A DNA stretch of 64,000 nt, from NCBI RefSeq assembly GCF_008931805.1, contig NZ_CP044399.1:3397370-3461369 (forward strand), in the 5' to 3' direction. This document shows positions 1 to 64,000 of this stretch, piece by piece; position 1 is the stretch's first letter, and each line of letters starts with the position of its first letter. The position numbers and the translations under genes are program-made. Below the pieces are notes generated by a model, which did not search any database, was not told where the DNA came from, and worked only from the letters and a program-made list of their open reading frames with translations. The stretch is from Moritella marina ATCC 15381. GTDB taxonomy: Bacteria > Pseudomonadota > Gammaproteobacteria > Enterobacterales > Moritellaceae.

Positions 1-1994
1 CCACATAATTCGATTGAGAAGTCACCCATACGTACTACGCGCACTTCGTCATCGTATTTCTCGCCGAACAATGCCATTGCCCCCGCTTCACGCGCGGCAT
101 CAATATCCATCACTTCAGTCACAACTTCGTGGTTAGCACGAATTTGTGCATTAACAAGACGTTCAACTTCAAGTAGTTGTGCCGCTGTTACACCTTCAAA
201 ATGTGAGAAATCGAAACGTAAACGTTCAGGTAATACTAATGAACCTTTCTGTTGTACATTTTCACCAACCACTTTACGTAACGCTGCGTGTGCTAAGTGA
301 GTTACTGAGTGGTTAAGGCCAATCGCTTTACGGCGACTAACGTCAACATCGGCAATAACTTGGTTATTAACTTCGATAACACCTGAAACAGAGCCGAAGT
401 GAACAACTGCGTTGCCCGCTTTCTTAGTATCTGTCACGATAAATACCGCATCACCAATTTTGATCACACCTTGGTCACCAGATTGGCCACCCGCTTCTGC
501 GTAAAATGGTGTTTTATTTAAAACGATAGCGCCTTCTTGGCCATCATTTAAGATTTCCACTTCAGCGTTGTCTCTGATTAATGCCACGATTTGCGCATCA
601 GATGTAAGCGTTTGATAACCTAAGAATTCAGTATCAGCATCGATTTTCAGCATATCATTGTAATCAGTACCAAAGTTAGAACCTTGACGTGCACGATTAC
701 GCTGTTCTTCCATCGCTGCTTTAAAGCCGTCTTCATCAATCGTTAACTCACGTTCACGCGCGATGTCAGCGGTTAAATCTGATGGGAAGCCATATGTGTC
801 ATATAGTTTAAATACCACGTCACCCGGAACAACTTTACCGTCAAGTTGTGACAGTTCGTTGTCTAGAATATTCAGACCACGTTCAAGAGTTTTACCAAAC
901 TGCTCTTCTTCGATAAGTAAGATTTTTTCAACAATCGCTTGTTGTTTTACTAAATCTTCAGAAATGTCACCCATCAGCTCAACCATCTTAGCAACAAGTT
1001 TGTTGAAGAATGGGCCTTTAGCGCCTAACTTATTACCGTGGCGTACAGCACGACGGATAATACGACGTAGTACATAACCACGACCTTCATTTGATGGCAT
1101 AACACCGTCAGAGATCAGGAAGCTACATGCACGAATGTGATCGGCAATAACGCGGAGTGATTTGTTTTCTAAATCAGTCGTACCGATAAGCTCAGCTACG
1201 TGCTTAATTAAGCTTTGGAAGATATCGATTTCGTAGTTTGAGTGGACGTTTTGCATAATTGCAGAAATACGTTCAAGACCCATACCAGTATCAACAGATG
1301 GTTTTGGTAACTCAAGCATAGTGCCGTCTGCTTGACGGTTGAACTGCATGAATACTAAGTTCCAGATCTCGATGAAACGGTCGCCGTCTTCTTCAGGAGA
1401 ACCCGGAACGCCGCCCCAAATATCTTCGCCATGATCGTAGAATATTTCAGAACACGGACCACATGGACCGGTATCACCCATTGACCAGAAGTTATCTGAC
1501 TCAAATTTTTTCTCTGGTGATTTATCACCGATGCGGATGATTTTGTCTACTGGTACGCCTACTTTGTCAGCCCAGAATGAAAATGCTTCATCATCGCTTT
1601 CGTAAACAGTAACCAGTAGTTTTTCTTTTGGTAGTTTCAATTCTTTAGTTAAGAACTCCCATGCAAATAAGATCGCATCTTCTTTAAAGTAATCACCAAA
1701 GCTGAAGTTACCTAACATTTCAAAGAATGTATGGTGACGCGCGGTATAACCTACGTTATCTAAGTCATTGTGCTTACCACCAGCACGTACACAACGTTGA
1801 GACGTCGTTGCACGTGTGTATGAACGTTGTTCTGCACCAAGGAATACATCTTTAAATTGGTTCATGCCCGCATTTGTAAATAACAAAGTTGGATCATTAG
1901 CAGGAACAAGTGAGCTACTTGTACCTTTGTTGTGCCCTTTACTGGCAAAATAATCAAGAAACGCGTTGCGGATCTCAGCTGTAGACATTGTCAT
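1..1994 (-). CDS. alaS: Alanine--tRNA ligase, C-terminal part outside window
   Basis: Charges tRNA-Ala in the cytoplasm and edits mischarged Ser/Gly. The open frame runs off the left edge, so about 664 N-terminal residues are present, of roughly 870 usual for the family. The N-terminus reads [20 protein letters not shown], followed by the class II sequence [15 protein letters not shown]. The editing-domain HSVTH (HxxxH) motif is encoded near 260-280, and the last codons give GDFSIELCG, the start of the family's editing-site Cys motif. The ATG at 1994 is chosen over the one at 1988 because AGGAC lies about 6 nt upstream; the second Met remains possible. A sigma70-like promoter sits upstream at 2069-2097. 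The usual gammaproteobacterial neighbours recX and recA are not here: recA lies about 42 kb away. Confidence 0.97.
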
Positions 1995-2068
1995 GGAATT
2001 GTCCTGGGTGCTTGAATTATGAGCGATTGTTTAGATTAAATAATATAAACGGATCTGTTAATGAAGTG

Positions 2069-2097
2069 ATTATACCCAAACTGAGTCAAAATGCTAA
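2069..2097 (-). promoter_or_regulatory. Probable sigma70 promoter of alaS
   Basis: On the minus strand a TTAGCA -35 element and a perfect TATAAT -10 element are separated by 17 bp. They lie about 75 bp upstream of the alaS start. Assigned by eye from consensus only. Confidence 0.6.
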
Positions 2098-2162
2098 CGT
2101 AGAGCAGCCGTTGAAGTGCTATTTATGTACGCTTATAGTGCGATAATCCAAGGTCTATCAGT

Positions 2163-2201
2163 TAAAAAAAAGACACCGAACATAAATGCTCGGTGTCTTT
2201 T
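2163..2201 (-). terminator. Intrinsic terminator after glnB
   Basis: The inverted repeat AAAGACACCGA / TCGGTGTCTTT forms a hairpin. In the minus direction it is followed by a run of about eight T. It lies about 45 bp past the glnB stop and separates glnB from alaS. Confidence 0.85.
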
Positions 2202-2243
2202 AGAAATCGTGATTATATTAGCGGTTAATTTCGCTGATAATGA

Positions 2244-2594
<351 letters not shown>

Positions 2595-2602
2595 TTAGCC
2601 CT

Positions 2603-2658
2603 TAAATATAACTATTTACATACCTAAATATAACTATTTAAATATCTAAAGATAACTC
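2603..2658 (-). repeat. 22-bp direct repeat, about 2.5 copies, in glnB leader
   Basis: On the plus strand, units starting at 2603, 2625 and 2647 share TAAATATAACTATTTA plus a 6-base tail. The first two copies differ at only two or three positions; the third is partial (TAAAGATAACTC). They lie between the probable glnB promoter and the glnB start, so they would be transcribed. Confidence 0.85.
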
Positions 2659-2659
2659 T

Positions 2660-2688
2660 AGCATACCGAAGCAAATTCAAATTGCCAA
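2660..2688 (-). promoter_or_regulatory. Probable sigma70 promoter of glnB
   Basis: Minus-strand TTGGCA and TATGCT hexamers are separated by 17 bp, about 80 bp upstream of the glnB start. I saw no clear sigma54 (GG-N10-GC) element in the same stretch. Confidence 0.5.
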
Positions 2689-2726
2689 TCAGACAAGCAA
2701 TTAAATCGATGAAATCGCTAAACTTG

Positions 2727-3164
2727 CTATCTCCAACAATCCGTTGTCACTGTATTTGTGCTATTCAACGAGGTAGTCACACCAAAGTGATCAATTGTGA
2801 ATGCAGTGCAATCTAAATCTGTGGCTTGCGAGCTTGACGCAGCAACTGTCGCAATCAGTGTATAGCTACTGGTACTGCTACTCGGATCTAATGCAAAGGT
2901 ATAATAGTCACTGCTATCACGCCAGCCAGCATCAAATAAGGTATCAGCCGCGCCACTGGCTAATGACGTTGCGTATTGACCATTATCTAAATAATACTGT
3001 TCTTGTAATAACTGCGCTTTATACAACGCCGCTTTCGCACCGTTGCGGTTGTTATCGATGATATACGCACTGTAAGACGGATAACCAATACCCGCTAAGA
3101 TACCGACAATTGCCACGACGATCATCAGCTCAACTAGGGTAAAGCCGGTTTGTTTCGTTGTCAT
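2727..3164 (-). CDS. pilE: Type IV minor pilin PilE
   Basis: Minor pilin thought to prime type IV pilus assembly with PilV, PilW, PilX and PilY1. A short leader is followed by the prepilin peptidase site G^FTLVE with Glu5 and the hydrophobic helix VVAIVGILAG. Two cysteines near the C-terminus (LDCTAF and TTDCWR) would close the D-region loop. Length is about 145 residues. The ATG at 3164 gives a typical 7-residue leader. A GTG at 3176 that overlaps the pilY1 stop (TAGTG) is a real alternative and would suggest translational coupling. It is the last gene of the operon. Confidence 0.88.
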   Translation of the reverse strand: MTTKQTGFTLVELMIVVAIVGILAGIGYPSYSAYIIDNNRNGAKAALYKAQLLQEQYYLDNGQYATSLASGAADTLFDAGWRDSSDYYTFALDPSSSTSSYTLIATVAASSSQATDLDCTAFTIDHFGVTTSLNSTNTVTTDCWR

Positions 3165-3175
3165 TATAGTTATCA

Positions 3176-6100
3176 CTACTGTACCGCCTCATTGAAGTAA
3201 CGGTAGATAGGGCGTGGACTCAACGTGACCTCAGTATCGATAGTGCCCGTTGGTGTTATTTGGTCACCGTTACCATCTGTAGTATCGCCTTTACCGGCAC
3301 CAAGTAAACGTAATACCGATGCATCACCGCTAGAAGCTGCATGTACAGCAAGATCTTTGGCAATTACATTAGGTAGTTTTTGGTAATATTTTGTAGTGCC
3401 AGTATTCAAGTTAACCTGATAATAGTGACTATTGCCCGATTGGTTCACCACGCATTGACCGTTTTTGACAACATAATTAATGGCAAAGGGTGAGTAGGTA
3501 TTAAAGTGCACGATACCGTTAATCACCACGGCGTTACCCAATGACTTTTCTCCCCCTCTAAATATTTTACCATCTTCCTCAACAGTTGCTTCGTTTAGAA
3601 TATAGCGCCAACCATGTAGCCTATTAGTCTTATAATCAATTACGGTGTCGGTATCTTTTTCCGTTGTGCTGTCATAACTTACTTGATTTAGATTACTCAT
3701 CTCAATTGTTGCAGGCACTGCACGTTCACCTTTAGCACTGCCCCAAACTTGCGGATAAATATTGCTATCTTTAATATTAAAGAAATAGTTCTGCGCGGTA
3801 ATATTCGAATTTGGGCTGGTGATATCGCCACTGCCCAGTAACAAACCATCATAAGAACTAGCGCTCTCTCGCGCTCTGACGATTGATGGCGCGCTAAAGA
3901 AACGTCTGTCATCGGCAGTAGTACCACCTAAACTAGCCAGCTTGAATATCCGCCATTTACTGGTATCCATCGTAAATTGGTTGGTTTTAACATCAAATAT
4001 TTTCGGCATATCAACGCGGTAAATATTACCCGCGGTATCCGGTGCATAAATACGATCAGCATAACCATCGCCGTCACTGTCCATGACCGCTAGCTCACTG
4101 GCAATACTGTCCGTTATGACCCCGTTTTCAAACGCTTTTAATTTAGTGCCATCATCCGCATCGATAATATAAACAGCCTGTCCACTGGAATCAGTACAAG
4201 CCTGCGCTGGAACTGCTGTACTATTACTACCACAATCATCTTTTGATGCATCATAACCACCACCAAATATTAATACCGGTTTAGCATTACTAATATTATC
4301 TCCTCGGAACACCTTGCTCACGACAGGTGTTGACCAAGTCTGTGCAAGTTTAGAGAAATCCGTATTTGATGCATCAATGATCCAATTTAATGTCGGTTCA
4401 GTGGTATTTGATTTATTTGGATCAAGATTTACATTAAGTGAAAAGTATTTATTGCCTCCGCGGCGTAAGCCAAAGGTAATGATATGTTTGGTTTTACCAT
4501 TATCCAGATATTCAGCATCTACAGCGCTGCTATCAATACCGTATATGCGCTCTTCTGCTCTGGTCACCTGCAAATTAAGCTTTAACGCGGTGGCTAGATT
4601 TTCTTTGGGAATAAATGCCCACTCTTCCTCTACGTTACGGCCATTATCTTTAAAGGCATGAAAGAAACCGGCATTGGTGCCAATGAAAATACGCGCTTTG
4701 GTTTTGACATCTGCAGATTCGTTATCAGGGTACTCCACTATTAACGGCTGAGCATGCATAGGATCACCGAAGATATCATCACGCAAATCGCCCGTTTCAT
4801 CTTTACCTTGTAACCAATCAATCGCAGCCGTTAAGGTATCTTCCGATACGCCAAGGGCATTAGCTAGATCGGCGTCGGTTGTTACAGATAACGCAGTGAG
4901 TAAATTGGCTTTAGTCAGGGGAAGCAAAGTGGTGTCATCAACATTGGAAATATAAATATTTCGAGCTGATTTACGATTTTTAAATGCCTCGACTACACCG
5001 CCTAACTCAACATCATTCAACCCTTGTTCTGAACTCCAGCCTGAGTACAGGTCATCATTAAAGAACACACTATCACCTGTTGATAATGCCGCTGACGTTG
5101 CCGAGCTTAGAGAGCTGGCAGCGCTGGCAGATTGAGTCCAGGCGCTTAACTGACCATCATCAGTCACTTTCAATTTACGGATGTTTCCCTTCCACTTACT
5201 GGTCTGATTCGGTTGGAACATAGTGTAATAAACAAACTCATTACTTTTGGTCGAGTTACTGCTATTAATTGATGTGCCGACTGCTGCGGTCACGCCTTTT
5301 TGCCTAGCGATAATATCAGCAAAAGCCATCTCCAGCTTTTTCCGTAATTCATTGGCATTCAGGGCGTTATAAAATTTACCATCACCGTATTCCGCAGTTT
5401 TTTCTAATAACGTACGATTACCGGCTGGCAACTCGCCAATGCCAACAGTATAAGTAACGATCCGCTCTTTAACATCCTTCGTGCTGCTATTCATATCAGC
5501 ATTAGCTAACCAATCAGACAGTACCGGCAACAAATTTTTATCACAACTGCTCTCCGCAGCATTAACCTGCACTGATTTGTCTTTGATATCCAGTGCCGAC
5601 ATCCCCGGTAACCGTTCAATTAGCAAGTTTGCATCACTGTCATGATCAAAAGCATCAATACGAATTAAGTCATTAAAAATACCACCACAAGGTACAATAT
5701 CGCCAACCCGTGGACTCACGTCATGGTAACCCGCGGTCACCATAATGATATAAGCTTCGGTTTGACAACTATTCACCCAATCCATTGGGCTGTTATATAC
5801 ACCACCGCTTTCTGCGGTTAGATCTCTAGCGGGATCGGCTTTATATACATCATCGCCAAAGTAAACGCTGTTACCATAAAGATAACGATAACCTTCGTAC
5901 AAACTTTCACATAGTGCTGATTTAGACATACTGGTGGTAAAGATATCTTCTACTTGGCTTTTCAGCAGACTTGTTTTGCTTTTATAATCATTGGTCTTAG
6001 GATCATAATCCTCTGGATCATAAGAGCTGATCTTAGAAATAACCCGACCACCATTATTATCTAAAATATTCAGTTTAGTGATAGCATTATTCGGGTTGAA

Positions 6101-7096
6101 AATTTCTAAGCCAGTATTAAGATCTGTGGTATCGAGCATCATGTCTAACACCACTTTTTTAGCTATCTGCAAATTCGATAATTTAATATTATCACCATTA
6201 GTCGGTTTTAATGCCGCCCACTTAACTAAGTTATCCGAATATAAATACGCTTTATTATTGCTATTACCATTAAACCGCCCTTGCACTGAATCTTTGTAAG
6301 GGTTCCAATAATATTCAGGACCACTAGATGGAAATCCTTCTCGGTCTGGATTTTCGACATAACCATCAGCTGAACCATCCTCTGACTCACCTTCCCCATC
6401 AACCTCTTCAGGCTTAATCACACCACTATGCTCATAACCAGGGTTACGCTTCTCATTAGTGGCCATATCTTGGTCACAATCAACAAACTTTCTACCTATA
6501 CTCGTTTTACTGCCAATGGTACGCCACTCATAAGGTATCCCTACTACGCCATCGAATAACTTCACCGGACCTGGTAACCATTGAGCGACATAATCTTGAA
6601 ACGCCCCGAGGTCACCTTCAAAATCTTCAACGGCTGAATAACAATTCATTTTAGAAAAATCGAGTTTATTGCTACTATTTCGAGCCGGAATAGTAGTAAC
6701 AAAAACATCATACTTCTCTTGTTCTGAAGTCGTTAATGCCGTGCCACCAGTAAAAGTATCAACCGCTTTAGCTGCGATACTACGTAACTCACTATGCTCA
6801 AGGCCTTGCGCCGTAGCGCTGTTATTATAATAAAATTGTTCACCACCATAGAGCCAACGATAAACAATATCTTCAGCATTGGTATCTGGTGTCGGCGGAT
6901 ACTCAATATGCGGATCATAGTATTTAGGATAAGGATAATCAGCCTCTTCGCGCATATGGGCTGATGTATCGAGAATAATTAATACCTGAGGTTTCCCTTC
7001 TAGATTAACAGTATAAATTTCCCCCTCATCGGCTGCTGCAGTAAAGGCTGTTAATCCGAGTAATGCGACACTGGCTTGTTTGAAAATCCTTTTCAT
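3176..7096 (-). CDS. pilY1: Type IV pilus tip/biogenesis protein PilY1
   Basis: Large exported protein of the pilus tip complex, involved in adhesion, retraction control and surface sensing in related bacteria. It starts with a signal peptide (MKRIFKQASVALLGL, cleavage near AAADEG). An N-terminal von Willebrand A-like region follows, with the metal-site sequence ILDTSAHM (DxSxxM). The C-terminal half resembles the PilC/PilY1 beta-propeller (DPMHAQPL, IFIGTNAGFFHAF) and has a calcium-loop-like DSDGDGYADRIYA. About 1306 residues, within the family range. The frame extends upstream to a TTG at 7123, but the ATG at 7096 has AAGGA about 7 nt upstream and begins the signal peptide directly. It sits between pilX and pilE. 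Confidence 0.92.
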   Translation of the reverse strand: MKRIFKQASVALLGLTAFTAAADEGEIYTVNLEGKPQVLIILDTSAHMREEADYPYPKYYDPHIEYPPTPDTNAEDIVYRWLYGGEQFYYNNSATAQGLEHSELRSIAAKAVDTFTGGTALTTSEQEKYDVFVTTIPARNSSNKLDFSKMNCYSAVEDFEGDLGAFQDYVAQWLPGPVKLFDGVVGIPYEWRTIGSKTSIGRKFVDCDQDMATNEKRNPGYEHSGVIKPEEVDGEGESEDGSADGYVENPDREGFPSSGPEYYWNPYKDSVQGRFNGNSNNKAYLYSDNLVKWAALKPTNGDNIKLSNLQIAKKVVLDMMLDTTDLNTGLEIFNPNNAITKLNILDNNGGRVISKISSYDPEDYDPKTNDYKSKTSLLKSQVEDIFTTSMSKSALCESLYEGYRYLYGNSVYFGDDVYKADPARDLTAESGGVYNSPMDWVNSCQTEAYIIMVTAGYHDVSPRVGDIVPCGGIFNDLIRIDAFDHDSDANLLIERLPGMSALDIKDKSVQVNAAESSCDKNLLPVLSDWLANADMNSSTKDVKERIVTYTVGIGELPAGNRTLLEKTAEYGDGKFYNALNANELRKKLEMAFADIIARQKGVTAAVGTSINSSNSTKSNEFVYYTMFQPNQTSKWKGNIRKLKVTDDGQLSAWTQSASAASSLSSATSAALSTGDSVFFNDDLYSGWSSEQGLNDVELGGVVEAFKNRKSARNIYISNVDDTTLLPLTKANLLTALSVTTDADLANALGVSEDTLTAAIDWLQGKDETGDLRDDIFGDPMHAQPLIVEYPDNESADVKTKARIFIGTNAGFFHAFKDNGRNVEEEWAFIPKENLATALKLNLQVTRAEERIYGIDSSAVDAEYLDNGKTKHIITFGLRRGGNKYFSLNVNLDPNKSNTTEPTLNWIIDASNTDFSKLAQTWSTPVVSKVFRGDNISNAKPVLIFGGGYDASKDDCGSNSTAVPAQACTDSSGQAVYIIDADDGTKLKAFENGVITDSIASELAVMDSDGDGYADRIYAPDTAGNIYRVDMPKIFDVKTNQFTMDTSKWRIFKLASLGGTTADDRRFFSAPSIVRARESASSYDGLLLGSGDITSPNSNITAQNYFFNIKDSNIYPQVWGSAKGERAVPATIEMSNLNQVSYDSTTEKDTDTVIDYKTNRLHGWRYILNEATVEEDGKIFRGGEKSLGNAVVINGIVHFNTYSPFAINYVVKNGQCVVNQSGNSHYYQVNLNTGTTKYYQKLPNVIAKDLAVHAASSGDASVLRLLGAGKGDTTDGNGDQITPTGTIDTEVTLSPRPIYRYFNEAVQ

Positions 7097-7106
7097 TGCC
7101 CTATCC

Positions 7107-7547
7107 TTATTTATTCTGTGCAACTAAAAATGGTTGCTCTATCCCGGAGGTCATACTGCCTCCCTGCACACGACGCTGATCGTTTGCCTGAGTAAAGTCG
7201 ATCCTTGCGTACCGACAATTAATTAAATTAATGCTGGACGCATTGGCGGTACGCTTACAATAAGCCTCTCCACGTAATTGAATATTGGCGGTGGTATTAA
7301 ACCCAACAGCAACCATATTAGCCCCTTGGTCCTCAGTCATCGCCATGATGTTGTTGATCAGAGCTGCATCATTAATGATTTGATCAACACCACCTAATAA
7401 TTCCTGCTCATTGGCTAATCGCTCCTGAGTTAAACCAATGGCGTTTTGCCCTAATCGCGTTTCAGTGATCACTGCCGCAGCCAGTGACGTCACGACGACC
7501 AGAATAATAATAACAATAAAAAGGGTTATACCTTGCTGTGTTTTCAT
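7107..7547 (-). CDS. pilX: Type IV minor pilin PilX
   Basis: Minor pilin of the priming complex. The N-terminus MKTQQG^ITLFIVIIILVVV is prepilin-like but lacks Glu5, as is common in the PilX/GspK branch. The protein is 146 residues with a single N-terminal membrane helix. Two cysteines (EAYCKRT and INCRYAR) may form a disulfide. It overlaps pilW by 4 nt (ATGA) and ends about 10 nt before the pilY1 ATG, so translation is probably coupled. Assignment rests mainly on position between pilW and pilY1. Confidence 0.85.
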   Translation of the reverse strand: MKTQQGITLFIVIIILVVVTSLAAAVITETRLGQNAIGLTQERLANEQELLGGVDQIINDAALINNIMAMTEDQGANMVAVGFNTTANIQLRGEAYCKRTANASSINLINCRYARIDFTQANDQRRVQGGSMTSGIEQPFLVAQNK

Positions 7548-8539
7548 CGTGTCACCGCCATTATGTTATTACGAATTACCACAGTAGTGGAAAGCAAAAA
7601 CCGCCTGTAATTATCATTAGCCGTGGGAGTAAAAGGCGTAAATCTAAGATTATAATTCGCATCATTATTAAATGTCAGGTCGGGGTTGGTTGCTCTGGCT
7701 AATACGTAGATACGTGCTGATACTAATTGATTATTACTCCACATTTCTGCGGTGAAACTAGCATCATTACTGAGATAATAGCTATCCGCGCTACCATCTC
7801 GAGGAATACTGGTATCTACTCCGAATTCAATCCGGAACGCTTCAATATTACCGACTATTAAATCATTAGTCAGTGTATCTCCCTGCCGCGAAAAACGCGT
7901 TAACCGCGGACCTGAAGTAGCATGGGTTTCAACAAAATAGGTATGATGTAAATAGGGATAGAACTCAGCATTATCTATATTAGTGGCACCGTTTAGTGCC
8001 GACGCTTTAAATAATTGCGTTTGTTGCGGTGATACAGCTAAGTAATAATCAGTTGTCGTCATAGCAGCGACAGTGACCGTATTACCCTGTATGCGTGCTA
8101 AAGACAGCACGTCACTGTTTGCAGCCAAACTGTAGCCTGCACCATCACTATCATTGATACAATCGGATTCGGTAAAAGTACCAGCAGAGGCTATTTCCAC
8201 CCAATTTGCCCATTGAGGTTCGCTCAGTGTAGCAGTCGTATTGCCTCCGGCCGTCGGGAATAGCGAGCAACTGCCAGCAGCTAATGCCATTGCAGGTGAC
8301 ATTATATCGGCTAAGGGCTCTCCTGAAAATTCAGCCCAACTGCCAATACTCCGCACGTCTTCGACTAATACCTGCAGCGCTAGCTGTGCTTGCTGTTGTA
8401 AGTTAGAGACGGTCGAAGAACGATTTACCGATACCTTAGTATCCACAAACATCGTTGTGATCGACGTCATTAACACAATGCCTACTACGAGGGCGATCAT
8501 CAGTTCAACTAAATTAAAACCCATTTGTTTCATTTTCAT
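7544..8539 (-). CDS. pilW: Type IV minor pilin PilW
   Basis: Minor pilin of the type IV pilus priming complex. The prepilin signature MKMKQMG^FNLVELMIALVVG has Gly-1 and Glu5, and one N-terminal membrane helix follows. At 331 residues it is the large minor pilin typical of PilW. It overlaps pilV and pilX by 4 nt on each side, a tightly coupled operon arrangement. Confidence 0.87.
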   Translation of the reverse strand: MKMKQMGFNLVELMIALVVGIVLMTSITTMFVDTKVSVNRSSTVSNLQQQAQLALQVLVEDVRSIGSWAEFSGEPLADIMSPAMALAAGSCSLFPTAGGNTTATLSEPQWANWVEIASAGTFTESDCINDSDGAGYSLAANSDVLSLARIQGNTVTVAAMTTTDYYLAVSPQQTQLFKASALNGATNIDNAEFYPYLHHTYFVETHATSGPRLTRFSRQGDTLTNDLIVGNIEAFRIEFGVDTSIPRDGSADSYYLSNDASFTAEMWSNNQLVSARIYVLARATNPDLTFNNDANYNLRFTPFTPTANDNYRRFLLSTTVVIRNNIMAVTR

Positions 8540-8985
8540 ATCGCCTCCGAGATCAAACTGGTGAGAACCACTTGTCGGCGGTTATCGATTGCCAAACCGC
8601 AGGCTGCGCCATTAACAGCGCCTGATGCGGCTGCCGTATTTTGAATTTGCCAGCTCACTGCAATGGTCACAGTGCCAGCCACATTACGGCATATGGCCAT
8701 GTTACTGAGTGCCGCAGAGTTTGCTGCATTAGTGAGAATGTCGGAGATTTCGCTATCTTGGCTAGGTGACGAACTTGAAGTGGCAGTAAGCCAACGGGTA
8801 TCCGCGCGTAATTCTTCCAACGCGGTACGCGCCAGAAAAGCGGCTTGAATTTGCTTATCTGTATCTGCTAATGATTTCTTCGCAATCCCTTGCAATGCCA
8901 CTATGCCAAGCAGGCCTACGGCAAGTATCAATGATGTGACCATCACTTCAATGAGACTGAATCCAGAATCCTTTCTAGATTGCAT
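8536..8985 (-). CDS. pilV: Type IV minor pilin PilV
   Basis: First gene of the minor-pilin operon. The leader MQSRKDSG^FSLIEVMVTS shows the prepilin peptidase site and Glu5, with a hydrophobic helix to about residue 30. The 149-residue length fits PilV. A pair of cysteines (MAICRNV, GAACGLA) may form a disulfide. A promoter-like sequence lies at 9034-9062. In many relatives fimT or fimU precedes pilV; only about 250 bp of non-coding DNA is found here, so that gene is absent at this locus. Confidence 0.87.
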   Translation of the reverse strand: MQSRKDSGFSLIEVMVTSLILAVGLLGIVALQGIAKKSLADTDKQIQAAFLARTALEELRADTRWLTATSSSSPSQDSEISDILTNAANSAALSNMAICRNVAGTVTIAVSWQIQNTAAASGAVNGAACGLAIDNRRQVVLTSLISEAI

Positions 8986-9033
8986 AACTAACTCACTTTA
9001 AATAATTTGTACTTAAATAACTCGAACGCAGCA

Positions 9034-9062
9034 ATGTTACTAAAATGTGTATTTTATGTAAA
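9034..9062 (-). promoter_or_regulatory. Candidate promoter of the pilVWXY1E operon
   Basis: TTTACA and TAACAT hexamers on the minus strand are separated by 17 bp, about 50 bp upstream of pilV. The rest of 8986-9233 holds a small inverted repeat (TCTATCG / CGATAGA near 9133-9150) and nothing else I can name. Confidence 0.4.
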
Positions 9063-9233
9063 CATCATGAGTTTGATTCTGTGAAGGCAAAGGGCTGTTC
9101 TGAACCATCATTCAAATGAGCAAAGAAAAAGATTCTATCGATGGCGATAGAGTTAACTGTATCGGGGAGGGAGATGAGGAATATTTCGCATAAAGCTCAC
9201 CAGTCAACGACTAGCGAGCTCCATTATCACGAA

Positions 9234-10178
9234 TTAATTTACTTGTTTAATACGTAATTCAGCTGGCACTTCAAAGATCGTATTTTCAGCGCGACCTTCA
9301 ACTTCGGTCACCAGCTTACCACCACTGGCTTGCAGCTTTTCAACCACCTGATCGATCAGAATTTTAGGGGCCGATGCTCCCGCTGTAACACCCACTTTTA
9401 GTTTGCCTTCCAACAACACAGGATCGATATCACCCGCATTATCAATCAGGTAAGACGGCACGCCGATATTCTCTGATTTTTCACGTAAACGGTTTGAATT
9501 TGATGAATTTTTAGAACCAACCACAAACATAATATCAACCATGTTTGCCAGTTTTGATACTGCGTCTTGGCGATTTTGCGTCGCATAGCAAATATCATCT
9601 TTACGTGGCCCGTTAATTTCAGGGAAACGTTCACGTAATGCATCAATGATCTCAGCACAGTCATCAACCGATAACGTCGTTTGCGAGCTGTAAGTTAAAT
9701 TCGTTACATCTTTAACTTCTAGTGCTGCAACATCAGCAATCGATTCAACCAAGTACATACCGCCGTCAGCATTATCATACTGGCCCATAGTCCCTTCAAC
9801 TTCAGGATGACCTTTATGACCAATCAATACACATTCAATACCACGGCGGCTAGCACGTGTTACTTCCATGTGTACTTTAGTGACTAATGGGCAAGTTGCA
9901 TCAAAGACTTTTAAGTCACGACGTTTCGCTTCAGCTTGCACTGCTTTTGATACACCGTGGGCACTAAAAATAACCACGCGACCGTCTGGCACTTCATCCA
10001 ATTCTTCGACAAAAACAGCACCGTTCTCTTTCAGGCCATCCACCACATAGCGATTATGTACTACTTCGTGACGTACATACACAGGGGTTTCAAACAGCTC
10101 CAATGCTCGTTCAACAATGCTAATAGCACGATCAACACCAGCACAAAAACCACGAGGATTAGCGAGTAAAATTTCCAT
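9234..10178 (-). CDS. ispH: 4-hydroxy-3-methylbut-2-enyl diphosphate reductase
   Basis: Iron-sulfur enzyme of the last step of the MEP isoprenoid pathway, converting HMBPP to IPP and DMAPP. The three cluster cysteines appear in [20 protein letters not shown] and [10 protein letters not shown]. Two adjacent ATG codons exist. The second (10178) is preferred because AAGG is then 6 nt upstream and the first cluster cysteine becomes residue 12 as in E. coli. It is 314 residues. It is the last gene after lspA-fkpB, with 12 bp to fkpB, matching the widespread ileS-lspA-fkpB-ispH order. With ispD and ispF elsewhere in the window, three MEP-pathway genes are present. Confidence 0.96.
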
Positions 10179-10190
10179 CATAAACCTTAT

Positions 10191-10637
10191 TTATTCTGCA
10201 TTAATTTCTAAAATTTCAACTTCAAACGTCACGACTTGTCCCGCTAACGGATGATTAAAGTCGACAGTGACAGAATCACCGACAACTTCACGGATCATAC
10301 CCGGTAATTCAGCGCCATCAGGTTGAGTAAAACCAACAATTAAGCCAACTTCTGCTTTCACTTCGGTAAACTTAGCACGATCTAAGTAGTAAATATTATC
10401 TGGGTTAGGTTGTCCGAATGCATCTTCAGGTTGCAGTTCAAACTTGTTCTTATCACCAACAGTTAGTCCTAATAAGCAACGCTCAAAGTTAGGGGTTAAG
10501 CTACCGTCACCAATTACTAACTTAGCAGGTTTACCTTGTAACTCAGTGCTATCTGCAACAGAGCCATCAGCTAAAGTAATAGTAAAATGCATAAGTACTT
10601 GGCTGTCGTCGCCAATTGTTGCTACGTTAACTGTCAT
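10191..10637 (-). CDS. fkpB: FKBP-type peptidyl-prolyl isomerase, SlpA-like
   Basis: Cytoplasmic prolyl isomerase/chaperone of the SlyD/SlpA group. It has an FKBP core (VLMHFTITLADGSVADST, GDGSLTPNFERCLLGL) with the insert-in-flap region, and EDAFGQPNPDNI, typical of SlpA. Length is 148 residues from the ATG at 10637, which has AAGGA 7 nt upstream. An upstream in-frame ATG at 10655 would increase the overlap with lspA and lacks a site. It overlaps the end of lspA by 11 nt and precedes ispH. There is no His-rich SlyD tail. Confidence 0.92.
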   Translation of the reverse strand: MTVNVATIGDDSQVLMHFTITLADGSVADSTELQGKPAKLVIGDGSLTPNFERCLLGLTVGDKNKFELQPEDAFGQPNPDNIYYLDRAKFTEVKAEVGLIVGFTQPDGAELPGMIREVVGDSVTVDFNHPLAGQVVTFEVEILEINAE

Positions 10638-11139
10638 TTGATGATTCCTTGTCATTCTTACTTTCCATAATGGCTTCCAGGATCAACATCGCGGCACCAA
10701 TACAGATCCAAGTGTCTGCTAGATTAAAGATTGGGAAATGGCTCTTGTCCCAATACACATGTAAAAAATCAATTACATAACCATGAAGAATACGATCATA
10801 TAAATTGCCTAACGCACCACCTAAAATGAGCGCGTAAGCGATATTACTCCAATATTTATTGGCCGCTTGTTGCTTAAGCCAGTAAATTAATAAGCCTGAA
10901 ACAGAGACAGCAATAACGCCAAAGAACCAACGCTGCCAACCTCCGGCATCAGCAAGCATACTGAATGCTGCGCCATAATTACGTGCATAGGTGAAGTTGA
11001 AAACAGGTAGTATATTTACCGATTCACCTAATTGGAAATGACTGACAACAAAAGACTTGGTGCCCAAATCAATAATAAATGCAATAGCGGCTAGCCAAAG
11101 CCAGATGAGTCCCGTTCTCTTTGTTGTACCTGCAGTCAT
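10627..11139 (-). CDS. lspA: Lipoprotein signal peptidase (signal peptidase II)
   Basis: Inner-membrane aspartyl protease that removes the signal peptide from prolipoproteins after Lgt acts (lgt is at 29682). Four membrane segments are visible. The catalytic aspartates lie in GNLYDRI and FNLADTWI, and the conserved N/G motif ARNYGAAFS is present. The start at 11139 has GAGG about 7 nt upstream and gives 170 residues; the frame extends 14 codons further without support. A terminator separates it from ileS, so it may have its own promoter in 11140-11275. Confidence 0.95.
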   Translation of the reverse strand: MTAGTTKRTGLIWLWLAAIAFIIDLGTKSFVVSHFQLGESVNILPVFNFTYARNYGAAFSMLADAGGWQRWFFGVIAVSVSGLLIYWLKQQAANKYWSNIAYALILGGALGNLYDRILHGYVIDFLHVYWDKSHFPIFNLADTWICIGAAMLILEAIMESKNDKESSNDS

Positions 11140-11226
11140 TCTTATCCTCTGATTCGTCAACATGATGACGATAAATAGCATGTAATAGCTAAATTGTTAT
11201 CATTAGCAATTCAGCATTTTGAAATA

Positions 11227-11240
11227 GATTGTTAACAATC
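11227..11240. repeat. 14-bp perfect palindrome upstream of lspA
   Basis: GATTGTTAACAATC is a perfect palindrome between the ileS terminator and the lspA start. It could be a regulator site, but no family is implied. Confidence 0.4.
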
Positions 11241-11274
11241 ATATCATTTTATATCGTGGGTTAAGCATTAATCC

Positions 11275-11332
11275 ATAAAAAAATGCCTACTGTATTTGTC
11301 CTGATTAAACTAACCAGTACACAGTAGGCATT
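11275..11332 (-). terminator. Intrinsic terminator between ileS and lspA
   Basis: A perfect 12-bp inverted repeat (AATGCCTACTGT / ACAGTAGGCATT) has a loop of about 27 nt. In the minus direction it is followed by seven T. It would end the ribF-ileS message before lspA. Confidence 0.8.
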
Positions 11333-11432
11333 CTATGTGAAGGATAATAACAACTTAATGGTCATTACCCTTCTTTACGCGCACTATACTTACTCTCAAA
11401 AATTAGCGTAAGCGTAATGAATATATTAACGC

Positions 11433-14252
11433 TTAAGCGAATTGACGTTGTTCGCCTTCACCATCGATATTATCTTCACAACGCGCACACAATGTTGGAT
11501 GTACTTCAGATTGACCAACAGTGTCGTTATGGTGCCAGCAACGCTCACACTTCTCAGCTTCACTCTTAGCAACGCTAATCCATAAACCGTCGATTGCGCT
11601 TGCTTCAATATCAGCAGGTGCTTCAGTGACAGCAACAACGTTAGTGTTTGACGTTAACAGTAGGAAACGTAATTCATTACCTAGCTTATTAAGGTCAGCC
11701 GCTAATTCTGCGTTAGCATAAAGTGTCACGTCAGCTTGTAGAGAACCACCAACAACAGCGTTGTTACGTGCTACTTCAACAGTCTTGTTCACTTCACTAC
11801 GTACAGCTTGTAACTTGCTCCAGTAAGCATTGTTTAGCTCTGAATCGTCAGCAAGTGGTGCTAGACCTGTGTACCATTCTTCCGTAAATACATACTCAGC
11901 ACGTTCACCCGGCATCGCGTTCCAGATTTCAAACGCTGTGAAGCTTAAGATAGGTGCAGTCCAACGAACCATAGCTTCTAAGATATGGTACATCGCAGTT
12001 TGACAGCTACGACGAGCAATACCGTCTGATTTAGCAGTGTACTGGCGATCTTTAATGATATCTAAGTAGAAGCTACCTAATTCAATTGAACAGAATGTCA
12101 TTAGCTTTTGCGTTACATTCTGCATTTGGTAGTTTTCATAATCCGCTAGGATTTCAGTTTGTAGTGCGTGTGCACGGCCAACGGCCCACTGATCTAATGC
12201 CACCATGTCTTCTGCTGCAACCATATCTGTTTCTGGGTTGAAACCTTCAAGGTTAGACAGTAGGAAACGAGCTGTATTACGAATACGACGGTAAGCATCA
12301 GCGCTGCGATCTAAGATCTCGTCAGATACTGTCATTTCACCTGTGTAATCCGTACTTGCAACCCACCAGCGTAATACATCACCACCAAGGCGGTTCATTA
12401 CATCTTGTGGCGCCATTACGTTACCGATAGATTTAGACATCTTACGGCCTTTCGCATCAACAACGAAACCGTGTGTTAATACGTCTTTGTAAGGTGCTTT
12501 ACCTTTAATGGCAGTCGAGATCATCAATGATGATTGGAACCAACCGCGGTGTTGATCAGAACCTTCAAGGTAAAGATCGATATCAGCGCCTTCGTATTCT
12601 TTACGTGCATCAACAACAGCGAAGTGTGTTGAACCCGAATCGAACCATACATCAACCGTATCAGGTGCTTTAGTATAGTTAACTGCATCATCACCCAGCA
12701 AATCAGCAGAATCGAGATCCCACCAAGCTTGAATGCCTTTTTGCTCAACTAATTTAGCAACTTCTTCCATCAATGCCGCTGAACGCGGATGTGGTTCTTG
12801 TGTTTCGTTATGCACGAATAAAGAAATTGGCACACCCCACGTACGCTGACGAGAAATACACCAGTCAGGACGGTTAGTTACCATACTTTCAATACGTTCA
12901 CGTCCCCAAGCAGGTACCCAATTAACGTCTTGAATTTCTTTCATTGCCGCATTACGTAAACCATTTAATTCCATGCTGATGAACCATTGTGGTGTCGCAC
13001 GGAAAATAATTGGCGTTTTGTGGCGCCAGCAATGTGGATAGCTGTGTTTCAGTACTTGGTGGTTTAGTAACGCACCTTTTTCAGTCAGCACTTCAAGTAC
13101 ACTATCATTTGCTTTAAATACGTGTTGACCAGCAAATAACGGCGTATCTTCAAGGTAAACACCGTTGTTGCCAACAGGGTTTGCAATTTCTAGGTTATAA
13201 CGTAAACCAGCCACGTAATCTTCTTGACCGTGACCAGGTGCAGTATGAACAATACCGGTACCCGCTTCAGTCGTGACGTGATCAGCTAAGATAGCTGGTA
13301 CATCGAAATCATAGAATGGGTGGTTAAAACGTAAGTTTTCTAGTGCAGCACCAGTACAAGTACCCAGTGTAGTGAAACTTTCAGGTGCAAATGCAGCCAT
13401 GCAAGATTCAACTAAATCTGTCGCTAGAATTAATTGCTGTGAACCAGTCTCTGTTACCATGTTAACTAATGAGTATTCTACTCTTTCAGCTAATGCAACC
13501 GCACGGTTAGCAGGTAATGTCCAAGGTGTTGTAGTCCAGATAACTGTTGACACTAAACCTTCAACATCGCTACCGAATACCGCTTTAACAGCCGCTTGAT
13601 CTTGTGCAGTGAAGCGCACGTAGATAGCAGGTGATTTCTTATCTTCGTATTCAACTTCTGCTTCAGCAAGTGCAGAACCACAGTCTGTACACCAATGAAC
13701 AGGTTTAGAACCTTTTTGTAAGTGACCGTTGTCTACGATTTTACCTAAAGCACGGATAATGTTTGCTTCAGTGCTGAAATCCATTGTTAAGTATGGATTC
13801 TGCCAATCGCCTAATACACCCAGACGGATAAAGTCTTGGCGCTGACCGTTAACTTGTTTTGTCGCATATTTACGGCATTCTTCGCGGAACTGTGCAGCTG
13901 TCACTTTACGACCTGGTTTGCCCACTTTCTTCTCTACCATTAATTCAATTGGTAGACCGTGACAATCCCAACCTGGAATGTAAGGTGCGTCGAATCCAGA
14001 CAAGCCTTTGGCTTTAATAATAACGTCTTTTAGGATCTTGTTAACTGAGTGACCAATGTGAATGTTACCATTCGCATAAGGAGGGCCATCATGCAAAATA
14101 AAGGTTTTTTTACCTTTCTTCGCGGCACGGATTTTTCCGTATAAATCATCAGTCGTCCACTGCTTCAACATGTTTGGTTCGCGGTTCGCTAAATTAGCGC
14201 GCATTGCGAAGCCAGTTTTTGGCAGGTTCAGCGTTTTTTTATATTCGCTCAT
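11433..14252 (-). CDS. ileS: Isoleucine--tRNA ligase
   Basis: Class I aminoacyl-tRNA synthetase charging tRNA-Ile, with post-transfer editing of valine. HIGH is seen in [12 protein letters not shown] and KMSKS in [12 protein letters not shown]. The editing domain contains [14 protein letters not shown]. The C-terminal zinc finger CERCWHH...CARC shows the bacterial/mitochondrial long form. Length 939 is close to the E. coli enzyme. It follows ribF by 33 bp, the usual ribF-ileS order, and is cut off from lspA by an intrinsic terminator. Confidence 0.97.
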
Positions 14253-14285
14253 GTATCCTAATTCCGTTATTGGTATTATTAAAAA

Positions 14286-15218
14286 TTAAACTGACAGGCC
14301 AAAAAAGGTTTTGGCTGCAATGACATCTCGTTCTATTTGCTGGCGAAGTACATCAAAAGATGCAAATTTTTGTTCGCTGCGTAATTTTTTCTTCAGGACA
14401 ACCTCTAGCTGTTTACCGTAAAGGTCGCCTTCAAAGTCAAATAAATTCACTTCCAGTTGGGTTCGTACACCACCCACTGTAGGACGTTTACCAATGTTAG
14501 CAACGCCCTGTACGGCATCATTACTGATACCTAACACTTCAACTACATAAACGCCATTGATTGGGTCTACGCAGCGTTTCAACGGTATATTAGCGGTCGG
14601 AAAGCCAATTGTTCGCCCTAGCTTAGCCCCGTGAGCAACCTTACCAAAAATACTGAATGGTCGGCCTAATAGTTCACTGGCTAAATCAAGATTATCTTCT
14701 GCTAACGCGTTACGGATCATGGTACTACTGACGCGTGCTTGAGCGACGCTAAACGTATCCATGCTCACCACATCAAAGCCATACTTAGCACCAGCGGCTT
14801 GCAACATAGCAAAATCACCCGACCGTTTATGGCCAAAACGGAAATCATCACCAACGACTAAATACTTAACCCCTAATTTAGCCACTAACAACTGAGTGAT
14901 AAATTCATCTGCAGACAAGGCAGCAAACTTGTGATTAAAATTGACACATAATAACTGATCAATATTTTGATCTTTCAATGCCGCGTATTTATCACGTAAT
15001 CGTGTTAATCGCGCAGGCGCTTTGTCGCCAATAATCATCTCTAGTGGCTGCGGTTCAAATGTCATCACCGTTGCTGGCAAATTCAATTGCTGCGCTTTTT
15101 CGATTAACTGCCGTAACACCGATTGGTGCCCGAGATGAACACCATCAAAGTTACCGATAGTTAAAACACACCCTTGATGGTGTGGCTTCAAATTGTGAAT
15201 GCCTCGAATCAGCTCCAT
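14286..15218 (-). CDS. ribF: Bifunctional riboflavin kinase/FAD synthetase
   Basis: Makes FMN from riboflavin and FAD from FMN. The N-terminal nucleotidyl-transferase domain (about residues 1-180) shows GNFDGVHLGHQ. The C-terminal flavokinase domain shows GRTIGFPTANI and later GVANIGKRPTVGG. Length 310 is normal. It lies 33 bp upstream of ileS and 73 bp after murJ, a common gammaproteobacterial arrangement. Confidence 0.96.
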   Translation of the reverse strand: MELIRGIHNLKPHHQGCVLTIGNFDGVHLGHQSVLRQLIEKAQQLNLPATVMTFEPQPLEMIIGDKAPARLTRLRDKYAALKDQNIDQLLCVNFNHKFAALSADEFITQLLVAKLGVKYLVVGDDFRFGHKRSGDFAMLQAAGAKYGFDVVSMDTFSVAQARVSSTMIRNALAEDNLDLASELLGRPFSIFGKVAHGAKLGRTIGFPTANIPLKRCVDPINGVYVVEVLGISNDAVQGVANIGKRPTVGGVRTQLEVNLFDFEGDLYGKQLEVVLKKKLRSEQKFASFDVLRQQIERDVIAAKTFFGLSV

Positions 15219-15291
15219 GTCTTTGCCAACTATTCCACTAAAACGACAAATTATAACTTAGTCAACGCACAGGGTCAGCAACAATTTGTAC

Positions 15292-16851
15292 TCAGTCAGT
15301 AATTTTAAAATGTCGCGGACGTAAACCAAGCACCAATAACGCCATAAAATAGCTTATTGCCGCCAAGCCAATTAACCCGAGCAGGCATAAACCACTGTCT
15401 AATAATCCCCACGCATACCATTGCTCAATATCGGGATTAACCGTGTAAATTAAGCTAGCCATTAAACCAGCAGACAAGAATAACTTGGCAATCACTTTAC
15501 CCGTATCGCCATTTACCTTATATACACCTTCTTTATGCAGCCCCCAATAGAGCAGTCCCGCATTTAAGGTGGCAGAACCTGCCGTCGCTAGCGCTAAACC
15601 AACATAACCAAATGGAATAGCGAGAATAATGTTAAAGCCCATATTGCTGATCATCGCAATAATGCCGAATTTAACCGGTGTACGGGTATCTTGGCGTGCG
15701 TAATAGCCAGGTGCGAGTACTTTAATAAGCATGAAACTAAGTAGTCCAGAGCCATACGCCATCAAACTCATCGACGCCATCGATACATCATCAGCGCCAA
15801 ATTCACCACGCATAAACAATACTTTAAGCATAGGACCTGCAAGTACGATCATCCCCATCATCGCCGGCGTACCAAGCAGTAATACAACTCTCACCCCCCA
15901 GTCCATGGTTTGCTTAAACTGCGTGTCAGATTTTGCCGAATGGGTACGTGATAATGCGGGTAAGATCACCGTCGCAATCGCAATACCAAATAAACCCAGC
16001 GGAAATTCTAATAATCGGTCAGAGTAATACAACCAACTGATCGAGCCCGTCATTAAAAAAGACGCAATAAATGTATCAAACAATAAATTAATTTGGCTTA
16101 CCGACACACCAAACATCGCCGGTATCATTAACTTTCTGATTTTAGTCACACCCGGATCACGCCAACCCCAGCGTGGTTTAACTAACATTTTCTGTTTTAC
16201 TAAAAATGGAATTTGGAATAGAAACTGAATCGCACCACCGATAAATACGCCAATAGCTAGACCGATTTCAGGCTGCTCTAACGTCGGTGAAATGAACAAT
16301 GCCGCACCAATAATAGCGATATTTAAAAATACCGGAGTAAAGGCCGCAACAGCAAACTTACCCAAAGTGTTCAAAATTGCACCAGATAATGCGGTAAAAG
16401 TAATAAACCACAAATAAGGGAAAGTAATTTTTAACATAAATGATGCCAGTTCAAATTTGTGTGCATCCGGCCCATCATTAAGCCAATCAACAAACCAACC
16501 AGCACCAAATAAAATAGTGATCAACGGTGACCCAATTACCCCAAATAAGGTAACAATTGTCACTAATACCCCTAAAGTACCTGACACAGAGGCGATCAAT
16601 TGTCTTACCTTCTCTTTGTCAACAGTTTGTTGATATTCGGTCAAAACTGGCACAAAAGCCTGTGCAAATGCACCTTCAGCAAATAAGCGGCGTAAGAAGT
16701 TGGGGATTTTATTGGCGAAGAAGAAAACATCGGCTGCAGCACCCGCGCCCATCAAATTTGCGACGATAACATCTCGAACCAGTCCTAAAACACGTGAGAT
16801 CATGGTCATCGAACTGACGATAAGACCAGATTTTATTAATTTATTACTCAA
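15292..16851 (-). CDS. murJ: Lipid II flippase MurJ
   Basis: Polytopic inner-membrane protein of the MOP exporter superfamily that flips lipid II for peptidoglycan synthesis. It has about 14 hydrophobic segments over 519 residues. The N-terminal ISRVLGLVRDVIVANLMGAG and RRLFAEGAFAQAFVPV are typical MviN/MurJ signatures. It is divergent from rpsT and upstream of ribF, the order found in E. coli relatives and Vibrio. Confidence 0.95.
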   Translation of the reverse strand: MSNKLIKSGLIVSSMTMISRVLGLVRDVIVANLMGAGAAADVFFFANKIPNFLRRLFAEGAFAQAFVPVLTEYQQTVDKEKVRQLIASVSGTLGVLVTIVTLFGVIGSPLITILFGAGWFVDWLNDGPDAHKFELASFMLKITFPYLWFITFTALSGAILNTLGKFAVAAFTPVFLNIAIIGAALFISPTLEQPEIGLAIGVFIGGAIQFLFQIPFLVKQKMLVKPRWGWRDPGVTKIRKLMIPAMFGVSVSQINLLFDTFIASFLMTGSISWLYYSDRLLEFPLGLFGIAIATVILPALSRTHSAKSDTQFKQTMDWGVRVVLLLGTPAMMGMIVLAGPMLKVLFMRGEFGADDVSMASMSLMAYGSGLLSFMLIKVLAPGYYARQDTRTPVKFGIIAMISNMGFNIILAIPFGYVGLALATAGSATLNAGLLYWGLHKEGVYKVNGDTGKVIAKLFLSAGLMASLIYTVNPDIEQWYAWGLLDSGLCLLGLIGLAAISYFMALLVLGLRPRHFKITD

Positions 16852-16974
16852 GAAATACCTTTTATGTCAATCAAGCCCTGTTCGTGAGCCGCATTTGCTG
16901 CTAAAATATGTCCCACATCTTAACTGTCATTGCAGTTAGTTGCCAATATTTTGCCTGTTATTTACACAAAAATA

Positions 16975-17003
16975 TTGACAAATTTCGTTAGGCAAGGCAT
17001 ATT
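16975..17003 (+). promoter_or_regulatory. Probable sigma70 promoter of rpsT
   Basis: TTGACA and CATATT hexamers are separated by 17 bp, ending 48 bp before the rpsT start. The divergent murJ promoter must also lie in 16852-16980, but I could not pick it out. Confidence 0.6.
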
Positions 17004-17050
17004 CCTCGCCTTTATAAAATTAACGTCTTTAGACATTTAGGAGTAGGACC

Positions 17051-17311
17051 TTGGCTAATATCAAGTCTGCTAAAAAACGCGCAATTCAATCTGAAAAACG
17101 CCGCAAGCACAACACTTCACGCCGTTCAATGATGCGTACACTAACTAAAAAAATTATCGTAGCTATCGCTGCTGGTAATAAAGAAGAAGCGACTGCTGCA
17201 TTTGTTGCTGCACAACCGATTCTAGATCGTATGGCTTGTAAAGGCCTGATCCACGCAAACAAAGCAGCTCGTATTAAGAGCCGTCTTTCTGCAAAGATCA
17301 AAGCACTTTAA
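17051..17311 (+). CDS. rpsT: 30S ribosomal protein S20
   Basis: Primary 16S rRNA-binding protein of the small subunit. The 86-residue basic sequence ([19 protein letters not shown]) matches the family in length and content. The start codon is TTG, preceded by AGGAG at 7 nt. E. coli rpsT also starts with UUG, which there is tied to autogenous control, so the rare start is probably functional. It has its own promoter and a downstream terminator. Confidence 0.97.
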
Positions 17312-17332
17312 TTATTGCTTAATATGATAATG

Positions 17333-17359
17333 AAAAAACCAGCTCCGGCTGGTTTTTTT
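17333..17359 (+). terminator. Bidirectional terminator between rpsT and nhaA
   Basis: The stem AACCAGC / GCTGGTT with a short loop is followed by seven T on the plus strand. Six T also follow on the minus strand, so it can serve both convergent genes. Confidence 0.88.
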
Positions 17360-17404
17360 ATATCTGCAAAATATGATGTCACTGCAATCGGTGATTATCT
17401 AGTG

Positions 17405-18616
17405 CTATCCTGGCGCTTTCCCTTCAATCTCTATCTTTTTTTCAGTTGTTGTCGCACAAGCAAGTAAGTAATAACCAAATACAGCCGCCAACGTCGACCC
17501 CAGTAATATACCCAAACGCGCTAAATCTGCCATGACGGGATCAGTAAATGCCAGCGACGTAATAAACATCGACATCGTAAACCCAATGCCACACAGCACT
17601 GACACCGCAAAAACTTGTTTAAAGTTAACCTCTTCCGGTAACGTCGCAATTTTTAACCTCACCGCCAACCAACTAATACTAAAAATACCCAAAGGCTTAC
17701 CAATAAACAATCCCAACGCCACGCCAATTGGCAATGCTGATGCCATATCACTGAATTGAATATTGGTTAACGATACCCCTGCATTCGCAAAGGCAAACAG
17801 CGGTAAAATATAGTACTTAGTCCACGGATGTAACCAATGAGCGAGTGTCTTCGCCGGAGAGTGTGGATTTTCAACATCGTTTTTATTATCTTTACGGTAC
17901 ATAGGAATAGCAAAACCGATCACCACACCAGCTAATGTCGCATGCACCCCCGATTTCAATACGGCCACCCACAATAGCGCCCCAACAATAAGGTAAGGCG
18001 TTAAACTCATGACGTTATAACGATGCATCAACCACAATACGCTAATACATGCACACGCTAAACTCAGTGATAACACCGACATATCAACCGTGTAAAACAA
18101 GGCAATAATAATGATCACGCCTAAATCATCCATGATAGCCAAGGCTAATAAGAATACTTTCAAATTAACTGGCACCCGCTTCCCCAATAACGATAATACC
18201 CCTAGTGCAAACGCAATATCGGTGGCAGCAGGGATCGCCCAACCTTTAATCGCTTCAGGATCTGCGCTATTAAAACTCAAATACACCAGTGCAGGGGCGA
18301 ACATACCACCAGCTGCAGCAATAATAGGAAACAGGGATTTTTTGCGGCTCGCCAGTGACCCTTCCACCAGTTCTTGTTTTACTTCTAAACCAATCAATAA
18401 GAAAAACACCGCCATGAGGCCATCGTTGATCCAATGACTGAATGATTTATTGATATCAATATCTGCCACACGTATTTGCATCTCAGTATGTAAAAAATTC
18501 AAATACAGATCAGAAAAGGGGGAATTAGCCACCACCATCGCCAAGACAGCGGCGATAATCAGTAATACACCACCTGATGACTCAGTGCGTAAGAATTGCG
18601 TTAACGATTTATACAT
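17405..18616 (-). CDS. nhaA: Na+/H+ antiporter NhaA
   Basis: Inner-membrane electrogenic sodium/proton antiporter for sodium and pH homeostasis, expected in a marine cell. About 12 membrane helices are seen over 403 residues. The ion-binding pair Asp163-Asp164 falls in [11 protein letters not shown] at exactly the E. coli numbering, and Asp133 is in [16 protein letters not shown] lies 4-5 nt before the ATG. Monocistronic by context. No nhaR follows. Confidence 0.96.
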
Positions 18617-18711
18617 TTAGCCTCCTTGCTTAATAACGGGTCGTGGTACTAGGTAGCGAGCTTGCTAGAAAGTCAAAATACCAACCACATTGATTCAGTA
18701 TAGAAAATTCA

Positions 18712-18728
18712 TAAAGGTTTAACCTTTA
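18712..18728. repeat. 17-bp palindrome between nhaA and the M14 gene
   Basis: TAAAGGTT-T-AACCTTTA is a perfect 8+8 inverted repeat in the divergent intergenic region, 67 bp before the M14 gene. It is a candidate operator. Confidence 0.4.
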
Positions 18729-18794
18729 AATTTATTAAATTCGCTATATTGGTATGCATTAATTGTTTTACTCATTCTATTTAGGTCATTATTA

Positions 18795-19820
18795 ATGCCA
18801 TTAAAATCGCGACAACAACAAGTATTACCCGAGCTTGTACAGTTAGAAAGGTTAATTAAATTAGGTGGTAAAAACCTTAACAGCGAAGTGTTAGCCCAGG
18901 TATTTCACAAAGGAGCTCGCTACCCGCTTTATTCTATTAGTATGGGTTCATCAGCGTCGAACGTGCCTGTTATCGCTTTTATTGGTGGTATACACGGTGT
19001 CGAACGTATCGGTACCCAGGTTATCTTAGCCTTATTTGAAAGTCTCATTCATCGATTAACATGGGATCAATCTCTACACCAAGAGCTCAAGCAAGTCAGG
19101 TTAGTGTTTCTACCATTAATGAATCCCATTGGCATGCTAAACAATAGTCGCGCCAACGGTAATGGTGTCGACCTAATGCGTAATGCCCCAGTTGATGCCG
19201 CTGGCACCGTGCCTTGGTTGGTAGGCGGCCAACGAATTAGCCATTTTTTACCTTGGTATCGTGGTAAAAAAGGTAAACCAATGGAACATGAATCACGGGT
19301 CCTCGTTGAACATATGACTCAACAATTACTCAAAGCACCATTTAGCATAGCCCTAGATTGCCACTCCGGTTTTGGCTTTAATAACCAGATTTGGTTTCCT
19401 TATGCAAAATCTAAACAACCTATCCCCCACCTTGCCGAGATATTTAAATTACGCAAAATGCTTATCGAAACCTACCCACATCAAGATTATGTCTTTGAGC
19501 CACAAGCACGTAACTACATGACGCACGGTGACCTATGGGATTATTTGTACGATCAATCACTGACACTCGATACTACCTTTATCTCTTTGACGCTAGAAAT
19601 GGGTTCATGGACTTGGATCAAAAAGAACCCACTGCAAGTGTTCAAATCCAGTGGTATCTTCCACCCTATTCAGCCCCATCGCGTTAAACGCGTACTGCGT
19701 CAACACCACGTGCTCATGGAGTTTTTGATCAAGGTCACAGGCTCTTATAACCACTGGCTGCCACAACTTAACAAGGAAAGTAATCATGCCGATGCAACCT
19801 CGCTCTGGTACACAGAATAA
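18795..19820 (+). CDS. M14-family zinc carboxypeptidase/deacylase-like protein
   Basis: Probable zinc hydrolase of the M14 fold, which includes carboxypeptidases and N-acyl-amino-acid deacylases. Zinc ligands are His67 and Glu70 (GGIHGVERIG) and His190 (DCHSGFG). The catalytic Glu is residue 268 (LTLEMGSW). The substrate-binding region reads MNPIGM...SRANGNGVDLMRN, matching the M14 NPxG...RxNxxGVDLNRN pattern. No signal peptide, so cytoplasmic. 341 residues. It overlaps the next gene by 35 nt and is followed by OlsF, so a role in amide-linked lipid or peptide turnover is possible, but the substrate is unknown. Confidence 0.75.
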   Translation: MPLKSRQQQVLPELVQLERLIKLGGKNLNSEVLAQVFHKGARYPLYSISMGSSASNVPVIAFIGGIHGVERIGTQVILALFESLIHRLTWDQSLHQELKQVRLVFLPLMNPIGMLNNSRANGNGVDLMRNAPVDAAGTVPWLVGGQRISHFLPWYRGKKGKPMEHESRVLVEHMTQQLLKAPFSIALDCHSGFGFNNQIWFPYAKSKQPIPHLAEIFKLRKMLIETYPHQDYVFEPQARNYMTHGDLWDYLYDQSLTLDTTFISLTLEMGSWTWIKKNPLQVFKSSGIFHPIQPHRVKRVLRQHHVLMEFLIKVTGSYNHWLPQLNKESNHADATSLWYTE

Positions 19821-20625
19821 CGTGATGCCATCATCAAATGGAAATAACAAACCGACCTGGTTATTAGTCCGTGGCTTATGCCGGCAACAGCAACACTGGG
19901 AAAACTTTCCTCAACAACTAGCCGAGCAACTCGACAGTCACGTATTATGCAGTGATATCCCAGGGACTGGTCAGCAATGGCAAGTAGCAACCCCCACCTC
20001 TATTACTGCGATCATGCTGCAACTGCGTAATACCTTTAGGCAGCAACATCTCCACGTGAGTTATCCGATCCGACTATTAGGTATTTCAATGGGGGCGATG
20101 ATCTGCACTGAATGGGCAAAACATTTCCCCAATGAGATCGAGAAAATGGTCTTTATCAATACCAGTTTCAAACAATTCAGTCCTCTTCACCAGCGCCTTA
20201 AATTGCATAATGTACCCACGCTACTGAAAATATTAACCAGCCCTGCTCTACAACAAGAACAGCTCATCTTAAGGATGACCAGCCATACTGCTTCCCATAA
20301 CCAGCACTATCATACTCAAGTTAATAATCATCAAGCATTAGCACAACGCTGGGCAGATTATGCTGTTCAACAACCAGTAAGCCGTCAAAATGCACTGCGA
20401 CAACTGGTTGCTGCCAGCCGTTTTATTTCGCCAACACAAGCCCCCATTGAACCTATTTTGTTACTCGCAAGTTCTCGCGACCAACTCGTTGATGTTAACT
20501 GCAGCACTGTCATTGCCAAACAATGGCAATGTCCAATCTATTATCATCCCACCGCAGGGCATGATCTTCCCCTTGATGACAGTGACTGGGTATGCCAAAC
20601 AATATCGCGTTGGCTCAAAAATTAA
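19786..20625 (+). CDS. Alpha/beta-hydrolase fold protein
   Basis: Serine hydrolase of unknown substrate. The nucleophile elbow is GISMG, the acid is probably in SSRDQLVD, and the histidine is in TAGHDLPLDD, giving a full triad. The oxyanion region LLVRGLCRQQQHW follows the first strand. No signal peptide; 279 residues. The ATG at 19786 has AAGGA 8 nt upstream, so the 35-nt overlap with the M14 gene appears genuine and suggests coupled translation. Sequence is BioH/esterase-like, but biotin genes are not nearby. Confidence 0.75.
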   Translation: MPMQPRSGTQNNVMPSSNGNNKPTWLLVRGLCRQQQHWENFPQQLAEQLDSHVLCSDIPGTGQQWQVATPTSITAIMLQLRNTFRQQHLHVSYPIRLLGISMGAMICTEWAKHFPNEIEKMVFINTSFKQFSPLHQRLKLHNVPTLLKILTSPALQQEQLILRMTSHTASHNQHYHTQVNNHQALAQRWADYAVQQPVSRQNALRQLVAASRFISPTQAPIEPILLLASSRDQLVDVNCSTVIAKQWQCPIYYHPTAGHDLPLDDSDWVCQTISRWLKN

Positions 20626-20721
20626 CGTACAGCTTGTCATCCAACAGCAATAAAAAATCACTACGAATGTCATCTTCGACTTCTATGATAAAACCATCAA
20701 TAATCTAAAAGGATGAAGATT

Positions 20722-22461
20722 ATGCTCAACGTAGAAGCCGAAATAAACCAGCGTTATCCTGATTTCTTTCAAAAGAAAACCACCCGCCTTATCGCCAAGC
20801 CGATGCTGGCGACACTCAGATTACTGTTCCACGAACGTGAATTACGTCAGTTTGGCGAAACCTATGCCCACCTCACAGGTATCGAATTTATCGAACAAGT
20901 ATTCGAGCACTTTAGTTTTAGTTATTCCGTCCGCCCCAATGAAATAGAACGCATCCCTGCCACTGGTAAAGCCGTGATCATCGCCAATCACCCGATTGGG
21001 ACACTCGATGGCATGGCACTCCTTAAAATGGTCAGTAAAGTACGTCCAGACGTGAAAGTCATCGCCAATGATATGCTGATGATCATCAAGCCAGTACACG
21101 ATTACTTATTACCAGTCGATAACATGAATGGTGGCACTGCAGGCGAGCGTTTACAGGCAATAAAAACACACCTCAAGGATGAAGGTGTGATCATTATATT
21201 CCCAGCAGGTGAAGTGTCACGTATTAGTCCACAAGGCGTGAAAGACGGTAAGTGGCGCAATGGTTTCTTACGTATCGCCAGCAGCGTGCAAGCGCCTATC
21301 ATTCCTATTTATATCAATGCGAAAAACTCACTGTTTTTTTACAGTTTGTCCATGTTATCAAAACCGATTTCAACGCTGTGGCTGATCCGCGAAATGTTTA
21401 AACATGCACATAACTCAGTGTCGATTCGCATTGGTGAACAGATTAATTACGATACTTATCAAGCGTTAGATTTACCGATTAATACCAAAACAGCACTATT
21501 TCGTAAGCACCTTTATCGCCTAACCAAAGATAAACCGTCTATTTTCAATACCCAATCAGCCATTGCTCACCCTGAAAACAAGGCGCTATTACGCAGTGAA
21601 ATACGCGCTTGTCAAAAGCTCAGTGAGAGCCGCGATGGTAAGCAAATCTACTGCTATCGCCATCAAGCTAATTCGACCATCATGCGTGAAATAGGCCGTT
21701 TGCGAGAAGAATCATTCCGCCTAGTCGGTGAAGGTACTGGCGAACGTCGCGACGTCGATATCTACGATAATTCGTATGTGCATATTCTACTGTGGGATGA
21801 TAAAGAGCTGGAGTTAATCGGTGCTTACCGCTTGTTAGAAACCAATAAAGTCGATTTAGCCAAGGTACAGCAACAACTCTACAGCGCGACCTTGTTTGAC
21901 TATCAACCAGCGATGACCCCTTATCTAACCTCAGGCATAGAACTTGGTCGTAGCTTTATTCAACCTAAATACTGGGGTACTCGTTGCCTAGAGTATTTAT
22001 GGCAAGGCATCATGGAATACATTATTCAGCATAGCGGCAGCCGCTATCTATTTGGCACGGTGAGCATCAGTAACAGCTATTCACAACCCGCTAAAGAACT
22101 ATTGGTATATTACTACCAGCACTTCTACGGTAATCCAAAAAGTGTCGCCACGGCTAGTATGCCATTTCGTCTGTCAGAGCACGCTAATCGACGTTTAACC
22201 AACTTATTCGCAGATTCCGATGCAGAGTCAGGGATGGTCATTTTAAAAGCCCAGCTTAATCATATGGGTTTTAGTGTACCGACCTTGTTTAAGCAATACA
22301 CTAAATTGTGTAAACCCGGTGGTGTACAGATTTTTGACTTCAATATCGACCCGAGTTTCAACCATTGCATTGATGGATTGATCGTATTAGACCTCACGCA
22401 ATTTACTGACAAGAATAAAAAGCGATTTAACGCCCAAGCGCTACAACTAGAACACGCTTGA
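20722..22461 (+). CDS. olsF: Bifunctional ornithine lipid synthase, OlsF-like
   Basis: Two-domain acyltransferase. The N-terminal half (about residues 60-280) is a PlsC-like O-acyltransferase with ANHPIGTLDG (H-x5-D, as in this subfamily) and FPAGEVSR. The C-terminal half (about 300-560) resembles the OlsB/hemolysin-type N-acyltransferase (GRLREESFRLVGEGTG, LIGAYRLL, ELGRSFIQPKYWG). In the OlsF family one protein makes lyso-ornithine lipid and then ornithine lipid, a phosphate-free membrane lipid. The frame begins at 20713, but AAAGG abuts that ATG and is 9 nt before the ATG at 20722, so the latter is chosen (579 residues). It lies about 96 bp after the alpha/beta hydrolase and is followed by a hairpin. 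Confidence 0.82.
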   Translation: MLNVEAEINQRYPDFFQKKTTRLIAKPMLATLRLLFHERELRQFGETYAHLTGIEFIEQVFEHFSFSYSVRPNEIERIPATGKAVIIANHPIGTLDGMALLKMVSKVRPDVKVIANDMLMIIKPVHDYLLPVDNMNGGTAGERLQAIKTHLKDEGVIIIFPAGEVSRISPQGVKDGKWRNGFLRIASSVQAPIIPIYINAKNSLFFYSLSMLSKPISTLWLIREMFKHAHNSVSIRIGEQINYDTYQALDLPINTKTALFRKHLYRLTKDKPSIFNTQSAIAHPENKALLRSEIRACQKLSESRDGKQIYCYRHQANSTIMREIGRLREESFRLVGEGTGERRDVDIYDNSYVHILLWDDKELELIGAYRLLETNKVDLAKVQQQLYSATLFDYQPAMTPYLTSGIELGRSFIQPKYWGTRCLEYLWQGIMEYIIQHSGSRYLFGTVSISNSYSQPAKELLVYYYQHFYGNPKSVATASMPFRLSEHANRRLTNLFADSDAESGMVILKAQLNHMGFSVPTLFKQYTKLCKPGGVQIFDFNIDPSFNHCIDGLIVLDLTQFTDKNKKRFNAQALQLEHA

Positions 22462-22468
22462 TAATCAT

Positions 22469-22502
22469 GACTACACCCTTTAATAGTACAGAGGGTGTGG
22501 TC
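22469..22502 (+). terminator. Hairpin after olsF, possible terminator
   Basis: An 11-bp stem (GACTACACCCT / AGGGTGTGGTC, one wobble pair) with a 12-nt loop starts 8 bp past the stop. The T-rich stretch follows only about 10 nt later, so termination is uncertain. Confidence 0.45.
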
Positions 22503-22588
22503 AGCGATCATTTCTTATTTTTGATTAACCGCCCTAATTATGTCAAAATCCGTCGATTTTTAAATTTATCCATCGAAGGGTTAGCACA

Positions 22589-23440
22589 GTGAAACAGTAT
22601 CTTGATTTATGTAACAGAATAGTGAACGAAGGTGTTTGGGTCGAGAATGAACGTACCGGAAAGCGCTGTTTAACCGTAATCAATGCTGATCTTACTTATG
22701 ACGTAGCCAATAATGAATTCCCATTAGTCACTACCCGTAAAAGTTTTTGGAAATCAGCCATTGCCGAAATCATTGGTTACATCCGTGGTTATGACAACGC
22801 AGCCGATTTTCGCGCATTAGGCACCAAAACCTGGGATGCTAATGCCAATGACAACGCTGTTTGGTTAGCAAGTCCACACCGGAAAGGTGAAGATGACATG
22901 GGTTATGTCTATGGCGCCTGCGCACGTAACTGGGTAAAACCACAAGGCGGCACAGTCGATCTATTACGCCAAATCATTGATGACTTAACGAACGGTATTG
23001 ATAACCGTGGCGAAATCTTAACTTTCTTCAATCCAGGTGCATTTGAACTGGGTTGTTTACGCCCGTGCATGTACAGCCATCATTTTTCACTGCTTGGTGA
23101 TACGCTATACCTAAACAGCACACAGCGTTCATGTGACGTGCCATTAGGCTTAAACTTCAATATGGTTCAAGTACACGTATTGTTAGCACTAGTAGCCCAA
23201 ATCACAGGCCACAAAGCCGGTCAGGCATACCATAAGATTGTCAATGCACATATCTACGAAGATCAGCTAGAATTGATGCGTGACGTGCAATTAAAACGTG
23301 CACCATTACCACTGCCAAAACTTCACATTAATCCGAAAATTAAAACATTGGAAGATTTAGAAACGTGGGTAACGATGGCTGATTTTGAAGTGACTGACTA
23401 TCAACATCATGATCCGATTAAATATCCATTTTCGGTGTAG
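22589..23440 (+). CDS. thyA: Thymidylate synthase
   Basis: Converts dUMP to dTMP with methylene-tetrahydrofolate. The catalytic Cys is in [10 protein letters not shown], and folate/dUMP-binding sequences [12 protein letters not shown] and HIYEDQLE are intact. 283 residues. The start is GTG with AAGGG 8 nt upstream. In E. coli and Vibrio thyA lies directly after lgt; here thyA points the other way and is about 6 kb from lgt, with accessory genes between them. Confidence 0.96.
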
Positions 23441-23608
23441 AAGTCATCGACAATAGTTAAAAATAGTCATATGCCACAAATTGTATATGACTTAATATAT
23501 CGACAACTAAAAATTAAATTATTTATTGATTAGTTGCTTTGCACTACCGTAGTGAAAAATAATTTTCAACATAATCGATTGGTTTAATATTTTCTACTTT
23601 CCGAATCA

Positions 23609-24208
23609 TCATTTATTTTTTTTGTAAATTATTTTACTTTTATCGATATCGTCTCTATTTCTAATAATATTAGGAATAGCTCGACAATAACTTTTCGACA
23701 AACCTATATTCAATACTAAATCTGAAACCATGATCTTGCCTTCAATCCCATCAAGGTACCATTTTATTCTGTCTGCTAATAAATAGGGAATACTCTCATG
23801 TCTTTCGTCAATAATTTTAATTTCATCACCGCATTCGATAACACCTTCATTAAGACATTGGCCTAAATAACCACGCTTAAAAGTAATTTTTCGAGTGCTA
23901 ACCAAATGCTTTATTTTAACGCACGGCTCACAATGAAAAGTTAATCTAATTTTAGCTGAACCAGCTTGTATAACACTACCAGAGGGTAAAGCGTGAATAT
24001 CAAAATCGTCATCAATAAGTATGTTCTCTTTAAGTTGTCCAGGTTCGAGCCCAAACTCCTCCAGGACCGAGCGAGGTAAAATCAATACTTGCCTCCATTT
24101 ATGGCAATCATTATGACCATGGATCCCTTTTGAAGAAATTATTAGTTTCTCTTTCACCGTCATGCTAGTTTCTTGACTGCTTGATTTGATAAACAGTTTT
24201 TCTATCAT
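23609..24208 (-). CDS. MOSC-domain protein
   Basis: The MOSC fold binds molybdenum-cofactor-linked sulfur; YiiM and YcbX relatives detoxify N-hydroxylated bases. Seen here: GIHGHND (family GIxGD), RQVLILPRSVLEEFGLEPGQLKENI, the LPSGSVIQAGSAKIRLT strand pair, and the conserved Cys in CEPC. The C-terminal 70 residues resemble a small helical domain and are not recognised. The start at 24208 has AAGGA about 7 nt upstream; the frame extends 14 codons further without support. 199 residues. It lies 98 bp after the HD gene in the same direction, in visibly AT-rich DNA. Substrate unknown. Confidence 0.7.
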   Translation of the reverse strand: MIEKLFIKSSSQETSMTVKEKLIISSKGIHGHNDCHKWRQVLILPRSVLEEFGLEPGQLKENILIDDDFDIHALPSGSVIQAGSAKIRLTFHCEPCVKIKHLVSTRKITFKRGYLGQCLNEGVIECGDEIKIIDERHESIPYLLADRIKWYLDGIEGKIMVSDLVLNIGLSKSYCRAIPNIIRNRDDIDKSKIIYKKNK

Positions 24209-24306
24209 ATACCATCCTTTTATTCCGGCTATTAATGTAATTAAAGACAAGATCTTGAGTAGTAAATTATTCTTCTCAGAAGATGATATTACATGAACTA
24301 CTCTAT

Positions 24307-24915
24307 TTAGATTGCATCAGGCTGTTTGATGTTATCAAGCATATTGTCGACCTCTTTAACCAAAATACTGGCTATATCTTCCAGTATTTTTTCATTCATA
24401 GTGTAGTTTGGCAATTTATAAGCAAAGTGATACTCCTCTTCGACCCAAGTCTCAATTCCTGCTTCGTTGTGTTGTGCTTGAGCTTCAATCTTATCTAACG
24501 CATGTGCGATTTTAGATTCATAAGTAGAATTAGATTCGTACTCCCACCATAAATTATAAATATCGTCACCAACAAATGCAGGAAGGTTAACTCTTATTTT
24601 TTCTATCGCCTTCTTTTCACTTGCTTCTTTTATTTTTTTAGATTTCGCATTAGTTGAGGATTCTGTAATTGGCATATCACCAGCATAAATTTCAACTAAA
24701 TCATGCACTATTATTATTTTCAAAAATCTTAAAACATCTAGTTTCTGGCTAATATAAGGGACGATCATAATCCCTAACAACGACATACGCCAAACATGAT
24801 CTGCAACACTCTCCATCCTTCCATCAGACAAAGAACTATGACGTAATTCTTTTTTCAACATCTCCGCATCAGCCATGAATCGTCTAAGCATCATTGCAGT
24901 ATCAATTGAGGTCAT
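24307..24915 (-). CDS. HD-domain hydrolase, HDDC2/YfbR-like 5'-deoxynucleotidase
   Basis: Probable metal-dependent nucleoside monophosphatase. The HD metal ligands are visible as SVADHVWRM (His), IIVHDLVEIYAGD (His-Asp) and AHALDKIEAQ (Asp), the order found in HDDC2 and YfbR, which act on dNMPs. LWWEYESNS matches the family LWxEYE segment. The ATG at 24915 is chosen because AAGGGGAG lies just upstream; in-frame ATGs at 24942 and 24963 are alternatives. 202 residues. It is upstream of the MOSC gene and shares its AT-rich composition. Substrate not shown. Confidence 0.72.
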   Translation of the reverse strand: MTSIDTAMMLRRFMADAEMLKKELRHSSLSDGRMESVADHVWRMSLLGIMIVPYISQKLDVLRFLKIIIVHDLVEIYAGDMPITESSTNAKSKKIKEASEKKAIEKIRVNLPAFVGDDIYNLWWEYESNSTYESKIAHALDKIEAQAQHNEAGIETWVEEEYHFAYKLPNYTMNEKILEDIASILVKEVDNMLDNIKQPDAI

Positions 24916-25425
24916 AACTCCCCTTACAATAGATTTTTCCATTTTGTCTTTACGTTGTTCCATTCATATTTTTATACATATTTATATATTTGTATGTATT
25001 TACTTTTTTGTATTTAAAGTAATTACAACGTGAGAACCCAAATTAATAGCTATATAACTAACTGCCACATTTTTCCCAATGGGGTATTATTTGCACAACA
25101 AAACAAGTGTTATTTGGTCACACATGCATACATTTACTTTCTTTAAAGGATTTTTTAACGGTTGGATTGATATTTAAGTGGTCTTGAGATGAGATAGGTG
25201 GTTTAAAGCTATGATTAAACATAGCTAATACGCTACTAATTCAGAATAACAAATCGTGAACTTCCAGCCATTATTTAAATTTAACCTACTTACTTATCCA
25301 TATAAAAATAGAGCGTTTACATTTTAAATTAACTTAACACTAAGAACATAAATCAGGGAGTCACAAAATAGTTAGAGCTAAAAATTTAACTATTACGGAG
25401 CTATCTTAGTAAGAAACGCCTAAAA
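24916..25425. other. AT-rich intergenic region, no gene seen
   Basis: About 500 bp between the HD gene and the lysR-type gene. It is strongly AT-rich (for example the TATA-rich stretch near 24967-25000), which could hold the HD gene promoter. I found no ORF with a ribosome-binding site, no RNA gene and no clear terminator. Confidence 0.5.
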
Positions 25426-26376
25426 TTAACTATTAACAGACAAATTTTTACAGCAACGCATGATTATTTGACGTAACCAATTGTGACCTAGATCCTTATC
25501 TTTATTTTGATGCCAATAGAGGGTATAAATCATAGGTGGGAGTATCGTGGGTAGCGGTAAAATAGCCAGATCTAACTGCTTAGCAATATCACGAGCAAAG
25601 TGACTTGGTGCCGTCAGTACAAAATCTGTATGAGTACATAAATTTGCCGCGTTATTAAAATCTGGAACATAAATAGCAATATCTCTCACTAATTTTTTTT
25701 CAGCTAACTTATAATCTAGCAACCATAGATCGTTCTTCAAACTGCGTACTTGTATATGCCGTTGGCGTAGATAGTTATTCTGATCCCAAGTTTGCTTCAA
25801 TAACGGATGGCTCTTACGGACTAAGCAACTTTGAGTATCTTGACATAACTCATAGCTGTGAACGCCTTCTGGGGGGAGTAAGCTAGTTATCGAATCTTGT
25901 GGATTAAAATCTTTACCTATAATGCCAAAATCAAGTTCACCTTTACGTAATCGTTCAAACGTCTCACTATCCCAATTCTGATTATCAATGACAATATTAG
26001 GTGCCTCTGAAAAGATATTCCTCATAAAATTAGGTAAGAAAAGTGGATATGCATTTTCTACTACAGCCATTTTAAAATTCTGCCTACTCGTTGCAGGAAC
26101 AAATGTCTTCGGAGCAGTAAGTTGTTCAATGTTAAATAATAGCGCCTCAAGTTGTGGTGCTAAATCAAGGGCATATTGAGTCGGTTTAATACCATATGCC
26201 GTTCGAGTAAAAAGCGGATCATCAAACTGTTCTCGTAATCGATAGAGGCTTTTACTAATGGTAGATTGGCTTAGATTCAAACGGTCGGCAGCATTAGTTA
26301 CACTGCATTCATCTAGCAAAATATATAAACACACTAACAAATTAAGATCGAGCCGAGCTAACTTATCAAAAGACAT
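25426..26376 (-). CDS. LysR-family transcriptional regulator
   Basis: DNA-binding regulator with an N-terminal winged helix-turn-helix (LDLNLLVCLYILLDECSVTN, AADRLNLSQSTISKSLYRLR, DPLFTRTAYGIKPT) and a C-terminal LysR substrate domain. The pattern is that of the NodD/LeuO/PcpR branch. 316 residues. It is divergent from an MFS efflux gene 126 bp away, so it most likely controls that transporter. An inverted repeat with T-N11-A geometry lies between them. Confidence 0.88.
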   Translation of the reverse strand: MSFDKLARLDLNLLVCLYILLDECSVTNAADRLNLSQSTISKSLYRLREQFDDPLFTRTAYGIKPTQYALDLAPQLEALLFNIEQLTAPKTFVPATSRQNFKMAVVENAYPLFLPNFMRNIFSEAPNIVIDNQNWDSETFERLRKGELDFGIIGKDFNPQDSITSLLPPEGVHSYELCQDTQSCLVRKSHPLLKQTWDQNNYLRQRHIQVRSLKNDLWLLDYKLAEKKLVRDIAIYVPDFNNAANLCTHTDFVLTAPSHFARDIAKQLDLAILPLPTILPPMIYTLYWHQNKDKDLGHNWLRQIIMRCCKNLSVNS

Positions 26377-26431
26377 AAAACCTCATAACACCTTATAAAA
26401 TAGAGATATTCCATAACGAAATAACTATGCT

Positions 26432-26452
26432 GAATATAAACCATTTCTATTC
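26432..26452. promoter_or_regulatory. Candidate LysR-type operator
   Basis: GAATA-N11-TATTC is a dyad with the T-N11-A spacing typical of LysR-family sites, in the middle of the divergent regulator/transporter region. A further ATATTC at 26406-26411 pairs with GAATAT at 26432, which would give a second half-site. Confidence 0.45.
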
Positions 26453-26502
26453 ATATCTTCAAGGGCTTAAATTAGTAACATTATAATTTTTAGGAAAATA
26501 AC

Positions 26503-27699
26503 GTGCTACTTTCAATATCGAATCACACTCGACTTGTTACCCTCGTCGTGACTCTAGTTCTGTTTAACCCTTTAGCAATCGACATCTATCTACCAGCACT
26601 TCCTTTGATGGCTAAAGAGTTTTCTGTCGATGTAACCCGCCTCCAAGATACCGTGACCTGGTTCATGTTTAGCTTAGGCATTGGGCAGTTATTGGCAGGT
26701 CCGCTGGCCGACAGGTTCGGACGCCGTCCTATCGCATTAAGCGGCATACTGATCTACGCCTTAAGTTCCGCTTTAGCATATTTTGCTGACACTCTTGATT
26801 TACTTTTAGTTGCTCGCTTATTACAAGGATTAGGCGCTTGTGCAACATCGGTAGCTGCATTTGCAGCAGTGCGTGACAGTTTTGGCCCAGAAAAAAGTGG
26901 ACGTATGATTAGTTACCTGAATGGCGCTATTTGTTGTGTTCCTGTTTTAGCGCCACTCTTGGGAGCTTGGCTGACACATCACTTTGGCTGGCGCTCTAAT
27001 TTCAGCTTTATGTTAGGGTTTTCTGTCATTGCTGGTATTTTCGTCTTATTACACTTTAAAGAAACTCGGCCAAGTAATATCGATATAGAAAAGACACTAT
27101 TCAGTTTTTCACGTTACTTTTCAATACTTAGAGAGCCTACATTTCTATTTCACGCAACGTTATGTATGCTCGCGATGGCTGTGATTTTGGCTTATGTAAC
27201 TTCAGCACCAGTGTGGTTAATGATGAAGTTAGGACTCAATATGAATCAATTTATAGCCTGGTTTGGTATTAATGCGATACTTAATATCTTGTCATGCTTA
27301 ATAGCCCCTAAATTAATGGATAGATTAGGGACTCGTCGTATTCTATATGCGGGATTCATTATTTTGGTTATTTCCGGTGCTACAATGTTTAGTCTAAGCG
27401 GTATCCAACAAGCATGGGCTTTCATGATTCCGACATTTATGACATCGTTAGGTTTTGCGTTTATTTTTGGCACTGCAGCAGGTAATGCTCTAGCCCCGTT
27501 TGGGGATCGCGCAGGAACAGCAGCCGCATTACTTGGTTTATTTCAGATGAGTGGCGCAGGTGCAATGGTTAGTTTAACGCAACGTCTAGACCTCGAAACA
27601 CCTTTATTATTAACATTACACATGTTGTTATTTATACCGGGGTTAATTATTTTCTTATCGCAATTTGGTAAAAAATTACATATAGCACACGAACATTAA
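26503..27699 (+). CDS. MFS drug-resistance transporter, Bcr/CflA family
   Basis: Inner-membrane proton-driven efflux pump. There are about 12 hydrophobic segments over 398 residues. Family marks are AIDIYLPALPLMAKEF after helix 1, the motif A sequence GPLADRFGRRPIALSG, and RLLQGLGACATSVAAFAAVRD in helix 4. The start is GTG with AGGA 8 nt upstream. The divergent LysR gene probably regulates it. Substrate cannot be told from sequence. Confidence 0.9.
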   Translation: MLLSISNHTRLVTLVVTLVLFNPLAIDIYLPALPLMAKEFSVDVTRLQDTVTWFMFSLGIGQLLAGPLADRFGRRPIALSGILIYALSSALAYFADTLDLLLVARLLQGLGACATSVAAFAAVRDSFGPEKSGRMISYLNGAICCVPVLAPLLGAWLTHHFGWRSNFSFMLGFSVIAGIFVLLHFKETRPSNIDIEKTLFSFSRYFSILREPTFLFHATLCMLAMAVILAYVTSAPVWLMMKLGLNMNQFIAWFGINAILNILSCLIAPKLMDRLGTRRILYAGFIILVISGATMFSLSGIQQAWAFMIPTFMTSLGFAFIFGTAAGNALAPFGDRAGTAAALLGLFQMSGAGAMVSLTQRLDLETPLLLTLHMLLFIPGLIIFLSQFGKKLHIAHEH

Positions 27700-27749
27700 G
27701 TGAAAATGACCAATGTAACGATGTGATTAAGATCGCCAACCATAAAGAC

Positions 27750-27790
27750 AAAAAGGGCGTTAACTTTATCAGTTAACGCCCTCTTCTATT
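27750..27790. terminator. Terminator between the MFS gene and the GGDEF-EAL gene
   Basis: A perfect 10-bp stem GGGCGTTAAC / GTTAACGCCC with a 7-nt loop. Five T follow in the minus direction and a T-rich tract on the plus side, so it can serve both convergent genes. Confidence 0.8.
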
Positions 27791-27820
27791 TCTATTTCTC
27801 ATTTTAACGCCAATTATAAA

Positions 27821-29422
27821 TTAATGAGCATCCCTGTAATTCACTTTCCAACCTTGTTGCTCACAATACGGGAATACAGCAGCTAACGGTAACGGTTTAC
27901 AGTAATAATAGCCTTGTAAATAGTCACACTGCAATTGGATCAGTTCCTCAGCGATAGCTTGCGTTTCTACGCCCTCAGCAACCACGCTGCAACCCAAATT
28001 TTGAGCTAAGAATATAATTGAACGAACAATCGCATTATTGGTATTACCGTTGTGCATGGCCATCACAAACGAACGGTCAATCTTAATTTGATTAATCGGT
28101 AACTCTCGCAAAATAGACAGTGATGAAAATCCGGTACCAAAGTCATCAAGACTAATACTAAAACCCATGCCTGATAACTTAGACAGAATATCGCGAGTTT
28201 TTGTAACATCAGCCATGATAGCCGTTTCAGTTACCTCCAATACGAGCTGCGTTGGAGATAGTTTCCCATCACGAACCAAGGCTGCAAGTTGCGCTGAAAA
28301 ACGCTCGTCCTGCAAATCGAGCACTGACAAGTTGATATGAATACACACATCAATATCTTGCTTGGCGAAGTCAGCTAAATGTTGAACAATATTATCCAAT
28401 ACCCACAGCGTCACCTGACGAATAGAGCCATTTTGCTCGGCTAAAGGAATAAACTGATCTGGTGGTATAAAAGAACCATCAGCTTGTGGCCAGCGTAATA
28501 AGGCTTCAAAGTGATGAGTTTTAGTCACTTTCGATTTAACCAAAGGCTGATAATAGAGTTCAAACTGATTTTCTGCTAACGCAAGGTGGAGTTTACTCGA
28601 TAGCGCCAAACGGGTTTTCGCATCGTTATCCAATGCATCACAGTATAATCGATAAGGTATACGCTGCTTTTTTGCCTCATACATAGCGGTATCGGCTTTT
28701 TGTAATAACGGTGCAATTGCATTGCTATGCTCTGGGAACAAGCTCACCCCCGTGCTAATACGTACGTCAAAATTATAGCTATTTATGTCAAATGAAATCA
28801 ATAACGCTTTATCTATCATCGCCATGAGTTTAGCAATGTCCTCATCTGCGACTGAGTCAAATAACAAAATAAACTCATCACCACCAACACGAGAAAAAAA
28901 ACAATCATCAGGTAATACCGCTGACAGCCGTTGTGCTAATTTAATCAGCAGTTGGTCACCATAATAATGTCCGACCACATCATTGATTTGTTTAAAATCA
29001 TTTAGGTCTAACACAAAGAGAGAAAAAGGCGCCGCAGCGGTCGCTTTAGCTGACACCGCCTCCATAAAATGCAGACGATTAGGTAGCCCTGTTAAGGAGT
29101 CATGTAGGGCATTATGACGTTCGTTATTCGCGATAACTTGAAGAGCCTCCAGGCTACGTAAGCTAAATTTAATCACCATCAATACAAAAATACTACCGCC
29201 AAACAAAATCGTAGCTAAACAGGTTTCGACAATAGAGACAGCCGAAATACCGGTTAGATAGTATAAAAAAGTAAAATAACCAAACTGAAAAAATAAGATT
29301 AATAGCAGCAGTAATTTCCAACCGATACTCTGGTCTTGTCTACAAATTTTAATTGCTGGTTTTAAGCTCATGGATAAAAAAATCAATCCAAATGCCACTA
29401 ACAAAATCGGGATCATATTCAT
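27821..29422 (-). CDS. Membrane GGDEF-EAL cyclic-di-GMP protein
   Basis: Makes and/or degrades c-di-GMP. About three N-terminal membrane helices span residues 1-90 with no periplasmic sensor. A GGDEF domain follows (DSLTGLPNRLHF, active-site RVGGDEF intact), then an EAL domain (FEALLRW, NLSVLDLQD, LVLEVTET, DDFGTGFSSL, KIDRSF, AEGVET). All the key residues I can check are present in both domains, so either activity is possible. 533 residues. Convergent with the MFS gene. Confidence 0.9.
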   Translation of the reverse strand: MNMIPILLVAFGLIFLSMSLKPAIKICRQDQSIGWKLLLLLILFFQFGYFTFLYYLTGISAVSIVETCLATILFGGSIFVLMVIKFSLRSLEALQVIANNERHNALHDSLTGLPNRLHFMEAVSAKATAAAPFSLFVLDLNDFKQINDVVGHYYGDQLLIKLAQRLSAVLPDDCFFSRVGGDEFILLFDSVADEDIAKLMAMIDKALLISFDINSYNFDVRISTGVSLFPEHSNAIAPLLQKADTAMYEAKKQRIPYRLYCDALDNDAKTRLALSSKLHLALAENQFELYYQPLVKSKVTKTHHFEALLRWPQADGSFIPPDQFIPLAEQNGSIRQVTLWVLDNIVQHLADFAKQDIDVCIHINLSVLDLQDERFSAQLAALVRDGKLSPTQLVLEVTETAIMADVTKTRDILSKLSGMGFSISLDDFGTGFSSLSILRELPINQIKIDRSFVMAMHNGNTNNAIVRSIIFLAQNLGCSVVAEGVETQAIAEELIQLQCDYLQGYYYCKPLPLAAVFPYCEQQGWKVNYRDAH

Positions 29423-29681
29423 ACAGCAGTATTACTCATCACTAGGATTGCAACATGATCTACAATCAAGTTACTGGTTATTAATGACGCATAATTAGAT
29501 AGACAGGTCACACTGTCAACATAAAACTATCGACTATAAACAACCCGGAAAAAACCCGTTTATTTGATAAAATAATTAATGGTAACAAGGAAAAACATAA
29601 AGATGGGAAATGCTAAACCTCCAGTAACCCTACCAACTAAATATAGTCTATAGGGCTACTGTAGAGAGGCAGAGTTACTTA

Positions 29682-30500
29682 CTATTTTTGGCTCGCTTTA
29701 CCAGTAAATAAAGTCGGTTTTTTATAAGCAATAAACATAATCAACGCACCAAGGAAGATCATTGGTGTTGATAAGATTTGTCCCATACTGATCAGATCAA
29801 AATACAGACCAAGCTGTGAATCTGGTTGGCGGAAGTATTCAGCTATAAAGCGGAAAATACCATAACCGAATAAGAACAGACCCGAGATCGCACCGACAGG
29901 ACGTGGTTTACGCGCAAATACTTGCAAGATGATAAGCAGTAGCACACCTTCCATTGCAAACTGATATAACTGACTTGGGTGTCTTGGTAAGTCTCCACCC
30001 GTTGGGAAAATCATCGCCCAAGGCACATCTGTTACACGTCCCCACAGCTCGCCATTAATAAAGTTACCAATACGACCAGCGGCTAAGCCAAACGGCACCA
30101 TAGGCGCAATAAAGTCAGCAATAACAAAGAATGAACGCTGGGTTTTACGACCAAAATACACAAATGCCAGCAATACACCAATTAAACCACCGTGAAATGA
30201 CATGCCGCCGTCGGTGATGCGGAATAGATACATTGGATCATCAAGGAATAAGCCAAAGTTATAAAACAGCACATAACCAATTCGACCACCCAGGATCACA
30301 CCAAGAAAGCCATAGAACAATAGGTCCCCGACTTCATCTTTATGCCAGTTACTACCCGGTTTCGCTGCTTGACGATTACCCATCCAGTTAGCAAATAAAA
30401 AACCAAGTAAGTACATCAATCCATACCAATATACATTGATAGGACCAAGACTGATCGCAATAGGATCAATTTCTGGATATTGTAGATATGTCTGCGACAT
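29682..30500 (-). CDS. lgt: Prolipoprotein diacylglyceryl transferase
   Basis: Inner-membrane enzyme that adds diacylglycerol to the lipobox cysteine of prolipoproteins, the step before LspA. The Lgt signature [14 protein letters not shown] is present along with several membrane helices. The frame continues upstream to 30590, but the ATG at 30500 ([20 protein letters not shown]) has AGGA 8 nt upstream and gives the usual length of 272. It follows rppH, with about 275 bp between them and no ptsP. Confidence 0.96.
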
Positions 30501-30775
30501 TATTGAGTTCCTGAATAAGAGAAAATGCTTACCGATACGAAGGTAATAGATTACGTTATAGAAAGACACTTTACACCAAATACTAGCCACAACAAAGAAA
30601 CAGCCGCGACAGAATCAGTAAATCAAGGTAAATAAAACAAAAGTATTAGAGAGTTATAGCTAAAATAAGCGCATTTATAAAGTTGCAAGTAGAAGGTTGA
30701 ATTGAAGAAAGTAGAAAAGTAATGCCTTGCCTTGAAAGCCAGTGTGACAATTCAAGACATAGGCACTATTTATTA

Positions 30776-31282
30776 TTAACGTCGTTTACGTTTAATCTCT
30801 TTGCGTACAAAAGGTAATGCTACAGGAGCAAACTCTTTCATGACACGACGATAAACGTCTTTTTTAAACGATACGACCTGACGTACTGGATACCAATAAC
30901 TGACCCAACGCCAATCATCAAATTCAGGATGCCCTGTGCGTTTAAAGTCGATCTTACTGTCATCCGCTTCCAGACACAGTAAAAACCATTTTTGCTTTTG
31001 CCCTATGCAGACTGGTTTACTATCCCATCTGACTAATCGCTTTGGTAATTTATACTTCAACCATGTTTTTGAAGTTGCCAAAATCGAAACATGTTTCGCT
31101 TTTAGCCCTACTTCTTCATATAGTTCTCGATACATTGCTTGCTCTGCAGACTCTCCATTATCTACACCACCTTGCGGAAATTGCCAAGAATGTTGCCCAC
31201 AACGTTTAGCCCATAAAACTTGACCTTCACGATTACAAATTAGGATGCCTACATTAAGACGATAGCCATCGCTATCAATCAC
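30776..31282 (-). CDS. rppH: RNA pyrophosphohydrolase (Nudix)
   Basis: Removes pyrophosphate from the 5' end of triphosphorylated RNAs and so triggers RNase E decay. The Nudix box is complete ([20 protein letters not shown] followed by VGL). The N-terminus [14 protein letters not shown] is typical. 168 residues. In E. coli rppH is followed by ptsP, lgt and thyA; here ptsP is missing and lgt comes next. Its other side is normally divergent to mutH; here an amidohydrolase gene intervenes. Confidence 0.96.
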
Positions 31283-31591
31283 ATTAGCACCTTAAGGGTA
31301 GAATTTTAGTTAACTTGATTGTTTCATATAAATCAATGGGCAGCAAATTTACACTCGTAGTTTTGCGAAAGATCCATTTACAAAAGTAAAATACCCACCA
31401 TTTACAGTCAACTAATCACTTAATACCGCTAAAACACCGTTATTTATCAAAAATTGAATCATGCTAAAAAATAACCAAGGTTATAAACTATCATTCAATA
31501 ACATATTGCTTACAACAAATATAATCCAATCTAGTGTTGCTAACGGGGTATTTAAAGATATTTTATTGCCATGAAAGGTTAATCCGTTTAT

Positions 31592-31633
31592 AAAGCTCTG
31601 GAAATCGTCTAATTCGACTTTTCAGAGTGCTTT
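31592..31633 (+). promoter_or_regulatory. Imperfect hairpin upstream of the amidohydrolase
   Basis: AAAGCTCTG pairs with CAGAG(TG)CTTT around GAAATCG/CGACTTTT, giving a bulged stem of about 16-18 pairs, 33 bp before the ATG. It would be in the mRNA leader. The rest of 31283-31591 shows no gene. Confidence 0.4.
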
Positions 31634-31665
31634 CCGTTCTATTCATATAAAATTGAGATTTAAAC

Positions 31666-33078
31666 ATGTTTGCTAGTAACAATATTTTAAATAAAACATT
31701 GCTTGCCGCTTCAATCATTTTCGCTACATCTTTGCACGCAGCAGAGCAAGTTGACTTAATGATCACCGACGCAACGGTATTAACAATGAACAGTGAGAAA
31801 GCCATTCATGAAAATGGTACTGTGGTTATTAAAGGCAATAAAATTATTGCTGTTGGTGATGCCAAACTTGCACAGCAATACCAAGCAAATATCGTAATGG
31901 ATGTTGATGGCGACATCGTTATGCCAGGTTTAATTAATACCCATACTCACGCATCAATGACCGTATTTCGCTCATTAGCAGATGATGTTCCAGGACGTTT
32001 ACACCGCTATATCTTCCCACTAGAAAAAAAACTAGTCAGCCGCGATATGGTACGTATTGGCGCAAACCTAGGTAACCTAGAAATGGTTAAAGGTGGCGTA
32101 ACAACTTACAGCGATATGTATTACTTTGAAGACGAAGTAGCCAAAACCGTTGATAAAATCGGTATGCGTGCCATTTTAGGTGAAACAGTAATTAAATTCC
32201 CTGTTGCTGATGCACAAAACGCACAAGAAGGTATTCAATACGCACTAAAATTTATCGAAGAATATAAAGATCACCCACGTATTACCCCAGCATTTGCTCC
32301 ACATGCACCCTATACCAATACCACTGAAGTGCTGCAGCAAATCACCAAGTTAGCAAAAGAGCATAACGTACCCGTACTAATTCATTTAGCTGAATCAGAT
32401 CGCGAAAATGAAAAAATCGCAGCTCGTGCAGACGGTAAATCACCTGTTGAATACATGGATAGCATCGGTTCACTGGACGAGCGTTTAGTTGCTGCGCACA
32501 TGATCAATGTGAGCGAATCAGATATCGAATTAGTGAAAAAAGCCGGTACCGGTGTTGCACACAATATGAGTGCAAACATCAAATCAGCAAAAGGGGTATC
32601 ACCAGCGCTAAAAATGTATGACGAAGACATCCGTATTGGTTTAGGTACAGATGGTCCAATGTCGGGTAATACACTCAGTACAATCGATGAGTTTAACCAA
32701 GTGGCTAAAGTGCACAAACTTGTAAATCAAGATCGTGGCGCAATGCCACCAGTGAAAGTAATCGACATGGCAACCATGGGCGCAGCAAGGGCATTGCACA
32801 TGGAAGACAAAATTGGTTCTTTAGAAGTAGGTAAATTGGCTGATGTTATCGTTATCGATACTAAAGCACCCAACATGGTACCTATGTACAATCCATATTC
32901 AGTACTCGTGTATTCAGCTAATTCAGGCAATGTTCGCCACTCTATCGTTGCAGGTAAAGTGATCATGCAAGATCGTAATATGCTAACGGTGAACGAAAAA
33001 AACATCATTGAGGAAGCAATCGAGTTTACTAAAAAAGTACGTCAAACAGTAATCGAAAATGGTGAAAAAGTTATCTAA
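31666..33078 (+). CDS. Exported amidohydrolase, MTA/SAH deaminase-like
   Basis: TIM-barrel metal hydrolase of the amidohydrolase superfamily. Metal ligands are seen in INTHTHASMT (HxH), FAPHAPYT, LIHLAES and GTDGPMSGN. The sequence around NTHTHASMTVFRSLADD resembles methylthioadenosine/S-adenosylhomocysteine deaminases and SsnA-type enzymes. A signal peptide is clear (LNKTLLAASIIFATSLHA^AEQ), so the protein should be periplasmic, which is unusual for that branch. 470 residues. It stands alone between rppH and the DnaA-box region. The substrate is not established. Confidence 0.8.
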   Translation: MFASNNILNKTLLAASIIFATSLHAAEQVDLMITDATVLTMNSEKAIHENGTVVIKGNKIIAVGDAKLAQQYQANIVMDVDGDIVMPGLINTHTHASMTVFRSLADDVPGRLHRYIFPLEKKLVSRDMVRIGANLGNLEMVKGGVTTYSDMYYFEDEVAKTVDKIGMRAILGETVIKFPVADAQNAQEGIQYALKFIEEYKDHPRITPAFAPHAPYTNTTEVLQQITKLAKEHNVPVLIHLAESDRENEKIAARADGKSPVEYMDSIGSLDERLVAAHMINVSESDIELVKKAGTGVAHNMSANIKSAKGVSPALKMYDEDIRIGLGTDGPMSGNTLSTIDEFNQVAKVHKLVNQDRGAMPPVKVIDMATMGAARALHMEDKIGSLEVGKLADVIVIDTKAPNMVPMYNPYSVLVYSANSGNVRHSIVAGKVIMQDRNMLTVNEKNIIEEAIEFTKKVRQTVIENGEKVI

Positions 33079-33099
33079 ATAAGTCATTTTTTAAAAACC

Positions 33100-33145
33100 T
33101 AAATAATAAGATATTAAGTAATTATACGCGGTATCTTATTATTTA
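33100..33145 (+). terminator. AT-rich 14-bp inverted repeat after the amidohydrolase
   Basis: TAAATAATAAGATA and TATCTTATTATTTA are perfect inverted copies around an 18-nt loop, 22 bp past the stop. A T-tract does not follow, so it may end transcription weakly or protect the mRNA 3' end. Confidence 0.45.
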
Positions 33146-33239
33146 TATGCCCACTCATAACCGAACTTACCCTGTGAGTAAGTGTACAATAAACCACCAA
33201 TATACTGGCAATGACAGTACCCATCCACAATAAACGTAG

Positions 33240-33429
33240 TTATACACATAACCTATGTGGAAAAGTAATGGAAACTGAACTAAATAGTGCTAACAACCGC
33301 TATAATCGATATTTATTAACAAGTGACAGGTTTTAAACAGGAAGTTATCCACCATTTCTGTGGATAACCTTGTGAAGAGTTTACATTATTGCCATTTAAC
33401 ATAATAAAATACGCATCAAATTATCCACA
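33240..33429. promoter_or_regulatory. DnaA-box cluster, candidate DARS2-like locus
   Basis: Five 9-mers fit the DnaA box. Perfect TTATCCACA is at 33421-33429 (+) and 33359-33367 (-). TTATACACA is at 33240-33248 (+), TTTTCCACA at 33256-33264 (-), and TTATCCACC (one mismatch) at 33345-33353 (+). The pair at 33344-33368 forms a perfect 9-bp dyad around 7 nt. An AT-rich stretch follows (33430-33480). No GATC cluster and no dnaA/gidA neighbours, so it is not a normal oriC. The place, just upstream of mutH, matches that of E. coli DARS2, which reactivates ADP-DnaA. The remainder of 33146-33613 has no gene. Confidence 0.7.
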
Positions 33430-33613
33430 ACGTCATAATAAATATAATAAGTTATTTTAAAACAACAACTTAAAGTTAAACTTGCGAATGAAACATCTAA
33501 GTAACACAAAAACGAGAGCAAAGTCACATTTAGTATGAAAAACGACCGTTAACAGCTAGATTTAAAAGTGTTATTCTGCTAAACAACACCTTGAGGTATA
33601 AGAATTATTTGTC

Positions 33614-34291
33614 ATGCAATCAATCATAAATCCCCCCAAAGATATTAACGAACTCATGAGCCGTGCCCAGAACATTGCCGGATTTAATCTGCAGCAGATA
33701 GCCGCATTGCATCACCTCAGCGTGCCAAATGATCTGCGTAAGCAAAAAGGCTGGATTGGCCAACTGTTAGAATTACACCTTGGTGCAACAGCAGGCAGTA
33801 AACCCATTCAGGATTTTCCAGAACTCGGGGTCGAATTAAAAACCATCCCTATTAACGCGCAGGGTAAACCACTAGAAACCACGTTTGTGTGTGTCGCGCC
33901 ATTAACTGGTAATCATGGTATTACTTGGCAGACTTGTAGCGTAGCCAATAAATTAAAACAAGTATTATGGATCCCCGTGCTCGGCGAGCGTGATATTCCA
34001 ATAGCAGAACGGATAGTTGGTTCACCACTACTTTGGCAACCCGATACGCTTGAAAGTGCGCAGTTACAAGAAGACTGGGAAGAGTTAATGGATATGATCG
34101 CACTTGGGCAGGTAGAACAGATCACAGCGCGTCATGGTAAGTACTTACAGCTTCGCCCTAAGGCCGCTAACAATAAAGTGCGTACCAAAGCGTATGGCAG
34201 CGAGGGGGAGATTATTCAGGTACGACCACGGGGCTTTTATCTAAAAAAAGCATTCACCCATCAGTTACTGAGAAAACACTTCAATATCTGA
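33614..34291 (+). CDS. mutH: DNA mismatch repair endonuclease MutH
   Basis: Nicks the unmethylated strand at hemimethylated GATC when called by MutS and MutL. The catalytic Asp67, Glu74 and Lys76 fall in [14 protein letters not shown], followed by the highly conserved [14 protein letters not shown] and GSPLLW. 225 residues align along the full E. coli protein. Presence of mutH implies Dam methylation in this organism. mutS is in the same window at 45615, but not linked. Confidence 0.96.
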
Positions 34292-34322
34292 GAAACTGAG
34301 CCCTAGACAATACTAAATCGCA

Positions 34323-34357
34323 GGCAAAAAAAAGGCCCGTCAGAAGACGGACCTTAA
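34323..34357 (-). terminator. Terminator of the rpsP-rimM-trmD-rplS operon
   Basis: A stem of about 10 bp (AAGGTCCGTC / GACGGGCCTT, one mismatch) with a TTCT loop is followed by eight T in the minus direction, 20 bp after rplS. Confidence 0.9.
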
Positions 34358-34374
34358 ACTGCATGAAAAAAGGA

Positions 34375-34740
34375 CTATTTGCTTTTACGCTTGCCCAATT
34401 TTTCTTTAATACGTGCAGCTTTACCAGTAAGACCACGTAGGTAGTATAGCTTAGCTTGACGAACATCGCCGTGACGCTTAACAGTGATGCTTGCTACCAC
34501 TGGAGAATGTGTTTGGAATACACGTTCCACACCTTCACCGTTTGAAGTGATTTTACGAACTGTGAATGCAGAGTGCAGACCACGGTTACGTTTAGCGATA
34601 ACTACGCCTTCAAAAGCCTGTAGACGTGACTTATCACCTTCAACAACTTTAACTTGAACTACAACAGTAGCACCAGGTGCGAAAGTTGGTAAATCTGTTT
34701 TCATTTGCTCTTGTTCGAGCTGTGCAATAATGTTGCTCAT
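34375..34740 (-). CDS. rplS: 50S ribosomal protein L19
   Basis: Large-subunit protein at the 30S/50S interface. The 121-residue sequence carries the family signature [20 protein letters not shown] and ends in a basic tail ([12 protein letters not shown] type). It is the last gene of the conserved rpsP-rimM-trmD-rplS operon, 29 bp after trmD, with a strong terminator behind it. Confidence 0.97.
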
Positions 34741-34769
34741 TTTCTTACCCTAGAATAAACTGAAAAACT

Positions 34770-35516
34770 CTACTTTAACTCGCGACTTTCGCGAACGATC
34801 TCAACAAGAAGTTTTTCTTGCAGATCAGTCAGAGCTAGGTTACTTAATAAATCAGGTCGTCGTTCTAACGTTCGAGCTAAAGACTGTTTCTGTCTATATT
34901 GGCTAATTTTACTATGATTGCCACTAAGGAGAACCTTAGGAACAGCCATACCATCTAACACTTCCGGACGCGTATAATGCGGACAATCTAGAAGACCATC
35001 AGCAAACGAATCTTGCTCTGCGGATGCCTGAGTGCCTAAAACACCAGGAATCATGCGTGAGACAGCATCAATCATCGTCATTGCGGCAAGTTCACCACCG
35101 GTTAACACGAAGTCACCGATAGACCACTCTTCATCAACTTCCGATTGGATGATACGCTCATCAATACCTTCATAACGACCACAAATAAAAATCATCTTTT
35201 CATTTGTTGCCAAGTCCAGTACGCCAGCTTGATCCAATTTACGTCCTTGCGGTGAAAGATAAATAACTTTCGCCTCACCACCTGCTGCCTGTTTTGCTGC
35301 ATGGATAGCATCTCGTAATGGTTGAACCATCATCAACATGCCAGGGCCACCACCATAAGGGCGATCATCGACCGTCTTATGTTTATCGTGGGCAAAATCC
35401 CTAGGGTTCCAAGTCTGGAACTTAAGCAGATCGCGTTTTATTGCTCGACCGATGACTCCTTGCTCAGTGATGGCATCAAACATCTCTGGAAAAAGGCTTA
35501 TAACCCCTAACCACAT
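34770..35516 (-). CDS. trmD: tRNA (guanine-N1)-methyltransferase TrmD
   Basis: SPOUT-class knotted enzyme that makes m1G37 in tRNAs and so prevents frameshifting. Seen: [13 protein letters not shown] at the start, [20 protein letters not shown], and the knot sequence [27 protein letters not shown] is the most conserved block and is intact. 248 residues. It lies between rimM and rplS in the usual order. Confidence 0.97.
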
Positions 35517-35540
35517 ACTAGCCTCCGCTGATCATGAGTC

Positions 35541-36068
35541 TTAAAAACTCGGATCCCAATTAACAATAATTTTTTGAGCTGTAATATCAACACTGATAAT
35601 TACTTGCCCATCAAGATACGGGATTAACCGTTCTTTTTTTCCGAAGGCATCTGTTGCATTCGCTTTAATTACTAATACATCGTTAGAACCAGTTTCCATC
35701 ATATCAGTGACTTTACCTAACGTGTAACCTTTGTCTGTCTCAACAGAGCAGCCAATGATATCGCGCCAGTAATACTCATCTTCTAATTCTGGAAGTTGAT
35801 CTGCGTTAATAGCAATCTCAGCACCCGTAAGGGCCTGCGCTTCTTCACGTACATCAATACCAACTAACTTAGCAACTAAACCTTTGCCATGGCGTTTGCA
35901 ATCTTCAATCGCCACTTCAACCCATTCGCCTTTTTGCTCAATGAGCCAAGGTGAATAGTCAAAGATTCCTTCAGGAATATCGGTAAAGGAGTTGATTTTT
36001 ATCCAGCCCTTAATGCCGTAAACAGCACCAAGACGGCCAACTACCATCGGTTTGTCAGTTGAACTCAC
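35541..36068 (-). CDS. rimM: Ribosome maturation factor RimM
   Basis: Assists maturation of the 30S head, binding S19. It has an N-terminal RimM domain ([20 protein letters not shown]) and a C-terminal PRC-barrel ([29 protein letters not shown]). 175 residues, typical. It is the second gene of the rpsP operon, 23 bp after rpsP. Confidence 0.96.
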
Positions 36069-36091
36069 AAGATCTCCTTACCTTAAGATAA

Positions 36092-36340
36092 TTAAGCAGC
36101 TTTAGCAGCGTCTTTGATTAACTTAGCAACTGTGTTTGAAACTGTAGCGCCTTTAGCAACCCAAGCTTCAATTTTCACGTTATCAAGACGAACACGTTCT
36201 TCTTGACCAGCAGCCATTGGGTTAAAGAAACCTAGCTTCTCGATGAATTTACCATCACGAGCGTTACGGCTGTCTGTAACAACAACTGTATAGAAAGGTG
36301 ATTTCTTAGAACCACCACGAGATAAACGAATAGTTACCAT
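36092..36340 (-). CDS. rpsP: 30S ribosomal protein S16
   Basis: Small-subunit assembly protein. The true start is the ATG at 36340 ([17 protein letters not shown]), which has GAGGA just upstream and gives 82 residues. The longer frame up to 36388 is leader sequence. Conserved [14 protein letters not shown] is present. First gene of the operon, with a promoter at 36461-36488 and a structured leader. Confidence 0.96.
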
Positions 36341-36372
36341 ATCGTCCTCTTTATAAATTAAGTGTGTATTCC

Positions 36373-36434
36373 GACCTTGCACTGACAAGGTCCCAGTTAG
36401 TTCGAATAGTACTCAAGAGTAAGAATAGTACTCA
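36373..36434 (-). promoter_or_regulatory. rpsP leader: hairpin and 12-bp direct repeats
   Basis: In the probable 5' leader of rpsP, a perfect 7-bp stem GACCTTG / CAAGGTC lies at 36373-36392. Two identical copies of GAATAGTACTCA (plus strand) are at 36404-36415 and 36423-36434. They lie between the promoter and the ribosome-binding site, so they could control translation. Confidence 0.45.
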
Positions 36435-36460
36435 CGAATGAGACGATTCGAAGTCGCGCA

Positions 36461-36488
36461 ATTTTACTCTAATTTTAATTAAAAGCAA
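36461..36488 (-). promoter_or_regulatory. Probable promoter of the rpsP operon
   Basis: Minus-strand TTGCTT and TAAAAT hexamers separated by 16 bp, about 120 bp upstream of rpsP and downstream of the ffh terminator. Confidence 0.45.
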
Positions 36489-36594
36489 CCTTATTGTGCG
36501 CCTGGAGCAGTTTAGTTAGCGCTATTTATACTATAAACAATCATTATGCTGTAATTACGTCGTTCAGATACAAATTAGCGAGCATAAGCTGAAA

Positions 36595-36636
36595 TAAAAA
36601 AGCCCCGCTACTATTAAGATAAATAGTGGCGGGGCT
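36595..36636 (-). terminator. Terminator of ffh
   Basis: A 15-bp stem AGCCCCGCCACTATT / AATAGTAGCGGGGCT with one wobble pair and a 6-nt loop is followed by six T in the minus direction. Confidence 0.92.
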
Positions 36637-36677
36637 GAAGGTAAAAATGACTATATAAAGAAGAAATTTAAGCGGGG

Positions 36678-38078
36678 TTAACCAAACGGTCCTTTACCAC
36701 CGCCCATTCCTCCCATACCGCCGCCCATTCCTGGTGGCATCATTCCTTTCATTTTACCCATCATTTTTTTCATGCCGCCTTTACCCGACATTTTTTTCAT
36801 CATTTTTTGCATTTGAGTGAACTGTTTCAGTAGTTTATTCACATCTTGGATCTGCGAACCAGAACCCATAGCAATACGGCGTTTACGTGAGCCTTTGATA
36901 ATTTCTGGACGTTGACGTTCCGCAGGCGTCATCGAATTAATAATCGCTTCCATACGGCTCGTTAATTTATCATCCATTTGGTCTTTAACAGCGTCAGGTA
37001 CCTGGTTCATTCCTGGTAATTTATCCATCATGCCCATCATGCCACCCATGCTTTTCATTTGCACAAGTTGATCACGGAAATCTTCTAAATCAAAGCCTTT
37101 ACCTTTCTGAACTTTTTTTGCCAGTTTTTCAGCTTTATCTTTATCAACGTTACGTTCTACTTCTTCGATAAGTGATAAAACATCACCCATACCTAAAATA
37201 CGTGACGCAATACGCTCTGGATGAAAAGGTTCAAGCGCATCAATTTTTTCACCCATACCGATAAACTTAATCGGTTTACCGGTAATGTGACGTATAGACA
37301 GTGCAGCACCACCACGGGCATCACCATCTGCTTTCGTTAAGATGATACCAGTTAATGGTAAGCTTTCATTGAAGGCGGCTGCCGTATTTGCTGCATCTTG
37401 ACCAGTCATAGCATCAACAACGAACAATGTTTCAATCGGGTTGATCGCGACGTGGAGATCTTGAATCTCTTTCATCATGTCAGTATCGACATGTAAACGA
37501 CCCGCGGTATCGACAATCACAACATCAATAAATGACTTACGTGCGTGTTCGATTGCTGCATTGGCAATATCAACCGGATTTTGCTCGATATTACTTGGGA
37601 AGAATTCAACATCAACTTCACCAGCTAATGTTTCTAGCTGTTTGATTGCCGCTGGACGATAAACGTCAGCACTAACAACCAATACAGATTTCTTTTCTCG
37701 TTGTTTTAAAAACAGCGCTAATTTGGCGACAGAGGTAGTTTTACCCGCACCTTGTAAACCAGCCATCATTAATACTGCAGGCGGTTGTGCTGCAAGATTT
37801 AATGTTTCGTTGGCTTCACCCATTGCCGACTCAAGTTCCGCTTGCACTATCTTGATGAAAGCTTGACCTGGATTCAGACTCTTAGAAACGTCTTGGCCTA
37901 GGGCTTTTTCTTTTACGTTTTTAATAAATTCGCGTACGACTGGTAAAGCTACATCCGCTTCGAGTAACGCCATGCGCACTTCACGTAGTGTCTCTTTGAC
38001 ATTATCTTCAGTCAAACGACCACGGCCGCTGACGTTTTTCAGCGTTGCCGATAAGCGATCGGTTAAATTCTCAAACAT
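36678..38078 (-). CDS. ffh: Signal recognition particle protein Ffh
   Basis: GTPase that with 4.5S RNA targets nascent inner-membrane proteins to FtsY. N domain (residues 1-85), G domain with GLQGAGKTTS, VDTAGRLHVD and TKADGDARGG, and the M domain with SGSRKR-like RNA-binding sequence (IKGSRKRRIAMGSG). It ends in a Met/Gly-rich tail (repeats of MGG and GMM). 466 residues. Divergent from the CcsA-like gene, as in E. coli (ffh/ypjD). Confidence 0.97.
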   Translation of the reverse strand: MFENLTDRLSATLKNVSGRGRLTEDNVKETLREVRMALLEADVALPVVREFIKNVKEKALGQDVSKSLNPGQAFIKIVQAELESAMGEANETLNLAAQPPAVLMMAGLQGAGKTTSVAKLALFLKQREKKSVLVVSADVYRPAAIKQLETLAGEVDVEFFPSNIEQNPVDIANAAIEHARKSFIDVVIVDTAGRLHVDTDMMKEIQDLHVAINPIETLFVVDAMTGQDAANTAAAFNESLPLTGIILTKADGDARGGAALSIRHITGKPIKFIGMGEKIDALEPFHPERIASRILGMGDVLSLIEEVERNVDKDKAEKLAKKVQKGKGFDLEDFRDQLVQMKSMGGMMGMMDKLPGMNQVPDAVKDQMDDKLTSRMEAIINSMTPAERQRPEIIKGSRKRRIAMGSGSQIQDVNKLLKQFTQMQKMMKKMSGKGGMKKMMGKMKGMMPPGMGGGMGGMGGGKGPFG

Positions 38079-38296
38079 GACGTTATCCGTTATAAATTAG
38101 ATTAAATGCAATAATTACTGATGATTATAACCTTATTTGAGGGCAAAAATCACACACTCAAGGTGTTGCTAGGTATTGTTTTATAAAAAAATAATATTTT
38201 CCTTTCCAAATAATGCATTTGAATATGGCTCTATAGATACAGCAAGCGTATACTGGGCTTCATAACTACCTATAAATCAACATTAAAGTGAGCCCT

Positions 38297-39088
38297 ATGG
38301 AACTGTTTGCTCTCGGCGCTATTATTCTCTATATAGCTGCAACTTATTATTGCATTAAAGCCTTAACGGTTAAGCAGCAGCCGAGTATACGTACTATCTT
38401 CATCTTAGGTGCGGGAGCGACACTTTGCCATCTATTCTGGATGGGCTTTGATATTGTAACCACAGCAGGCATTAATTTAAGCATTATTAATGTCGCAGCA
38501 CTGATTAGTCTACTAATTTCAATGACAATGACGTTGTCGATCAATAAATTTAAAATATTACCTTTATTACCCATCGTCTATGGTTTTTCGATCGTGGTAA
38601 TCGCCATCAGCTATCTATTACCGACTATCTACATTTCCAATCTAAGTCATAACACGCCACTCGTTGTACATATTGTGGTGATATTATTAGCCTATGCAGC
38701 GTTTATCGTGGCGAGCTTACTCGCGCTACAAATGGCTTATCTAGACTATCAACTTAAAAACAAGCGCCCTATTGCGATGCACCCCGCACTACCATCATTA
38801 ATGACAATAGAAAAACAACTGATAAGATTGCTCAGCGTTGGCTTAGCATTATTGTCAATTGCGATACTTACCAGCTTTATCTTTTTTGAAGATGCATTTA
38901 CCCATACACAAATGCATAAAACCGTCTTGTCTATCTTAGCTTGGTTGTTCTATTCAGTATTACTCTGGGGCCACTTCAAGCAAGGCTGGCGTAGCAATAA
39001 AATTGCATTTGGCACCTTGTTTGGCTCTATACTTCTGTCATTAGCTTATTTTGGCTCTCGCTTTGTAAAAGAGATCATCCTTAATTAA
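38297..39088 (+). CDS. ypjD: CcsA/YpjD-like inner-membrane protein
   Basis: Polytopic membrane protein with the fold of cytochrome c assembly protein CcsA, but of unknown function in this branch. About eight hydrophobic segments. Histidines that may bind heme occur in CHLFWMGFD, VHIVVILLAYAAF and MHKTVLSILAW. 263 residues from the ATG at 38297; a GTG at 38288 is an alternative. It precedes the CorB homologue by 68 bp, the same order as ypjD-yfjD beside ffh in E. coli. Confidence 0.82.
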   Translation: MELFALGAIILYIAATYYCIKALTVKQQPSIRTIFILGAGATLCHLFWMGFDIVTTAGINLSIINVAALISLLISMTMTLSINKFKILPLLPIVYGFSIVVIAISYLLPTIYISNLSHNTPLVVHIVVILLAYAAFIVASLLALQMAYLDYQLKNKRPIAMHPALPSLMTIEKQLIRLLSVGLALLSIAILTSFIFFEDAFTHTQMHKTVLSILAWLFYSVLLWGHFKQGWRSNKIAFGTLFGSILLSLAYFGSRFVKEIILN

Positions 39089-39156
39089 TACCGTCAAACT
39101 AATAACAATCACACATTAATCAATATACGCACACTCGCATAATCAAAGGATAACAC

Positions 39157-40449
39157 TTGGACGACATATCAACGGGGACCTTGTTTGGTCTCCTGACTAT
39201 TTTAATTCTTATATCTGCTTATTTCTCTAGCTCAGAAACCGGCATGATGTCTCTCAATCGTTACAGGCTTAAGCACCTGGTTAAAAATAACCATACGGGT
39301 GCGAAACGTGTAGAAAAACTCCTCAACAGACCGGATCGTTTGATTGGTCTTATTCTCATTGGTAACAACTTGGTCAACATCTTGGCCTCTTCAATCGCAA
39401 CGATCATTGGCATGCGTTTATTCGCAGAAAATGAAGCTCTTGGTTTAGCTCTTTCTACCGGTCTATTAACGATTGTTATCCTTATTTTTGCTGAAGTAAC
39501 ACCAAAAACGTTAGCCGCGCTGCACCCTGAAAAAGTCGCATTCCCAAGTTCATTTATATTACGTCCATTACTCACGCTATTTTACCCACTAGTATGGCTC
39601 GTCAATATCATTTCCAATGGCCTACTTCGCCTATTCCGTGTCAATGTTGATCATGATGATAATGGCGCACTAAGCTCAGAAGAATTACGTACTGTAGTGC
39701 ATGAAGCAGGTGCAATGATCCCACAACGTCACCAAGACATGCTGATCAGTATTCTCGATCTAGAAAAAGTCACCGTTGATGACATCATGGTGCCACGTAA
39801 CGAGATCATCGCTATCGATATTAACGATGAATGGGAAATCTTGTTACGTCAATTACGCAATATCTCTCACACCAAGGTATTATTATACCGTGACACAATC
39901 GACGACGCGGTTGGCTTTGTGCATACCCGTGATGCATTACGTTTATTACTAAAAGAACAATTCGATAAAACTACACTATTACGTGCGGTAAAAGAGCTGT
40001 ACTTCATTCCTGAGTCGACTCCCCTTAACGTGCAACTGTTAAAGTTCCAACGTAAGAAAGAGCGTATCGGCTTAATCGTGGACGAATACGGCGATATTCA
40101 AGGCCTAGTAACACTTGAAGACATATTAGAAGAAATTGTCGGTGACTTTACGACGACAATGGCCCCCTCGGCGAGCGAAGAAATTATAGCGCAACCAGAC
40201 GGCAGTTATATCATTGACGGTACAGCCAACGTTCGTGACATTAATAAAGAGATGAACTGGCACTTCCCAACTGACGGTCCAAAAACCTTGAATGGTTTGA
40301 TTTTAGAATATCTGGAAGAGATCCCAGAGCCGAATATCAGCCTAAAAATTGCGGACCATCCGCTCGAAGTACTCGAAATAGAAAACAACGTTATCCAACG
40401 TGTGCGCGTACAACCAGCCGAAAAAGAGAACCCTCAACTCGTATTTTAA
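39157..40449 (+). CDS. corB: CNNM/CorC-family transporter-associated protein, CorB-like
   Basis: Inner-membrane CNNM-domain protein linked to Mg2+/Co2+ efflux or resistance. It has three to four N-terminal membrane segments (SSSETGMMSLNRYRLKHLVK, IGNNLVNILAS, FAEVTPKTLAAL), two CBS motifs in the middle (DDIMVPRNEIIAID, GLVTLEDILEEIVGDF), and a C-terminal CorC/HlyC transporter-associated domain. 430 residues. The start codon is TTG, backed by AAAGGA 6 nt upstream. It matches E. coli YfjD nearly end to end. Confidence 0.9.
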   Translation: MDDISTGTLFGLLTILILISAYFSSSETGMMSLNRYRLKHLVKNNHTGAKRVEKLLNRPDRLIGLILIGNNLVNILASSIATIIGMRLFAENEALGLALSTGLLTIVILIFAEVTPKTLAALHPEKVAFPSSFILRPLLTLFYPLVWLVNIISNGLLRLFRVNVDHDDNGALSSEELRTVVHEAGAMIPQRHQDMLISILDLEKVTVDDIMVPRNEIIAIDINDEWEILLRQLRNISHTKVLLYRDTIDDAVGFVHTRDALRLLLKEQFDKTTLLRAVKELYFIPESTPLNVQLLKFQRKKERIGLIVDEYGDIQGLVTLEDILEEIVGDFTTTMAPSASEEIIAQPDGSYIIDGTANVRDINKEMNWHFPTDGPKTLNGLILEYLEEIPEPNISLKIADHPLEVLEIENNVIQRVRVQPAEKENPQLVF

Positions 40450-40488
40450 GGCCAGCGGTCACTGGACAATCACTAAATCGTAGATAAT

Positions 40489-40518
40489 AAAAAAGCACCT
40501 AAATTAGGTGCTTTTTTC
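40489..40518. terminator. Bidirectional terminator between corB and hupA
   Basis: AAAAAAGCACCTAA pairs with TTAGGTGCTTTTTT, giving a hairpin with T-runs on both strands between two convergent genes. Confidence 0.9.
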
Positions 40519-40548
40519 ATTAAGTTTTAAATTAATAAAAGTTAATGT

Positions 40549-40833
40549 TTATTTGTTTGCGTTTTTAACTGCGTCTTTCAGTGCTTTACCAGCAACGAAT
40601 GCAGGAATTGTAGCAGCAGAAATTTGAATTTCTTCACCCGTTTGTGGGTTACGGCCAGTACGTGCAGAACGTTCGCTTACTTTAAAAGTACCGAAACCAA
40701 TTAGCTGTACAGCTTCTTTTTCTTTAAGGCTATCAGTGATCGCACTTAGGATCTCTTCTAGTGCTGCTTTAGCTTGTACTTTAGTTAGATCTGCTTTCGC
40801 TGCAACTGCATCGATTAATTGAGTTTTGTTCAT
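40549..40833 (-). CDS. hupA: DNA-binding protein HU, alpha type
   Basis: Small histone-like protein that bends and compacts DNA. Starts [20 protein letters not shown], with the signature [20 protein letters not shown]; the 94-residue length fits HU of related genera. AAGGA lies 7-8 nt before the ATG at 40833; the longer frame to 40905 is upstream sequence. It sits after yjaG, as hupA does in E. coli, which favours HupA over HupB. Confidence 0.95.
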
Positions 40834-41088
40834 AAGAATGTCCTTTCCACTATTCAATAACGTTAAACTGTTAAACACTCTATTCAAAAATAGCGTTGAC
40901 CGCAAAGGATTTATCGCCTTATTTCAGTCAATTGCTGAGAGAATAGTCAACAAATGAGGTCGCGCTCACACTAATCCCGCTCTATGTACAAAAAAACATC
41001 ATAAAAAAGCCATTATAATTATTGTCACAGCATGCCAGGACAGCCCTGAATACCAGTGCTGACGGCTGTTTAATACTATTTCAAGTAA

Positions 41089-41673
41089 TTAATCTAAGGT
41101 AATACCAATGTTAGAAATGCCATCATTTTTGGCACGTTGACGTATTGCTTTTATACTGTCAGGTGATTTCTGTACGGTTAATAGGTCTAAAATTGCTTGT
41201 TGAAATTCAAACTCTTCCTTCATGAGTTCATCCGCAAACATTTCGTCTTCATCAAGTTCTTCGCCTGCTAATGCTTCCAAATAACTTGCAACTGTACCGA
41301 TAGAGACACGTGAAGCATTAACCGCTTCATTCACATCTGGATCTGGCCCAACTAAGCTATTAAATGCACTGTTCAATATCACGCAAGCATCAAGCGCCGG
41401 ATAAACACCATAAACATCAAATTTATCGACATTTGGAATGATTGGTTCAAATCTGTCTAATTGAATAGCGAAGTTAATCTTACTGTTCTTAACTGTTAGC
41501 GACTCCCAAAACAAATCCAGTGATGAACGAAACTGGGGCGCATCTCCTGTTTCACAGGCTTCAGAAAATAATTTATAGTTAGGATAGCTACGTTCAGCAA
41601 GTGCCGTAATAAAGCTCACTTTCTGCCAAGGTAATAATTTCAATAATTGCTGTTCATAGTTTGTTTCTAGCAC
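41089..41673 (-). CDS. yjaG: YjaG/DUF416 family protein
   Basis: Conserved protein of unknown function, 194 residues. It matches the YjaG family, for example LLKLLPWQKVSFITALAERSYPNYKLFSEA. It is acidic, without signal peptide or membrane helix, so cytoplasmic. It lies upstream of hupA in the same direction, an association kept across many gammaproteobacteria. Confidence 0.85.
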   Translation of the reverse strand: MLETNYEQQLLKLLPWQKVSFITALAERSYPNYKLFSEACETGDAPQFRSSLDLFWESLTVKNSKINFAIQLDRFEPIIPNVDKFDVYGVYPALDACVILNSAFNSLVGPDPDVNEAVNASRVSIGTVASYLEALAGEELDEDEMFADELMKEEFEFQQAILDLLTVQKSPDSIKAIRQRAKNDGISNIGITLD

Positions 41674-42194
41674 AGAAATAACCTCTTAATTTATTGTTTT
41701 CATTCTTTCAATAATAGTTAAACATTCTCAATTTAATACGCCATTTACCTAAAGCCATTAACTTAAGCTATTTATTTAAAGGTCGCAGTGAGAATGCCCA
41801 CTCGAGTTCGATTATCATCTATATCGACAAAAGGACAATAAAGTATGAAATCATCACCTCATACTTTGCTACTTCAACTCGGTCCAATACATGCCAGGAT
41901 ACAATGTTCGGATTAAAAAATTTAGTATCTCGCGATGAGTTCAGCTATTTATACTCGCTATATTAAAGAGATACAAGACTGACCAAACCAATACAACGAA
42001 ATCGACGTTAATTCAAACGAAAAGATCAAGATCACAAATTCCATCCCATAAACTGGTACTTAACATCAAACTTAAGTTCAGCTCATCAAATGCTAATATT
42101 TATTCATCAAGTAATAAATATTACTTAAGGTTTATTCTCGAAAAACGCTGTTGATTAACGGATTAATCGACACATGATAAAATCAGGGATTGAT
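41674..42194. other. 521-bp intergenic region with one possible tiny ORF
   Basis: The divergent space between yjaG and the TraF-like gene. A 23-codon ORF at 41845-41916 (+, MKSSPHTLLLQLGPIHARIQ...) has AAAGGA about 9 nt upstream of its ATG. It is not a recognised leader and may be chance. No RNA gene or terminator recognised. Confidence 0.3.
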
Positions 42195-43499
42195 ATGAAA
42201 CGTATAGTTATTATTTCAGCACTTACGTGCGCGATTGCACCAACCACTTTTGCTGCTCAGTTGTATTTTGATGCTCGTAACGATGCTATGGGCGGTGCTG
42301 GTGTTGCATCTTCCGATTTCGTCACGGCAGCGTTCGTTAACCCTGCACTGTTAGGCCAAGGTAAAACAGATTACATTGGTGTTATCTTGCCCGCTATTCC
42401 TTATAGCGCGGATGGCAATGCACGTTATGCCCCCACCTCTTTTGGTGTGCAAACAGAAACTTCAGATGCATTTCTAGGTGCGCTAGACAATGTCAAAACA
42501 GCCCAAGATGATTATGACAATAATACCACCCCCTTGACTGCTGCCGCTTATGCGAATGCCCTAGGTGAATTTGATGGTCAACGTATGGGGGTTGATGCAG
42601 GCACGAGTTTTGCGATCGCATTACCAAGCAAAGCGTTATCGGTGGCTTTTTTCGGTAACTCTTATATGACCAGCATCGCGACGGCAAAAGTAAGTCAAAG
42701 TGATATTGATTTGGCCAATAATCAAAATCTCGATGATCTTGATAGTAAAGTAAACCTCGCCGGAGTGTCCGTCTCCGACCTTGGCTTGGCACTCTCTATG
42801 AATTGGGAAGCAGATATCGCGACAGTCTCTATTGGCGTGTCACCAAAATACCAACGTATCGATACCTACAGCTACGATATTTCGCTCAATGATGACGGCT
42901 TACGTGAGTTTGAAGATGGCTTCCTTGATGGTTTAGACAAGCAAAGTCACTTTAACCTTGATGCCGGTGTGGCGATTGATTTTTATGATACTTTCCGAGT
43001 CGCGGTCAGTGGTCGTAATATGCTAAATAAAAACCTCGAAATCGAAACAACGGCATACAAAGGGATCAACCAAGCCGATGAGAAAATGCTGTTCACACTC
43101 GCGCCATTAGTGACTGCAGGTTTTGCACTGCATCATAACTACACAACACTAACGGCTGAAATGGACTTAAACGATGCCATTGGTTTTGAGAGTAACAGTG
43201 AGTCTCGTTATGCACGCGCTGGTATTGAAGCAAACTTATTTGATTTCTTACAATTACGTGCCGGCGTGCGTCATGACTTAAATGATTTCCGCGACGATTT
43301 ATATACTTTAGGCTTTGGGATTTCACCAATGGATTTAATCCATATCGATCTTGCTGCAACAATCAGTAAAAACGGTGCTTACAGTGTCTACCAAGACGGT
43401 GAATTTAACGATGGCGGTCTGAATACAACAAATAATACTGGAGACGATGCTACCTATGGTATCGACGGTTTTGTGTTACAAATTTCAGCTAAATTTTAA
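42195..43499 (+). CDS. TraF-like (TraF_2) outer-membrane beta-barrel protein
   Basis: Exported protein of the chromosomal 'conjugal transfer TraF' family found in marine gammaproteobacteria, with a FadL/OmpP1-like look. Signal peptide MKRIVIISALTCAIAPTTFA^AQ; then LYFDARNDAMGGAGVASSD, a feature of barrel proteins of this class; C-terminus ends in Phe (LQISAKF), as outer-membrane barrels do. 434 residues. AGGG lies 6-7 nt before the ATG at 42195; an ATG at 42174 is less likely. No conjugation genes nearby, so the family name should not be taken as a function. Confidence 0.72.
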   Translation: MKRIVIISALTCAIAPTTFAAQLYFDARNDAMGGAGVASSDFVTAAFVNPALLGQGKTDYIGVILPAIPYSADGNARYAPTSFGVQTETSDAFLGALDNVKTAQDDYDNNTTPLTAAAYANALGEFDGQRMGVDAGTSFAIALPSKALSVAFFGNSYMTSIATAKVSQSDIDLANNQNLDDLDSKVNLAGVSVSDLGLALSMNWEADIATVSIGVSPKYQRIDTYSYDISLNDDGLREFEDGFLDGLDKQSHFNLDAGVAIDFYDTFRVAVSGRNMLNKNLEIETTAYKGINQADEKMLFTLAPLVTAGFALHHNYTTLTAEMDLNDAIGFESNSESRYARAGIEANLFDFLQLRAGVRHDLNDFRDDLYTLGFGISPMDLIHIDLAATISKNGAYSVYQDGEFNDGGLNTTNNTGDDATYGIDGFVLQISAKF

Positions 43500-43530
43500 T
43501 TGCTAACTGCTAGTTATTTACATATCTAGA

Positions 43531-43554
43531 AGGCACCTTGTTAAGGTGTTTTTT
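43531..43554 (+). terminator. Terminator of the TraF-like gene
   Basis: CACCTT-GTT-AAGGTG hairpin followed by six T, 34 bp past the stop. Confidence 0.8.
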
Positions 43555-43637
43555 AGATTTAGAACCCTAGTTATCAAATCTTAGCTTTCAAGTCATAGCC
43601 ATCACAACTGGTTTTTTTATGATTAAACCGTAAAATA

Positions 43638-44273
43638 GTGGCAACTCCTTTTTCTTTAATAGATCGAATGAATATTTACATACTGCACCGATACCTTGGT
43701 TATGCCTTAATATTACCCGTCGTTTTATGGGCCCTTACTGGCGCTTTTTTTTTAGTTAAACCTGGCTATAAAAATGCCTATGAACAATTGCAAATAATCA
43801 GTTACCCACTTGATTCAACATTACCGCTGTCACCACAAGTGGAATGGCAGACAATTGCAATTACCCGCAGTATTTTAGGCTCTCACTATCGGATTAAAAT
43901 AGCCAATAAATGGCAGCACATTAATCCTTTAGATAACAATATTCAGCCAGAGCCTAGCTCACAAAACATCATCAATTTATTACAAGATGCGATAAAACAT
44001 AACCCAGAACGCTATGGCTCAGTATTAAACTATCAAGCTGGAGTAGCATGGACGGATACGAAGGTAAAGTTGATGTTTGATTGGTCGCAACTCACTCTAC
44101 GCCAACAAGGCGCGGATAGCCGATTCTTCAACACTATGTATGATATTCATTACCTACGTTGGACAGGTAATAAGGTATTTGATCAGTGGTTTGGCTATAT
44201 TGGCTTGGGGTTATTAGTGTTAATGGCATTAACAGGCGTAGTTATGGTTAGAAAATCGATACAGAAAGGCTAG
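43638..44273 (+). CDS. PepSY-type membrane protein
   Basis: Small inner-membrane protein with an N-terminal helix (LHRYLGYALILPVVLWALTG) typical of PepSY-associated proteins. A periplasmic domain of about 130 residues follows, then a C-terminal helix (GYIGLGLLVLMALTGVVMV). HRYLG and HYLRWTGN-type histidines are common in this group, some of which act with iron reductases; no such partner is seen here. 211 residues from a GTG at 43638; an ATG at 43668 is equally possible since neither has a good ribosome-binding site. Function unknown. Confidence 0.65.
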   Translation: MATPFSLIDRMNIYILHRYLGYALILPVVLWALTGAFFLVKPGYKNAYEQLQIISYPLDSTLPLSPQVEWQTIAITRSILGSHYRIKIANKWQHINPLDNNIQPEPSSQNIINLLQDAIKHNPERYGSVLNYQAGVAWTDTKVKLMFDWSQLTLRQQGADSRFFNTMYDIHYLRWTGNKVFDQWFGYIGLGLLVLMALTGVVMVRKSIQKG

Positions 44274-44295
44274 CATATCGCATACTAGCCTTTTT
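44265..44295 (+). terminator. Terminator overlapping the PepSY gene stop codon
   Basis: AAAGGCTAG / CTAGCCTTT stem with an 11-nt loop and a T-run. The TAG stop codon of the gene (44271-44273) is inside the left arm. Confidence 0.82.
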
Positions 44296-44314
44296 CATCA
44301 ATCATTCACACTCG

Positions 44315-44355
44315 CTATTAACGGTAAAAGTAAAAGCTAACTATTACCGTTATAG
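44315..44355 (-). terminator. Hairpin after recA, probable terminator
   Basis: CTATTAACGGTAA pairs with TTACCGTTATAG (one bulge) around a 16-nt loop, about 23 bp past the recA stop. No T-run follows, so termination here is uncertain. Confidence 0.4.
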
Positions 44356-44377
44356 TGCAGTGTCATTGACATCAAAA

Positions 44378-45418
44378 TTAAAATTCGTTTTCAGCTTCAG
44401 TCGTCGCTACTACGGCAACTTCTTCATCTTTATTACCCAGTAAGTTAGCACGGATCAAGCCATCAATCTCGGCCGCTATAGCAGGGTTGTCAATTAGAAA
44501 TTGTGTCGATTTAGCTTTACCTTGACCAATTTTTTCGCCTTTGTATGAATACCAAGCGCCGGCTTTTTCAATTAGCTTTTCTTTAACACCTAGGTCAATT
44601 AATTCACCGTTACGGTTAAAACCTTTACCGTATAGGATCTGGAATTCAGCTTGTCTAAATGGTGCGGCAATTTTGTTTTTAACCACTTTAACACGTGTTT
44701 CATTACCCGTGATCTCGTCGCCATCTTTCACTGAACCAATACGACGGATATCTAAACGTACTGACGCGTAGAATTTAAGCGCGTTACCACCAGTCGTTGT
44801 TTCAGGTGAACCAAACATTACACCAATCTTCATACGGATTTGGTTAATGAAGATACACATAGTGTTGGTTTGTTTTAGGTTACCCGTTAGTTTACGCATT
44901 GCTTGCGATAACATACGTGCTTGCAGACCCATGTGGCTATCGCCCATGTCGCCTTCAATTTCTGCTTTTGGTGTTAGTGCTGCAACCGAATCGACTACGA
45001 TAATATCAACAGCGCCAGAGCGTGCTAACATGTCGCAAATCTCTAATGCTTGCTCACCCGTATCAGGCTGAGATACTAGCAATTCATTAATGTTAACACC
45101 TAGCTTACCTGCATAGATTGGATCTAGTGCATGCTCAGCATCAATGAACGCACAGATTTTACCTTCGCGTTGCGCTGATGCAATAACTTCTAATGTTAAT
45201 GTCGTTTTACCGCTTGATTCAGGACCGTAGATCTCAACGATACGTCCCATCGGTAAACCACCAGCACCCAATGCGATATCAAGAGAAAGTGAACCAGTAG
45301 AAACAGTTTCTACGTCCATGGTACGGTTATCACCTAGCTTCATGATTGAACCTTTACCAAATTGTTTTTCAATTTGTCCAAGTGCAGCAGCTAAGGCTTT
45401 TTCTTTATTCGCGTCCAT
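44378..45418 (-). CDS. recA: Recombinase RecA
   Basis: ATP-dependent strand-exchange protein and LexA co-protease. Walker [10 protein letters not shown], Walker [11 protein letters not shown], loop-2 region [20 protein letters not shown], and an acidic C-terminus. 346 residues from the ATG at 45418, which has AGGGG upstream. The frame stays open to 45490, but that part is the promoter and LexA box, so it is not coding. The expected recX does not follow; the convergent PepSY gene does. Confidence 0.98.
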
Positions 45419-45462
45419 TTTATTCCCCTGAGGCTTAATCGAGTATTTAATTTTATAGCCTA

Positions 45463-45490
45463 AGTATACTGTTCGTTCATACAGTATCAA
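45463..45490 (-). promoter_or_regulatory. recA promoter with LexA box in the spacer
   Basis: Minus strand: -35 TTGATA, LexA box CTGTATGAACGAACAG (45469-45484) exactly filling a 16-bp spacer, -10 TATACT. E. coli recA has the same layout. It predicts direct LexA repression and SOS induction. Confidence 0.92.
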
Positions 45491-45614
45491 GCAATAAAAT
45501 AATATTTTTGTAAAAATAATTCCTAGCGCATATTTATCTATAAGAAAATACAGTCGCCACCATGCTTTAGCATTGTTATTATAGCTGCAATTATTTTTTC
45601 AGAACCGAGCCGCT

Positions 45615-48182
45615 ATGCAACCTGACTTTCTTGCACCTAAAGACTTACCTAATCACACGCCTATGATGCAGCAATTTTTTAAGTTAAAAGCTGAGCAACC
45701 CGATATCTTATTATTTTATCGTATGGGTGACTTTTACGAGTTATTTTATGATGATGCTAAAAAGGCCTCGCAGCTTTTAGGGATCTCTTTAACCAAGCGT
45801 GGCAAGTCAAATGGTAACCCTATTCCAATGGCGGGTATTCCTTATCATTCATTGGAAGGCTACCTAGCAAAGCTAGTACGTAGTGGCGAATCGGTTGCTA
45901 TCTGTGAGCAAATTGGTGATCCAGCCACCTCCAAAGGGCCAGTTGAACGTAAAGTCGTCCGTATTGTGACTCCGGGAACCGTCAGTGATGAAGCCTTGTT
46001 AACCGAGCGAAATGACAATCTACTCGCCGCATTATTTCATGACGGCAGTACGTTTGGTTATGCCACCCTAGATATGGGCAGTGGTCGCTTCCTGATTAAC
46101 CAATTCAACTCTGAAGAAACCCTACTTGCAGAACTACAGCGTACAGAACCTGCTGAGTTATTGTATTGTGAATCGTTTGAATCAGTTCAACATATTAAAC
46201 ACCTGAAGGGTCTGCGTCGTCGCCCTGAATGGGAGTTTGATTTACAAACAAGCCGCAACGTTTTATGCCAACAGTTTGGCACCAAAGATCTGGTCGGCTT
46301 TGGTGTTGAAAGTTCATCTGTCGCATTATGTGCTGCTGGCTGCTTAATGCAGTATGTCAAAGAAACCCAGCGCACCGCATTACCCCATATCCGCGCTATT
46401 AAGCTTGAACAAACCGAGCAGATGGTCATCATGGATGCAGCGACACGCCGTAATTTAGAACTGACTCAAAACTTATCTGGTGGCGCTGATAATACCTTAG
46501 CAGAAATACTTGATCATACCTCAACCCCGATGGGTAGCCGCCTATTAAAACGCTGGTTACATCAGCCCGTCCGCGATAGTTTGGTATTAGAGCAGCGTCA
46601 ATCGAGCATTCAATCGTTATTGGATGTTGGAGCATTAAACAGCATCCAACCCGTGTTACGTACTATTGGTGATATCGAGCGTATCATTGCGCGTTTATCA
46701 CTACGCTCTGCGCGCCCACGCGATTTGGTGCGCTTACGTAATGCATTCCAGCAATTGCCTGAACTGCAAACTCTGCTTGCGGAGCACAGTGCCGATCACT
46801 TAAGTTCACTGCAGCAACTGGCGGGCGAATTCAGTGAACTGGAAACGTTATTAAGCTTTGCGGTTATCGACAACCCTCCGGTATTAATTCGAGATGGTGG
46901 CGTGATTGCCCCGGGTTACAATAAAGAACTCGATGAATGGCGTGAACTAAGCCAAGGCGCGACGGATTACTTGCACGCGTTAGAAGAGCGAGAAAAACAG
47001 CAAACTGGAATTCCAACCTTAAAAGTGGGTTATAACCGCGTGCACGGCTACTTTATCGAAGTCAGTCGTCTGCAATCAGATCAAGTACCAGTACATTATA
47101 TCCGCCGTCAAACGCTGAAAAATACTGAACGCTATATTATTCCTGAACTGAAAGAGCACGAAGACAAAGTGCTGAGCAGCCAAGGCAAATCACTGGCGCT
47201 AGAAAAACAGCTATACGAACAATTATTAGATAAGTTATTACCGTACATTCCAGCATTACAAGACAGTGCCGCGGCATTGTCTGAACTCGATGTACTGTGT
47301 AATTTCGCCGAACGTGCAGAAACCTTAAACTACTGTCGTCCAACGATTAGTGTGAAACCCGGTATCGATATTACCAATGGTCGCCATCCTGTGGTTGAAC
47401 AAGTGATGACAGAACCGTTTATTGCCAATCCAGTAAAGCTCAATCCAGAACGTCGCATGTTAATCATTACCGGTCCAAACATGGGTGGTAAATCGACATA
47501 CATGCGTCAAACAGCGCTTATTACATTAATGGCGCACATCGGTAGCTTTGTACCTGCAGAGCAAGTGACAACGTCATTAATCGATCGTATTTTTACCCGT
47601 ATTGGTGCATCCGATGATTTAGCATCCGGCCGTTCAACCTTCATGGTAGAAATGACGGAAACCGCGAACATCTTACACAATGCGACGGCGAACAGCTTAG
47701 TATTGATGGATGAAATAGGCCGTGGTACCAGTACTTATGATGGCTTATCACTTGCTTGGGCTTGTGCTGAATACCTCACAAATAAGATCCAAGCCTACAC
47801 GTTATTTGCTACTCATTATTTTGAATTAACGACGTTAACAGAACAACACCCGAGCCTCGTCAATGTGCATTTAGATGCGGTTGAACACGGTGACTCGATT
47901 GTGTTTATGCATGCCGTACAAGATGGTGCCGCAGATCGCAGTTATGGCTTACAAGTCGCAGCACTCGCAGGCGTGCCAAAAACCGTTATCCATGCCGCTA
48001 AAGTGAAATTACATGAGTTAGAGCTCAATGCACAGCATCCCGTCGCAGCTGGTGAACGCCCACAGATTGAAGTGCAACCAGCAGCGCACCCGGTTATTGA
48101 TGACTTGAGTGCATTAAACGTTGATAACTTAACGCCGCGTGAAGCATTAGAAATGTTATATCGTTTAAAAGAGCAACTTTAA
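45615..48182 (+). CDS. mutS: DNA mismatch repair protein MutS
   Basis: Recognises mismatches and starts repair with MutL and MutH. The mismatch-binding Phe-x-Glu is in [14 protein letters not shown]; Walker A is [12 protein letters not shown]; Walker B is [14 protein letters not shown]; the dimer region FATHYFELT is intact. 855 residues, full length. Divergent from recA by about 200 bp (pncC, often between them, is not present) and convergent with a lipoprotein gene. Confidence 0.97.
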
Positions 48183-48192
48183 TTAAATACAT

Positions 48193-48885
48193 TTAACGAC
48201 TTGTACTTGATGTAAAAAGCTCACGGTAAATTAAGAAACCCAGATTATCGAGATCATACAAAATGGTGTCTTGGTGATTTGGGCTTTCTGTTACATAGCT
48301 AACCACCCTTTCTAACGCCTGACGCTGAGTCGAATAAACGCCTGCTATCACCCTATATTTAATCAGTTTACCTGCTTTCGATACGCCCATGCTGTCAATG
48401 TGTGCCACGGCAATATACTCGGGCACAGATGCTAATTGATAAGCTTGTTTTAACCACAGACTTAATTGCTCAAGATCTCGACCCAACACTCTAAATTTAC
48501 TGTTCACCTGACCATTTTCCAATCCGAGTTGATATGCTTGCGTATAACTAAAACAATCTTGGTCGGTAACGATATGGTGCATGGCATGGCTCATCTGCCA
48601 AGATACCTCGGCAAAACCATTTTTCTTTAGTCGCGTTGACAACTCAGGTGTATCAATTTTCCGCTCGCCAAAAGCCATTTTAAAAGCCCCATAAAAAACC
48701 GCCTCTTTTTCCACCTTAGATCCAGATAAACCATGTATTACAGTAGGCAGTAAAATGAACTTAGCATCATCTGCAATCACAGGAATGTCATTGTTAATAA
48801 ATAACCGCGGGGTCGAACAAGACGAGACGAATAACACACAAGAACAAATAAATAATAATCGCCATAAAAAACGAGTCAATAACAT
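48193..48885 (-). CDS. Putative lipoprotein of unknown function
   Basis: Signal peptide with lipobox (LLFICSCVLFVSS^CSTP), so a lipoprotein processed by Lgt and LspA. The mature part, about 205 residues, has no domain I recognise. The region RFRVL-type and ALERVVSYVTESPNH suggest a soluble alpha/beta domain. The ATG at 48885 has GGAAGG just upstream; the frame reaches 48906 without support. 230 residues. It lies between mutS and rpoS, where other gammaproteobacteria often carry species-specific genes. Confidence 0.7.
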   Translation of the reverse strand: MLLTRFLWRLLFICSCVLFVSSCSTPRLFINNDIPVIADDAKFILLPTVIHGLSGSKVEKEAVFYGAFKMAFGERKIDTPELSTRLKKNGFAEVSWQMSHAMHHIVTDQDCFSYTQAYQLGLENGQVNSKFRVLGRDLEQLSLWLKQAYQLASVPEYIAVAHIDSMGVSKAGKLIKYRVIAGVYSTQRQALERVVSYVTESPNHQDTILYDLDNLGFLIYRELFTSSTSR

Positions 48886-48996
48886 AACCTTCCTTAAACA
48901 ATCCATGTTTGCAGAGGGTTACTAAGATACTAGAGATGTATGAATAGTATGACTGATTTTAATAAAATAAGAATAAAGACTGATTTAAGTGCTAAT

Positions 48997-49022
48997 CATT
49001 AAGACTAGTCAGTCTCTTAATG
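48997..49022. repeat. Inverted repeat downstream of rpoS
   Basis: CATTAAGACT / AGTCTCTTAATG (2-nt bulge) around AGTC. It contains the 13-mer ATTAAGACTAGTC that recurs upstream of rpoS at 50063. No T-run, so not a classical terminator. Confidence 0.5.
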
Positions 49023-49070
49023 AGTGACTAATCAATAATGAGCAATCATTTAATCTCAAGCCACGTTCGC

Positions 49071-50030
49071 TTAAATAGTGAACAAGGCTTCAACCGACAA
49101 ACCTTGCAAGGCTAGTACTTCACGTAATCGGCGCAGTGCCTCTACCTGGATCTGCCGTACACGTTCACGCGTTAAACCTATTTCGCGACCGACATCTTCA
49201 AGTGTTGATGCATCATAACCGAGCAAGCCAAAACGCCTCGCCAGCACCTCTCGTTGTTTCGGATTCAACTCTTCAAGCCAGCGCACAATACTAAATTTAA
49301 TATCATCATTTTGGGTGCAACTTTCGGGGCCATCGCCTTTTTCGTCAGATATTATATCTAATAATGCTTTTTCAGAATCACCGCCAATGGGGGTATCCAC
49401 CGAACTTATTCGTTCATTCAAACGCAGCATTTTACTGACATCAGCAACTGGTTTATCTAATTTATCAGCGATGTCTTCGGCGGTAGGTTCATGATCTAAC
49501 TCATGCGCTAATTCACGTGCGGCGCGCAGGTAAACGTTAAGTTCTTTGACGACATGAATAGGTAAGCGAATAGTGCGGGTTTGGTTCATAATGGCGCGTT
49601 CAATCGTCTGCCTGATCCACCATGTGGCATAAGTCGAGAAACGAAAACCACGCTCTGGATCAAATTTTTCGACAGCTCGAATAAGCCCGAGATTACCTTC
49701 TTCGATCAAATCGAGCAGAGCCAGGCCACGGTTATTATAACGTCGGGCAATTTTAACCACTAAGCGTAAATTACTCTCGATCATACGCTTGCGTGAACTC
49801 GCATCACCACGTAATGCACGCCGCGCATAAAAAACTTCTTCTTCTGCGGTTAACAATGGCGAAAAACCAATTTCCCCAAGATAGAGCTGCGTAGCATCTA
49901 AGCTTTTGGCATCATTAGGAACGAGGTGTTCGTCTTCAAATATATCCATCCCTGGCTGTGCTTTTTTAGCGTTATCAGATACTTCATTATCTGCAACGTT
50001 TAACTTATTTGCGTCAGTTATCTTGCCCAT
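49071..50030 (-). CDS. rpoS: RNA polymerase sigma factor RpoS
   Basis: General stress/stationary-phase sigma factor. Region 1.2 [21 protein letters not shown], region 2 [29 protein letters not shown] and [18 protein letters not shown], and region 4 [18 protein letters not shown] are all clear. 319 residues, slightly shorter than E. coli. Downstream of nlpD, whose coding region usually holds the main rpoS promoter. A near-palindrome sits in the short leader (50061-50081). Confidence 0.97.
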
Positions 50031-50060
50031 TACGAATTGCCTCCTGACTGAGTAAATAGC

Positions 50061-50081
50061 TTATTAAGACTAGTCTAATAA
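50061..50081. repeat. Near-palindrome between nlpD and rpoS
   Basis: TTATTA-AGACTAGTCT-AATAA has a perfect 10-bp core AGACTAGTCT. It lies 31 bp upstream of the rpoS start, so in its leader, and shares a 13-mer with the repeat after rpoS. Confidence 0.55.
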
Positions 50082-50097
50082 ACCTGTTTCAGTCGAG

Positions 50098-50988
50098 CTA
50101 ACGCTTAGGCAAGTAACGCATTGGGTTTACCGGTTTACCACGAAAACGGATCTCAAAATACAATTCCGCACCTGAGTTGGGGCCTGTATTACCCATGGTT
50201 GCGATCTTCTGACCCGCTTTAACCCATTGTTGCTCTTTCACTAATAGCTTTTGATTGTAGGCATATGCGCTAAGGTAATCATCGTTATGTTTAATGATAA
50301 TTAAGTTTCCGTAACCACGTAAACCATTACCAGAATAAACTACTCGGCCATTTTCAGAAGCGATTACATTACGCCCTAAGGTACCACCAATATTAACGCC
50401 TTGCTGCCCTGATTTACTCGTTGAATAAGTACTAATTAACTTACCTGACGTCGGCCATCCCCATTTCAATTGATTATTACTTACCACGGCTTTTGGCTTC
50501 GTGACAGGAGTCACTTTCACTGGTGGTTTAGGCTTCACGACAGGCTTGGATTTTACTGGTGCTTTCGCGACAATCGTTTTGGTCGTTGCCGGTTTCGCCA
50601 ATGGTGTTGATGGCGTTTTAACACTGGTTTTGGCGCTATTTTTATGATTACTCGGCGCTTTAACAACTTTCACCGAGACCGGTTTTTTATACACTGGTGC
50701 GGGGATTTTACCCTGTAGTTTTAATACTTGGCCTGGGTAAATTTCATAAGAGTTAGGGATCTGGTTTAACGCTGCTAAAAATTTAAAATCTTGATTACTT
50801 CGCCATGCGATCGCATACAGGGTATCGCCTTTCTTAACACGATAACTAGATCCATAAATACGCGATTTAAGCTCGGCTTTATAACCCTGAACACTCGTTA
50901 CGGGTGCAGGGCTATGATTGGCAGTAGCGCAACCAACTAACTGCGCAAGCAGAAAATACAGCGCGATATGATGCCATTTAATACTCAC
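50098..50988 (-). CDS. nlpD: Murein hydrolase activator NlpD
   Basis: Outer-membrane lipoprotein (lipobox LAQLVG^CAT) that activates amidase AmiC during division. LysM domain ([20 protein letters not shown]), a Pro/Lys/Val-rich linker, and a C-terminal M23-fold domain. Catalytic M23 residues are replaced (GVNIGG in place of [12 protein letters not shown] in place of HLHFE), as in activators that have no enzyme activity. 296 residues. Overlaps pcm by 4 nt; upstream of rpoS. Confidence 0.94.
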
Positions 50989-51626
50989 GCTAAATCACCT
51001 TGCACTAAAGGCACAAAGCGTACATTTTCAACATTTTGACTACTGTAGCTGTCCCCATTACGGGTGATAACTTGTAGTACTTGAGATTCGACACCTAAAG
51101 GTAGAATAAGCTGACCACCATCGGCTAATTGCGTCAATAATGCTTGCGGTACTTCCGCAGGTGCAGCCGTCACGATAATCGCATCAAAGGGAGATTTACT
51201 TTGCCAACCTTGCCAACCATCGCCATATTTCATCATCACATTATGCAGATCAAGATTCTTTAAGCGTCTTTTTGCTTGCCACTGTAGAGCTTGGATCCGC
51301 TCTACCGAGTAAACACGTGGAAACACTTGCGCGAGAATAGCCGTTTGATAACCCGAACCCGTGCCAATTTCGAGCACCCGTTGTGGCTTACTTTGCATTA
51401 ACAGTTCAGTCATTCTCGCGACAATATAAGGCTGGGAGATCGTCTGCCCGGCACCAATAGGTAAGGCTTGATTACCCCATGCCTGCAATGCAAATGCCTC
51501 TTCGACAAAATAGTCTCGTGGCGTATCCTGTATTGCAGCCAATACACTCGGTGTACTAATTCCTTGTTGTTCAAGCAACGATTTTATACGCTGCCCTGCT
51601 ACTCCTGTATTACCCAGTTGGATCAT
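50985..51626 (-). CDS. pcm: Protein-L-isoaspartate O-methyltransferase
   Basis: Repairs isoaspartyl damage in aged proteins using SAM. SAM motif [17 protein letters not shown], conserved [15 protein letters not shown], and a C-terminal VRFVPLVQG are present. 213 residues. It overlaps truD by 4 nt and nlpD by 4 nt. In most relatives surE lies between truD and pcm; it is absent here. Confidence 0.96.
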
Positions 51627-52678
51627 ACGTCTCCTGGTTTAACTTCTTGGTCAAAATGACGAACAACGAACTTCTCTTCTATCAATTCACGCACGACACT
51701 TGTTGCAAAACAACCTGATGGCAAATAGAAGCTCACCGTTAAGCTATTCCCAGCAAGTTCATAGCTAAAGTTTTGTGGGCGTAATATTAACGCTTTACGT
51801 TCTTGGCGCAAACCAGCAGCAACAAGACCGTCAAGCAATTCTGGATATTGCGTGATAACGGCCTCTTCAAATGCTAACGCGTCAGTCATTGCGCTGCTAT
51901 TACCCTTACCTACTAACGGCGCTGATAATTGCAGCGCACCTTGGGCAACACGCTCAATAATATCGTCAGTTAAGCTTTCTTCAGCAAAAAAAGAGTTCGA
52001 TCCTTGTAAAATCAAGCAATCACCTGGCATTGGCGTTTGCCATTTTTCTTGACTAATACGCTGGCTAACAACCTGATTGAATATCAAACTACGAGCTGCA
52101 GAAATATAAAAACTACGCTTGTTACGGTCTCTAATTTTCTTGCCGGCAAACATCTCTCTGGCTTCGGTAATATTACTGCCATTACGGCCAAAACGCTGCT
52201 CACCAAAGTAATTTGGCACACCGACTGTTTTGATTTTTTCTAGACGTTCCGCTAGGCCATCAGTGCAGCTCAAATCGGTAATTTTCAAAGTAAATTGATT
52301 ACCTTTAAGTGCACCGGTACGCAGTTTTTTGTTATGACGAACGATTTTTAATACTGTAATTTGGTCTGTTTCAACACTCGAAAAATCTGGTGTTTCTTTA
52401 CCTGGCATATGAATACCAAACCATTGTTCAGTGATCGCATGGCGATCTTTCAGACCTGCATAGCTAACATGCTTATCTGCTACACCAGCGGCTTTCGCTA
52501 ATGCACGTGCTACATATTGGGTGTTCTCACCCTCTTTACGGATTGAGATAAAGATGTGCTCACCTTCACCCGTTAATTCAAAGCCAAGGTCTTCAATAAC
52601 CACAAAATCGGCAGCTTCCTGCTTAATAAAACCTGTGATAGTAGGTTTGCCGTATAAATACTCAAATTCAGGAAGCAT
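51623..52678 (-). CDS. truD: tRNA pseudouridine(13) synthase TruD
   Basis: Makes pseudouridine 13 in tRNA-Glu. The catalytic Asp lies in [27 protein letters not shown] is the other signature block. The start at 52678 ([12 protein letters not shown]) is chosen because GGAG lies 6-7 nt upstream; the frame extends 10 codons further. 351 residues. It is followed directly by pcm with 4-nt overlap. Confidence 0.95.
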
Positions 52679-52756
52679 TTTGTTCTCCACATTAGGGTTA
52701 GTTTGCATTAATTTAATTTCGCTTATCTATTCTTTACAGTTTTTACTATTAATGAC

Positions 52757-53236
52757 TTACGTATTCTTCATTAACAATACGACCGCTTCACATGCCACGC
52801 CTTCTTTACGCCCTGTAAAACCCAGTTTCTCTGTCGTGGTCGCTTTTACATTTACCGTACCTATGTCCGTTTCAAGATCTGTGCTTAACACTGCGCGCAT
52901 CGCTTGAATATGGGGTGCTATCTTAGGTGCTTGCGCAATAATGGTGACATCTAGATTACCAATGCGATAACCCAGTTCTTTCACTTTACTAAATACATCG
53001 CGTAATAAAATACGGCTGTCGATATTCTCAAATTCAGCAGACGTATCAGGGAAGTGATGGCCAATATCACCCAGCGCTAATGCACCGAGTAAGGCATCGC
53101 AGATCGCATGCAGCGCAACGTCACCATCAGAGTGCGCTAGAAATCCTTGCTCATACGGGATAGCGACACCGTTAATCATTACCGGGCCTGTATTACCAAA
53201 TTTATGTACGTCAAAACCATGACCAATTCTAAACAT
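52757..53236 (-). CDS. ispF: 2-C-methyl-D-erythritol 2,4-cyclodiphosphate synthase
   Basis: Fifth step of the MEP pathway. Metal ligands are in [11 protein letters not shown] (Asp8, His10) and in GDIGHHFPD (His42). 159 residues, typical. Its ATG overlaps the ispD stop by one base (TAATG), indicating coupled translation. Confidence 0.97.
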
Positions 53237-53955
53237 TATTTATCTTCCCCATTACATTCATGATTGTTCTTTTGCGTTAGCTGCTGTAAAAAAAGCTGCG
53301 CTAGCGGCATATCTTCAGGACGGGTTATTTTAATATTATCTGCGCGGCCAACCACCATTTTGGGGGTTAACCCCAATAATTCAATTGCTGAAGCTTCATC
53401 AGTAATATCGGCATTGCCAGCAAGACCAGTGGTAAGAGCATCGGTCAACAATTTAACCGGAAACATCTGCGGCGTTAACGCATGCCATAAAAGCTCTCGC
53501 TCCACAGTGGCAATGATATGACCTTGGGCGTCAGTACGCTTCATCGTATCGCGCACTTGGCTACCAAGAATAGCACCATGCTCAGAATCGAGTGCAGCAA
53601 TAATTAAATTATCGATATCAACGTGAGTAAGACAAGGTCGTGCGGCATCATGCACTAGCACCCACTGATATGAGTGACAGGCCTGCAATCCCGCTAATAC
53701 CGAATCAGCGCGTTCTTTACCACCATCAACCCGTATTATTGCAGGGTCGTTAGCGATGTCTAAATCGGTAAACCAGCCATCTTCAGACCCTAACGCAACC
53801 ACAACTTTGCTAATGCGCGGGTGGCTTAATAACGCCACTAATGTGTGCTCGATTACGGTTTTATTATGCAGCGGTAAATATTGCTTGGGAATATTCGCCC
53901 CCATACGTGCGCCGACACCCGCGGCTGGGACAACCGCAATAAATTGTTCAGTCAT
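53236..53955 (-). CDS. ispD: 2-C-methyl-D-erythritol 4-phosphate cytidylyltransferase
   Basis: Third step of the MEP pathway, making CDP-methylerythritol. N-terminal [19 protein letters not shown] binds [16 protein letters not shown] is the signature. 239 residues. Follows ftsB by 9 bp and leads into ispF, the common ftsB-ispD-ispF order. Confidence 0.96.
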
Positions 53956-53964
53956 CTCTGTCGC

Positions 53965-54249
53965 CTAATTTTTGTCATCATCATTGATAATACGGTAGAA
54001 GGTTTCACCTTTCTTGATCATACCTAACTCATTACGCGTGCGTTCTTCAATCGCATCGTTACCATTGCGTAAATCTAATATTTCATTTTTGAGTGCGGTA
54101 TTACGTTCGAGCAAAACTTGGTTGTTGTTATACTGAATATCGACTTCACGTTCGATTCGTTTGTAGTCCATCAAGCCATTATTTCCGGCAACAAAATGAT
54201 AGAGCAATAAACTGAGAATTAAGATTAATACAAAATAAAGCAGGCGCAT
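53965..54249 (-). CDS. ftsB: Cell division protein FtsB
   Basis: Bitopic divisome protein acting with FtsL and FtsQ. One membrane helix (LLYFVLILILSLLLYHFV), then a periplasmic coiled coil (QVLLERNTALKNEILDL) and the conserved EERTRNELGMIKKGETFYRI. 94 residues from the ATG at 54249, where GGGA is 8 nt upstream; an ATG at 54258 has no room for a ribosome-binding site. Confidence 0.93.
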   Translation of the reverse strand: MRLLYFVLILILSLLLYHFVAGNNGLMDYKRIEREVDIQYNNNQVLLERNTALKNEILDLRNGNDAIEERTRNELGMIKKGETFYRIINDDDKN

Positions 54250-54314
54250 GACAATCATCCCGTAAATGAATCAGTTATTGTCACATATTATGGAAAGATT
54301 GGTTAGCGTATAAA

Positions 54315-54345
54315 TAAAAAAAACCCGCTATAAAGCGGGTTTTTT
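54315..54345. terminator. Terminator between eno and ftsB
   Basis: AAAAAACCCGCT / AGCGGGTTTTTT around ATAA, with T-runs on both strands; it ends the eno transcript. Confidence 0.92.
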
Positions 54346-54374
54346 AATCTATTCAGAATTAAGTGTTAAGCGAA

Positions 54375-55715
<1,341 letters not shown>

Positions 55716-55745
55716 TTACCACGGCACTAATATTAAAATCTCTGA

Positions 55746-57446
<1,701 letters not shown>

Positions 57447-57535
57447 TTATAAACAAATCGCCCTCATCCCACAATGTTGACAAGTATACCATTGTCGTTT
57501 TTCCATAACTGTGCGGTAGATCATATGTTGTAATT

Positions 57536-58330
57536 TTATTTCACCTTTTGCCATAATGACCCCATTTCGCTTATAGAACAATCACTTAGTGACTTGCCAT
57601 TCTGTAATGCAAGTACTTCTACCTGTCTAAATCTTTTTTCAAACTTTTCATTTGCCTTCCTGAGTGCTTGCTCAGGGTCTTGCTTTAAGTGGCGTGTAAC
57701 ATTCACCACAGAGAACAACAGATCGCCTAATTCCTCTTCCAGTTTATCCGTATCAATGATCGCAGCATCCGCTTCTTCAACAACCTCATCAACCTCTTCA
57801 TAAACCTTTGATAATGCTTGCTTATAATGTTCGAAATCAAACTTAACATCGGCAGCTCTTTGCTGTATTTTCGCGGCTCTGACTAAGGCAGGTAAAGCAT
57901 GTGGAATATTGTCTAATGCACTGAGGTTGGTGGTTTTATCATGGCTTACTAAACGCTCTTTGGATTTTTGTTTTTGCCATGCAGCTACTATTTCAGATTC
58001 AGACTGTAGTTTTATTTCACCAAAAATATGCGGGTGACGTTGTATTAATTTCGCAGCGAGCTGTTGAATAACATCATCAAAGCTAAATAAGGCTTGTTCC
58101 TGACCAAGCTTAGCGTAATAAAGCACATGATAGAGTAGATCCCCCAACTCTCCCTCGAGACCTTTAAAATCATAATTTTCTATACTATCAATAACTTCAT
58201 AGGCTTCCTCTAGTGTAAGCTTGGTGATAGAGGCAAAGTTTTGCTGTAAGTGCCAAGGGCAGCCTGTATCTGGGTTACGTAATTGTTCAACCATTTTACG
58301 TAAATCATTGATCGTGTACTTTTCTTTCAA
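57536..58330 (-). CDS. mazG: Nucleoside triphosphate pyrophosphohydrolase MazG
   Basis: Hydrolyses (d)NTPs to monophosphates and lowers ppGpp-linked stress in E. coli. Two MazG domains: residues about 10-120 (CPWHLQQNFASITKLTLEEAYEV, ELGDLLYHVLYYA) and about 150-255 (YEEVDEVVEEADA, EELGDLLFSVVNVTRHL), each with the EExxE...ExxD metal pattern. 264 residues. In E. coli mazEF separates it from relA; here a large HD-GYP gene does. Confidence 0.95.
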   Translation of the reverse strand: MKEKYTINDLRKMVEQLRNPDTGCPWHLQQNFASITKLTLEEAYEVIDSIENYDFKGLEGELGDLLYHVLYYAKLGQEQALFSFDDVIQQLAAKLIQRHPHIFGEIKLQSESEIVAAWQKQKSKERLVSHDKTTNLSALDNIPHALPALVRAAKIQQRAADVKFDFEHYKQALSKVYEEVDEVVEEADAAIIDTDKLEEELGDLLFSVVNVTRHLKQDPEQALRKANEKFEKRFRQVEVLALQNGKSLSDCSISEMGSLWQKVK

Positions 58331-58549
58331 GATAACTCCTATTAATTCAATTTTCAGTTAAAGAATGAAGATTTAGATTCATGACGTGATGCTAAGCCAT
58401 AAATCTGCCTTAAACCAAAAATAAGTGATTTATCAAAGAGTATATAATGATATGTCGTATATTTGCAGTGCATCATTAAATGTTCAAAGCGAGGTATATA
58501 ATGCACGACAAGCCACCTACAGATGACTTATCGCGTGGAAGAATGGCAA

Positions 58550-61500
58550 TTAAGCAGTCAATTTTTGATTTATCCCCGTTTCATCGATTTGTTGGGGTTG
58601 CAGATACTTACTTATATCTACCTCATCTAATTGCTCAGGTTTTAGGTATTCTTGGGCATACTTAATGTGTGTACCACTTTGTAAAAATAGCTTAAATAAC
58701 TCGATATCCAAATGCTGGTCTAAGGCCATTTTGTACATGATATCCACAGCCACACTCACTGGTTTAGCTTTCTTGTAAGGACGGTCGGAAGCCGTTAACG
58801 CTTCAAAGATATCGGCGATAACCAATATACGCTCCGGAATAGAAAGATCATCACCCGTGAGTTTACGTGGGTAACCTGTGCCTTTCAGTGTTTCATGATG
58901 CGTTGAAGCATAACGAGGCACGCGGCTCAGTTCTGGTGGGAATGGTAAATTCTCAAGCATCTTGATCGTACTGATCATATGTTCGTTAATTTTAAATCTG
59001 TCTTCCGCGGTTAACGTACCGCGACTAATCGTTAAGTTATACACTTCACCTAAATTGTATTGATGTTCTGGTACGTCCATTTTAATGCCGAGTTTCGGAT
59101 CAAACTCAACGTTACGTTCACGCTTGATAACATGCTCAGGCTTATCAGAAAGTAATTTTTCAACCACAGGCAAAACTGATGATGTCGATACTTTTGCCAA
59201 TTCTTCGACTGGTGATAATCCAATGCTATCGTCAAAATGACGTAGCCAGGTTTGCGATGATAATGCCTTAATGCGCGCAACTTTATCTGCACTCATGAAC
59301 TCACCACCGACGTTTGCAGTGGCAATAAACTCAAAGTCAGCGATAAGTTGCTGCTGTCTTGATGCCAGTTCTGCAACTATCTTGGCTTTATCTTCTTCAC
59401 CTTTAACTTCTTTAGTTACGAGTTGCTGTGTTAATGCGGCGATCTCTGCATCACGCCAAAGTACTTCAAAGCGCATTCTTACTTCATGAATACGGTTATA
59501 GTTCGTTTCTAATTTACTGCCTTTATCGACAATATATTCAGGTGTGGTGATTTTACCGCAATCATGTAACCAAGCAGCGATCCTAAACTCACGCTTTTCA
59601 TCGGCATTAGCAAACTTGAAATCTTTAAATAATGCAGAATTGCTCTGTTCTGCCGCTTCAGCCAACATAATGCCAAGCTCAGGTACGCGATTACAATGTC
59701 CGGCAGTATAAGCTGACTTATCATCAATCGCCTGCGCGATTAGTTTAATAACCGCCTCTAAAAACGCCTCCTGAGCCTGTTCATGTTGCTTTAATGCACC
59801 AGACATCTCAGCTAACGATGTCGATAAATCCCATATTTCTTTAATTCGAGTATCGACAAGTTCTACTTGATCATATTTACGGTTTTTTATGTGCTTAGCC
59901 TGTAGTCGTAACTTATAAATAGGCCGTACGATTGGTCCACTGAATAACCATGCCAGTGGTAATATTAGCACCATAATAGCCAGCGTAATGCCGACTGACA
60001 TCACCACACGTTGATTAACACCGCTATAAATAACATCTTTCGGGATTATCACAGAAAAGAATTCAGTCTCATTATTACCCGGTTTAATCGGGCTGATATA
60101 AATAAAGCGTGCTTCGCCATCAATGATGCGCTCAACAATTTTCCCATATGTACTTTTTTGATTCGCCAATGCTAATAACTCTGGATAAGGGATCATAATA
60201 TTACCCTTAACCAATTGGTTATTTCCCATCCATTTATTTTTCATCGCCAGGCGCTGCTCTGAGGTGATATTACGAATTGCTAAATTAATAATCGGCATCA
60301 ATTCCGCATATTTCTCATTTAGTACAATATGAAATTCTGATGAATACCCTTCTGGGGCAATAGTGAATAATCGGTGCAATTGTAAATTGCGATAAAAATA
60401 TTGCATTAAGCCAGAATCCAACACAGCGCCACTATCAAGTAATGCAAAGGTTTCACCAAGAGATACAGATTCAAATGCTGCTTTTAGGGTTTGGAATTTA
60501 ACCAGTTCAATATTCGGAAATTCTTGTTCTAATGCCGGAATAATGGACCAGCCAGCTAAGATAGCAACCTTTCTATCTTTTAAATCAGCATAATGACGGA
60601 TGTAAGGTAGATTGTCTTTTGTCACGATAGCAAAAGGTAAGTTATAGATAGAGTCTGAATAAACTCCTCTGATAGTGCTTTCATTGCCCTTCTGCAGAGA
60701 ATGTAAACCATCTAATGAGCCGTTATTGTATTTATCAACCAACTGCCCCCAACTAAAACCATTAATAAATTCAAAATCAATCCCCGTCATGTCTTCAATA
60801 AGATTCAAAATATCAATCGCATAACCTTTGGGTTCTCCCGAGGCGGCGAAATCAATCGGCGACCAATCGTTTTGGTTCGACATTTTTATAGAGGTGATTT
60901 GGCTTAATGTGCGAGTTTGTGCTGGGCTCAAATCCAGCGGTTTAGCCGGAGGAATAACAATAGTTTGGCTACTTTCGCGATTCGACGCGATTAAATCACC
61001 TGATTTAAGGTATATAAACGACTCAACATCGGCTTCATCACCAAGGTTAAGCTTATTAACCGATAATTTACTTGCTAATGATGACAGGACAATATCAATA
61101 CCCAGTACATAATTTTTCTGATTAGCCTTAGATGAAAATTGCAAAGAATAAGTTTGGCCTGTGATCTTTAAGTGCTGGAATAAGTAAGGTTTGGTCTTGA
61201 TGACATCATCAGCTTTAGCAGAAATGAACCAAGGCCGTTCGCTGGGGAAATAATTACTTTTCGTGGTTTTTGATTCCCGTAATGCAAAATCGTTATTATA
61301 ATAATACGTCTCGCGGATACGCTTGCTAGGCTCACCCGCTATTTTGATTACCACCCAACGGTCACTACTCTCTGCCGCTATTTTTTGACGTACTATCGGC
61401 GAAGATTCGAGATTGATCACTTGATAAAATTGGTTATTCTCAGCACCTATATAGATGCTATAAAAGAGGGGATTATCTGCCATCGCTTGCGATAATATAT

Positions 61501-61768
61501 CGCGAATAACCATTTCATCGGCAGCTATATCCAGCGTACTGCTAATCGAGGCTAATAACTTAGCGGTACTGTTGGCGTCAGACTCTAAGTCTTGAACGTG
61601 CTCACTGAGCTCTGTCGATGACACGGACAACATAGACAATGCCTGCTCCGTTGCCATTTTTTTACTGAAGTGATATTGCAGTGAGATAGCCACCAGCGTG
61701 GTTAAAACGGTGGCGAGTAAAAACATTCCACCCACGGTAAAGCGCAGTGAAAACTTAGTCTTTGTCAT
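58550..61768 (-). CDS. HD-GYP phosphodiesterase with Cache and solute-binding-like sensor
   Basis: Probable membrane c-di-GMP phosphodiesterase. Order seen: membrane helix (about residues 11-33); Cache-like periplasmic region (about 35-285); a stretch resembling bacterial solute-binding protein family 3 (about 300-515: GYAIDILNLIEDMTGIDFEF, VAILAGWSI, RNITSEQRLAMKNKWMG); a further Cache-like strand pair (FIYISPIKPG); a second helix (about 588-612); HAMP (about 613-660); HD-GYP from about 690. The catalytic motifs HDCGKI (about 733) and HHETLKGTGYP (about 960) are intact, with a long insert between them. 1072 residues. The C-terminus carries an imperfect repeat (YLKPEQLDEVDISK, YLQPQQIDETGINQK). 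Confidence 0.82.
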   Translation of the reverse strand: MTKTKFSLRFTVGGMFLLATVLTTLVAISLQYHFSKKMATEQALSMLSVSSTELSEHVQDLESDANSTAKLLASISSTLDIAADEMVIRDILSQAMADNPLFYSIYIGAENNQFYQVINLESSPIVRQKIAAESSDRWVVIKIAGEPSKRIRETYYYNNDFALRESKTTKSNYFPSERPWFISAKADDVIKTKPYLFQHLKITGQTYSLQFSSKANQKNYVLGIDIVLSSLASKLSVNKLNLGDEADVESFIYLKSGDLIASNRESSQTIVIPPAKPLDLSPAQTRTLSQITSIKMSNQNDWSPIDFAASGEPKGYAIDILNLIEDMTGIDFEFINGFSWGQLVDKYNNGSLDGLHSLQKGNESTIRGVYSDSIYNLPFAIVTKDNLPYIRHYADLKDRKVAILAGWSIIPALEQEFPNIELVKFQTLKAAFESVSLGETFALLDSGAVLDSGLMQYFYRNLQLHRLFTIAPEGYSSEFHIVLNEKYAELMPIINLAIRNITSEQRLAMKNKWMGNNQLVKGNIMIPYPELLALANQKSTYGKIVERIIDGEARFIYISPIKPGNNETEFFSVIIPKDVIYSGVNQRVVMSVGITLAIMVLILPLAWLFSGPIVRPIYKLRLQAKHIKNRKYDQVELVDTRIKEIWDLSTSLAEMSGALKQHEQAQEAFLEAVIKLIAQAIDDKSAYTAGHCNRVPELGIMLAEAAEQSNSALFKDFKFANADEKREFRIAAWLHDCGKITTPEYIVDKGSKLETNYNRIHEVRMRFEVLWRDAEIAALTQQLVTKEVKGEEDKAKIVAELASRQQQLIADFEFIATANVGGEFMSADKVARIKALSSQTWLRHFDDSIGLSPVEELAKVSTSSVLPVVEKLLSDKPEHVIKRERNVEFDPKLGIKMDVPEHQYNLGEVYNLTISRGTLTAEDRFKINEHMISTIKMLENLPFPPELSRVPRYASTHHETLKGTGYPRKLTGDDLSIPERILVIADIFEALTASDRPYKKAKPVSVAVDIMYKMALDQHLDIELFKLFLQSGTHIKYAQEYLKPEQLDEVDISKYLQPQQIDETGINQKLTA

Positions 61769-61917
61769 TGTAGTTCATCCCTAAATACAATTACTGATTT
61801 TATAACGTTATTTTAAAGCTCTGATATTACTTAGCTAAAATTAATATACGTGAAATGATGAATATATCAATAGTGGTATTTTTAATACAATCGTTTGAAT
61901 TGAAAGTAAATGACCAA

Positions 61918-61955
61918 TAAAAAAGCCAATATTGTGTTAACAATACTGGCTTTTA
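61918..61955 (-). terminator. Terminator of relA
   Basis: AAAAGCCAGTATTG / CAATATTGGCTTTT with a 6-nt loop and a T-run in the minus direction, about 40 bp past the relA stop. Confidence 0.88.
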
Positions 61956-61990
61956 TATAATTAAATCAGGCTACATTATTCCATCAACTG

Positions 61991-64000
61991 TTATTTTAAG
62001 CGTTTCGCGTAAATAACCCCTTTCACCTGGCTCATACGGTTAATCAAATGACTTAGGGTGTCAATATTATAGAGCTCGATATTGATTTCTAATGTCGCTG
62101 TTTGCAATTTCGCATCAGTGCGGGTATTCATCCCCACCACATGAATACGGTCGTTAGCGAAAATAGTCGTTAAGTCACGTAGCAAGCCACTACGATCACT
62201 GGCATGTACCACCAGCGTCACGCCATAACCACCGCTAAAGTCACCACCCCAAACCGCATCGATAATACGCTCTGGCTGGCGATTACTTAAATCCGCATAC
62301 TGCAAACAACCATTACGGTGAATCGAGATACCACGGCCTTGGGTGATATAACCAACAATGTCATCACCCGGGATCGGCTGACAACAATTGGCAATATGGG
62401 TCATCAAATTACCCATACCTTCAACCACAATATGATCTTTACTGCGTTTTTTCTTCGGCTGATTTTGTGACTTTAGAACTTGTTGATCAACCAATTCTAG
62501 CGCTAATTTATCTTCTTCTTCAGCTGTCGGCTGTAACAACAACACCTTAATGTGATTAATCACTTGATTAAGACGTGCATCACCACTACCAACCTGAGCT
62601 AATAAATCTTCTAAGGTATTAGAATTAAAACGCTCAAACGCACAGCTAGCATCAGACAGCTGTAGCTTAAGTTTGTGCAGTTCACCTTCAAGCATGTCTT
62701 TCCCCGCAGCCACATTCTTATCGCGGTCTAAGCGTTTAAAGTAGGTATTGATCTTAGCGCGTGCACGTGCTGATTTTACATACCCTAAGTTTGGTAATAA
62801 CCAGTCACGGCTGGGGTTCGGGTTTTTCTGGGTGATGATCTCAATCTGATCGCCAGTTTGCAGCTCATACGTGAACGGCACGATACGGCCACTGATCTTG
62901 GCACCAATACAGCGGTGACCAACCATACTATGCACATAGTAGGCAAAATCTAACGGCGTTGAACCTTGTGGCATATCAACCACATCACCTTTAGGTGTGA
63001 AAACATAAACGCGATCGTCGAACACCTGGCTGCGTAGCTCATCAACTAAACTACCACTCTCAGCCATGTCATCTTGCCATGCCAGTAACTTACGCAACCA
63101 ATCAATTTTCTCTTCGTAGCTGCCTTTTTTAGTACTATCAGCGCCTTCTTTGTAACGCCAATGCGCAGCAACACCTAATTCAGCGTCATCATGCATTTGT
63201 TTAGTACGGATCTGTACTTCAACCGCTTTACTCTCGTCTCCAACAGCAACCACAGTATGAATAGATTGATAACCATTGGCTTTTGGGTTTGCCACGTAAT
63301 CATCAAACTCACTTGGTATAGGACGGAATAAGTTGTGGATCACACCTAATGCCGCATAACAATCTTGCAACTCGGCAGCTATCACGCGCACAGCACGGAC
63401 GTCATAAAGACCGGTGAAATCCAAATTCTTCTTCTGCATCTTTTTCCAGATGCTGTAAATATGCTTGGGGCGGCCATACACTTCAACACGACCACCAGCG
63501 GCTTCAACACCCTCTTTCACTTGCGATACAAAGCTATCAATAAACTCTTCACGGTCAATACGGCGTTCAAGTAACAGCTTGGCTATTTGCTTATAGGTAT
63601 CTGGGTGAGAATAACGGAACGAAAGATCTTCGAGTTCCCATTTCAACTGACCAATACCAAGACGGTTTGCCAACGGAGAATAAATATCAGCAATTTCTTT
63701 GGCTGCTAGAACGCGTTCTTCTTCAGACGCATTCTTAACTTGGCGAAGATGACAAATACGCTCTGCTAACTTGATCACAATAGCACGCACATCATCAACA
63801 ATCGCCATTAACATACGGCGTAGATTATCGATCTGCGTTTCTGATGGTTTCTGTGATTTAGCTTGTAGCGTACGGATCGCGTCCATCTCTACAACAGCGA
63901 CAAGTAGTGGTAATAATTTACTGCCAAACAAACTTTCAATTTGTTCATTATCATATAATTTGGCATCAAAAAATGGATACAACAAGGCTACCTTTAAGGT
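61991..64000 (-). CDS. relA: GTP pyrophosphokinase RelA, N-terminal part outside window
   Basis: Ribosome-linked (p)ppGpp synthetase of the stringent response. The frame stays open to the right edge, so the first tens of residues are missing. Seen in order: degenerate hydrolase domain (AERICHLRQVKNASEEERVLAA), synthetase domain with the RelA-type acidic motif PSEFDDYVANPKANGYQSIHT, TGS domain (VYVFTPKGDVVDMPQGSTPLDF), a zinc-finger region (ANCCQPIPGD), and a C-terminal ACT domain (VVHASDRSGLLRDLTTIF). About 670 residues are visible, out of about 740 usual. Upstream of the HD-GYP gene. Confidence 0.97.
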   Translation of the reverse strand, partial: TLKVALLYPFFDAKLYDNEQIESLFGSKLLPLLVAVVEMDAIRTLQAKSQKPSETQIDNLRRMLMAIVDDVRAIVIKLAERICHLRQVKNASEEERVLAAKEIADIYSPLANRLGIGQLKWELEDLSFRYSHPDTYKQIAKLLLERRIDREEFIDSFVSQVKEGVEAAGGRVEVYGRPKHIYSIWKKMQKKNLDFTGLYDVRAVRVIAAELQDCYAALGVIHNLFRPIPSEFDDYVANPKANGYQSIHTVVAVGDESKAVEVQIRTKQMHDDAELGVAAHWRYKEGADSTKKGSYEEKIDWLRKLLAWQDDMAESGSLVDELRSQVFDDRVYVFTPKGDVVDMPQGSTPLDFAYYVHSMVGHRCIGAKISGRIVPFTYELQTGDQIEIITQKNPNPSRDWLLPNLGYVKSARARAKINTYFKRLDRDKNVAAGKDMLEGELHKLKLQLSDASCAFERFNSNTLEDLLAQVGSGDARLNQVINHIKVLLLQPTAEEEDKLALELVDQQVLKSQNQPKKKRSKDHIVVEGMGNLMTHIANCCQPIPGDDIVGYITQGRGISIHRNGCLQYADLSNRQPERIIDAVWGGDFSGGYGVTLVVHASDRSGLLRDLTTIFANDRIHVVGMNTRTDAKLQTATLEINIELYNIDTLSHLINRMSQVKGVIYAKRLK

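Follow-up and report, generated by a model that had tools for sequence, protein, structure and literature searches.

What is the cluster of DnaA boxes upstream of mutH in Moritella marina, and could it act on the start of replication? Escherichia coli DARS2 is a DNA site that recharges the replication starter protein DnaA, and an initial annotation of a 64-kb stretch of the M. marina chromosome (64,000 nucleotides, G000:C2:3397370-3461369, hereafter the window) proposed that the cluster is its equivalent. To our knowledge, DARS2 has been dissected only in E. coli. A cold- and pressure-adapted marine genus that keeps the core without a recognisable Fis module raises the question of which parts of the site are essential.

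DnaA boxes upstream of mutH

The genes and boxes of the region are as follows:

30776-31282, minus strand: rppH
31666-33078, plus strand: amidohydrolase gene between rppH and the putative DARS2
33240-33248, plus strand: DnaA box TTATACACA
33256-33264, minus strand: DnaA box TTTTCCACA
33313-33321, plus strand: weak DnaA box TTATTAACA, 32 bp before box I (the -32 box)
33345-33353, plus strand: box I, DnaA box TTATCCACC with one mismatch
33359-33367, minus strand: box II, DnaA box TTATCCACA
33371-33379, minus strand: box III, CTCTTCACA, weaker, 3 bp past box II
33421-33429, plus strand: perfect DnaA box TTATCCACA, 76 bp 3' of box I (the +76 box)
33614-34291, plus strand: mutH

The five boxes within 190 bp reported in the initial annotation were all found where it had placed them, as was its perfect 9-bp dyad, formed by GTTATCCAC (33344-33352) and GTGGATAAC (33360-33368). 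Its list omitted box III and the weak box at 33313-33321, so the original observation was right and understated: the cluster holds four exact boxes and a third core box. Exact matches to TTWTNCACA number five in the window, against 10 expected, and four of the five fall inside the 190-bp cluster (33240-33429). None of 300 Markov-generated 64-kb windows contained four or more exact boxes within 190 bp, the largest group being three (in 3 windows). Likewise, four exact boxes lie in the 535-bp intergenic region, whereas more than three were not seen in any of 3000 composition-matched controls.

Identity and conservation of the core

By definition, a DARS core consists of boxes I-III, the first two of which are opposed (PMC4245941, PMC8682772). 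The candidate core in the window is:

33345-33379, plus strand: putative DARS2 core (box I, 5 bp, box II, 3 bp, box III), recognised by its match to E. coli DARS2 and its conservation in Moritella

Boxes I and II are opposed with 5 bp between them, and box III stands in line with box II, 3 bp off; box order, orientation and both gaps are those of the E. coli DARS2 core. The window core TTATCCACCATTTCTGTGGATAACCTTGTGAAG (33345-33377) is identical at 28/33 positions to TTATTCACCTTTTCTGTGGATAGAGTTGTGAAG from the MG1655 rppH-mutH interval, while the next best match to the E. coli core in the 64 kb reaches 21/33 and the maximum over 200 Markov windows was 23. A canonical-core profile built from 70 relatives scored 42.8 bits on the window (E = 1.9e-13), and the profile of a second module, described below, scored 26.1. 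ChIP-seq in E. coli identified a DnaA-bound "double DnaA box" at DARS2, which corresponds to boxes II and III with their 3-bp gap (PMC11317965); the Moritella pair, CTCTTCACA-agg-TTATCCACA, has the same form. The location also corresponds, upstream of mutH and beside rppH, with the amidohydrolase gene interposed on the rppH side.

The core lies upstream of mutH in nine of 11 Moritella genomes; in a tenth (G009) it is separated from mutH by a transposon, and in the eleventh (G003) it is absent. Core and mutH are 268-278 bp apart in all nine intact copies. Since this distance is unaffected by the amidohydrolase gene, which is present in six of the 11 genomes and absent in five, the earlier suggestion that the site has been kept despite the interposed gene holds.

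An alignment of the nine intact copies showed invariant bases in 27 of 33 core columns, versus about 26% of columns in the spacers. Around the -32 box (33306-33322), 16 of 17 columns are invariant, and TTATnAACA occurs at -32 from box I in most other loci, marking this box as a feature of the distal (canonical) core. The upstream box pair is kept in all nine copies (8/9 and 9/9 columns invariant), and the +76 position is a box or a one-mismatch box in each. Further elements flanking the core are:

33240-33264, plus and minus strands: upstream DnaA-box pair, TTATACACA (+) and TTTTCCACA (-), head to head and 7 bp apart, a Moritella-specific layout
33396-33411, no strand: AT-rich block ATTTAACATAATAAAA adjoining the core, with 14 of 16 columns invariant in Moritella
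33549-33577, plus strand: likely mutH promoter, TTAACA-17-TATTCT, about 170 bp 3' of the core

The neighbourhood of the likely mutH promoter (33539-33585) is invariant in 41 of 47 Moritella columns. The AT-rich block and the +76 box can together be read as a weak promoter (33396-33424) whose -10 element overlaps the +76 box.

Because the core geometry and base identity coincide with the same locus, and because the core is conserved while the spacers drift, the cluster adjoining mutH is probably an orthologue, in Moritella, of DARS2, the site that reactivates DnaA (we put the probability at about 0.88). Two points count against this reading: the E. coli regulatory half is only partly recognisable, and the species of G003 lives without the site. 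The initial annotation's reading is thus supported at the sequence level by geometry, synteny, core identity and conservation, and the comparison it had proposed, of box order and spacing among relatives, found both conserved.

The control half

E. coli DARS2 is active only with IHF and Fis at set positions. Its regulatory half, made up of IHF sites (IBS1-2, about 93-121 bp from box I) and of Fis sites (FBS2-3) with box V, is required for activity (PMC4245941). The E. coli sequence has a pair of IHF-consensus matches, at +93 and +109 with 3 bp between them, that fit the published IBS1-2, and Fis-like sites around a box at +211. The nearest counterpart in the window is:

33460-33472, plus strand: IHF-like site AAACAACAACTTA, one mismatch to WATCAANNNNTTR, at +115 from box I versus +109 for the IBS2-like site in E. 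coli

This site is a one-mismatch match in eight of the nine intact Moritella copies, with variable spacer bases and against a loose consensus; the region holds three such one-mismatch IHF sites where about 1.2 would be expected by chance, a weak excess. Scanning the region with the Fis consensus, which is degenerate, gave no match at zero mismatches and weak ones such as that at 33379 (one mismatch). Overall, the consensus scans for IHF and Fis stayed at chance level, and only the one-mismatch IHF matches rose weakly above it. Neither a second core-like module nor a box V/Fis cluster was detectable in the Moritella region by profile comparison: the box V/Fis profile found nothing at the expected distance. 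Consensus searches could miss degenerate Fis sites.

Two boxes were considered as box V. The one at 33421 was rejected because its position is +76, where box V would be expected at about +211, and because it scores about 0 bits with the box V profile; the one at 33240 would fit a box V in a Fis cluster by spacing alone and is not detected by the same profile. Judged from its sequence, the site is a DARS2 core with a shortened, rearranged control half, and since this half is unlike that of E. coli, control by IHF and Fis is not to be assumed.

If the site acts as E. coli work would predict, two ADP-DnaA molecules would sit on the opposed boxes I and II, head to head via their AAA+ domains, and a third DnaA on box III would stabilise the pair. 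ADP would then be released, and the apo-DnaA would depart and bind ATP, raising the level of ATP-DnaA before initiation. Control may differ from E. coli, with the upstream box pair, the +76 box and IHF as possible drivers instead of the Fis module, a suggestion we make more cautiously. Fis is encoded in all 11 Moritella genomes (74% identity to E. coli Fis), Hda is intact in 10 of the 11, and DnaA is unremarkable.

Natural variants and a second DARS-type core

In the closed G003 genome, a deletion of 277 bp between TGGAAAA repeats (L053 about 7380-7392, G003:C1) has taken out everything from the -32 box to the IHF-like site, core and +76 box included. The genome has no further core of the DARS2 type; a DARS1-like core is the only one remaining, and hda and fis are retained. 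In G009, a transposon encoding a 445-aa transposase has inserted at the +76 box and duplicated 15 bp of its target, TATCCACACTCATCA (L052 3740-5650, G009:C1), leaving the core intact yet moved from the IHF-like site and from mutH (core-mutH distance about 1.7 kb). The window's genome lacks an intact hda: a scrambled 98-bp sequence stands in place of 190 bp of the gene and shifts the frame (G000:C2:3160076-3160673, L144), possibly an assembly error. The species without DARS2 and the one with a transposon beside the core could serve as natural tests, and the disrupted hda of the window's genome would be a further natural deletion.

All 11 Moritella genomes carry one further core, TTATCCACAnnTTCTGTGGATAACCnTGTG, and the window's genome has exactly one other core of this type:

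G000:C2:2596882-2596911 (L051 6883-6912): DARS1-like core, between pta and a 328-aa gene

The second core sits beside uvrB in all 12 checked genomes of other families, but in Moritella it is far from uvrB. With oriC taken as the mnmG-dnaA region, DARS2 lies about 11% and the DARS1-like core about 29% of the chromosome from oriC in the window's genome; the corresponding E. coli distances are about 21% for DARS2 and 33% for DARS1.

A second core-like module in relatives

The comparison covered upstream sequences from 80 named loci and from 31 loci in whole genomes. Besides Moritella, the I-5-II-3-III core precedes mutH in E. coli and other families of Enterobacterales, as well as in Photobacterium. 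Most relatives' DARS2 sites have, in addition, a second module of 5/3 geometry nearer mutH, with a degenerate first box (TTATCCnnn) and a perfect second one. In 55 of 77 pairs the distance between this module and the canonical core is 316 bp (315-355 bp overall), and box V precedes the module by about 105 bp. In E. coli its position is:

L001 2952-2984: second core-like module, with equivalents in 77 relatives

The strongest E. coli DnaA ChIP peak at DARS2 is at 2969501 (PMC11317965), and by our reading of the listed double box the second module coincides with it; a partial literature search found no paper naming this module a second core. In Photobacterium the distal core is good and the proximal one eroded, and Aeromonas shows the reverse.

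The Moritella core combines the distal sequence and the -32 box with a proximal position, mutH being about 270 bp away and a box standing at -105. We considered whether it is an orthologue of the mutH-proximal module, given the -105 box and the roughly 260 bp to mutH, as in Aeromonas. This was rejected as a simple answer because the canonical profile outscores the proximal one in all nine intact Moritella copies, by at least 6.5 bits. It is conceivable, if rather doubtful, that DARS2 was ancestrally twin-core and that in Moritella the distal core overwrote the proximal one by conversion and then disappeared itself; what remained would be a compact DARS2 that lacks the known Fis module. Conversion followed by loss would account for a distal sequence in a proximal position. 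Were this so, lineages would differ in which core they retained (Photobacterium the distal, Aeromonas the proximal).

Alternative explanations

The cluster might instead be a DnaA-controlled promoter, at which bound DnaA represses or activates mutH, and also divergent rppH where no gene intervenes. Consistent with this are the promoter-like pair at 33396-33424, with its -10 element over the +76 box, and the conserved promoter at 33549-33577. However, promoter-like pairs in the region are not above chance frequency, the gene on the rppH side changes, and the internal geometry of the core stays exact while its distance from mutH differs from one family to another, between about 270 and 730 bp; in G009 the core is intact even though the transposon places it about 1.7 kb from mutH. 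We therefore consider promoter control very unlikely to be what the cluster is for, and it could be a side role of the site.

That the site is a decayed DARS2, whose core still binds DnaA but lost nucleotide exchange along with the IHF/Fis half, is a more improbable reading still. In its favour, box V, the Fis sites and the second module are not detectable in Moritella, the site has been lost in G003 and a transposon has inserted in G009. Strong purifying selection across the genus on the core, the -32 box and the flanking boxes argues against a relic. Least probable of all is a datA-like site, which would titrate DnaA and promote hydrolysis of its ATP. Several strong boxes and an IHF-like site would suit it, but datA depends on the spacing of box 2, IHF site and box 3 (PMC4585315), and neither this arrangement nor the datA locus is found here, where a DARS core geometry occupies the DARS2 locus.

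Comparison with known systems

Apart from one passing mention, our search found no published work on Moritella DnaA boxes. The closest reference is E. coli DARS2 (rppH-mutH). Moritella shares with it the core boxes, the 5/3 spacing, 28/33 bases, the weak -32 box and the order rppH-core-mutH. Unlike in E. coli, where the core is 527 bp from mutH, the Moritella core is 269 bp away; E. coli has the box V/Fis cluster at +211 and the second module at +316, neither detectable in Moritella, which has its own extras in the box pair at -105/-89 and the box at +76.

Conservation of DARS2 is general in gamma-proteobacteria (PMC4245941), and Vibrio cholerae and Shewanella denitrificans have core orthologues at the same genomic position (PMC8682772). 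By the account of the latter paper, both keep a low-affinity box/Fis cluster, whereas Moritella has no detectable one. E. coli DARS1, upstream of uvrB, has the same core geometry as the Moritella DARS2 core, but its locus and flanks differ. E. coli datA is also a DnaA-box cluster with an IHF site, but it lacks the opposed I-II pair with box III and has another locus and function. The core itself is thus not new, DARS2 orthologues in Vibrio and Shewanella having already been published; what is new here is the change in the control half, the pattern of twin cores and the naturally occurring losses.
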